From contig NC_082620.1 of NCBI RefSeq assembly GCF_030936135.1, forward strand, positions 1,364,001-1,428,000: a DNA stretch of 64,000 bases. Direction: 5' to 3'. The notes below the pieces were generated by a model. That model made no database searches. It saw nothing but the letters and a program-made list of their open reading frames with translations, and had not been told where the DNA came from. Below, one piece after another: positions 1 to 64,000 of the stretch (position 1 is its first letter; every line of letters begins with the position of its first letter). Position numbers and translations under genes: made by a program. The DNA is from Gavia stellata. Taxonomy: Eukaryota > Chordata > Aves > Gaviiformes > Gaviidae.

Positions 1-426
1 GGTTTTGCAGCTGTTGGTTTTTTTTTTAATATTGTGTAGGCAATTCTTGCTGCAATAGAAGAATGAATTCCTGTTTTAATGGCAGCTCTTTGTTTTAAAT
101 ATTGTTGTCTTCATGTTTTTTTCCATTTTTCTTCTGTATAAAAATGTATGTGCAAGGAAATTGAGTTTGATTGCGCTGAGTTTGGGTAGCAGGCACAAGG
201 AGAAGGAGCTCTGCCCAGTTGCTTTTCATCTCAGCGGGTTCCCAAGTTTGCCACCGATCCTTTGAGGTCCATCCGTGCTGCCTTCATCTGAAGCCTTTTG
301 TGCCTGCGCTGCGGAGTCTACCCCTGAGTGCATGCTGGCATAAAAAGAAGAGTTTGCTGTGCCAGAACTTGATTTGTAAGAGTAATTTCCAGTAAAAAGC
401 ATTTCTCTCTCTCCTTGTTACTGCAG

Positions 427-3400
427 AGAAATTCACCAGGGTGTTGCTGGAGCAACAGCAGGACCGAGCCCGGCGGGAGCAGGAGAGGATCCGACTCTAT
501 TCAGCTGACCCTTTTGATCTCGAGGCACAGGCCAAGATAGAAGAAGACATAAGGTAGCAAACCAAAGTCGCCTGCAGGCTTTGGAGGGTCTTCACGGCGC
601 TTTTTTCCGCCGGGTACTTCCATCCATGGTGCTTTTTCTGTGGGGGACGCAAGGAGAGTGCTTAGATCCTGCCTTAAGATGCCTGCAGGGCAATGCTCTG
701 AGCCACCTTTGCACATGGGAAGGTTGGGAATTGGGGACGTGTAGGCACACCCCATCCTTTAGATGCATCCAGCTGAGCCCAGATCATGAGGTGGCAGCAC
801 CACTGTCCGTGTGTGTGATGTCCCAGAGCTGTCTAAGCTGGTCCACTCTGAAACAAGGGCAGTTGTGGAAAGCACTTAGCTGAGGTCCTCTTGAGAGGTG
901 GCACTTTGGTGCCTCGGGCATGTTTTAAACTGGAGAGCTGGGCCTGTGTTAGTCTCTAAGCTGAGCTCTCTGCACAGCAACATAGCAATGTGGCATCATT
1001 TCTCCCAGCTGCCTTCAAGATTTGGTTTTGTGTACTGCTGATTGTTTTGTCTCTCTGGCTGATTCCAGACTCTGAACATCACTGCTGTCAGAAGAGATGT
1101 TCTGTAGAAATATGTTCTGCTCATCAGTGCTCGCTCCCTCTTGCTGTCTTCCAAACGTAATTGCATTGGGCTGAGGCTTGATTTCTTAAATTGAGTGATA
1201 AATCCTTGAGTCAGAGCATGACTGATTTTCCCCCCCCCCCCCAATAAAGAAATGTTTTTGTGATACAGGCTCACAGTTGGTCATAAGCAAAATTCATTTG
1301 TCATAAGGGTCATTCTTGCGTTACAACTGACAAGGTGTTGGTGCAGGATAAATGCTTAGCTTAGCAATGCAGAAAAATACACTTTTCTAGGTAGCAAAAC
1401 ATTGCTTGGAGGCACAGGAACGCTTTCCTTCTTCCATAGATGAGGGGGCAGATAAAGGTGATGTGCCCAAGGCTGTGCAGCTGTTAGGGAACAGTTTGGG
1501 CATCTAGCAGTCTCCGTTTAGTTTCTCTGAACTCCATGCTTAAATAGATGCGCTCTGCCCAAGATGGACTGGAAGCTGTTGCAAGCATCGTATTTTTTGA
1601 GACACACCTCTATCCTTCAAGTGGAGAGTGTCAAACACAGAGAAAACAGAAAAAATGGATTTGACAAGAAAACAAACTGAAGATTAACCACTGTATATCT
1701 GATTTAAGGTTAAATAATAAAAGACAGGACAATGTGTGGCTCTTTGTTTCGAGAGTGTATGAAGCGGGACAGACTGGCAATAGGGTACTTTAGCTCCCAG
1801 GCAAGCCAGGTCTTGGATGCCGTTAGATGTTTTCCTTCCCCACCAAGAAACCACGTCTACCCATCTCATTGTAGGGGAAGGCTGGCACAGTACAGAAGAT
1901 GGGTAAAAGAGGAGCTTGGGGTTTTTCTCCTTCCGCTACTGAGGAGGAAAAAGGAAATGGCATCACAATTGGAAGCCCTTTTCCCTTTTTGGTAGATAAA
2001 GCTATTTCAGATGCAGTCGCTACGGATACCCCTCACTTCCAAGATTACTGTAGGGGCTGTGATGGGCTTCTTGAGGAGCGTTTCTTCTGTAGGCTTGAAT
2101 TTGCAGCGAGGGCTTGTGCTCGTGGTGGTGTTCTCGCTGCGGTTTTGCTCACCTCCCTCCCTTCCTATGCCTGGAAAAGGAAAGATACCAGCGAAACGCT
2201 GGAGGATTTTAATGTTCAGCTGCTGTGTGGGATTCCAGCATTGTAGCTACTGGCAACATCATCGTGTGCCCTCAGCACTTTATTTTAGAGTGACAAATAC
2301 GCAGGTTTTTCTCTCACAGGTTCTTCAGGTTAACTCTGTTGCAAACAGAGGGCATCAGGTGCTGTCACATGAGTTAGGCAAGGTGTTGGAAGGAGCAGTC
2401 TTCATGGCTGCTGGGGAGCGACTTGGTGTCTCTGGATTAAGCCAAGATCATTATTAGCAATCCCCTTGCTAAGAAGTCTATGTTTAGCTAACGCAGCAGT
2501 CTTTGTTGTGGTTTAAACATGCTGTTTGTAAGGTGAGATGTAGCGGGTGGGATTACCAGATCTGCTTGTAAATCGGAGGGATGCTTATAAGGTCTGGCTG
2601 ATGGAAGGTCTGATTTTTCTCTCTCTTCTCCATTAAATTCAGGCAACAAAACATTGAAGAAAATATGACGATAGCAATGGAAGAGGCCCCTGAGAGTTTT
2701 GGGCAGGTGGTGATGCTGTATATTAACTGCAAAGTCAATGGACATCCAGTGAAAGCCTTTGTTGACTCAGGTGAATTGCTCCCATTTTCATCTCTTTTTC
2801 CGCACTCTCCTTTCCCTCACTGAGGGAGACAGTAAACATTCCAGAAGTTTTGCCCCAAAATTCCGTAATAAAGCACTGCATTACAAGATTCTGAAGCACC
2901 TAATTAAAACCTGAGAGCAGCCTGGGCATTGTTTAAGGCGAGCAGAGCAAATTGTTGCGAGAAGCAGCACGCATGAGTGCTTGAACGCCCCATATCAAGG
3001 CTCCTGTGAGAATTTCTGGGGCTCCCATGCCAGAAAGGTCACTGCCACATGTGTGTCTTATCTCATTTTACAGATGGGGGGATTTTGCATGCCTTTAATG
3101 CTGTGCTTCCCATCTGCAGCCTTAAAGGGGAAGTACTTGGGCTTATTCCAGCTCTACAGTAATACGTACTTTACTGTCAGCACTGATCTGTCTGTATACA
3201 GTCAATTCAGTGCAGTGGGATTCACAGGAACCCTTTATGCCCTAATGCAGTTGCTGATGCAGGCAGTGTGGTTTCCCGGCTGCTGAGTGCAAGATCTTAA
3301 GCCCTTCCAGGAAAGAATTTTAATTTGTGATGAGCTGTCAGGATTTAACACCAATGCTGTTGCTGGTAGGTGCCCAGATGACCATCATGAGCCAAGCTTG

Positions 3401-6400
3401 TGCTGAAAGGTGCAACATAATGAGGCTGGTAGATCGGCGATGGGCTGGCATTGCTAAAGGTGTAGGGACGCAGAAAATAATTGGCAGAGTGCACTTAGGT
3501 AAGTACCGGCATTCTTCTTGGGGCAGCTTTAGAATCATAGAATCACAGAATCGTTCAGGTTGGAAAAGACCTTTAAGACATCAAGTCCAACTGTCAACCT
3601 AACCCTGCTAAGTCCACCACTAAACCATGTCCCGAAGTGCCTCATCCACATGTCTTTTAAAAACCTCCAGGGATGGTGACTCCACCACCTCCCTGGGCAG
3701 TCCGTTCCAGTGTCTGACAACCCTTTCAGTGAAGAATTTTTTCCTAATATCCAGTCTAAACCTCCCCTGGCGCAACTTGCGGCCATTTCCTCTCGTTCTA
3801 TTGCTAGTTACATGGGAGACCAGCACCCACCTCTCTACAACCCCCTTTCAGGTAGTTGTAGAGAGCGATAAGGTCTCCCCTGAGTCTCCTCCAAGCTAAA
3901 CCACCCCAGCTCTCAACCGTTCCTTATAAGGCTTGTGCTCAGTTTGACTGCATTTCCCGCAATCTTGGCTCCGAGGAGTATCTGGTTTAATGCTATAATT
4001 GTTAGAAGCTCCTGCAGAGTAAAATGAAAGTGCATATACAATATGTTTGTTTGTCTCGGGCACAGTAGTGTGGCTTCTGTCTCATTTAATGGGGTTTTTA
4101 ATGGAATTACCTTAACACTTTTAGGTGAGGGAGTCCTCAGCTCAGAGGATGTGTTCACTCTGGGTGCAAAAAACAAGGCTAAAGTGAAATAGCAGGATCT
4201 TTCCTGTTTGGGGTGGGACTCTTGGGCAGTATAAGTTACTTAGGAAGGGTTCCAGTACAGTGGAGTGTTTCGTATTCCTTTGGGAAGAGAAGGCTATCTG
4301 TGCTCTTGTGCAGGTTTTCTGGATGAGAGAAGATTGTTCTTGTTGTCTGAAAAATCAATTCTTTTCACTGTTGTTTCTTCTTAGGCTTGTGCTCTAATGA
4401 GCTGTACGCAGCTCCTCTAGCTTGGAGGGTTAGATAAGCAGTTAAGTACTTAAGTAGGCTGTAGAGCAGGTCAGCTTTTAAAATAATTAACTACCTGAGA
4501 CCGAAGCAGGCCTAATAGTCCCTGGGGCTTGCACAAGGCTAGAATTTCTGTGACCAAATCGGTACGTCAGAGCTCGGGTTTCAGATTTACCCAGCAGGTT
4601 TGTGCAGACCTTTCCGAGGATGTGGAAGAGCAGAAAGTAGATTTGTTGTGCTGTAGCGTTGCGAGTGGTAACTTCTCTCCCTTGCGTTTCAGCTCAGGTC
4701 CAGATTGAAGGGGATTTCCTGGCATGCTCCTTCTCAATCCTTGAAGAGCAGCCCATGGACATGCTTCTAGGACTGGATATGCTGAAGAGGCATCAGGTAT
4801 CTTTTGAAACAGTTACTGGCTCTTCCAAGTTAAGTGCGAAGTGCAACATAAATGCCATGCCTGTGAATTTAATAAGATTTTTCTGGGGAGAGTTGATAGC
4901 GGATTATCTTCCAGCTAGTTATGAAAGAAGTACGTACACTACATACATCATGGATAGCTGTAGCTAGGAGTCTGGCTGCTCCCTGAAGTTTCTTGCTCTC
5001 ATCAAAGATGCTGAGAGCTTTCCAACTGAATGACTTATTACAAATCAAGTCATACGGAGCCCTTTGCTTATAGCTGGTGCTCTTGGCCCGCTTTGCTTAG
5101 CTGCTATGAGCTGTTCCCACTGGAAATGGATTGTTTAACCTTGTTTCTCCTTCTTCTCCGGGAATTGACTGGCTCTTAGGCAGGCCCCTGACGTCTTGCT
5201 GCTCTTTCACAGTGTTCGATTGATCTCAAGAAGAATGTACTAGTGATCGGCACGACTGGCTCGCAGACCACTTTCCTCCCGGAGGGCGAGCTCCCAGAGT
5301 GTGCCCGACTGGCTTACGGGGCCGGGCGGGAAGATGTGCGGCCGGAGGAGATTGCAGACCAGGAACTAGCAGAAGCAATACAGAAGTCCGTAGAGGAAGC
5401 AGGTACCAGGAGGAGCCCAGTTGAGATATTAATCTGCATAGTTTTCTGGCTGTGTATGAGGATGTCTGTCAGCAGTCCTCCTTCTCAGCTCCTAGGAGAT
5501 ACAGTCTAATGCAGCATCAGCAAGTAAATGGTGGAGAGGAAGGGGCTTTATTCTTGCTTGCAGCCTCTAACCGCACTTCTCTCTTCCTTTCTGTACACCA
5601 AAATGCGTCTGCATGAAGGCATTTGGGGGCGCTTGCTGTTTAATTTGTGCTCTCCTTGCAATTTCCTACCCGCTCTGGTTTCTTGGGCTTCGAAGGTGTG
5701 GAGATAAATGGCTGTCTGGCACTCGTTCACCTGAGTCGAGTTGTAGTGCCTAGTCAGGGACACGGTTCAGTTGTGTGATATTTTAGCAGCCTCGTGTAAG
5801 GACAGCTTTGTGGGGGCTTCCGCAAATCCTGTTCTTAATAGCTGCAGCATATAAAAATAGAGGAGCTGTAGCAGTAAGTACAAATCTCTGGATAAAAGTT
5901 CATGACAATTTTTAGAAATAGTACTATTTCAGCATTTTTTCCTTAGAATGGTGCTTGTGCCCTTGGAAGGTGAATTGCTTCTCTTCCTGAAGATTGCCGT
6001 TGCTCCAAATTTGAAAAGCAGCAGCTGAATTCACATTCTAATGTATATCATGAGCCTTAAATGTGGTCTGCAAAGAGAATTTTCACCCTCCCCATAGTTT
6101 TGTTCCCTGTGCCTCTAGAATCCATAAGCTGCACAAATGCAGCTGACTGGGCTATGGAAGATTTTGGTAGCTGCAAAATTTAGTTAAGTGGAGATGCCAA
6201 AATAGCTCAACGCTGAGCTATAAGCCAAGCTGTCTGAAACTCTGATTTTCTGTTTAATTCCTCCCTTAACTTCAGCATATGCTTTTGACTAAAGGAAAGC
6301 TTCATTATTTTCTTCCCCACTATTACAGTGAAGCTGTGAATACCTCGCAAAGTGTATTCCATAGGCCTTTTCCAAAACTTTTAAAGATAACATTTTATAT

Positions 6401-9400
6401 GCAAGTGTTTTATAGAGACTTTTGAGTTTTACTACTAAGTTTTCCTCTGAAAGCATGCAGTAATATTCTGCTTCCCACACACATGCAAAACTCTTCGCTG
6501 GGTCATGTTTAAGCTAATAAAGTTGATTTCTTCAACATTTTTATTGCTAATTTTTTAAGACTCTAGCATGCCCATATTTAAAATTGAAGTGCGATAACCA
6601 GATTTAACCATATATATATATATATAACCAGTTGTAATGTGCTGAAGTTTTTCTTTAACACTTCCCAATTGCTGCTTGATAGTCCAAAGAGTAAGCAGTG
6701 ACTTTCTTGCAAATAACGAAGTTGTTTACATTAAGGGGAGCACGGGACTGCACTTACTGGTCCCTTTGACCAATTTTCTTCCATTCTAAGAATATAAGTT
6801 TTCCACAGATGTAAAAACCTCGAGAGGAAGGCCTGGCTTTAATGCATCAGCAAGAAACGGTTTACATGTTTGACTTTTAAAGCCAAATTTGAATGCTTAT
6901 TGACTTAAGTTGCAGCAGGTAGAGAGAAACACAAACATAGATTTGACCAGATTTGACCTTGCCTCTGTCAGGTTTTGACATAACTAAAGGTCAGACTCGG
7001 TAGCTTGGGCTCATGTGTCTTCACATAACCTGGCAGAGAAAATGTGCAGATGTAAATATTAGTCCTTCTCCTGTTAAAACTTTGAGCCTGATGAAGCCTG
7101 GGTTGGTTTTTGCAGTATCTCTCCATTTTGGATGAGACTGTGCAGACATCATAGTTGGTTGGACTTAGTTCTCTGCTGAAAGGGTCAAATAAAAGGCAAA
7201 CCTTGGCCCAAAATCTATGAGTCTTTACAATAAAAGTATTTTAGTTGAGTCCTTTAAAATGGAAAGTGCCTAAAATGACTTAAATCAAAGCTGCTTATGT
7301 ACCAATACAGTTCTAGAGACCACATGGCTTTGTTCAGACTGATCAGCAGTCAACTGTTTTCCATTGATGCTGAGCCCTAGAGGAATGTAAAAGATTTATG
7401 AGAATAGGAAATCCATTTTGTGTATTCACTGAATTCTTGTAGAACACCCGTGCACAAAACTAAGGTAGGTCTTGTTTAGATTGACTGTGTGCAAGTCTTA
7501 GACATATTACAAGCCTCTGGTTCACAGGCTGTATCCTAAGATGTCAGAATATTAATGTATACCCTCTTCCTCTCTTCCAAAACTATTAGCTGCTGCTAGA
7601 TGGTACCAGGAAAACCAAGTGAAAGAACAGGAGACTGGAGAGGGAGAGAACATAATGCAGGACCAAGGAAGCTCAGCTCCTCGCAAGGCCTGTGTTCTTT
7701 CATAACAGCTTGAATTTTTGCTTCCTTCTGGTAGAAGGTACAACAGAAATCACTGCGTACATCTGTAGGCTATTAAAGTTCTCATTTTGAATGCACCTGG
7801 ATTATTCTTGAGCTTTATTTAATCCCCTGAAGCCCACTTTAGCAAGCCTCATGATTTCTGTCAGCTGACTTGCTGGTGTTTCAACACCTACAGCAAGGCA
7901 GCTGAGGTGGTAGTGGAGTCCTGGTATGTTTTACTGTAATCTAGATCCTCCACCTCTGCTTCGTTTATGCCTGCGAGCTTGCTCTTTTGTGCCAATATGC
8001 TGTGTTTTCCCCATCACCACCATTGGTAACAATTCTGTGCTTACGGAGGATTTACAAAACTGGCAGCAAAACTACAGTTGCTTTAGGAGGGAGTATATTC
8101 AGGTAGCTTACCCCATATACAGCTTTTCATCCAGACAGCCTCGATACAAGAAAGGCACTGCTACCACATATGCAACTCAGGCTTTTTCTAATATAGAGGG
8201 GAATTTATCCCTGATGGTGCACTTTGTGCAGAAGAGTTTGTTCCGGGTGTTAGCTGGATCGATATCCTTGATGGGGCTAGAATTCAGCTCCTGTAGATAC
8301 CCCAGGAGGAGGATGACAGTGGGTCTTGGAAGGATGACGCTGGGGAGTGTTTGGCAGAATACCAGCTACTTCTGCTGTCTAAATGACTGCAAATCCCTGA
8401 TGTGTTTCACTGATCAGGCCCTTATTACCGATCCACTGAGTCAAAAGACAGTTCTGCTTCCTCTCTAAAGGATTGGCTTGGGAGCAGAGACCGTGAACGT
8501 AATCCTACCATGTAGAAACAGAAAAAGATCCCTCCGGTTTTCATCCGTATCCTGTGTCACAAGCCTCTTTGCCACCCTTACGAAAGACGAGCAGTCTGAA
8601 AATCTGCAAGATAATTCTGGCTTTTTAATACTCCAGTGTCGCCAAGTTGTTGTAGCTGCATTAAGACCAGATGTGCCGCCAACGGAAGGGATCGCTCTGT
8701 GCAACGGCTGCTGTATTTTATACCAAAGTGTATTGATCAGAGGTGCGGTATCGCAGCATGTAGCGCACCATTTTTATTTAATGTAAAATAAAAGAAACAA
8801 GTAGCTGAGGTGAAAAAGGCAGATTTCTTCCGTGGTGTGGAACTTAAAAGGAAATCCTGGCTGTACATGTGAGCATGCTTAGCTGTCCCCTAGTACACCT
8901 GGGTATCTGTAAAAAGAGAAAGACTGAAGGTAAAACAGTGGTCTGTGTTTAAAACCACTGAGTTTGGAGGCTTTTGGGAAGGGAAAGGGAACTAATGCAA
9001 CAAATCACGCAGCACAAAATCTGGGTCGGCGTTTGGATATCTGACACTGGACAGAGTGGGGCTTTAATGGAAGAACAGGCGCTCTTACAGCAAAGGTCAT
9101 GTTTGTGATTTAATGAGAGCATGAGAGCTGATATGTTAGCAAGATCAGACTATTAGCAAGATAAGTTCACTTATTTAATCTCTCCTGATAATGAGACCCA
9201 GTGTTTGGTGCTACTGACGGAGATCTGCAATTCATCCGTTCTCCACGTGGAGAAGGAAACAGTGAGCTGGGTTTTACTTCTGGCTGTCTCTTCCTTTGCT
9301 TTGCTCTTCCTGGCCTTGGGCAACAGTTCCTTTTGGGGATTTCTGCCTTTCACCCTAGGATCTTTACGCTTCCCTTTTGCAGCAAGCTGATGTTTGCTCG

Positions 9401-11907
9401 CCTTCTCCTCCGTGTGATGCCGCTAGCCATCGCAAGGCAATAGCTGCTGGGAGCACAGTCCAAGAATTGTGATGCCCTCTTAATTCTCATTTCCCTGCAA
9501 CATGGCTCCTGAATATCTTCAGCTGTACGGAGAACAAACTAGTACAGTGCTAGACACGTGCCTTATGCTGCATGTGTTTTAGTAGTATCACCCACGGACC
9601 ACTCTGCAGCGTAGATAGTACAGAACAGCCTTTAAAATTGTTCTCCAGCAGAGTTATTTTTGACTTGACGTAACGAATTTCCCAGGCAGAACTCCTTCTG
9701 GAAGGCAGCAAACGTGAGGAGCTCCTGCTGCTCGTATGCTGTCTTAATGGACAGTCGGGAGGGAAGCTGCGAGGTCGCAGGACTATAACCATGCATGTGG
9801 TGTGCTCTGAATGCTAACACAAGTTTGGTGTGTTTGTTTCCTAATCCAAACAGAACGTCAGAAGCCTTGATGCATGTAGTGTGTGTTTACTGCAGCTGGA
9901 GTGGGCCACAGACCAGGTATTTATAGCCATTGGTTTGTAAGTTTTCGCTGCTACAGTGAAAATGATGGTTCTCATGTGCCCTAACTACTTCTTTCTTTCT
10001 GTCTTCTGTTAGAGAATAGTGACAAAGAAACTACCTCACTGGAAATGCCCTCATTACCAGCTTCTGATGGGTTTCAAAATCCAGTCCAGTCTTCAGGACT
10101 AAATTCCAAGATCTGTAATTCCACAAATCAATTACTTGATCGTTCTGTCTCTGCCCCTGCTTCAATTTGCTCATCCGAATCTAGCCTCGCAGAGCCCATT
10201 GATCCTAGAGCCGTCAAGTCTTTTGAGTCTTCAACTGAATGCCAGATAACCCCAGAAAAAGAACATCCTCTCTTACTACAGCATCTTTCCAATAACGCTT
10301 CCTTGGCACATAACGACCCTTCTCCCCAGGCAGGGGAGGTAACCTGTTGCAATCCAGCTTGCCTTTCACAGAAGACACTCAAAGAAACATTTATTGCTGA
10401 CAGTCTAAAGGAATGTAACGCTAAAGAACAAGACTGCAGTCAGGAACATCCTTTGGAAGTGACACAAGAAACTAGTGTGGCTGACACTGCTGCTAAGCAC
10501 GGGCAAAATAAAGATGTATGTCTGTCTTCAGAACAGGAGCAAAAGCATGAGCTTCCCATAGACCATCAGATCTGCAAAGAACCGGAGAAGGAACATCTGG
10601 AGAAGCAAGCTGAGACAACTGACCCAGAACCTCCTTGCCATGTTGGTGGGGTTGAGAAACCTGTTGTGGAAGAAGCCAGCCAGCCAGAAAATCCTCCTGC
10701 AGAAATGAGAGGAGATGGACTGGAGAAAGCAGGTCTTTCCTGTGTGAAAGGGAGTATCCAAATGTCAGCCTCCCGTAGCTATATGCATACGGAAGCCTTC
10801 ATGGAAGTAGATGTAGTTGAGCAGTCTGTAGCTGAAGCGCACAGCTCGGCAAGCCAGCAGAAGCGGCAGGCTGAGAACAGAAGTGTATCTGACCTGAACT
10901 TGGACGCCTCTTCTATGGAGGTCGAGTTGCTGAAGTCTGCATCCTCCTTGAGTGATCCACTTTCCGCTGGTGATGTTCCGCAGTCTAAAAGCACTAGTGA
11001 AATTCCTGCAAAGTATAATGAGTTGTCTAATTTGGTAGCTGAAGGCAGCTCTTCCCCCTCCAGCATCCATCAGCTGGACACGGATCCAGGAAGACCTTCA
11101 GAAGAGCCATGTTTCTCTTTAGCATCAGCCTTGAAAGAGCTGCACAAACTCTTGATTATCAGTCGGAAAGGAGAATGTAAAATCCTTGCCTCTGAAGAAG
11201 TCTCTCAGCTGGAAATGGTTCACAAAGAGCCAGCAGCGCAACAGAAGGGGCTTTCTGAAGATGAGCAGAAAGGCTCAGATCCAGCCAGCCAGGAACAGAG
11301 TTGTTCCTTCTATGAGGTGAGGTCTGAAGGTGGAGGAGCGGAGGGGAAACAGCCTTGTGATTCTGGCGTAGGAAACATCAGCATTGGGTCTGTCAGTCAC
11401 ATGCAGTCAGCTCTCCGAGAAGGTGCTTTAGAGATTCAGAAGTTTTCAGGTAAGAGTGATTTGGTCGTGGTGAATTCTGCAGCGACGTCTGACCAACCAC
11501 AGAGCTCTGAGCAGGCGGAGGTTTTGGTAGAAGGTTGTCAGAGTCCAACTGGTCTGACTTTGGAGCGAAACGCATCTGTTTCCTCTAAACCTGCTTTGGA
11601 TGAAGGTGCACCTCAGGGTACTCGGAGCCTGTTTGCAGGAGCACCTGGGAGAAGCAGTAGTTCTGCTCCTGAAGGTGCCTGGCCGTTGGGTGGGTGTGAG
11701 GAACCACTGCTGACCCCACCAGCTGGCTATACTGGACTTTCCTCGGATGCTTCTCCACCACCTGCTTTCCCTGCGGCTGATATTGATCGGATCCTCGGTG
11801 CTGGTTTTACCACGCGAGAAGCTCTTGAGGCCTTGGAACAAGCGGATGGAAATGCAGATCTTGCTCTTCTCATTTTGCTAGCCAAGAGTATCGTTGTTCC
11901 TACGTAA
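427..11907 (+). CDS. DDI2: DDI2, ubiquitin-dependent aspartyl protease (3' part; 5' exons lie before the window)
   Basis: Coding exons: 427-553, 2643-2770, 3370-3498, 4693-4796, 5213-5402 and 10013-11907. All introns are GT-AG and the phases close. The translation matches human DDI2 from about residue 170; the UBL domain lies upstream of the window. The retroviral-type protease domain carries the catalytic DSG (Asp252 by human numbering, in exon 2643-2770) and the DMLLGLD loop. A UIM-like ELAEAIQKS helix follows in exon 5213-5402. The family cleaves heavily ubiquitinated substrates, notably the ER-derived transcription factor NFE2L1, and serves the proteasome in cytosol and nucleus. Human DDI2 ends with ERQKP soon after the UIM. 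Here the last splice gives AEN and stays open into the RSC1A1 frame, so the predicted product is about 1025 aa rather than 399. The exons are certain; expression of the long form is inferred. Confidence 0.93.
1230..1242 (+). repeat. Poly-C run (13 C) in a DDI2 intron
   Basis: An uninterrupted run of C between T-rich and A-rich flanks, in the intron between exons 427-553 and 2643-2770. The rest of that intron (554-2642) shows no repeat or gene that I recognise. Bases 1-426 are the end of the preceding intron. Confidence 0.9.
3531..3940 (-). mobile_element. CR1 LINE fragment, 3' end, 5'-truncated
   Basis: The left edge carries the inverted CR1 tail repeat (AGAATCATAGAATCACAG), so the element runs on the minus strand. 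On that strand bases 3620-3826 read as the C-terminus of the CR1 reverse-transcriptase ORF ([33 protein letters not shown]). Similarity stops near the CR1 segment GGCTTGTGCTC. About 410 bp remain of a 4-5 kb element, the usual 5' truncation. It lies in the DDI2 intron 3499-4692, only 32 bases after the 5' splice site. Avian CR1 copies of this type are common, which supports a bird host. I did not assign a CR1 subfamily. Confidence 0.95.
5403..10012 (+). other. Large last DDI2 intron; no gene recognised
   Basis: A 4.6 kb AT-rich intron. It holds several AATAAA motifs (for example near 6516, 7186, 7229 and 8787) that could allow intronic polyadenylation, and an (AT)8 run at 6610-6626. A 180-codon open frame at 7926-8468 has no domain or family signature and looks like chance. 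If the donor at 5403 is not used, the frame continues 35 codons to a stop at 5507-5509; that tail resembles nothing known. Confidence 0.7.
6610..6626 (+). repeat. (AT)n microsatellite
   Basis: Eight AT units in the last DDI2 intron; no function is suggested. Confidence 0.9.
10011..10014 (+). promoter_or_regulatory. Tandem AGAG splice acceptor of the last DDI2 exon
   Basis: The polypyrimidine tract ends TTCTGTTAGAG. Splicing after the first AG (exon from 10013) completes a GAG codon and joins DDI2 in frame to RSC1A1. Splicing after the second AG (exon from 10015) completes GAA and is followed at once by TAG at 10017-10019, giving a short DDI2 that ends soon after the UIM, much like the human protein. 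The first AG is the default by scanning rules. Use of the second is a hypothesis. Confidence 0.6.
10045..11907 (+). CDS. RSC1A1: RSC1A1 / RS1 open frame (620 aa), intronless, inside the last DDI2 exon
   Basis: In mammals RSC1A1 (RS1) is annotated as an intronless gene in the DDI2 3' region. It is reported to lower SGLT1 transport by acting on trafficking and on its transcription. The N-terminus here ([10 protein letters not shown]) matches human MSSLPTSDGF. The middle is long, low-complexity, Ser/Glu/Gln-rich and probably disordered, with the conserved LKELHKLL helix near residue 370. A QSP tripeptide, a motif reported as active in human RS1, occurs near residue 500. The C-terminus, residues about 575-620, is a UBA fold ([13 protein letters not shown] loop, [10 protein letters not shown]) ending in IVVPT as in human. 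There is no separate promoter-like sequence just upstream. The Met at 10045 is only the conserved internal start; the frame is open back to the splice acceptor at 10012. It may be the C-terminal half of a long DDI2 protein, a separately initiated protein, or both. Confidence 0.88.
   Translation: MPSLPASDGFQNPVQSSGLNSKICNSTNQLLDRSVSAPASICSSESSLAEPIDPRAVKSFESSTECQITPEKEHPLLLQHLSNNASLAHNDPSPQAGEVTCCNPACLSQKTLKETFIADSLKECNAKEQDCSQEHPLEVTQETSVADTAAKHGQNKDVCLSSEQEQKHELPIDHQICKEPEKEHLEKQAETTDPEPPCHVGGVEKPVVEEASQPENPPAEMRGDGLEKAGLSCVKGSIQMSASRSYMHTEAFMEVDVVEQSVAEAHSSASQQKRQAENRSVSDLNLDASSMEVELLKSASSLSDPLSAGDVPQSKSTSEIPAKYNELSNLVAEGSSSPSSIHQLDTDPGRPSEEPCFSLASALKELHKLLIISRKGECKILASEEVSQLEMVHKEPAAQQKGLSEDEQKGSDPASQEQSCSFYEVRSEGGGAEGKQPCDSGVGNISIGSVSHMQSALREGALEIQKFSGKSDLVVVNSAATSDQPQSSEQAEVLVEGCQSPTGLTLERNASVSSKPALDEGAPQGTRSLFAGAPGRSSSSAPEGAWPLGGCEEPLLTPPAGYTGLSSDASPPPAFPAADIDRILGAGFTTREALEALEQADGNADLALLILLAKSIVVPT
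11767..11904 (+). other. UBA domain coding segment at the end of the RSC1A1 frame
   Basis: The last 46 codons encode three predicted helices with the UBA hallmarks: a hydrophobic first helix (IDRIL), a GF loop (AGFTT), a second helix rich in Ala/Leu ([10 protein letters not shown]) and GNADLA opening the third. UBA domains bind ubiquitin. Yeast and insect Ddi1 proteins carry a UBA at this relative position, after the protease domain, while the short human DDI2 has none. The domain call is from sequence; ubiquitin binding is inferred. Confidence 0.8.
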
Positions 11908-12181
11908 CTACGGAAGAGGTAGCTGACTGGGGTGTCTTTTCTTTCAAAGGACGTATCTAAATTATACACCATAATATTCAAGCAGAATGTTGAGCCAGAT
12001 TTTTTAATTATTTGCAGCCAAAGTAACTTGTCTCTCCTGTTTCACTTGTTAGATTTGGCCTTTTAAAAGAAAGAAAACATCCTAGCATTGTGTGGACAGG
12101 ATAGCTTTTAATTATGCATACTGGATTAAAATTAGTGTTTTTATTTAAATGTACAATTTTAGAATAAGCTCCAATGTTACG

Positions 12182-12187
12182 AATAAA
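12182..12187 (+). terminator. Proximal polyadenylation signal AATAAA after the DDI2/RSC1A1 stop
   Basis: The first canonical AATAAA after the stop at 11907, about 275 bases downstream, followed by a GTGTGTGTGTGC stretch (12250-12267) as a possible GU-rich element, somewhat distant. It would give a short 3' UTR. Mammalian DDI2 has a much longer 3' UTR, so distal sites may also be used. Confidence 0.5.
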
Positions 12188-15100
12188 AAGCAGAAGCCAT
12201 TAAGATCACCGCCCTGTCCGGCACAAAGCAGATTGTGAAGTGAATTGGCTGTGCGTGTGTGTGCACAGGACAGGAGGTGCACGCTGAGTTCGGTATGGCG
12301 CAGACACGAAACAGCGCTTGTCCAAACGGACTTTGTGGATTTGTTTTAGCTCTCCCGCCTTTTGTAACCCAATGTCCGTCTGTGACGCTGATGAAACTAT
12401 TATGGCAGCTACTAAAGGTATGTAGATGCCCACAGACATGTAACACTTTGCAAGAGGAGTGAGGGGTGGAGGGGGTTTTCGGAAGTATGTGCTTTTTGTG
12501 TGTGCACGGGGAAGGCTGATGCCTATTTTTGCCAAACCCTTTTATGCTCTTGGGCCAGTGTGTTCAAGTTTACAACATGGGGATAGAAGAAGGGAAGGGA
12601 TAGAATTTGGTGCTACCAAAACTTAAGAGACGTTTTAACTTATTTGAAGATGTGCTGGTATTAATTGTAGGGGGGTGGTGGGAAGGGAAAAGGAGTATTC
12701 TACTTTTTTTTTTCTAGCCTTGCCCCCATCATGTTTCCCCATACAGAAGAACAAGCTCAACGACTTTAAGGCAAAACTTCAACAATGAAATTGTTTAACA
12801 AACCAACCATGTATTATGGCTCTTAATCCCCCTCTGCCCCCGGAAAAATGAACTGTTTCAGTGGATGCATTCTGTATGCACCGAGCGGGGATGTGATCAG
12901 AAGAATGAAGAAGTCTGCTCTGCACTAGTTTATCTCGATGTTTGGGGATGATCAGCCTCTCAGCTGTGGAAATGCAAACTGCGGAAAGCCTGTAGCGGCT
13001 GGTGGGGTACTAATTTAATACCTCTCAAAGAGTGAGGGCTCCCCAATAGGGTTTATGAAACAAATGCACTGACTTGGCTTCTGCATTATAACCATCGTGG
13101 CCTTCTGGGAAGTCCCTGGTGAGTAGCCTGCATGAGGACTCACCAAGGCTGTGCTGTAGGAAGCCCTTTCCAGATGCTTTTTTGGGGGATGAACTACTTT
13201 GTGATGCTTTGCAAAGCCCCAAAACACTGTTGGGGCTGGGGAAGGGGAAGGAAAGTGTGGCTGAAACATGATACCAAATTTTAAGAAAGAACTTTTACTT
13301 AGTCCCACTTGCAAATCTCAGAAGTGGCTGTGTGTCAAGTGTTCATCTTGAACTTTTTGCTTTGAGCTAAACCTGAAGTGATGAGTCAGCAGCGGCTGGA
13401 AACATGTTTTTGTTCATGGCTTTCATTTCTTGTTATCATTGTCTCAGGCCTGTGTTCCTGGTGTTTTGTTTTCCCTGTTGCTTAGCAGATTTGCCTACGT
13501 GTATGTTAGGCTTTTTTTCATACAGGGTGGCATTTAAAAACAACACAAATATGGTTTAATCTGTGAACCTGCAGGAGTTTCTGATGTCAGAGAGCGGTGG
13601 TTGTCAAATTTTTTAGACGCTTGGGCAGCCAGGAGATCCTTTAGAATAACGAAGAACTTTCAGGCATTCCTCTGTCTGTTGAATGGAGCTTCTGCATGAG
13701 CTGTGAATGTACCAGCTAGGCCTGGGGCTCCCAGACACATTTAGCTCATATCCCGCTACTTGTGATGCCGGCAGCAGGCATTGCTCCGTGCATATGTCAG
13801 AAGCAGTGGGCTGTTTGGGGACCCCTTGTCAGAGCAGCATTGAGTAATTCACTTGAGGCTCTGTTCAAAATGAGTTACTGAGGCAAGACTACAGCTTTAT
13901 GATCTTTACCATGCAGGTGGTCAGTTACCCCTGCTGAAGTTTTTTAAATACTCTCCTTACCATGAGCACCTCAAATCAGTGAAAGCCCCCTCTGTAAAGG
14001 GTAACGCTTGGGCTGGTACAGGAGTACAGTGTCATCAGATCTCTCTCTAGAAGCCTTAGGAAATAAGATAGATTAGACCCATTCCCATCTGCATCTGGTT
14101 CACTATCAAAAGCAGTAACAAGAATGAAGCTCCCAGCTCTCAGATCCAGAGCGTCCGTAATCTAAACAGCTGAATCTGCTCCCGATTCACGCCACGGGTC
14201 TCATTGAGGTGGTCCTGGGGGTAAGCCCCCATCCAGTATGCAGATACTGGCTGCAGGTTGGCCCTCTTGGATGCGCGAGAGCTGAATTTGCACCCTTAGC
14301 CTACAGGTTCATCTACTGCCAGCTGCTTGAAGCATCAGATGTTAGCCCTTCTACGTTATACCCATTTCGTATTTACACTTTATGTTTTTAGAAGCAATTG
14401 CTGATAGCTAGACGAAGTGCTGCTGCTTTGCACCAAACTGGTTAAAGGCTCTAGTTTTATGGCCACGTTTACTTAGACTGCATATACAGAATTTATGCTA
14501 TAAAAGCTTTAGAGTATCAGCCAACTTGCTTCAACGCTCCGTTTTATTCTTTCGTCAAATACAATTTTTGAAATCTGCCCTTCTGCCAAAGCTGTACTGA
14601 GGCATTTATCAATAGTGCTAGAATGTCCTGGGTAACTTTCTCTGAACTGCTAGAAACAAAGTCTGACCCCCAACTGATAAATACTTGTAAAACTCTTTTA
14701 TCAAGCTGGTCCAAGCCTGGTGATTTAAATCTCTTTAATTTCAGAGCCTTGCTTTGAGTGAATGGCTACGTGCTGCTAAATTAGAGAATAATTTTTTTAG
14801 GAGCAAGATTTATGTTGGAGAAAATCTGGGCAGTGGTGAGTATTTAAGGTTAAAATAAAATGTAATAGAACATGTGTTTAGGGAACGCTGTCTAAAAGTT
14901 GTCTTCTGTTTTAACATGCATGTGTGTCCTCTCTGCTGATGCACACATCCTTTGCTCAGCCCTTAGCAATCCCTTAACTGGTCTCTGTTCTTACCTGGCC
15001 CACAAAGTGGGAATACTTCTATTTAAGCAGGGATGGCAGACCTCTACAGCTTGTTGGCTAGAGCAGGGGATAAAGTTAATGCCAAAAGCTGTTCAGGTTT

Positions 15101-16373
15101 CCAAGGAGCTGTGTACCCTGGCCTAAAATAAGGTTCTTTGCTCTCTTCTCTTGCCCCTCCTCGTTCATCAGTGCTCCAACGTACTAATGTCACATCAGCT
15201 TAGCAAAGTTATTTCGGTATGAAAAGCCCATCTATAGAGAATAAAGCAACACTCAGAAGCTGTTTCATAAAGATGCCAGCACCTGTGGGGACCCTTGTGG
15301 GTCTGTAGAGCTTGTTTCTGGGTGTTTCCTGAAGCCCCTGTGGTCATGTACTTTGCTGTTGGTTTCTGGGATGTATTCTTTTCCTTAAAGATACTGAAGG
15401 AATTTACTGAGCCTCTCGCTGAATGCATGTTTCTGTACATGAGGCTCTAGGTGAGTTTAGAGGTGGTGTTTAGCAAGATACCGACATCTGAAAATTGGCA
15501 CAGGTAATTCTGACAAGAGGAGGAAATTATTTCCTGGTGACCTTCCCTGGTATGTTTACCTGCTGCTGGACAGAGCTGAGCTACGCTGCGTTATTGTGAC
15601 AATCTCTGCCTTGTTGCGACGTGTGTTCAACTTTCTATGTAGACACTTGGTCTCCAGGACTGTTAACCTTGTACCTCCTAGATATGTTCCCTTCTTTCTG
15701 TCTTTGTCTCTCCCTCTTGCCATCTCCTTTCCTCAAAAGTAGCAATATTTAAGTGTTCTTGCTGAATGCTTAACTTCCAGATAAGTTTTCTTTAAAACAC
15801 TATGCCATTTACAAATAAAAGGAGGAACAGATCCTAGAGGTTTCGTCACCAGACTTGAACTTCTTGCCAAACGGCTCCCCAGAACTCTAACGTGAATTCA
15901 AAGAGGAGAAATCACGAGGTATTTTTGCCCGCCTCTCTCGGAAGTCAGCTTGGGAAATGGGGTCGGTTCCGTGTACATCATTCCCTTCTGAAGCGTTCAA
16001 GAGATTTCTTCCTGCACTGTGTAGACAAGGCTTAGTCCGTGATCCAAATGCATAGCGGTTTGGGTTACTCTTTGACTGATGCTTTTTAGCTTAAGAGTTT
16101 TACAAACTCACTTAAGGAACTTGAGGGAATCAATACTCAGGAATCCTAAAGCTGGTTGCATTTGTGTCATTCATTCTTCTGGGCTGAACATACTGCGGTT
16201 GTCCTCGCAGGTGGCTGAAGGGAGGAGTGGTTGTGTCATCACAGAATGGGATGTGGTTCTGCCCAAAGTAATACACACTTGATTCTTTTTTTGATTTTTT
16301 TTTTTTTTAATATTGGGGGACTGTTTATCAACAAAATTGATGTGTAAGAAAAATTTGATATTTAAAAAAAATT

Positions 16374-16379
16374 AATAAA
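16374..16379 (+). terminator. Candidate distal polyadenylation signal (DDI2 3' UTR)
   Basis: AATAAA followed within 40 bases by a T/GT-rich stretch (TTGGTCTGTCTGTATTTCTG), the usual arrangement of a used poly(A) site. It makes sense only if DDI2 has a long 3' UTR, as in mammals. Confidence 0.35.
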
Positions 16380-16776
16380 CACTTTATCATAATGTTGCTT
16401 GATTGGTCTGTCTGTATTTCTGAGGTCAGCATCCCTGCACTCAAAACCTTCTCTGGCTTTTTTTTCCAAAGCCAACAGAATTTTCTTAACATAAATGTTG
16501 CCATTTTGAACATAACGAGTAGAAATCTGTGGCTAAAATTATTCCAGTTGGCAGGGCCTGAGAACAGGCATGAGAAATTAATGTATTTCCCTTCTGCCGT
16601 GATGGGCTATTGAATCCTTCAGGCAGGACTTGGAAGTGGAAGAGCATTGGAGTACGATACAAAATGTAGCACTTGGCCACAGCACTGTCTGCTGGAAAAA
16701 TGAATGAGGCACTCCTCATGTCTCCTACGTAAATACCTCATTTCCAGATGGATTAGGAGACAGGGAGACAGTTGTC

Positions 16777-16797
16777 TTTTTTTTTTTTTTTTTTTTT
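16777..16797 (+). repeat. Poly-T tract (21 T)
   Basis: An uninterrupted T run. No SINE or LINE body was recognised next to it, so its origin is unclear. Confidence 0.9.
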
Positions 16798-19202
16798 CCT
16801 TCCTGGAGCTGGTAGCTAATCTCTTAGGACATCAATAAATTGGCATTTATATCCCCAGAAAGCTCATGACAGTTTTAGTTTTAAAGTCCCATTCTCCTGG
16901 TGTCATGTAATAGAACAGGTTTTGGAAAGGAGGAGTAGAGGATCTTCTTCCTCTGAAACTTGTGGCACAGTCAGCTAACCTGAAGCGGCAGCGTTTGTCT
17001 CATGGAGCAGTAATTCCTTTTTCATATCTTGAAAAACAGATGCACTTTTCCTTGGGATAAGCCACTGCATTTTTGACCATTTTAAATCTCGGATAACCAG
17101 GGAGCAGTCAGCGTTAGTACCAGATGAGCAGAGATGCTTAAAAATGCGAAGGGTTATGAATCAGTTGCTGTGACAAAGCAGTTCTTGGACAGTGGTTTCC
17201 TTCTCACGTGTTCAGAGCTCTATGTGCGATGCTGTTGTCACTATTATAGCTAAGTTATGTCATTAAGGTGGATATTAATTAGGAGGGCAAAACTATGTTT
17301 TGAATTCTGCTCTTGGGGTGGGAAAGGGGAAGGTTTTAATGTGTGGGCTATAACAGCCCCATTCGTACATGGGTCAAAATGTTGGTTGTGATTTCTTCTG
17401 CTGGGAGATGCTTTAAGGACTAAATGCTCTGTTTGAAAACTATTTTGAGCACTTGGACCTTGTCCGTTCTGCTTTTTGAACATGATTTTCTTTTGGTACT
17501 GTATACAAGTGCAAATTAACTAGGCTGTTACGGTTGTGTTCACATTTGGGGTTGTCCCAGTCTGTCTGAATTGGGGCATTAGCACTTTTAAATCTGCAGC
17601 CCCTTGTATGGCCAAGAGCGGTCAGACCCTATGTAATAAATGTAAAGCTTACTGCAAGTTGGTGTGCTTTCTTTGGTTATCTTTTACGGATGCCTTAGGA
17701 GTAGGACAAGGGACTCCCCTCAGAGGTCTAGAGTTTAAAAATGACATATGAAGGGGTTTTTGAGTAGTCATGTGGGTGCAGAAGCTGCATGAAGAGCAGG
17801 AGCCGGATGCAGAGAGGTGACCATTGCATCATACCACTTCCTGCACCAGAATAGTTTAGAAAATGGTCAACAGAAGAAATGTGACTGAGCCATCACTCAT
17901 AAATTCTGCAGTGACACTCACTTAGGTCCACTTCCTCGCGTCTCTGCAGTCTCATGGTTTTAGCACGTGCCTGGCATTGCTTTGCCAAGTGAACCACTTT
18001 TTGGGCAGGTTTGTCACCAGAATGGGATTTGGGAAATCCTGCTGGCCAGCCCAGCTTTTGATTCACTCTGGCCTTACATTGATTATCTGCTCTGCCTCTT
18101 CTTTCCCTGGGGGTAAACTGGGGGTGAAGGACCCCCTCAGAAGTGTACTGCGGTGATCACTATTACATAATTGTCTCTGACAACCAAGCTTACTAATGAC
18201 AAGGTGCTGTCTTGATTGGCAATAAAAACATTGAGTCACACAGACAAGGATGTGAGTGGTTGGTGGTTGAAATCCGTCACAACAGCAGCTGCCAAAGCAG
18301 TGTCTAGTTTTGAGTCCCTTTGTTAACAAATGAAAATGGGAAGCGTTTTATAATCAAACCCTTGTGCCTGGTTGTGGAAACGGAGGTGTGCTCAGAGGGC
18401 TGCATGTTGTTCATGAGATGCATGCAGGGCTCGCTGTTTACTTATCCTGATAGGCCTGTGGTTTCTTCCTTGTTTTTTCCTAATACTAATTTTTTTCCTG
18501 CCTAAATCTATACTACAGCTACCTCCTGAAATGTTTCTTGTGTCTGTTTAATTTCCTTCCGGATCACTGGCAACATTATTGAAGTGCCCTATGACTGCTC
18601 TGCATGGTAAGCTATGTATCTTAAGAGGATGGGTGTCTTGCGCTTAGCACACTTTGCTGCAGGAGATGAGATACACCTCAGTGACTCATTCTGTCCTTCC
18701 TTGCTGTCCTTTTATGACAAGCGCCTGATGGCTCCTCTCATTGTGGGTAATGTTCTTCATGCTAACTTCGGGCTGTAAAGACTGAGCAAAGAGTTAAAAA
18801 TCTCTTGGGAAGAGGGCAGGAAGCAGACCAGGTTGTGGTGGGCGTGGGATGGTGCCTCCTGAGCTTGTCCAGGGAGAATGGGAGCTGTCTTTAAATGCTG
18901 GGAGCAGAGAATTTCCTATGTAAATCCGTAATTGTGTGGTGGATGCTTTAAGGGATTACAACCAACTCATTTTACTTGGAGTGAAACAGAGACTTGGGGC
19001 CTTCAAAACATCTCGGAAAACTGTAGGAGACCAGGAAGTCTGCCGTACCATGGGATTATACAGGTGTATACGCTGTGCTGCATCTAGTGCCTTCAAAGCA
19101 ACGAAGAATGCAAACAGATGGGCTTACCTGCTGGCTGGTGCTGTACAGCTTGTTTTCGTTATACCCTGAGCATGTTCTAAATGCTATAATTCATCAGTAA
19201 AG

Positions 19203-19208
19203 AATAAA
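19203..19208 (+). terminator. Candidate most distal polyadenylation signal
   Basis: AATAAA followed directly by a GT-rich element (GGGTGTGCTGGGTCTGTTGG). It is the last strong candidate before the GC-rich minisatellite, so it could mark the far end of a long DDI2 transcript. Confidence 0.35.
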
Positions 19209-20394
19209 AGGGTGTGCTGGGTCTGTTGGGCTGCTTTAAAAGGGGCTGACTTCAGCTTGCTGGTCTCTCCAGTAACTTGTTAGGGATCAGGCTTAAATGT
19301 TTCATGCTCAGAACTGCTACTAAGTAGTTGTGTGTGTGTGTGTTTTAGTGGGGACGTTTCCCTCTAATCTCCCCCCAGTTCAGCAGGAGAGGTTTACCTT
19401 CATCCCCAGGTGCCAAGACAAGCTCCGATCCTTGTTGGGGTCTCACCCAACGCAACACTTGTGGTTCTCCAGCCACTGGTGGGGAGCTGACAAAAGGAGA
19501 GGAGTTTTATGCTTTGGCTTGGTTTTAACCCAAGCGCTAATGAGCTGCGCTCTCTTCCCTTCCCTGGGAGTTTCTCCCATAGTTTCCAAAGCTGTTAAAC
19601 TGGCTGGGCCGTTCCTGCGACTGCAGGGAAAAAGCAGGCTTGGCCTGGCGTGTTTTCTCCATCCCAGTCCTTGCTCAGCCCTTCCCTTCCCTGCCAGCAG
19701 GTTATTTACAGAGGAAGGGGTGGGAATGGTGCAGGGAATGCGCTCCTGAGAGCTGCTGGCTTTTCCTTTTTTAATTGCTTTTACTTTCGGTTCCATTTTC
19801 AGTTATCAGGGTTGAATGTTGCAAGGGCAATAAGCCAGCCCTGAGGGACAGCCCCAGCATCACCACCTTTCACCTGAATCTCAGGAGAAGGGTTATTATT
19901 AATTTTATCTCTTATTTCTGTAACCCCCCCTCCATTAAGCCTTTGCACCAACTCCTAGCTCTGTCCTGTGATGGTGAGTGGGGCCTGTATTTGGTTTTTT
20001 AGCATCTTTTCCCACCGATGGAGGTTTGGCCTTGAGCAACACTTACCTGGCCCATTTTTGGCTCCAAAGGGCCATGCCACCAAGCACATGAACCTAAGCA
20101 GAGACATGGATCTCCTGTTCATCTCAGGGGTTGCTGAAGCCCTCTGTGGTGGGATGCCATGTGGACCCCCTCCATTTTTCCCTCATGCCACTGAATCTTT
20201 CTCTTTCATTTGAGGCTGGCCCCTGCCAGCACCCCGAAGTGCACCAAAACTGCGGGTTGGGCCCTGGCTAGGAGACCTGGGGGTCTGGTGGCCACCTCAC
20301 CTGGTGTCCCCGAACTGGGGCCTGCTGTCCCACCATGTGTCCTCTCAATGGGCACTATGACTGTTGTCCCCTCGTGTTCCCTCAGGGGGCTGTG

Positions 20395-21825
20395 AGGGAC
20401 CCAACGCCATCTCCCCTCATCCTCCTCACATGCCCTTGCTGAACCCTGAGCTGAGAAGGACCCAACACCATCTCCCTTCGTGTCCCCTTAGTGGGTCATG
20501 AGAGACCCAATGCCATCTCCCCTCACCCCCTCATGTCCCCTTACTGTCCCCAATGCCACCTCCCCTCATGTCCCCTCAATATGACAATGCCATCTCCCTT
20601 CACCCTGTCACTGCACCCAACACCATCTCCCCTCATGTCCCCTCACTCCGCCAACAGTCCCCTCACTGGGTCATGAAGGACCCAGCGCCATCTCTGCTCA
20701 TCCCCTCACAGCCCCTTGCTGAGCCCAGGGCCGTGAGGGACCCAGCGCCATCTCCCCTCACATCCCCCTCATGTCCCCTCACTGTCCCCAGCGCCATCTC
20801 CCCTCATGTCCCCTCACTGTCCCCAGCGCCATCTCCCCTCACATCCCCTCATGTCCCCTCACTGTCCCCAGCGCCATCTCCCCTCACGTCCCCTCACTGT
20901 CCCCAGTGCCATCTCCCCTCACATCCCCTCACTGTCCCCAGCGCCATCTCCCCTCACGTCCCCCTCATGTCCCCTCACTGTCCCCAGCGCCATCTCCCCT
21001 CATGTCCCCTCATGTCCCCTCACTGTCCCCAGCGCCATCTCCCCTCATGTCCCCTCATGTCCCCTCACTGTCCCCAGCACCATCTCCCCTCACATCCCCT
21101 CATGTCCCCTCACTGTCCCCAGCGCCATCTCCCCTCACGTCCCCCTCATGTCCCCTCACTGTCCCCAGCGCCATCTCCCCTCACATCCCCTCATGTCCCC
21201 TCACTGTCCCCAGCGCCATCTCCCCTCACATCCCCTCATGTCCCCTCACCGTCCCCAGCGCCATCTCCCCTCACATCCCCCTCATGTCCCCTCACTGTCC
21301 CCAGCGCCATCTCCCCTCATGTCCCCTCATTGTCCCCAGCGCCATCTCCCCTCACATCCCCTCATGTCCCCTCACTGTCCCCAGCGCCATCTCCCCTCAC
21401 ATCCCCTCATGTCCCCTCACTGTCCCCAGCGCCATCTCCCCTCATGTCCCCTCACTGTCCCCAGCGCCATCTCCCCTCACGTCCCCTCATTGAGCCCAGG
21501 GCCGTGAGGGTCCCGGCGCCATCTCCTCTCATGTCCCCTCACTGTCCCCAGTGCCATCTCCCCTCACATCCCCTCACTGTCCCCAGCGCCATCTCCCCTC
21601 ACGTCCCCTCATGTCCCCTCACTGTCCCCAGCGCCATCTCCCCTCACGTCCCCCTCATGTCCCCTCACTGTCCCCAGCGCCATCTCCCCTCACGTCCCCC
21701 TCATGTCCCCTCACTGTCCCCAGCGCCATCTCCCCTCACGTCCCCTCATTGAGCCCAGGGCCGTGAGGGTCCCGGCGCCATCTCCCCTCATGTCCCCTCA
21801 CTGGCTCATGAGGGACCCAGCGCCA
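20395..21825 (+). repeat. C-rich minisatellite upstream of PLEKHM2 (about 27 units)
   Basis: Tandem units of about 35 and 45 bases that differ by one decamer (TCCCCTCATG). Each unit is itself built from C4-N6 decamers and ends CAGCGCCATCTCCCC. I count about 27 copies of the GCGCCATC core or a one-base variant from about 20685 to 21826. The left part (20395-20685) is degenerate, the centre nearly identical. It abuts the CpG island of PLEKHM2. Because neither the units nor their variants contain stops in several frames, long Pro/Ser open frames (up to 399 codons) appear; I do not take these as genes. Confidence 0.93.
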
Positions 21826-22088
21826 TTCCCCCCGCTCCCCCGCCGCCTCCGTGGGGACCCGCGGGCGCCATTCGGGGCGGGAGGCGGCGGCCCGGCGGCT
21901 CCCCAGCGGGGCGGTCCCCGGTGCCGGCTGCCGGGGGCGGGCAGCGCCGTTCCCCTCCCTCCCGCCTGACCTCAGTTCCTGGCGGAGCGCGGCGCCCGTC
22001 ACGAGTGCGGCCGCGCTGCGCTCCGCGTCCTCATCCCCGCGGGGCCCCGTTCGCCTCCGCGCCCGCCGCGGGGGGCCCCGGCGCGGCC

Positions 22089-22100
22089 ATGGCGCGCTGA
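22089..22100 (+). promoter_or_regulatory. Minimal upstream ORF (Met-Ala-Arg-stop) in the PLEKHM2 leader
   Basis: CGGCCATGG gives a strong start context, followed by GCG CGC TGA. It lies about 200 bases before the PLEKHM2 start codon. If the mRNA begins upstream of it, such a three-codon uORF would be expected to reduce or gate translation of PLEKHM2. Confidence 0.5.
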
Positions 22101-22250
22101 GCGGCGGCGGAGGCCGCCACCCCGCAGCCGGCGGGCCGGGCCGGGGCCGGGCCGGCGCAGCCGGCAGGACGGAGCCGGCCGGCGGGGGGCGGCGGGGCGG
22201 CGAGCGGGCCCGGCGGGCGGGCCGGCACTCGGCCTCCGCCGGGCGGGCGC

Positions 22251-22300
22251 GGCGGCGGGCGGCGGCGGCGGCGGCGGCGGCAGCGGCGGGCGGCGGCGCC
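22251..22300 (+). repeat. (GGC)n trinucleotide tract just before the PLEKHM2 start codon
   Basis: An almost pure GGC run, broken by one CAG and a few extra G, ending directly at the start codon. In the frame of PLEKHM2 it would read as alanine and glycine. GGC runs in 5' UTRs are prone to length change and to secondary structure. Confidence 0.85.
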
Positions 22301-25300
22301 ATGGAGCCGGCGGAGGTGAAGGACCGCATCCTGGAGAACATCTCCCTCTCCGTCAAGAAGGTGGGCGGCGGGGCCCCGGGGTGGGGCTGGGGTGGCCCTG
22401 GAGACACCCCCCCATCGGTGACAGGGGTGTGGGGCTGGGTGTCCCCCTGTGCTGGGGCTGTGGGGCTGGGGACAGCGCTGGGGACTCCCTGTGCTTCATC
22501 TGTGGGCCTGCGGACAGCCCGGGGACAGCCCTGGGGAGCCTCTGTGCTGGAGCTGTGGGGCTGGGGACAGCCCTGGGGACTCCCCTCTGCCCTGGGGTGT
22601 CCCTGGGGACTGCCTCTGGCTGGGGGACACTCCTAGGGACCCCCCAGACAGTCACCACCACCAGAGATGTGGGGCTGAGGGACAGTGCCTAGGGACCCCC
22701 TGCCTGAGGTCTGGGGCTGGGCGACAGTCCCTAGGGACCACCCCCCCAAGGTAGAGGGCTGGGAACACCCCAGAGACACTGGGGGACTCTTTGGGACAGG
22801 GGTGTGGGGTCAAGGACACCCTGCCGTCCCCTCTGCCAGAGGCTGGGGACACCTTTAGGGATTCCTCTGTGTGGGTTTGGGGACCCCCTGGCTCACCCTA
22901 CCAAAGGGACACAGCCAGGCTTGCCCCCAGGAACCTCCGTCTCTGCTGGTTGGGATATACTGGGGTTCCCCTGGCATTCCCCCTTTCAAAGCGTTTCTTT
23001 CTGCTGTGGACAGGACTGGGCGGATCCTGGTGGGATCCCTTTTCTTGGGGCTGTTCACTGGGGGGATCTGGACGAGTCCAGCATGAAACCCTCATTCCAG
23101 AGGTCCTCCCTCCAGCCAGGCATACGCCGTGGGTTGGCTGTGCCCTGGTCTGAGCCCTCAAAATGAGGGCTCTGAAGATGTGTCCCGTCTCTCAGCTTAT
23201 TCTTCTCCTTGCCCCTCGTTTCTCCTTGCCCGTCGGCATCTGCTGCTGGTGAGAGTGTTTCTTAAAGCCTTTGGTGGGGAGCATCTGCATGCTGGCATGA
23301 AGGGGACCAGGACGCTGGAGTCTGTGTGGGGTGGTCACAGGAGTGAGTTGTAAGGACATGGTGGAAGTTTTTGGTTGGGTCACATGTCCTGCCTGGTCTA
23401 CATGTGAGCTCCAGCTGTGTTTGAAAAAGAGCACAAGCTCTGTTTGAGGAGGTAAAGGGGGTCTTGTTCCAGTTTTCATCCCAAGTTTTGGGGGAAAGGA
23501 GGCTTTCTGGACTTGCTGACATTTCTCCAGTTATTTGGTTTCCACTGCCTTATGGAATGGGAGTTTTCCTGTGATCTGCAGTGTCAGATCCTGACACAGA
23601 TTCATCCATGAAAACTTGTCTTACGAAGACCGTCACAAGTGAATTCCCGGCACTATTAAGGAATGGATGGCCTGACATTGCCTCTGGGACGTAGGACGGA
23701 TGTGCAAACCTCTCCCAACCTTCCTCTTTTCTTCCATGGGTGACCCTGTCCTCTGGTCTCTCACCCTTTGGTTCTCTAAAAATTAAGGATAATCTTTTAT
23801 CTACCCAGAAATCAGTGGATGTTCAGCCTGCTCCAAGCTCTCTTACAATGCTCTGCAGCACTACTGCCTCAGTTTCCCCATATGTATAAGGATATACTGC
23901 TTCCCACACAGGATTCGTTGGACGTAATTTGTTTGCATTCAGAAAATCCTTGGGGATCCCGGTTGGAAATGCTATAAAATCAACGTGGTGGTTATTTTAA
24001 TTATTATAGTACTTGAACAGGACTCATCAACTACAGCTCTGCCAACATACCTCTGCCTAGGCCTGCCTCAATCTCTGCCAACTCCTGTCTTGGTCCAATG
24101 GTGAAGAGGGATTTGGGGATTTTTTATTCCTGCCCCTTTGCTTTCCTGTTCAGTTCAGAGTGAGAAAGCTCAGGGAAACATAGGAACCTATGTGAGACTT
24201 CATGCTGACAGACTTGTTTATACCATCCCAGCGAAACCAAACTCAACCACATGGTGAAAGTCCAGCGCTGGCACATCCCTGCTTTTTACCCCCGGGATGC
24301 AGTTCTCCTTCCTCGGGGACGTCGCTCCCCATCAGCTATGGAGCCGCTAATTTTTCCCAACACTTCCCTCTCTGACTTCAGCCCTCAAGTCCCCGATATT
24401 TCTCTTTTCCTCCGTGTTAGTGGGAAGAGTAAGGTAGTAGGTTAGGGGAGCAGATACACCCTTCCCATGCCCTGGCTGCACGGTGGGAAATCCTGCTCTC
24501 ATTCATCCTCCTCTCCCTACCTCTGGGTCTGTCTTGAGTAATTCCTCATCACTGGAATTGTGTCATGGGGCATGGAGGAGTTTTCCAAGTATCTCGTCTC
24601 TGATTTCAAAAGATTCCTAGCTGCGTAGGTTGCTCGCTCTTTACTTTCGCCATCGTTGCAGGTTTGATTTGTAGAGCGGAGGGTTTGGATGTGTTCGTGG
24701 TTATGTGCGCACCTCCCCGCATTGCTTTTCGACCAGATGATGATAGGTTTTATTTTCTCAGCTTCAGACCCAAAGAGGAGCTTGTGGACTCTCAGCAGTC
24801 TGTGGACTGCAAGTCAGACATTATTTTAGAAGACAGCCAAGACTAAGCCCCACCTCGAGACTGGGTAAACTGGGACAAACCACCACTGAAGGCTGAGGTA
24901 CCTGGTTACGATGTCAGGCTTTGAGTAGCAGCAGCAGCAGAAATGCCTTACTTTCACTCAGTGGCCCAGGGAAAACCATCCAGAAGCTTGTCAGCTTCCC
25001 TCTGCCTCAGATGGGGGAAGGCAATGAGCAGCAGCATAGCCCTGGGCAGGGTTTGTGCTACGGAGACCTGTGGCCGTGACTTTACCTGGCTATGACTTCA
25101 GTTTCTCCAGGGTGCTTCTGAATTTCAGGAGCAGGGGGTCAGAGCACAAGCAGTGAGTAAATTCTGCACAAATCAACAACAAAAAAAGTGCTTCAATTCC
25201 AAGTGAATCCCTCAAGCCTCACTGAACAGGACTGTTTCTCTCTTATTTTCCTAGAAACATAGGAGGGATGGAGCACAGCTAGAAAAGGTGGGGATGCAAA

Positions 25301-28300
25301 CCTGCTTGGAGAGGGTAATTACAAACCTGTGGGTTTCTCTGTGTGATACCCAAGTGCCAGATCTGGACTGTTCACGTACTTCACCCGTATCTCAGAGATC
25401 AGTGGTAGCTTTACCATTGACTGCGGAGGCGTGAGATCGGGCCTCGACTGCAGAGAGGTAGAACATCTAATTTAGACACCCGATAAATTGTGCCCTGCAA
25501 CTGGAGAGATGTCAACAGGCTGCTGCTCTTGGTGGCTTCAGGAGCAGTTGGGAGAGCTCAGCAGTAGCAAGTTGGGTCCTTGCTTCAATTCCAGCACACA
25601 TCCAAGAGAATTGTGAGCATGGTGTTGATTTCCCATCTACAGCTTGTCCTCTCTGTCCTCCCTGGGAGATATAAATTAATTCAGAGGGCAATGCTCTGAT
25701 TAAGCGGGCAGTGTGATGCCGCGGAGCTTGTTGCTTCCGTCTTGTGACCATTTTTTTTCCCCTTTCCCATCCAGTGCTCCCTTATCCTGCTTTCTGCTAA
25801 GAGGGCTGTGCTCCAACACAAAGTACTCTGCAAATTGATGTCTAACCCTTTTTTTTTTTTAAAGAATTAGGGCTTTATTGAGGCGGAAGGCTGGAGATGG
25901 GCGTGTTATGGCTCAGTGTGCATTCCCCGCTTTCTGTGCATCCTCTCCAAGTGGGGTGCAGACCCTTGTTCACTCAAGTGCTTGTTTTCTTCTAGGAGAT
26001 ACTACTGTGTGTGGCAGCAGTGGGATGAGAGCTGCCTCCTGGTGCCTCCCAGTTGAACTCTTGCCATGACAAGCACGCTAGAAATGCCAACAGCTTCATA
26101 TCCATCCTTGGCCAACCACCTCCTGGTAGATAGAAGCTATCACAGGTGACCTGGTCCATGCTGAAGCTGGTAGCATAGATGTTTTGTGTTCTCTTGTTGG
26201 ATTTCCCTGCCCTCCTGGACACTGCAGTGGGTTAAGGAGGGATTTATTGCTGTCCTGCTTGTGATTAGGTGGCAAAAATGCAAAGTCCTTAACAACAAGC
26301 ATTTTTTGGCAATTCCAGGAGCTAAACTTGAAATCAGAAAAGAGATCAGAATCCAAGATTTTGGGGTTCTTCTCTGTTTTTCAGGCTTTTCTACTGGCTT
26401 TGAAGGACACACATTCCCATGAACTCTAGAGCAGCTGATACTTGGTGCATGTCAATCAGGTGGAGCAATGTTTTTTGCCGATGTTGCAGGAGTTCTTGCC
26501 AAAAGCTCTGGCTCTGCTCCGTTTATGCATGACTTTGGGAAGGTTTCCACTTCCCCCACAGTGAATTAATGCTGTGCCTTTTCTGACTGTCTCCAGACCA
26601 GATTTTCAGCCCTGTACCAGCCTTTGCAGTCCCCCAGGCTCCCTGAGCTCGGCCTTGCAACATCTCTGCTTCTTCTGCACGGCGAGGGAGGGTAGGTTTG
26701 GGGATGGCTTAGTGCCCCCATGTCCTGGAGAGAAGCAGGTAGCGCTGGAGTGGAGCATCCCTCCTCAAGTCACGTAGGGAACGTGCTCACCTCTGGCTGG
26801 GTGGATTTATTTAACCCAGCCGCTGCGACACAGAGGTAGCAATTCTGGAGATGTGAAAATAGCTAAATAGCGACTTGCCTTTTGCTTCCTGTTGAGGGGC
26901 ACCTTGCTGGCTCTAAGACCATAGGGGTTTTTATCTCTGTCAGGGTATTTCCTCTCGCTCGTGTTTGCTCCAGGCCACATCCACAGCAGGGATCAACATC
27001 GCTCCTCTTGGCAGCCCTGCCCTGCCCCTTTGCTACGTGTACCAGGATTGTCAGCCACCAGACCACAAGACCACCAGAAGCCCGTGGCTGAAGCTAGCAG
27101 CAATCTCATGGAGCTCATAAGTCGGCCTTGAAGACATAAGGGTTGCTCAGGTGCTTTTTAAGAAGTCTACGAATGCTTGCAGCTCCGACACAGCATATTT
27201 TGGGGGCCCTCTGAGGGCTTTGCCACCGTTTGACGAGCAAACAAAGCCATTTGCTGTGGTTCCTCTGAGAGCACAGCCTTACTTGACTATTTCAAGGTTC
27301 GTCTCTTTGATGCATCCTGACATAGGTCTGGCGATGATACAAGGTTCATCCTCCGCAATTGCAAGGGGATTGGATTCTGTGGGTACCTAACTGATGTTTG
27401 TCTCTTTATACCCACCCAGAGGAGGTGTTTCTCAAAACCAGCTCTGGATCTGCTGTTGGTTAAAGCTACGATAGCCTTTTGGGGAGAAAAAAAATCTCAT
27501 TTGTTCTCCTGCCACTAACACAAAGCGTTTTGCTGGGAGAGCAGTTGGTTTAGGAGGCTGAATTTTGGCAGTGAGTTTTGTATGAGGAGCTGAAGCAATG
27601 CCTCTGAGCCCCTCTGCCTCCAATTGTGCAAGTTCAGTGGCTGTTGAGCGATTTCAGCTTTCCTCGCTTCTGATATCCTGGTCTAAGAGGAGTAACCGAA
27701 ATAACGGCAGGCCAGAGGACTTAGTCTACGCGGAGAGATTCAAAGCCGGCGTGTGAGTAAGCAGCAGCAATCTGGGAGAGCATTGCTGTTACCAAAATTT
27801 GCAGGGCACAAGCACCCTGCGCTCGCTTGTTTTGGTGTGTTTACCATCCAGGCTTGTTTTGTTCTTCCCATGAAATCTTTTTTTTCTGTTGTGCTGAGCG
27901 TGTAACCTTTCCGCCTGCCTTCCGTGAGCGCAGGGATCCTGTTCCACAAGCAGCCAGCTGCGTGCCCGTCCCTTGCTCCATGCGCTCTGCTCACCGTGAC
28001 AGAGGAACGGGATGCTCCCTGCGACATGCAAGGTGTCGCCACTGGAAAAAATCCTGTCCTTGGCTGAGCCACGCACAGGTCCAGCCTGCTGCAAGGTTTG
28101 CTGCTCAGAAATAATGAAGGAAAGCCCTGGAAAAGCCTTGGGGGTGTGGGAGCTGATGAGTGTACGTGTCCCAGGAGGTGACAGCCTTGCTGGTGCTGGA
28201 TTGCAAATGCTTCGAAGCTCTGCATTTCCAGCCACAGAGCATCTTTGCTGTGGGTTTCAGCTTCACCTGTTTCAGGGTCTTGTCTCTGCACGTCACGAGC

Positions 28301-31300
28301 ATGCTCCATTTCTCTCCAGGCTGCTCCAGCGTCACTTGTGGTGCCTTCAACATGCTGATGCTCTGACCGTGCCGATGTATTTCATCGGGAAAGCCACAAG
28401 ACCCAGGCGAGGTGTACCGAGTCTGGGATGGGAAGCTGGGCGCTGAGGCTGGTGCTGGTTTGGAAGCTTGTTGTAAGAAATGTTGAGTCAGATCATATAT
28501 GCGACCTCGAAAACATCCTGCTAGAGCTGAAGTTTTAGAGCTTTGTGTTACACAAGTGTACAAGAGAGAATAACACCCCTGCCTTGAAATTCAGCGTGCT
28601 TTTATGGGTGCTATGGAAGACTAGGAGTTTTCCAGCCAGAGTGGTTTAGCCTCCTCTTTATCCATTTGCCATTGAATGCCTGTTCTTATGTGTCTGTCCT
28701 GTCCCTTCCCATCGCCTCTTCCCTTGGGGTTGAGCTGTCATTGCTTGCCTGGGACAAGGTCAGTCACCTGCCACCTTTTTTGGTGCTCCCTGGAGCTCCA
28801 GGCTTGATCCTGAGGGTGCTGAGCTCTGGGTGCAGCCCTAGACTGAGTGCCAAGACTCAGAGCTGGCTTCTTAATCAGCATTTTTTTAATCACGTTGTTA
28901 GACAGCTTTGCAAGCTGCATTCACAGGAAACCATATGGGTTTGCTCTTGCTGCAGAGGGTTATCCTGGCTGTGCAGTCCAGTAGGTAATGTGCCACCATC
29001 CTTGTCCAGTTGTGCAGTGTGGTGGAAAAGCAGGCGCTGGGAACAGGCTTGGGAAGGGTTTTGGGTCTAGCAAAGGGTTTGCATCTCCAGCTGCCTGCCT
29101 GGCTCATGAAATACTGCCCTCAAAGAAAACCGCCTACCTGATGGCTTGGAGAAGGTGTCTTTTCAGCTGCAGCTGCTGGGCAAGACAGTGAGAGGACAGG
29201 AATTGAGGCAGAAAAAAGACTTCTGTGGTATCTGTTATGTTTTGGCTGTCCGCTTGCTGCTTCATGGTACTGCTTTTGTTTGCACTCCTGCAGCTGGGGA
29301 AAACCCTTCGCCAGTCCGTGTGCTGTGGGTGGGAAAGTGGGTTTTAAAGCACCTCTTGCCTTTCCCATGCAGCAAGCGCTGTGGTTAGGGAGCCGGAGGA
29401 ATGCAGAGGGTGCCCGACTGGGCTATTTGCTTTTCTTTCGCCATGTTTGTCCTGCCAGGGAAATACCAAGCAGAAAAAGGGAAATGAACTTGCTGTTGGA
29501 AAGCTGCTAGTGAAACATCTGCGGGCCAGATTTACAGAGGGGAGATGGAGACTCAGTTGGGTTGTGGCCAGCCGTGAACAGGTCAGGAGACTGTATTTCA
29601 GTATAGCAATAAAGTTGTAGAAATACTGGAGAGATTTCAAAGGAGAGACACAAGAATGATTAGATTTGGAGAATGGACTTTACAATGTGGCTGCCTGATT
29701 GGTTTTTGGCATTTCTTGCAACATAGGAGCTCTGCAAATAGGCCTGAAGAGCTTCACACTCTTTGAGAATGGGTGCAATTAGTAGGTTATAAAATTGTGC
29801 AAGGAGTATCCTTTTTCGTGTGTGCCAGAGTGGGATGGGGTGTGGTGTATCACTGCAAAAAAAAAAAAAATCAACTCATGATTGATATACAGCAATTAAA
29901 TCCATCTTCTCCTCAACGGGGATGAGGTGCGATTGTTAGGAGCACAAACCCCATGTTCCCTTCCGTGCAAACCAGCTCTGTGTCCCCTTTGCACAAACGC
30001 TCTCCTGCTCTGCTTTCTTCTCAAGTGTGTTTAACTCGCCAGCCTTGAGTGTTTGGGCTTTTGTAACCAGTTCGCTGGAGCAGGTTTTGTCCCATGCTGT
30101 TGCAACACTGGTGTTCGGACTCAGTCGGGGCTGCAGAGTGGTCTCGGTGTATGGCGGGGATGCCTTCTGCATGCCGACGGCACTTATTTTGGCCGCAGGA
30201 ATGTCTATAAATAGCCTCGGGTCAGGGCTTGAGGCATTCGCCGTGCCCCACATGAGTCTTCCGTCCGAGCCAGCCTTCAACCCTTCCTTCTGGTTTTGGA
30301 GTGCGGAGGAGACAAGGGGAAGAGCATCTCTCCGAGAAACCCAGAGATGACCAATGTCGTGTTCAGTTAATGCCTTTTAACCTTACTGCTTGCCTCCTTC
30401 CTGATTTTTCCCTGGCTCCAGCCCGGCTCGCTGCCCAGGTATGTCAGGGAGATGCTTTGTGGATGCTTCATAAAGTTTGGTCACCACCTCCCAAACAGGT
30501 CTGTCTGCCGTGCTGTGATTAGGGAGAGGTTGGTTTCAAATTATTCATTTGTGTTTTATAGCAATTTACAGGAGAGAAGTAAACACTTCATATAAATGCT
30601 GTTTCTTCAGGGCAGTGCCACATCACTCCTGCCTGTGCTGCACGATCAGGGTTGGGTGCTGGGATTGTCCATAGTTTGTGCCTCTGCCCCAAGATGCTTG
30701 AGGTCTTAATTCCTACAGATTTGGGGCAAGGTGGATCTTGGAGCAGGCCAGCAGGCCTTTGGGAAATGATGCAACTGGATTTTGTTCCCCAACTGGGAAA
30801 GCTGTTTCACCGTACCTTTCCTCCACGTGTGTCTTCACCCTTCTTCCCAAGGCGAAAACTCCTCCCCATCAGCTTTTGCAAGTCTCAGCCTTTTGCCACC
30901 CTTGCCGTAGGGACGACTCCACCCAGGAGATCCCGAGGCGTGTTCTGTCTTGTGTCCTCCCGAGGTATCTCGGCGGAGATTTGCCTGGCCTATCTCTTTT
31001 TGGGGCTTGTCGTGCTCCAGCAAGCCATGCACGTCCTTTGCTCAGGGCTGTAAGCTGTTGGCCATATTTATTTTGGAGGGGTGCTGGAAACAGCACTGTC
31101 CCTTGATGCAGCACTATCCGGGGACTGTGGTGGCACATCTTTGTGCCTGTGGGTAGGAGCGAGCCCTTGGTGCACTCCCCTGTGACCAGCAGCTCCTAAA
31201 ATGCCGTGACTCGGAGCTCCCGAGTCCAAACCCAAAACTGCTGAGCGTGTGTTTCCTGCTCGCAGGGTCCCACGTGCTCAGGGCTGGTGTGACCCCATGA

Positions 31301-34300
31301 CTGAGCAAAGCACAGTCACGCCAGCTCATCCTCTGGCTCCTGACGTTGCAGAGGGGCAGACTTGAGCCTTTTGGGGTAGGCTTGCTCTGGACATCGCTAT
31401 GGGGCTGGGTTTTCCAGCAGCCTCCCCAGGAAGGGAGTGCAATGCAGGAGTAGCTGGTTTGTGTGGGGCAGGAGGCTGCGTGCTCCTTGCAGAGCAGCTA
31501 AAAGTAACACCAAGCCTTAATATAACGCAGAATGAGCCTTTCAAAACCTAAATCCCTTCATGGAGGGAAGGTTTGGCTTTTCTAGGGAAGAGAAATCTGT
31601 TTTTCAGAAATTCCCTGGTGCTTCTCGGTGTTCGTAGATGTTGAGATGAGACAACAACCGTTTGCTAGCGGTTTGCATCCTCTGATGATGGGAGCAGGTC
31701 CGTCCGTGTAGGAACGGAGAGGGTTGGGAGCTGTGAGCTGGCTGCATGAAGGACTGTAACAAAAATCTAAGTTATTTTTGGAGAAGGAAGGAAAGAAGGA
31801 AGAAAAAAGAGGAAATGCTTCTATTTGCTCATCTCTTTCGCTGCCCAGGCTTGGAGTCTCTCTGTCACGGGGAACTCCTCCAGTCGGTGGCACAGACAGG
31901 CTCCAAGTTCCCTCCAAGATGACCTCCCCGAGCTGTGTGTGCAGAGCTGGCTGAGTGGCTCTTTGGCTTTAGTCGTAAGGTAATGTAGGGCCTGGTTATT
32001 TTTGTTTTCCTCTAGCTGTCTCCCACAGCTGCATTTCCTCAAGGGGGCACAGAGCCTGCAGAAACACCCAGGACAGAAACCCTCCTCCGAGGGTACCCCA
32101 GCTCTCCGCAGAGGCAACAGCCTGGTTGGGACAAGCCGGGAATTTCTGCCTTCAAATCCTGGCTCACGTCCCATATGGCAGGGGCTTTGCTTCCTGCCTC
32201 AGTTTCTCCAAGTTGGGATATTTTAGTGAGCTTCAGACAGCTCTTGGAGAGCATCCCCCGTGGCTCCACCTATCCATCACCTGAGGGATACGGCTCTAAA
32301 TTATGACTTCGTTTCTTGCTCTAGTGTCCTTGCTGCAGCTTAAAACACTGGCTGCAGGTAGCTCCTGAAATAGTTCTTGAATAGTGGGATTTTAGGGCAT
32401 TCTTCTCCCTGCTTGAGTCTGGGCTGCCTATAAGCAGTCTAAATCTTCTGGCTCAGCTTCCTCCCCATAACGGATAAGGGCTGCTGAGCTGAAATGCTTC
32501 GGGTCTCACCTGGCTGTCGTGAAAGAGTCTGTGCATCGCCGGAGAACTCGCAGTGGCTCTGCAAACAAAACGTTATTACGTATTTCCTTCCCCAGGGGAT
32601 TTACCTTCTGGACTAGATGGGACAGGGACAGGCTGAACTGCGCTGTGTGATCGGGTGAGGGAATTTGGCTGCGATTATTCTGGCTCAGCAGTTCTTTCCC
32701 ACATAAGGGCTGGGACCTGTTCTGTGCAGGAACACGCCTGGCTCTCCCATCTTACCTAAGAGCTCCAGACAGTGTCAAGGTCTTCAAGCCAGGAGGGAGT
32801 TTGAGCTAGGTATGTTTATGTTTTTAAGAGGGCTGTTGGGAACAGTTCCCCAGGGTCTGTGAGGTGATCTCTGTCCCCTTGATAACTTTTACATCAAGAC
32901 TGGATGGTTTTTCTAAAGGAGCTTCTCTGGCTCTAGTAGTAACCCAGGAGGAGAAACCAGTTTCTGGGGACAGGTCAGACTTGACAAGCACAATACTATC
33001 AAGTTTTTGGGTTTTAGATCTACCATCTAACTGGTGAGGTTTGGCAAAGACATATCGGGTCACCAAAACAACGTACGTACACTGATGCGTTGTCGTGGCT
33101 TAGCTGAACCGTGGTCGCTTGTCGCCAGACAGAGCAAATAAACGTGGCATGTACAGCTGAGATTACATCCTGGATGAGTAATCTCCCTGCCTGAATGCCA
33201 AGTGTGTCCGAGACCGGGACCTAAATAGATCTGTAAGCTCCAGGGGCAGGAGGAGGCTGGTGGGTCAGTTAGGAAGGGATATAAGATTTGGGTGTAAGGA
33301 GATTTCTAGGATTTCTAGCAGGTTTTGCAGAAGCAGAAAAGCAATTTACGCTGTGTCAAGCCTGTGAGGGCTGTTGTCAGAAGAGCACGGGGCCAGCGCT
33401 GACTTCAGAGCTAACTTTGCAGCTGTGAACAGGTTAACCAAGGATGAGTCAAGCTGTCCTGTTTTTTGAGAGCGGCAGCTACATGACGTGATGCGTCGTA
33501 GCGATGTAGCCTCGCCCCAGCAGAGGCACACGACTCAGGATTAATTGAGCTGCCTTTGTCCCATACACATATGTCTCCATCCGTATCTGCACTGCCTTCT
33601 GCACCCTCTGAGTCCCTGCTGCTGTGCGGCCAGGCAATCCGTACCAGCCTGTGTTTGAAAGTCTGGGGCAGCTCTCAGCTGCCTGGCATTGATACCCAGC
33701 ATCATGGCGGTCACTCGAGCCGCCTGTAACAAGAAAACCTCTGTCTCTTACCGGGATGCTGAAACTGCGCTGAGATTTCATGCAGATTTAGCCCAGAGCG
33801 CGCATGATGCAAGAATGAGGCTCCTGGACTCAGAGCAATGTCTCTCCCCAGCCAGGGTTTCCCATGGCAAGACCCTGGGACCGAGGAGGGGACTCATCCA
33901 TGGCAGAGCCAGAAACAGAGCCCAGAGCTCTGATTTATTTCTGTTCTAAACTGCTTTGTGATGGCTGCACTGCTGCAGAAGAACCACCAAAACCTCGCTG
34001 TAGTGCTTGCTGTAAAGGAGGAGGCTGTGCAGCTCAGCCCTCCTGCTCAACAAACAGGGAAGTCGGTTGTGCAGCCACGGCCATGCTGCTGACCTGTCTC
34101 TGAAACGTGGATGACTCTTTGTGGGTGAGGTTCTCCTTATGAGTTACTGCCTTAAGGGTACTCTTAAAACCAATTGCTACACCCTGTAAGTAACCTGCAT
34201 CAAGGTTTAGCAACCTGAGAGGTTAAAAAAAAGCTATTTAGTGCTGGCTGTGAGTGTGTTGGCATCTCCATCTGCCTCCTCGGTGGGCTGTAGAACGGCG

Positions 34301-37300
34301 TTTCAGCCATTCCATCTCTTCTTTTTGCAGCTGCAGAGCTACTTTGCTGCCTGTGAAGATGAGACGCCAGCCATCAGAAACCATGACAAGGTCCTGCAGC
34401 GGCTCTGCGAACATCTGGACCACGCTCTGCTCTATGGGTAAGTGTGGAGCCTGCCTCTGTGCTGCTGGGATGCTTTTCGCTGTGCTTTGCCTAGCATGTA
34501 GCCTCAGCATCGAGGAAGTAATTGGGATGGAGATACTGAAGCCCTTGCTTAACCTTCCTCTGGGCTTCTTTCTTCTTCCAGCCTGCAAGATCTTTCCTCG
34601 GGCTACTGGGTGCTGGTCGTTCACTTCACCCGCCGGGAAGCCATCAAACAGATAGAAGTGCTTCAACACGTGGCCACCAACCTGGGACGCAGTGAGTATT
34701 CGCAGACGCTGCCCCGGCTCCGAGGGCAAACCTCAGTTTGGGGACATCTGGCAGGAGGCCCAGGCAGGTTGTGCTGGCCGCATGTTCGAACGCTGGGGCT
34801 GCAGGCAGATTGAGGGAGCCAGCGGACAGCTCCCCGCTGAGTCCGGCTCGCCTTGGCCAAGGAGGTGGGAGTCCTGGCATGACGGCTCTAGAAATAATTG
34901 CACCATGCCTGAGGATCAGGTGTTGGCCGTAGCCCTGCTTCTGCTGCCATGAAACCAAAGCGATCTGCTGGGCTGTGTTCTCGGCAGGGGTTTCTGGCAG
35001 ATGGGAGGCATCACCTCTGTCGCCCCAGAACGTCTCGCTGTAGCTGTCGTTTGCCTGATGCTGCTTCTCCCCTGCTGCGAGTTGTCTGAAGCGGATGTTT
35101 GGGACCATCGAGGCTGCTTTTGATGCAGGACGGTACCCAGAGACCTCCTCTCTGCCTGATTATCCCAACACCCTTCATCTCCCAAGCCCCGTACCGGTGA
35201 GAGCGGAGCTGAGCACAGACTCCACCATCACCTCCCTCTGCGCCAGAATTTGTGTAATATCTCAAATAGCACCTGCGCTGATTTAGAGCGATTCTCCCTC
35301 CATCTCTCCTGTCTCCTGATCCCTGCTGGAAATGCCAGCAGGGCTCCCATCTCACCGGAGTGACACAGTTGGGTGTCTGCTTCTCAACTGACTACGACGC
35401 AGCCTCTTATTCTTATTCCCACTCCAAATCACAAATCTGACCCTTCATCTCCCACTGACATTTTTCCCCACAGATTTCCCCAACGATCAGTTGCTCCCCT
35501 GAAATGATACGAATGTGAATGAATGATCTAACGTGTTTTAATTGATCTGTGATTATTTCCAGGCTTGCTTTGCTTCTCAGGCGTTTCCCCACAGATAAAT
35601 CTCTCTGCTGCTTTCTTTTCAGGCCGGGCATGGCTGTACCTAGCCCTCAACGAAAATTCCTTAGAGAGTTATCTGAGGCTGTTCCAGGAGAACCTAAGCC
35701 TGCTGCACAAGTATTACGTCAAGTGAGTATCCCAGCTCATTCTCGTTTGGGCACTGGTTGGCATCCCTTCTTGTCAGCAGCAAGCCCTAATTTGCCTGTG
35801 GGGAGCAAGCAGTTGATCAGGGTCTGACCTTTCCTGGTGGGTTTTGCAGAGGTTTTATATGATTAATTTAAAGGTCCCAGACATGGACACACTGTCCTAT
35901 ATAAGAGGGTTTGCATGCATCTCTCATAGTTAGCTGCTTTTACTCCCACTCCCAGATGTAGCCTTTATATTCTTCCATGTTTTCCAAGAAGCTGTTGAGT
36001 TCTTGTCCAGGGACCCAGCTCTGGTGGATGCCCGCAAATCTGGGTGTAGCTCGTTCGAGGACAGCACATAGTGGATGCCCGCCTGCTCTGAGCCACACGT
36101 ATCTGCCCTTAAGCTCTGCCATTGCTCTTAGGAGGCAAACAGCAGACTCACAGCTCTGGGGCTGTTTATACAGCAGCTCAGAGACGCGCCACCAAGAAAA
36201 CAGAAGGGCGCTTGTAGCTATTTCTTCTCTTTCCCACATCTTTAAGGCTCTTTTGTTTTATCCATGCTGCAGGAACGCCCTCGTTTGCAGTCATGATCAT
36301 CTGACCTTGTTCTTAACGCTGGTGTCCGGGCTGGAGTTCATCCGCTTTGACTTGGATCTGGTGAGTGTTTTATCTGTTTCTCTTGACTCTGGGAGAGCGG
36401 GCATGTGGAGCAGGGGGAGTCCTGGGTGTCACAGGGCCCACCACTTGGTCCAGGGTGTACCTTCTTGTTGGCCTTCAGCTGAAAACGTGAAGCTGCCGCT
36501 TTTAGGAAAGGCTCTAGGCTGGGATTTTTGGAGATCCAGCAATGGGATTTATTCCTATTGCTCAGTTATTCCTCTGCATGGTTCAGAAGAAGAATGAGGC
36601 AGGTATGGGGAAGCCAGCTGCGGGGCAGATTGATGGGGATAAAGGAGTTGAGCTCTACAAGTGTGGAGCGAAATGCTGGCATCCCTCCAGGTAAACACAA
36701 AGCCACTGGCTAACCCTTGGCGTCACAGTGGAGCCGTCGGGTTTCCTCTGAAAGGCAGCAGAAATGGACAGTCAAAGGATGTTCAAGGACAGCCCCCTCG
36801 GTTCGACTGTGCTAATAACTGTGTGCGGTGACTCAGAGCCTGACCCACCCCACGCTCTCTTCTCTGCAGGACGCTCCTTACCTGGATCTGGCCCCATACA
36901 TGCCAGACTACTACAAACCTCAATACCTGCTAGACTTTGAGGACCGCCTGCCCAGCTCCGTGCACGGCTCGGACAGCCTGTCCCTCAACTCCTTCAACTC
37001 GGTCACCTCCACCAACCTGGAATGGGACGACAGCGCCATCGCTCCATCCAGTGAAGGTCAGTGGTTTTTCAGAGACGGGTGCAGTCAGGGCTGCGTGCTC
37101 CCACATCTCCTTCAGCTGAGCTGCTGGACCGGACAAGAAGCCAAATGAGGTAGCAGATGATGGGCTGGAAGAGACCAAAGCAAGAGACCCAGCAGTTAGG
37201 CTGTGACTCTCTCCTGTCTTGCCTTGGGGGGTGCTGGGGTTTAAGCTGTGGACAGCCCCTTTGCCTTGGACCGGGAGAGAACGGCTTTCCCTGCTAGTCA

Positions 37301-40300
37301 CCTCAGGCCTTGTCTGCATCCTGGGGGGTGTGTTTTAGCAAGAACAGGAGAAATCTCCCCGTGGAGTGAAAGCTGTGCCTGTATCTGAATGTGGCTTCCA
37401 GTTCACAGCAGGTGTGCAGGGCTGCCGAGGACTTTTTGTAACTGCTTATTTTGCAGTCCAGATACCCAAATATGCTGGAGGTGGTGGGGAATAGTTTCCA
37501 GAGTCTTTTCTCCATGCCTGCAGTCTGAAGGAAAGGCAGCCAGTGGTCTCAGAGGCACTGTTTTTTCCTTTTTATGCATCTTAACTTGAGCAGCCTGATA
37601 AGTTGTCATACTCACCTGCTTATCCCTATCAGAGAGGGCTGGATGTTGTTCCCGTTGAACTGAGAAGACATGTACCTTGTGCCTGCCCCCTTTAACCTGC
37701 TTCAGGCTGGAGCAAGGAGCTGTTACGCTGTGTGAAGCATGTTCACGTGAAGAAACAGCTCTGCTACTGCTGTTCCTAATCCAAAATACATTGGCCCTGT
37801 TCCTTATTTTATGTCAGTTTGAACAAAGCAAGATCAGGGGATTCTGGAACAGATGGGGTGATGCGTGCTGTTAATTGGATGCAGTGAATTCAGGACTGAG
37901 TCTGCATACAGACGGGTTCCCTCTGAGACAAGGGTCTGCCAGTTGCCTTTTATGTGCAAGATAGAAACTGCAAACATTAAAGATGCTGAGAAGAAACAGC
38001 CCGGGAAGCAAGACGCAGATGCGGGCATGGGCGTTAGCATCGTTTCAGCAAAGGCTTTGAAGCACAGCACTCTTTTGGGCTCACCCGCAACATCTGCACT
38101 CGTGCTGTAAGCGTGAAAGGGTTTGCTTTCAGGGACTTGCTTATGCCAAACCTCCAGCATCCAGGTAAGTGGGAGACAGCACGAGGATCCCAGCAGTAAA
38201 AATCGTGGGAGGAAGCTCCTCTATCCCCAGAGGTTTGGCATAAGCAGCTGTTTCAGTGTGTGCTGCACCCCCTGGACTTGTATTCCTGTTCCTCCCTCAG
38301 CAGCACATGTCTTGGTGCCAGCACATCTCCTGCATGTCCCTATTGACTGGGCAAGGGGTGTCACTTGGGTTTGGCTACACTCTCCAGCCCGTCTGGTGGA
38401 TGGAAGTTTAATGCTCAAGAGAAGAGGGGTTTGGAGTAGAAATCCGGGAGATTTTGGAGCTAGATTTTGGTTTTGGCATCATTGCAAGCTATTTCGTGTG
38501 TCCGGGCAGCGGTTGTGATCTGTGTCTCAGTTTCCCCATGCGTAGAGGGATTTGGTGCTGATGTAGAAATGCCGTCCCCTGTTGCAGCACCGGGACGTGG
38601 AGGTGTCTGAGCCCAGGAGGGCAGGCATTGCCGCTGTTCCTCCGGCGTGGGGGAATTCAACTTCAGTAACTCTTTCACTGCTCGTCATTTCAACAGGAGC
38701 ATCTCACTACCCTGGGAGTGTAGGTGGAGCTGGGGATTTTTAGGATCAGAGGACAAGTTTTTCCCTTTAATCAGACCCCTGGGTTTGCAAACGTTAATGA
38801 GTCAAACATCGCAGTATCTATGGGAGGTAAGTGTGAAGTGGGGAAACTGAGGCACAGAGGGATTAAATTGCTTCCCAGAGGGGATCCCTGATCAGGTGCA
38901 CAAGTCCTGGATGACACGAACCATTTTTCTGTTTTAGCTTTCCAGCAGCTTGCATAATGGGGCCTTCATCCTTCACTCGTCCCGTTGTAGCTCCCAAAAT
39001 GCAAACATCCACGAGGAACAACCATTAGTGCAGCTGGTTTCCATTTGCATCCATGTTCCCTAACTATTTTCTCATGCGTTTCAGATACCGATGGAAGACT
39101 GTTTTGTTTCTCTCCTTTCCCATCTCCCTCCCCAAATCCCCTTCACACTCTCCCCTGTCCCCCCTCGTTCCCCAGTACTTGTATTTCTAATCCTGAGTTT
39201 TATCCCTCGTTTTTGTAGATTATGATTTTGGAGATGTCTTTCCAGCAATGCAGACCATGCCCAGCAGAGACTGGGAAGGTGGGACATACTCATCTGTTAC
39301 AACGTTTTGTTTTTCTCTCTGCATTGCTGCCACCTGAAGCTTGCTGCATGCTCCCCAGTTCATTTCTTTAACAAGCAACCACCACATCTTGATGGAATTT
39401 GGTAGAGGCAGAAAGGAGCCAAAAAGATCCCCCAAGATGGGAGGTTGTGTGTCTCATCTGTGAGACCACATGCAAAGCTTTCCCCAACTCCTGGCCTATG
39501 CAGGCACGCTCACCTGGCCGTATATTCCGGAGCGGAGGGTTGTTTTCCCGCCTCTGATGATGCCTCCATGTCTTCAAGACGTGTCTGCCCCAGCGCTTGG
39601 CGTAGCAGATGTAAGGCTGGAGTTACGAGTGCAGTTCTGTGGCTGCTTGATACATTACGGCCTGTGTTGATAAAGGAGCCTTTATACCAGGTTACAACAG
39701 AAAAGCCGCAAAATCGCCCTCGCCACAAAGCTGGCAGGCAGGGATTAGCGGCCATCCAAAATGAGCGTGACCATGCCAGCCAGCCTTACGCCGTAGATTT
39801 CCTCTTTGGGGGTAAAGCACGCAGGGTGCTGACTGAAAAACTGATCCACCTTCATGGATTTCCAGAAAGCCCTGGAAAACAGCTGAATTAATTCTGCTTT
39901 CTTTAATTTTGGGCCTTTTGTGGGGATTAATTTGGGAGGTTTTGTTTTCCTTGGACCCTGCTCTCCTGTGTCAAAATATCTCACTTGAAGCCACAACATC
40001 CAGCACATGGCTGTGCTCAGTTTGGGTCACTATGCTTCTTTTTTTTTATTATTATTATTTTTATTTTAGCACTTTTAAAACCAACTTGTCAGCTATGTCT
40101 GGCCTTTATGGTCAAGAGCATGTGCCTGTTGTAGAGGAACTTGTTCTCCTTCCTCTGCATGCGGTCCCTGTGCATGTCCTTTGCACATCAAGGGAGTAGG
40201 AGACCTCTCTGCTTTACCCCCAGAGGAAATACACCCACAATCTGTCCTTTGCAGCTAAAAGCTGAATGGAGCCTTGGGTCTGAATTGCCTTGGCCGGTAC

Positions 40301-43300
40301 TGCCTGAATATTTGGGGAAATTCTGCCTGAATTCCATGTGGATTGCTCTTGGGCTCTAACACGCTCCCTCTCATCTTCTTTCTTACCCTACGCGCAGAGG
40401 TGCTCACAGAGATGGTTTAACGTGTCCCTGAAGTTTGAGCGTACACCTAGAGGGTACAAACCACATTTCCAAACCCACCACGCAGCGAGCAACTTAACCG
40501 TGGGTGTTGGGTGCAGGTTGGGAGAAGCCAAGGGATGCTGGGGGCAAATCCCTCTGGCTTTCGGAGGCATGCGCGGCTCCCGTGTACAGGTCCCGGTTGC
40601 AAAGCGGTGCCTGTGTGATCCACCACTGCTCTGGGCTGGGTTACTGTGTGCTGAGCAAACCTCGGTGGTAGCAAAGTTTTCATCGTAACCCCGCGACAGG
40701 TTAGCTTACTGATGCGTTCCTTGCTGTTTGTACACAGAGCAAGAGGTTAAGAAAGTTGGAGCAGTTCTCCGTTTTCAGCAAATGCATTTTGGGGTAAAAT
40801 TCTGTATTTTGGACAAAGATTGTTTTGTCTCAACAGAATCAGCAGGGTTTAGGCAAAAGAAGTGACGTTCATTTTGGTGATGCAGGCTAGAAGTCTGGGG
40901 CTGAAATAGCTTTTAAACGTTTTATTTTCCCTTTAATGTAGACATTAAAGATCTACCCGATTTACTTCCCTTGAAGTTCACACCCTCCACGCTGCGGCGC
41001 AGGCGTTTCAGGCAGGAACAAAGCAGCGTTTTGAAATCAGCTGTCACAAAACTGCCTTTATTGGATTTTTATAAGAGGTTTCATTTTCCTACTCAAAACC
41101 TACACCCCCAAATCAGTCTGCCAGGGGCTGTGGTTTCCTTCAGAAGGGGTTTCCCTGCCTAGCAAGAGGTTTCTAGCTGGCTTTGGAAATGAAGAGTAAC
41201 CTTCCTTTAACCATGACTTTGTGGACGGATAACTCCAAGCATGACTCCTGTAGCCCTTCTCCGCTGCTCCTTTTCTCTCTGAAGACTAACATGGGCCAAG
41301 TCGGTTGTGCCACGACCTGTCTGTGCAGCCTGCAGTCCTTGGACCCCCGTGAATGCTGTGTCCCCCCTCATCACACTTCCAGATCCCCGTGTGTGTCTTG
41401 TGCAAGCGGAGAAAAGCAGCTGGCTCCGTAACAATCGCTGCTCTACGGGCTGGCTCCGTTTCTGCCCTTCTAGCCGAGCGCGCATCTTCCTAAGACCCAG
41501 TCGCAGGGGAGAAGCAGCAATGCAGGGCAGCAGCCTTGTTAGCTCGCTGCCGTCTTGCTAAGGAGCACTGTGGCCCCAAGACCCCTCAAGTTCCTTCCCA
41601 AGGATGCTGCCTCTACTTCTTAATCCGGCTGCCGGCTCCTGGGTGACTGAGCTCTTATTTCCAGGCGTTGTCTAAATTGCAGCGGGTGCAAAATGCAGAG
41701 CAATGCTGGGTTGCACGCTGGCCTCTCTGTCCCTCCTCGCAAAGAGCCTGCTGCCCACAGCAGTCTCTGAAGCTAAGCTCATCCAACAGCGCTCTGCCGG
41801 TGCCCGGGATGGTGTCACTTGTGAGCAGTACGGTGACCATGTAGTGCCCCGAGCCCCCAGCACGCAGCTTTGCTTGATTTGACTTGATCCAGGTGCCCGA
41901 GCTGACGTTAATCCCGCTCTTCCCTTCTTGTCTTTGCAGACGGAGACCTCACGGATACACTCAGCTGCCCGCGCTCCACCGCCTCGGAGGCCAACGGCAG
42001 CAAGGCCTCCGTGAAGAGCCCGACGCAGCGCTACAACCCCTTCAACGAGGAGAAAGCTGACGCGCCGTCCTCCACTGAGACCACGCCGGTGCACACAGCT
42101 TCTCAGGAGAAGGCAGAAGCCACCCCTGAAGGAACAGACCAGTCCGAGAGCTGCACAGAGCTGGAGGTCATCAGGTAGGGACAGAGCTGCCTGGCCTGGA
42201 CACATGCTGCTGAGTGTCATCTGTCACCAGAGGCTGATGATGTGCCACCCCTTCTAGTCCAATGCAGATGGCATCTGTGATCATGAGAACGTGATTTTAT
42301 ATCTCCAGACACCTACAGATGCTCTGTAGGTGTCAACAGAGCTGGTCCCTTGGGTCTGTAGAGCTACAGGCTGGCTCGACATAAACACCTTTACCCTGCA
42401 GTCTGTATCAGAGAGCTCAGAGGAAGCTGTGAGCTTTTATTTGAAGCTTTCTCCAGCTGGCAGCAGGATTGCAAAAACTCTGGGTCTCAAATCTTCTCTC
42501 CTGTCCTTCCTCTTGTTTGTCAATGAGCTGTGGCTAAACCTGTCGAGGGACATACCTCCGCAGACCTGGCCTGTGTTTGACTCTTGCAGAGGCGATCCCT
42601 GGGAGTCCCTCAGAGCCCTTAACCCAGACAAAGATCTTAAGACTCCATCTGCTCACACCCAGGGATGGGGGCACCCCAAAACCAGCCCAGCAGGCCTGTG
42701 CTTTGCTCTTACACACTGTTTTTCCTGGGAGGAGCAGAGGAGCTGGGTTGCATCACACCCACCTCTCCAAGAGACACGAGGGAAGGGGAGCACTGTGCTC
42801 GCTTCCTAAAGAAGAGTGACCTGGCAGCAGTTTGGGTGCTATGGGAGGCCTGAACGCTTCCGCAGTCAGCATCCCAGTGTGCCATTCGGCTGGAGCAGGC
42901 TCCAGCCTCCATCTCCCTCTTCTGGCAGCTGGGGACATGGCATTCCCACCTCCTCTTGAAACCTTCTCCCCTCCCAGCATCTTGCTCCCAGACAGGGATT
43001 TCTCCCGTGTCACTTTAGCTCCACATCCATTTGTGATCCCCTTTGCAGCCAAAGGAAGCCCAAGATGCTGTGTCCAGCAGCTGATGCCTCTTTTTGTTTT
43101 TTGATAGGTAGGAAACAGTGTCCACACCCTGCTTTTCTTTTGACGGCTGGCATGGAGACGGGGACTCTATGTTGCCACACTCTGAGCGATGTTCTTGATA
43201 TAAGGATTTCTCTGCAATAGGGAAAATTGTAAAGAAAGGTTGTTGGGAAAGGGTGGGACCCCTCTCTGTATTGCAAAAGTCCAAGCAGGCACAGACGAGT

Positions 43301-46300
43301 GACATCTCTATGGGTCTCTCACCATGCAGGTTAGCCAAGAAGAAGAAAACAGGCAAGAAGAAGAAAGCGAAGCCTGAGGAGCTGGTGAACACCCCTGCGC
43401 CCATAGTGCCCGAGACCCAGCAGGCCAGCGGAGACAGTGGCGTGAACGGGATGAGTGACAGAGAAGACCCACAGAAAGATGACGGTCCTGCTGCCCCGGC
43501 TGGTGAGCCAAGCCCGGGCGGGCAGGAGGAGGGTCGTGAGCGCTCTGCCCTCAGCCAGCTGGCTTTACGCATCCCTGAGATGAAGGACACGTCCATGGAG
43601 AGCGTGGGGCAGCCCCTGAGCAAGGTGATGGACAGGCTCAACGGGCAGCTGGACCCCGGCGGCTGGAACGCCCCCCTCGAGCCCCCTGGGCAGTCCTTTC
43701 GGACTGGCACGCCAGGGGAGACCCCAGACGGATCGTCCTCTGGCGACTTTAGTGAGGGGATTTCAGCCCCCATGGACTTCTACCGCTTTACCGTCGAGAG
43801 TCCAAACGCTGCTGCACCAGGTGGTGGCCACCATGACGCTCCAGGGCCTGGCCAACCGCCACATGTTTCTGGTAGCCCTGAGGCTCCTGAAGAAGAAGAA
43901 AGCAGAGAGGGAGAAGCAGTTGGGGCAGTAGAGGAGTCTGGAGGGACGAGTGATGAACCCCAAACTGGCCAGATAGAAACCACCAACCCCCAGGCTCTCC
44001 GCGAGCCAAAGAAGGAGCAGCCCAGCCCTTCCCCAAGCAGCGCCGAGGACTCTGGCGTGGAGGAAGGGCAGGGCAGCCCTTCGGAGCTGACCCATCCCTC
44101 CGAGTTCAGGTGAGGCTGGGTTTGCTCAGTAGGGAGAGCATCTTCCAAACAGTCTTGAGCTCAAGCTGTCAATTTTCCCTTTGGCCTCGGTTTGGGGGGC
44201 AAAGCCCATCCTTTTCCAGGATGAAGATGAGGCACAAGGGGTCAGGAGGAGAAGGTCTTGGGGGGCCAACAGGTGCCCAAATCATTGGACAAGTTCAATA
44301 AGGAAGGAGATTGCTGTTCTGGACTCACCCAGCCCCATGTCTATGTCCATCCTCTACTGTCTCTCTTCACAGGGTGGATAACAACCATCTCCTCCTGCTG
44401 ATGATCCACGTCTTTCGGGAGAACGAGGAACAGTTGTTCAGGGTAAGGTGGTCACCATCGATCTCCCGCGAAGGACCCAGCTCTGTGCCTGCAACGGCCG
44501 TGGGCTGACAGCTCTTTTCTCTCCGCACAGATGATCCGAATGAGCACCGGGCACATGGAGGGGAACCTGCAGCTGATCTACGTCCTGCTGACAGATTGCT
44601 ACGTGTACCTGATCCGGAAAGGTATCCCGTCCCGACAGCCTCTGTGCTCAGCTGCAGGGAGGGAGGCTTGCTTGAACCATGGCTTGTCCATAAATTAGAG
44701 CACCATAGCTCACTACCTTCACTGCCAGCTCCTGCCAGGTCCCTCGTGTCCCGCAGAGCAGTGGCTGTCACAGTAGGGACTTGTAGGTTGACTTGTCCCC
44801 CAAGAAGCCCTGGGACACGTGCCCTGCAGCTCTGTGCTGCCTGGGACATGGCTTGGTTTGCAGGTCCATCGCTGCTGCTGCGCAGTGGCCTGGATCTGGG
44901 CAGCGCTGGGGTCCTTTGCCCCCCTTCACATGGCTCTTTGTGTCTGTGCCAGGGGCAGCGGAGAAGCCGTACATGGTGGAGGAGGCCGTTTCCTATAACG
45001 AGCTGGACTACATTTCGGTGAGTGCAGCCTGGGTTGGGTCAGTGCTCTTGGGGGGAGCAGGAGGCAAGTGGGGAGGTCAGTCCTCACCTCTCCAGCTGCA
45101 GGGGTGTCAGGAGCATCACAGTGGGGGGTTTCTGTGGGGCTCTCTGTCCCCAGGGAGCATTTTGGCCAATGAATCTTTGAGACTGGGAGAGTTAGAAGTG
45201 ATCCCCCCTCAAATGCCACTTCTGCGGGTGCCCAGCTCGTATCTTCGCATGGGCAGCAGAGCGACCACTGACCTTCTCCCCCGGAGCCAGAAGCCAGGTT
45301 CAGCCCTGCTCTGCCGCCCCTCGTCCCCCGCCTGGCTTCCTTAACCGGTCGTATGTGGCACAGGTTGGGCTGGATCAGCAGACGGTGACTCTGGTGTGCA
45401 CCAATCGGAGGAAGCAGTTCCTGCTCGACACTGCGGACGTGGCTCTCACCGAGTAAGCAGGGACCGGGCGGCGAACCGTGGCACTTCCCTCCCGGGGTGC
45501 GGGACCTCTGGCTGGCACCTTGGACTCCCGGCGTGACTTGGGGAATGCAAGAGACTCCGGTGACAGCCCTTCACAACAAAGTCCTGCGACCAGTGGGGGT
45601 TTGGGGTTTGGTTTGATGCCACCGGCTAAACCCTGCAGGCACTGGGTGATGCAGACCGCATGTCCTTTGTGTCACTTGGGACGAGTAGGGACGAGGTCTT
45701 GAGTTTCAAGGCACGTCCCCAGGTCTCTCTGCGTGTTGTCAGCTCAGGGAGGTGAGCTCTTTAGGGCCTGGATAATCATACTGGGATCTGTGTTGGGATG
45801 AGTGTCCATCTCCCAGTCTCACCCCTCTCCTTCCTGGAGTTCAGACTTTGCAACCCCCCATTTTGACCCTTCGGTCTGGAAGTCCAGAGGCCCATGTTGA
45901 AGGGAAGCCCCTTCGGCATCAGAGCGCAGGAGGGAGATGAGGGGCTGTTTGCCCTGGCCTCATCAGAGATCTCTGTCTCCCTCTCAGGTTCTTCCTCGTC
46001 TCCTTGAAGTCAGCCATGATCAAAGGGTGCCGGGAGCCCCCGTACCCCAGTATCCTCACGGATGCCACCATGGAGAAACTGGCACTCGCAAAGTTTGTGG
46101 CCCAGGAGTCCAAGTGCGAGGTGGGTTTGGGCATCGCGGCTATCACCACACGTGGCAGAGGCTCAGGGATACTCCCTCCCGTTGACTTCTCCACCTGATT
46201 CTCGCAGGCCTGTGACGTGGTTGTGCGTTTCTACGGCCTCGTTCACTGGGAAGACCCCATGGACGAGGCGCTGGGACCCGCCAGCAATAGCTACACCTCC

Positions 46301-48507
46301 ACCGAAAACGCGGTCACCAAGGACGGCATCCTGCACTACAAGGCAGGGACCTCTTACCTGGGCAAGGAGCAGTGGAAGACCTGCTTCGTGGTGCTCAGGT
46401 GGGCGTTGGGGCTGTGGGTCGGGACTGGGGTCAGCTAGGGCTCACCAGAGAAGGTGCTGGGACCAGTTTGCTGCCCAGGAGCTGCTTGGGAGATGGAGGA
46501 GACCCATCTTGTCACCTGGGAGGCTCAATCCACCAGTTGTGGCTGCCCAGCAGCAGGAATGCAACGCTACAGGGCTGTGTGGGTGGAGGGCAGGGCAGGA
46601 GCGGCTGTGGGACCGAAGGCAGAGGGTGTTTGTGCAGTTGCTGGAGCCGAGCTGACTCCAGTTAACGCCTCTCTCATCTTCCCAAACGGCAGCAACGGGA
46701 TCTTGTACCAGTACCCGGACCGCACGGATGTCACCCCTCTGCTCTCCATCAACATGGGGTAAGAGGCTGGTAGGATGTGGCACCCAGACTCGGCAGGGGT
46801 CTGGGGATCGGGAGCTCCTTGGGATGTTCAGGGAGGTGTTTCAGGGCAGATTATGACCTAGTCCGTGCCGCAGGACTCCCTGCTTGCTCCTGGCTGGGTA
46901 CAGATGCCCATTTGCTTTGGCTCCGATGTGTGTAGCTGGAGATGGGCTCATTTCCTCCTGCATGGAGGTTTTTGCACGCCAAGCCCACCCTTTGATGGGG
47001 AATTGGCCTCTGAAGGGATGACGTACCCCTCCAAGAGCCATGCTGGGAGACCCACCGTGCTCAACTCCGGCTCTACCACCATGTGCAGAGACGGAGGTCA
47101 TCCTTGGAGCAACCGCAGAGGATGTCACAAATGGGAAACGAGTGCTTGAGGGGAAAAGGGGTGACGTGCAGCGCAGGGAGGGCAGATGGAGGCGGTTTTC
47201 AGGCTAGCACTGGCCGGTCCATCTCGCTGATCTCCGTCCTCCCCCCTCTCTCCCAGCGGCGAGCAGTGCGGGGGATGCAGGCGCTCCAACACCACCGACC
47301 GGCCCCACTCCTTCCAGGTGATCCTGACGGACCGGCCCTCCCTGGAGCTGAGCGCCGAGAACGAGGAAGACATGGCGGACTGGATGCAGTACTTCTGCCA
47401 GGCTGTCTCCAAAGGGGTGAGCCGGGGACAGGCCCCCAAACACGGGTGCATCGACCTCCTCCTTCGCTCGGAGCCCCTTGGGCACAGCCCAGCCAGCACG
47501 GAGCTGCTTACAGGAGCAGGGATGTCTGGCAGGGATGGAGCAGGCAGTTTTCTCCCAAGCCAGGAGGGCTTCCCCATGGGGCACCCCATGGAGATGGGAC
47601 ACCTTCGTGCCAGATTTTAACCCCCGCCTTCCCCACCCCGTGCAGGTGATCCCCCAGGGTGTTGCCCCCACGCCTTGCGTCCCCTGCTGCCTCGTGCTGA
47701 CGGACGAGAAGGCTTTCACCTGCCACGAGGACTGCCAGACAAGCTTCTTCCGCTCGCTGGGCACCGTGGAGCTGACAGACATCACCGCCATCTCCACGGA
47801 GGCCGGCAAGGAGTACTGTATCCTGGTGAGTGTGGTGCTGCGGGACCGGCCGGCCCGGGGCTGGGGAAGGACGGCGGTGGTAACGCCCGTCCCCTCTCTT
47901 GGTGTTTAGGAGTTTGCTCAGGACCGCAAGCAGTTCCTGCCCCCCTGGGTCCTCTATTTTAGTTGCACTACAGAACTGGAGAGGTTCCTCTCGGCGTTGA
48001 ATGACGCGTGGAGGAACATCTACCAGGTGAGTGTGTGAGGCTGCATCACAGCCTTCCTCCGGCGAGGAAGGGCAAACGGGGCCAGTGCCCTCCGAGGAAG
48101 GAGTGGGTGAATTTTTCCCTGCAGGGTTGAACCCACCTTTCCCACGAAGGGCAGGAGAGCCACGGAGCTCCTCCGTGTCTGTATAACTGGGGGATGTGGG
48201 ATTCAGAGCCTGAGTCCCCTGGCAAGGGGGGCCATGAGCATCCAGGGCTGGCAAGAGGAGTGGGGAGGAACCTGGGTCAGCCCCGTCCCACTCCATCACC
48301 CGTATTTATGACACAGGCGACTTTCCCGTTGTTCGTTCCCCTCCTGACTGCCCCGCACACGTGTTTCAGGTCGACCTCCTGCACAAGACCATTCTGGACG
48401 CCGCAGTCAAGAAGAAATGCGAAGACGCTCAGAGCCTCATCGACAGCGCCTGGCAGCGCAGCGACAGCCTCTGCCGCGGGCGAGCGGAGCGGGACCCCTG
48501 GTGTTAA
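22301..48507 (+). CDS. PLEKHM2: PLEKHM2 / SKIP, lysosome-kinesin adaptor (1008 aa, 20 coding exons)
   Basis: Coding exons: 22301-22360, 34331-34437, 34582-34691, 35623-35722, 36273-36360, 36870-37056, 39219-39278, 41940-42174, 43330-44109, 44373-44442, 44531-44621, 44953-45017, 45364-45452, 45988-46120, 46208-46398, 46693-46758, 47257-47416, 47646-47825, 47910-48026 and 48370-48507. They sum to 3027 bases, 1008 aa against 1019 in human. An N-terminal RUN domain (about residues 36-158) binds ARL8 on lysosomes. Two tryptophan-acidic motifs that bind kinesin light chain sit at W207 (LEWDD) and W236 (DWED), the human positions. A Lys-rich patch (KKKKTGKKKK) opens exon 43330. A PH domain lies at about 763-863. 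The protein moves lysosomes and Salmonella tubules towards the cell edge. The start is the conserved MEPAEVKDRILE, in good context. Exon 39219-39278 is 60 bases and phase-symmetric, so skipping it would remove the W236 motif without shifting the frame. Confidence 0.97.
22385..22900 (+). repeat. Degenerate G-rich tandem repeat at the start of PLEKHM2 intron 1
   Basis: Imperfect units based on TGTGGGGCTGGGGACAGCCC followed by TGGGGACTCCC, fading out by about 22.9 kb. It lies immediately downstream of the CpG island, so the promoter is bracketed by tandem repeats on both sides. Confidence 0.7.
22901..34330 (+). other. PLEKHM2 intron 1, remainder; no gene recognised
   Basis: About 11.4 kb of mixed-composition sequence. 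I see short homopolymer runs (T/A near 25850, A14 at 29857-29870), a purine-rich GAAGGAAAG patch near 31785, and no transposon that I can name. A 60-codon frame at 24664-24846 begins after a TTGCAG and ends SDIILEDSQD; I cannot tie it to any family. First introns of this size often hold enhancers, but nothing specific can be shown here. Confidence 0.6.
38138..38246 (+). repeat. 17-bp perfect inverted repeat with 75-nt loop in PLEKHM2 intron 6
   Basis: The left arm (38138-38154, TGCTTATGCCAAACCTC) is exactly complementary to the right arm (38230-38246). The left arm lies in a 32-base segment (38133-38164) flanked by a good acceptor (TTTGCTTTCAG) and a consensus donor (CAG then GTAAGTG). That segment would shift the frame if spliced in. 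Whether it is a small transposon remnant, an RNA hairpin or chance is open. Confidence 0.7.
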
Positions 48508-49565
48508 CCCTGCCCGGGGGGGAAGGACGGCTGACAGGGACCCATTTTTGGAGAGCAGGGCCTGTATCCGGCTGCCCCGCAGCCAACTGGCACCCCAAAC
48601 CCTCCTGCCATCGCTCGGTCCCCACCAGGAACGTGCCTGCAGGCGTGGGCCCCGCACCCTATCCCCACCACACTTCCACCAAGGTGGGGACATCCAGCGT
48701 GTTTTGGGGAGCAACCGGACGCTTCACCGCGCTGGAGGCGAGGCCGAGCGAGGCCGCTTTCCTTGTACAGCCGTGCAGGCGAGCCTGCGCCCTCCTCCTC
48801 GTCCAGCTGCCACAGGGCAAAATAATTTGCCGTTCACGGAATGATATCCCACTAGTAGCGAGGGAGAGGCGGGGAGCAGGGTGGGCTGGGGATGAGCATT
48901 CCCCCGTCGCGGTGGGGAGCGGGACTGAGGAGTTGTTCATTTTAGAACAGGGTTGGGGCGCGCAGGTGGCGAGACGGGAACACTAAATCGCTACCGTGCA
49001 TGTTTTCTCCTTGCTAATACAATCACTGAGTACGGCACTGCTTCGCCTCCTCATTCTCCCGACATCTCCTGGCGCCAGGAGATCTCGCCCGGGGCCTCCG
49101 GACATCACAAAACCACTCCCCAGCCTGTCGATGAAATTTGAGGTTAAGGAAGAAGGACCGGGGCCAAAAATTTTGGCCCTGAATATCCCAGCGGGGTTTT
49201 AGGAGATCTCAGAAGCCGGTTTGAGGTTTGGACGCTGGCCCCATGTGCCGAGGGAGAGAAGAGATTGAGTCCGATGTTCTTCAGGTGTCCTAAGGGACGT
49301 TGTCCCACGGCTGCCACCAAGCACGTCCCCATCTTCTCGGCTCGCTGCATCCCAGGCCAGCGAGGACCTGCTGCCGCTTGCCCTCTACAGCGAAGCCCTT
49401 TGGGGCACAACCCCAGCTTTTAAATAATAATAATAATCTGGAGACCTTCTCATGTAATATACGTTCACGGGGCCTTTTTCTGGGAGGAAATGTACGTGAC
49501 TGAATGTATATGTATATACATCTGCTTCCTTTCCCCCTCCCCAAATAAATATTCGTTGGTAACTC
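48508..49565 (+). other. PLEKHM2 3' UTR
   Basis: About 1.06 kb from the stop codon to the poly(A) region. It contains an (AAT)n run near 49425 and an ATATGTATATAC stretch shortly before the poly(A) signal. There is no coding frame of note. Confidence 0.7.
49544..49549 (+). terminator. PLEKHM2 polyadenylation signal AATAAA
   Basis: The first canonical AATAAA after the PLEKHM2 stop, followed by TATTCGTTGGT. Composition changes to poly-C/G-rich intergenic sequence just after it. Confidence 0.75.
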
Positions 49566-52822
<3,257 letters not shown>

Positions 52823-52851
52823 GATGGGCTCCCGGCCCCACCGCGGCCGTT

Positions 52852-52857
52852 AATAAA
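52852..52857 (+). terminator. SLC25A34 polyadenylation signal AATAAA
   Basis: It lies only 30 bases after the stop codon and is followed by a T/GT-rich stretch (TTTTTCTATTTTTGGCG), so the 3' UTR is extremely short. Confidence 0.85.
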
Positions 52858-53240
52858 GGGGTTTTTCTATTTTTGGCGTCATTTTGGGGTCTTTGGGGTG
52901 GTGCAAATTGGGGGGGGGGGGGTGTTCATGCCCTGCAAAGCCAGGACGTGAAACGCCGCCATGCGTCGGGCTGGAGAGGATAGCGGTGATGGCGGGGCGG
53001 GGGGGATTAAAGATGCTGGTGGTCCCCAAGCCCCACCATGTGCATCCCATCACTGCATCCTCTCGCCACCCTAATTTTCCCCTCCACGGGGCAGCTGGAG
53101 CCCCGGCCAGAGGAGCTGAGCTCCAGCTGCTGTCGCTTGCCCCGGCAATGATTTACTAGCCATGGGGGGCCGCTCCCAGCCTCCGCCCCGCGGACCTTGG
53201 AGCCAGGGCCTGGCTACGCCGTGGCTCCTCTCCACCGAAA
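52858..53240 (+). other. Spacer between SLC25A34 and TMEM82; TMEM82 promoter region
   Basis: Fewer than 400 bases separate the two genes. It includes a poly-G run (about 52911-52922) and GGCGGGGCGGGGGGG. No clear TATA box was seen. Any TMEM82 promoter has to fit here or reach into SLC25A34. Confidence 0.55.
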
Positions 53241-56360
<3,120 letters not shown>

Positions 56361-57039
56361 TAAGCCGCGGGATGTAACCGGCATCAGAAACTCAGGGTGG
56401 CTTCGCCCGGCTCCCCGAAACACGAGCACCCCTCAAATCCTCCCTGTTGCAGATACCCCATGGGGACGAAGCAAAAAAGGGCTCCTGGAAGGTGCTTGAC
56501 CCCATCCCACAGTGTGGGAGGCTGCGGGGAGGCTCACGCGGCCCCGGGTTTTTGGGGGACCCCGCGAGGCTGTGGCAGTGCTGGGGTTTTGCTCCCTGGT
56601 CCCGCCGGGGACGCAGGATGCTGATGGATGTCCCCGTCCTCAGTGGCTGCAGGGCCGCACCGTTGCAGTGCAAGGGCATCAGGGGGCTTATAAATCCCAG
56701 AAAATAAAGTTTTTTCCAGCAAAATCTGTGGGCAGAGCAAGCTGGGATTCCATCGTGCTGGAGAGGGGCTTGGGAACGGCTGCGGTGCAGCTTTTTGAAG
56801 GAGGTGGGCGATGCGGTTTCTCCCTGGTAAGGGAAACTGAGGCACAGAGGGGGTGACCCTCCAGCTGAGAGGTGCCCCCGTGCCTCAGTTTCCCCACCCG
56901 GCTTGCAGCCGGTTGTGCCGTGCTGTGGGGCACCAGACCCTGCGCAGTTGGGGTGCAGGATTTGGAGAGGGAGGGAGGCCCCAGCAGCGGCTGCTTCCCT
57001 GGGCAGGACCCCCCTCCCTGGCCCCAAGGCAGGGAACAG
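56361..57039 (+). other. TMEM82 3' UTR and start of the TMEM82-FBLIM1 spacer
   Basis: The 3' UTR should end after the AATAAA at 56703. The rest is GC-rich unique sequence without a coding frame I can support. Confidence 0.6.
56703..56708 (+). terminator. TMEM82 polyadenylation signal AATAAA
   Basis: The first AATAAA after the stop (343 bases), followed by a T-rich stretch (GTTTTTTCC). Confidence 0.8.
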
Positions 57040-57535
57040 GAGAGGGGCTGGGGCAGTACGGGGCATCCTGGGGCTGTATGGGGCAGTACGGGGCATCCTG
57101 GGGCTGTATGGGGGCTTAGGGGGCCACCTGGGGCTGTATAGGGGCACATGGGCATCCTGGGGGTGTATGGGGTGGTACCTGGGACAACCTAGGGGTGTTG
57201 GGGCATCCAGGGCTGTACGGGGCACCCTGGGGACATGGGGCACCCTGTGGGTGCCTGGGGCTATCGGGGGGTCCATAGGACAACCTGGGGGGGAGGCATG
57301 GGTCATCCCAGAGCACATAGGGGCACCCGAGGGGCCGTGGGGCAGCCAGAGGGCTCAGGGGGCACCCTGAGGACATAGGGGCACCCTTGGGTCCATAAGG
57401 CACCCTGAGGTCCCATGGAGAACCCCGGGGTGCATGAGGCAGTCAGAGGGGCTCACGGGGCACCCCAGGGTGCATAGGGCATCCTAAGGACCTATGGGGC
57501 ACCCCAGGGTGCATGGGGCACCCTAAGGACATGTG
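57040..57535 (+). repeat. Second GGGG-N6 decamer minisatellite, between TMEM82 and FBLIM1
   Basis: Same unit words as the TMEM82 intron 4 array (GGGGCATCCT, GGGGCTGTAT, GGGGCAGTAC) with the same 10-base period, decaying towards 57535. The nearest part of the intron array lies 1.1 kb away. The orientation is the same in both. Confidence 0.9.
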
Positions 57536-57559
57536 CACCCCCCCCGCCCCGCCCGGAGC

Positions 57560-57723
57560 CGTGGGGCAGGCAGGGGGGAGGAGGAAGGGAGGAGGAGGAG
57601 GAGGAGGAGGAGGGAGGGAGGAAGGGGCGGTGATGCCGGGCGGCTCTGCCTCCCCGCTGCCCCCGCCGTGCCGGGCAGGGCGCGCCCGCGGAGCGCACGG
57701 AGGGACCCGCACCGGCTCCCCAG
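57560..57723 (+). promoter_or_regulatory. Candidate FBLIM1 promoter and non-coding first exon
   Basis: A CpG-rich block (GGGGCGG, GGGCGCGCCCGCGG) with a (GGA)n run at about 57580-57612, ending in a CAG-GTAGGG donor at 57724. Mammalian FBLIM1 has a non-coding first exon some distance upstream, so this is a reasonable site. A second possible non-coding exon is 58823-59082 (acceptor TTTTCTGCAG, donor GTGAGTGG). Neither can be confirmed without transcripts. Confidence 0.4.
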
Positions 57724-58080
57724 GTAGGGGACAGGGCCACCCCCCCGAGGGGCAGGCGGGGCTGCAGGGCCACCCCCGGGCAGGCGACAGCCCCCCCGGG
57801 TAGGGGACACCCCCCCCCCCCCCCCCCAAGGTAGGACCCCGCCAGGTAGGGGACAGGGGCCACCCGCAGGTAGGGGACACCCCCAGGTATGGGAGTGGGG
57901 ACACCCCCAGGTAGGGGACAGGGGTCACCCTAAGATGGGACACGGGACCCCCCCCCGAGTAATGGGGTAAAGACCGCAGAGCTGTCCTGGGACGGGACAA
58001 GGGGACCAAGAGCCACACCTAGGTAGGGGACAGGGGACACCCCCAGGTATGGGATTGGGGACATCCCCAGGTAGGGGAGG
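57721..58080 (+). repeat. Array of CAGGTAGGGGACA units (splice-donor-like)
   Basis: About nine to ten copies of CAGGTAGGGG, or the variants GGGTAGGGG and CAGGTATGGG, spaced 15-90 bases apart with C-run spacers (for example 57721, 57843, 57867, 57883, 57908, 58020, 58043, 58068). Each copy fits the 5' splice-site consensus CAG-GTRNGG. The first copy is the donor proposed for the candidate first exon. Confidence 0.8.
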
Positions 58081-59911
58081 GGGGGCTCTCAAGTTGCAGG
58101 GACACGGCGGGGCCATCGCCACTTAGGGGACAGGGCACCCCCGGGTGGGGTACAGAGGGTTGCGGGGCTACCCGGTGGGGGACAGGGGATTGGGGGGGGG
58201 GGGGGGGCTGCAAGGCCACCCCCCTGGTAAGGGACAAGGGGACGGCTGGGCCACTTGGGGAAGGGACAAGGGGACACCAAGGGCTGTGTGTCCCCCACGC
58301 TGTCCCTTCTCCCTTGGGCATCCTCAAAGCGCCCTCCAAGGGGTCCCCAGGGCAGGGGATGGAGTTGGGGGACGGCTGTAGGAGGGCCATGTCCCATCCC
58401 AATTTTGGGGGGTGTGGAGGGTGCCCCGTAAGTGGCCCTGTCCCCGTTGGTCCCACCTGGGCTCCCACCCCAGGAGATTTTGGGGGGTAATGCTTGCAGC
58501 AAACAGGGGGGAGCCCTGCCCAATGTGGCCTCGGCCATCCCGAAACAGGACAGAGCTACGTGGGGGGGACCCCATAAAAAGAAAAAAGGGGGGAGGGTGA
58601 ACCCCGTTAATGCACTCCTCAAGCCTTGACCACCCCGATGGCCCCCGGCTGGGGGGGATCCGGGGGGTGCCGCCATGGGGCCGCCGGGATCCCGTCAGCC
58701 CCAGCACAAAGAGGAATGCGACGAGCACATGGTTCCCATTAGCCCCGGAGATTTTTTTTTTTTCTTTTTCGGGTTGTTTTTTTATGATTATTACTTTTGT
58801 TTTCCCCCCTATTTTCTGCAGCTCAGCTGGGGAGGAGGAAAAGCGGTGGCTCCCGCGGGCGAGGATTTGAGCGGCCGGGCAAAGGCTGGCAGCGCCGGAG
58901 CCCGTTTGGGGTTTCGCCGGCGGGGAGGGAGGGAAGGAGGGAGCGAAGCTGCCCGGGGATTTTTCCTTTTTAATCCCTTCCCCTACTTGAGTCAGAGGCT
59001 GAAGTCACCGGCGTGCACATCCCGAAGCTTTTCCCCTGCCACGGGGGGACCGGCTGCCCCCCAAAAGGATGCACTGATGTCTGTGAGTGGGATTTTGGGG
59101 CAGTGAAACTGCCTCGTGCCGGGGCATGAGACCGGGCAACTCATCACACAGGTATTTTTCAGGCCACCAATTCATTTTGGGGATGAATCCTGCTTCACCG
59201 GTGCAGCGCCCTGGCTAAAGCCTTGGGGTTCCTCCCCCCTCCCAACCATCCCATTTGGAAGGGGAAGCTTCACTCCAGCTGCTTTTCCCGTTGGGAAGCT
59301 GAATAAACAGCCCTTTTCCTTCCCGAGCAGGGTTTATCGGGGTCGGGCGCATCCTGCCTCCGTCGCTGGGCGATGCTCAGGGGCCGTTTCGGTGACGGGG
59401 ACGCAGCTATTCACGGCATCGTACCTCGGTTTCCCCATCTGCAAAAATAAAGGGGGGGTGCCCCGAGCTGGGAGAGATTAGCAGGGAAATGGGGGTAAGT
59501 GGGGAGGGAACGGGAACTAGAAACACTCAAAAAAAAAGGGTTTGCAAAAGCAGATCCTGTTGCAATCCCATTTTTAAAAGGAAAGGTGGGTTTTCCTGCT
59601 GCCCACAGGGATTTAATCCCAGGTGGGGGCAATAACAGAAAATAAAGGGGGCTAAAATGCTTACAAGAGGGCTGGGTTTGGCCTCAGAGGCACGAAAATG
59701 GGTGATTTCAGCTGCTGCTTTGCTGGGACCCTTTACCCTGTGTCCTCCCAGGCGCAAGACCATTTATTGCCATGACGTGGGATGGGGACGCTCATTCCTT
59801 CTCCCTTTCCGGGAGGAAGGCGGGTTGAGGCCGAAGGGCAGCACGGCTGCGGGAGCTGCCTGTGCACCCGCATTTTTCGCTCCCTTTTATTTTCCCCAAA
59901 ATCAAACCCAG
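58081..59911 (+). other. FBLIM1 upstream region or first intron; no coding gene recognised
   Basis: GC-rich to about 58.7 kb, including a G run near 58195, then mixed. It holds a possible non-coding exon (58823-59082). AATAAA motifs near 59303, 59446 and 59640 are not followed by anything gene-like. Confidence 0.55.
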
Positions 59912-59936
59912 GTCTGTCCCTTCTGCGGCTTCAGCG

Positions 59937-62014
59937 ATGCTGCCGGGGAAAGCGGAGAAGAGGATCGCTTCATCAGTCTTCATCACCCTGGTGCCACCGC
60001 GGAGGGAGGCGGCCACCAAGGAGCAAACCCAAAGGGAGCTGCAGCCGGATGGTGCTGAGGTCCCCGGCACCCGTCGTCCCCGGACCCCACCGCTGCAGCC
60101 CCCCGTGTTGCCCAATGGAGGTGAGAGGTGTCCGTGGGGGGGCTGCACGTGGTGCCAGGAGGATGGTGATGGTGCTGAGGATGCTGCGGAGATGCTTTGC
60201 TAAAGGATGCCTGTGCAGGCAGGAGGGGATGTGGGTTTTTTTGGGGGGGTTATTCCCCAAATCCCTGCACCCACCCCGGGATGGATCCGGCTGCCGGGGA
60301 AGGGCTGTGTTTGCTCTCCGTTGCTGGGCGCTTATCAGCGCTGTTTGTCCCCTCTGGCTGGGACGGCGTTTGCTTTTGGGGCAGGTCGATGAGCGCTGCT
60401 GCAAAGCTGTCGGGGCGTTATTGTGACAGGGTGTTATTGGACATTATTGCCCCCCCTAAACCCACCGTGTCCGGCTTTCGCCACAGAAATCCGCCCAGGG
60501 AACCCAGTGCCTTTGTCCCCGCCAGTCCTTGTCCTCTCCGAAGCGCCCCAGCCCTTGTCTGCGGAGGCGCTGGGTCCAGCGCTGCAGCAACTGGATCTGG
60601 CAGCACCCGCTGCCCTCCAGGTGAGGACAATGGGGTGCAATCACCCCAGTGCCTCAGTTTCCCCACCTGCAAGAGCATAAACGTAACATGCCTTCTCCTT
60701 CCCCTGCTCACCAGGCCCCTTCCGCCTTCCCTGCCGAATTGAGGCCACCCAAATTTTGCCAGGAGCAAGCAGGCAAGCCACGGTGGCAGGATGCAAATGG
60801 GCACCCAGAGAGGGATGGCTCCAGAGGTAAGTGCAGCTGCACAGTGCAGGCTCGTCCCCAGCTGGGGAAACTGAGGCACGCAGCACCGAACCCCTCTCCC
60901 TTCTTTCCACAGACATCTGCGCCTTTTGCCACAAAGCAGTGGGGCCGCGGGAGCCGACAGTGGAGGCGATGCGGAAGCAGTACCATGCTGACTGCTTCAC
61001 CTGCCGGACGTGCCACCGGCTCCTGGCCGGTCAGCGCTACTACCAAAAAGACGGGCGCCCCACGTGCGACGCCTGCTACCAGGTACCCATCCTCCCTCGG
61101 GGACAACCAGCACCCTCGGGGGGGGTGGCAGGAGATGCAGTCCCTTGGAGGGGGAGCTGGCATCTCATAGCGTGTGCCCCCCAAACCCCAGGCCACGCTG
61201 GAGAAATGCGCCAAGTGCCAGGGGCTGATCACAGAGCGCATCGTCCGTGCCCTGGGCAAGGGCTACCACCCCGGCTGCTTCTCCTGTGCCGCCTGCGGCC
61301 GGGCCATCGGTGCCGAGAGCTTCGCCGTGGATGAACACAATGAGGTGTACTGCGTGGCCGACTTCTACAGGTTGGGGAGCACGGAAACAGGGGAGCATCC
61401 CCCACGTTGGGGGGGTCTGGCTCATCCCTGTCACCCCACAGGGCTCATGCCGCCCCGGTTTGCTCCCATCAGGAAATACGCCACGGTTTGCAGCGCCTGC
61501 GAGCACCCCATCATCCCCCGTGAGGACAAAGACACCTACAAGATCGAGTGCCTGGGACGCAGTTTCCATGAGAGCTGCTACCGCTGCGAGGTACAGCCCT
61601 GACGGGCCCCCAAAAGCCGAGGGGTTTGGCACTGAGCCTTTGCTAAGCACAGCCACGGGGCTCACGGCGCCTGGAGTTGGTTTTTAGCCACCAGTTTATC
61701 TTCCAAGTGACAGGGAGGGGGAAAAATAAATAAACTGGGTGAAAAAGATGTTGCGTTCGGCTAGGAGAGCTTCAGCTTTTCAGGCTTTTGATGTAGTTTA
61801 TTGCTTTTTCCGGGTGCTGGTGGGTTTTGCAGGAAAGATGGGATGCAACGCAGCATGGGGACCCCTAAAACGTGGCCTCCCTTTTCCCTCTCGCCCCCAG
61901 AGCTGCGGGACGCCCCTGTCACCGGAGCCGACAGAGAATGGGTGCTACCCTCTGGACAACCACCTCTTCTGCAAGTCCTGCCATGTCCGCCAGCGAAACG
62001 AGTCGTCCTGCTAA
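59937..62014 (+). CDS. FBLIM1: FBLIM1 / migfilin, filamin-binding LIM protein (336 aa, seven coding exons)
   Basis: Exons 59937-60120 (acceptor at 59911), 60487-60620, 60715-60826, 60913-61082, 61192-61370, 61473-61590 and 61901-62014; 1011 bases, 336 aa against 373 in human. The N-terminus, EKRIASSVFITLVPPRR, is the filamin-binding strand, nearly as in human. The middle is Pro/Ala-rich. Three LIM zinc-finger pairs follow: CAFC to CDAC (about residues 145-198), CAKC to the VADFY stretch (about 206-260) and CSAC to CKSC (about 265-328), with all visible zinc ligands present. Migfilin sits at focal adhesions and cell-cell junctions, linking filamin, kindlin-2 (FERMT2) and VASP. Unlike human, the middle has no run of six or more prolines, the VASP-binding element. 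The start MLPGKAEKR differs slightly from human MASKPEKR but is the only Met in place. Confidence 0.95.
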
Positions 62015-62438
62015 AACGCTGGGGCTCAACCTCCGTCTTCCAGCGCTGGACACCAAAAAGGGGGTGCAATCACCGGACTGCACCCTGCGGCCGGCCCCGG
62101 GTGCCCGCTGCACCCCCAAATAGCTGCAGGACTGGAGTTTTCGTCACCGAGATGTACCCAGGACTCCGACCCGCTGGGCTGGCCAGGCGGAGAAGCGCAG
62201 ATACAGTGTCCTGGCATGGCTCTGTGCTCGTTATGAGCGTAAAAAGCCCTGGCAGAGCAGCGGTGGTGGAGGAGCTGAGGTTTTGTTCACTTATTTCTTT
62301 TTTTAAACTCCTTTTCCAAGGCCGGTTTGGTTTCCTTGGGTGTTTTTTCTTTCTTCTTGAGCTTCTTTGGGGTTTCACTTAAACATTTCTCTCTGCGGTG
62401 ATGCAGAGAGCGGGCACTGATTTAGTTAATTGCAGTTA

Positions 62439-62444
62439 AATAAA
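62439..62444 (+). terminator. FBLIM1 polyadenylation signal AATAAA
   Basis: AATAAA about 425 bases after the stop; the only canonical signal in a good position. The downstream flank is AT-rich. Confidence 0.75.
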
Positions 62445-64000
62445 ACCCCAAGTTTAAAAACCCTCGTTTCTTTTATCCGCCCTGCATTCCAAGCCCATAA
62501 AACGCAAGTTTAAAAATAATAAAAAAAGCCACTTTTTAGATTTTACAGGCGTGGCAAGAGTTGGGTCGCTCAGGGCGGTAACGTGGCTGATTTTGGGGTG
62601 CAGCGATTTGGTAGATGCCACTGTCGACCGGGGGAGAGCGGAGGGTCGTTTTTTGGGGTGGGATTCGGGATTTTGCAATGTGCTGTGGTGTTGATGAAAG
62701 GGTGTTTGGTGGTGGGTTGGTTTGGGGTTTTTTTTGTGGACAGCCTGCGCTGTCTGGGCTCCATCTCAACCAAGTCCCGGAGCCGGCAGAGGGCAGCCGG
62801 AGCACAAATTCCCCCATCAGGCAGAAAAACTCCAGCTAAACGCTGTCTCTCCTATATCTGACAGCGCCGAGACGCCTGGAAAGACCGACAGCCCCGTTCT
62901 TGCACATTATCCAAGATAATATTGCTCTGTTGTCAGAAGCTTTTTGACCTTCTCTCCATCCAAGCCTCAAACTGGCAGAAATTAGACCATTTCTCTGCGC
63001 GTCCGACATCTGTGCAACTGATGCCACCGGTGCTTAGCGGTTTTGTTTGTGAGGGTGTTGCAAACCAGCCGGAGAAAGAGGGGTTTTCTTTTTAACCGAA
63101 AGTGCTTAAAAAGCCACAAATCGAGAGCAGAAAATAGCAAGAGCATCTGAGACTATGTGTAATGCTTTCCTGATGGAAAAAAAGGGAGCTGCTAGCAAAA
63201 AAAGAAACAACCACCAAACCAGCAGCAACACAGTTCTAGGTCACGTTGTATAATGTCTCTCGGTGCATGCTGTATTTATGAATGAAGGGGTTAATGTATG
63301 CACTGGAGTCCGGTGGGCTGATTGATTAATCACACCAACCCCGCAACTATTTCCTGCGGACTCTCCCCATCTACAAAGCCTATTACTCAACGTTCGTTAA
63401 TGTGCGTCTATGGCTCATCAATCCGGTCATAACTTGCTATAAACTTATTTATAAATAGGATGTTAATGTAAAGTTGTAGTCTGTCCTGGTCTCATAAGTA
63501 GGTGGCTTTGGGTCCGGCTGGGTGGGGATCCTGTGTCCCACTGTGGGGAAGTCCCGTGCTCAAAGTCCGCTCTTGCTTTCCAAAGCCTCTCGCCCTGTGG
63601 GGAAAACCAGGCACCAAAATGATGCTAAAAAAGTAAAAAGACGTGGGCAGACTTGGCGGTGGCCAAAGGGAGCAGGGAAGGGAAGCCCCGGAGAGCAAAG
63701 GGTTGCCCGTTTTTTGGCAGTATGGGTATTTTTCCAAGCGAGGTTTTCAGGGAGGATGGAAATGCTGATGCTGAGCAGCGTTTTGGATGCGTTATCATGC
63801 TGCATAGTGGCTTAAACCCCCTGCTCAGCACCCTTGGGTGCTCAGCAAGCTACGCTACCCCACCGCAGAGCTAATGGTGGGAAGGGGTCGGGTATCTCCC
63901 CTGCAGAGCAAGCCAGGATGGGCTGTTAGCACCGGGACTGTGGTAATTTTTGGCCGGAGGCAGGCAGGGAAAGGTTTTTATCGACATGAAGCCTAAAGAT
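62445..64000 (+). other. Intergenic sequence after FBLIM1; candidate conserved regulatory stretch
   Basis: No coding frame supported. In human the next gene is SPEN, which should start beyond the window. Bases about 63170-63480 change abruptly to AT-balanced, low-repeat sequence with homeodomain-like words (TGATTGAT at 63319-63326, GATTAATC, TTTATAAATA), unlike the GC-rich repeat-filled sequence on the left. It looks like a conserved enhancer but that is inference. Confidence 0.45.

Follow-up and report, generated by a model that had tools for sequence, protein, structure and literature searches.

Is RSC1A1, the reading frame found directly downstream of DDI2, a gene in its own right, or is it a part of DDI2? 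The question is raised here by a window of 64,000 nucleotides of Gavia stellata DNA (contig NC_082620.1 of assembly GCF_030936135.1, positions 1,364,001 to 1,428,000 of the forward strand), to which all coordinates below refer unless another sequence is named. According to passages of PMC4962041, the UBA was lost from the vertebrate Ddi1-like proteins, the DDI2 locus apparently took in RSC1A1 as an insertion, and RSC1A1 came to include the UBA. The central evolutionary idea, namely that RSC1A1 holds the old Ddi1 UBA, is therefore already in print. Vertebrate Ddi2 or Ddi1 is likewise given without a UBA in passages of PMC9062259 and PMC5028754, as are the human proteins in a passage of PMC11012796, and RSC1A1, under the name RS1, is treated in the relevant part of PMC7462918 as its own protein, which slows the release of SGLT1 vesicles from the Golgi. 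The answer favored by this one genome, from its sequence alone, is that RSC1A1 is probably an enlarged last coding exon of DDI2 and not an independent gene, and that two alternative acceptors lead into the end of the message, so that the splice choice would set whether the protein carries a UBA.

The DDI2 gene was assembled from the exons listed in Table 1, with AG at all seven acceptors (exons 2-8) and GT at all eight donors; exon 8 is preceded by CACAG at 5213 and followed by the donor CAG/GTACCA after 5402. The assembled protein contains a UBL (Pfam ubiquitin, E 8.6e-7, 29.1 bits against a cut-off of 25.4), the helical domain ahead of the protease (Pfam Ddi2_HDD, E 7.2e-30) and the retroviral-type aspartyl protease (Pfam Asp_protease, E 1.2e-52), with the catalytic DSGA at residue 250; the exon lengths place the codon of Asp250 at 2764-2766. 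The UIM is encoded by positions 5345 to 5402, within exon 8. Compared with human DDI2, exon 4 agrees at 40 of 43 residues with DDI1 homolog 2 (5k57), its only PDB match at E <= 0.01 (E 4e-20), and exons 7-8 agree with 4rgh at 63 of 64. Human DDI2 ends in ERQKP, and the remaining DDI2 protein and the ERQKP end described below are taken by us to resemble the human protein. The human UIM peptide, as printed in PMC4962041, has 17 of its 20 residues in common with the sequence found here.

Genome searches found neither a retrocopy nor a second copy of DDI2, with ten candidates scored and all eight matches at E <= 0.01 lying at the locus itself. A second copy of the tail, as the RSC1A1 frame will be called, was not found in the genome either: with seven candidates scored, the search returned the tail's own place and weak matches with E of 0.79 and 6.14. 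The searches thus turned up no retrocopied sequence in which one of the splice junctions discussed below could be seen.

Some features of the neighboring sequence may be recorded here. The intron just after exon 6 contains, at 3535-3935, what is presumably an avian CR1 element, judging by its resemblance. Further downstream, positions 20502-21966 hold a long repeat in which several frames encode units like SPHVPSLSPAPSPL, probably a minisatellite. Pfam domains also occur downstream in the window, namely PH (47231-47617), mitochondrial carrier (52110-52457) and LIM (60831-61331), and this order is, we assume, the one expected from PLEKHM2, SLC25A34 and FBLIM1 downstream of DDI2. On the upstream side of DDI2, a minisatellite-like array with units like GGVWGPLAGLREGTGGEG occupies L010:2908-6463, in a host gene that looks to us like DDOST, and L011 holds what we take to be kinesin-like exons.

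The message can be continued from the donor at 5402 in two ways, through acceptors that are 159 bases apart. When the donor is joined to 9854, the frame ends with ERQKP and a stop, giving a DDI2 of 397 aa; its UIM occupies residues 374-393, and the protein ends four residues later, soon after the UIM, as is characteristic of a short DDI2. Human DDI2 is 399 aa long in PMC4962041, in a passage that prints the 20-aa UIM peptide as residues 376-396, and if the peptide starts at 376, four residues follow it there, as in the 397-aa form. When the same donor is joined to 10013, the AG found there fills the split codon GAG (E), ten open codons follow, and then the Met at 10045. In all, this junction opens 631 in-phase codons, the split codon counted, and yields a protein of 1023 aa whose domain order, as assembled from the exons, is UBL-HDD-protease-UIM-linker-UBA, with about 585 residues from the UIM to the UBA. 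The ATG at 10045 is taken by us, from a presumed correspondence, as the start of RSC1A1.

Table 1. Features of the DDI2-RSC1A1 locus, in window coordinates except for exons 1-3
Feature	Position	Strand	Remarks
DDI2 exons 1-3	L009:1959-2096, 6644-6773, 7778-8008		same contig, upstream of the window
DDI2 exon 4 (HDD domain)	427..553	+	AG/GT borders; 5k57 match
DDI2 exon 5	2643..2770	+	Pfam Asp_protease on the assembled protein
DDI2 exon 6 (protease)	3370..3498	+	
DDI2 exon 7 (protease)	4693..4796	+	
DDI2 exon 8 (protease end and UIM)	5213..5402	+	ends in phase 1; UIM as in a passage of PMC4962041
Short ending, coding part	9854..9870	+	acceptor after 9853; split codon gives E, followed by RQKP and TGA (9868-9870)
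Candidate branch site CTAAC	9981..9985	+	its A 29 nt before acceptor 10013, no AG between
Long ending, coding part (RSC1A1 exon)	10013..11907	+	acceptor CTGTTAG/AG; TAA at 11905-11907
First in-frame ATG of the tail	10045..10047	+	preceded by the split codon and ten others
C-terminal UBA	11767..11880	+	residues 978-1015 of the long form; Pfam and PDB matches
Possible poly(A) signals common to both forms	12125..12187	+	ATTAAA 12125, AATAAA 12182; first after the stop

Much of the long ending had been anticipated. The original prediction, made from the window alone, had exon 8 ending in phase 1, with the two missing bases supplied at 10013, and a stop-free frame running from there through ten codons to the RSC1A1 Met and on to its end, and both statements agree with the assembled gene. 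Its estimate of about 1025 aa becomes 1023 aa once exons 1-3 from L009 are added, and the protease, UIM and UBA that it named are seen, respectively, in the Pfam match of the assembled protein, in the UIM sequence and in the matches of the UBA. The same prediction held that mammals cut the protein off by a stop codon and that this lineage keeps the whole, and here it overlooked acceptor 9854 with its ERQKP-stop. The short ending is present in Gavia too, so that, as far as this genome goes, the stop is not confined to mammals. With two acceptors available, this is not simply a lineage that has retained something lost by mammals.

The proposed mechanism is accordingly one of acceptor choice. Use of acceptor 9854 would produce the short form (UBL, HDD, protease, UIM) and leave the RSC1A1 frame in the 3' UTR, whereas use of acceptor 10013 would produce the long form, in which a Ser/Glu-rich linker tethers the UBA to the protease, and would restore the order UBL-protease-UBA of yeast Ddi1. 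Both forms would be made, the UBA would bind ubiquitin, and the choice of acceptor may be regulated. Neither AATAAA nor ATTAAA occurs in 9871-10012, between the short ending and the long one, and the short-form mRNA would therefore extend through the RSC1A1 frame, which is what alternative acceptor use would predict.

Two further observations concern the processing of this region. A donor-like CAG/GTATTT at 9917 makes 9854-9916 a possible internal exon, with a 96-nt intron between it and 10013; such an exon would still end the product at ERQKP. An AATAAA at 10507, inside the RSC1A1 frame, is a possible premature poly(A) site.

The tail frame looks coding, both by its length and by its codon-position bias. 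It is open for 640 codons, whereas no frame exceeded 286 codons when 9901-12000 was put through 500 mononucleotide shuffles, and the fraction of G at codon positions 1, 2 and 3 is 0.363, 0.162 and 0.232, respectively. Its composition includes 14% Ser and 11% Glu, FoldIndex values of 51-residue segments from residue 401 on are mixed, ranging from -0.32 to 0.15, and the tripeptide QSP occurs once, at tail residue 509. The name RSC1A1 is our assumption, drawn from the place of the tail, its UBA and its presumed likeness to the mammalian sequence. The tail adjoins DDI2 on the downstream side and ends in a UBA, as is described for RSC1A1 in a passage of PMC4962041, which puts it directly after DDI2 and gives it a UBA.

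The UBA at the end of the tail matches the Pfam UBA profile with an E of 1.6e-4 and 21.8 bits, just below the curated cut-off of 22.4. The best of its nine PDB matches (E <= 10, 177,635 sequences) is the UBA of yeast Ddi1 (2mr9), at a marginal E of 0.013, followed by two NUB1 sequences and, in fourth place and again marginal (E 0.2), by S. pombe Mud1, a Ddi1 ortholog. The Pfam UBA profile gave 17 matches in the genome at E <= 0.001, the tail UBA not among them, and in the reverse search the yeast Ddi1 UBA, with two candidates scored, had a single match in the genome (E 5.92), which lies elsewhere, and did not return the tail UBA. These 18 places and the tail UBA itself form a set of 19 that were compared pairwise. 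For the yeast Ddi1 UBA the tail UBA ties for first place (65) with L012, and for the Mud1 UBA it is second (59 against 83 for L004), but it is second also for NUB1 (62 against 100) and for CBL-B (57 against 93). Its likeness is therefore not specific to Ddi1, and by these scores it is a rather typical UBA. No relative was found when the UBA stretch (60 aa) and the whole tail (630 aa) were searched against GTDB and viral contigs, or when the whole tail was searched against plasmids.

The original prediction had taken the UBA of RSC1A1 for the old Ddi1 UBA. This view has the published statement in PMC4962041 behind it, as far as the passage goes, and because the sequence tests are marginal or unspecific, the ancestry rests more on that statement and on the adjacency to DDI2; a Ddi1 origin is not established by these tests of the UBA sequence. 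The results against a Ddi1-specific ancestry of the UBA have no bearing on the splicing claim.

How the linker became so long is a related question. The model stated in the passage of PMC4962041 is that a new gene, RSC1A1, entered an ancestral Ddi1 early in vertebrate history, that it separated the protease from the UBA and that it captured the UBA, and the approximately 585 residues that separate UIM and UBA are what such an insertion would leave. The two halves, however, are parted by a single intron, over which they can still be joined in frame, and neither a stop nor a start is required in between; growth of the linker within one exon therefore explains the layout without any gene insertion. 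For this reason the insertion seems to us unlikely. It concerns the origin of the locus, and it could be compatible with the reading of RSC1A1 as the last coding exon of DDI2, which concerns its present-day splicing.

That reading depends on acceptor 10013, and the acceptors were scored with a matrix of textbook frequencies. On this scale 10013 reaches 8.12, which ranks first among the 528 AGs in 5403-11907 and above all seven upstream DDI2 acceptors, whose scores run from -2.12 to 7.58. Acceptor 9854 scores 3.50, which is rank 16 of the same 528 and rank 14 of the 345 AGs in the intron. Pyrimidines make up 90% of positions -5 to -25 at 10013 versus 67% at 9854; a CTAAC also lies 37 nt before acceptor 9854, with one AG in between. 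The score of 10013 is not rare by itself, because at least one AG as good as 8.12 arose in 138 of 400 Markov-simulated introns of equal length (mean 0.44 sites) and because this value is attained by 19 of the window's 4491 AGs. What is unusual about 10013 is not its score but its place and phase, which open the long frame. An in-phase run of at least 500 codons is opened by 9 of the 364 AGs in 5403-10300, and the eight other than 10013 all score -0.6 or less; only two of the nine lie upstream of the RSC1A1 Met, namely 10013 (8.12) and 10028 (-10.45).

Other acceptors of the intron were also considered as the start of alternative last exons. Among the best 40 by score, 10013 opens its 631 codons, 7945 opens 174, 8197 opens 90 and the others open at most 51, and the candidates other than 10013 were set aside.

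The locus could also consist of two overlapping but separate genes. DDI2 would then always end in ERQKP through 9854, RSC1A1 would be made from its own Met at 10045, either from its own promoter in the intron or as a capped 3' fragment, and the in-frame join would be a relic or a coincidence. A free-standing RSC1A1 of this kind could do without the ten open codons and without acceptor 10013, and yet the top-scoring acceptor-like site of the region lies a short way ahead of the Met and in the phase required. The presence of acceptor 9854 with its ERQKP ending, the ATG within ten codons of the 10013 join and the frequency of comparable sites in the simulated introns all suit two genes, as does the treatment of RS1 as a protein of its own, acting on SGLT1 release at the Golgi, in the part of PMC7462918 concerned. 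In 500-base bins of 5403-9902 the GC content is 0.35-0.48 and the CpG o/e 0.05-0.63, compared with 0.71 and 0.65 around exon 1, and the bin with the highest CpG (8403-8902, o/e 0.63) has a GC content of only 0.45; because these values are low, the last intron, at this resolution, contains no CpG-island promoter for a separate RSC1A1, although a promoter that lacks a CpG island and is tissue-specific could serve instead. Taken with the phase of acceptor 10013, two separate genes are, in our judgment, unlikely. Still less credible, and indeed very improbable, is a derived fusion, in which the vertebrate ancestor had DDI2 and RSC1A1 as separate genes and the in-frame acceptor 10013 was gained secondarily here: the single genome examined holds nothing contrary to it, but it needs a new strong acceptor, a branch site and ten open codons, all in phase.

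If RSC1A1 is the enlarged last exon of DDI2, as we think probable, the long form can be set beside S. cerevisiae Ddi1, S. pombe Mud1 and Drosophila Rngo, all of which have, like it, the protease and a C-terminal UBA and, with the exception of Mud1, a UBL too (passages of PMC5028754 and PMC4962041). It differs from the yeast and invertebrate Ddi1 in two respects: here the protease is followed by a UIM and a linker of about 585 aa before the UBA is reached, and both linker and UBA can be dropped through an alternative acceptor. For human DDI2, no long form is described in the passages of PMC4962041, PMC11012796, PMC9062259 and PMC5028754, and RSC1A1 is a separate protein in this literature, so far as the passages show, whereas here a strong acceptor allows its frame to follow that of DDI2 without a break. 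None of the full-text matches listed, or of the passages from them, describes a spliced DDI2-RSC1A1 form; automatically annotated forms of this kind may well be on record for other birds.

In yeast, the linker between the protease and the UBA of Ddi1 mediates an interaction that inhibits exocytosis, according to a passage of PMC5028754, and the control of exocytosis by RS1 may be a parallel to it. It is possible, though still doubtful, that the UBA was never lost from vertebrate DDI2. A single gene would then make both a short protease that ends after the UIM and a long ubiquitin shuttle-protease, the linker of which is the RSC1A1 that has been studied; the control of exocytosis by RSC1A1 would be the old function of the Ddi1 linker, and Rsc1a1-knockout mice would be mutants of long-form Ddi2.

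Since vertebrate DDI2 has been described without a UBA, its binding of ubiquitin conjugates had to be re-explained, and the explanations given in part of PMC4962041 and in part of PMC9062259 involve, respectively, the UIM, which is very weak, and the UBL. A splice form that carries the UBA, if it is made, would be an extra ubiquitin binder, one that is not considered in the passages of these two papers. RSC1A1 and its knockout would also have to be interpreted differently, and the literature on proteasome shuttling would be united, at one locus, with that on SGLT1 exocytosis.
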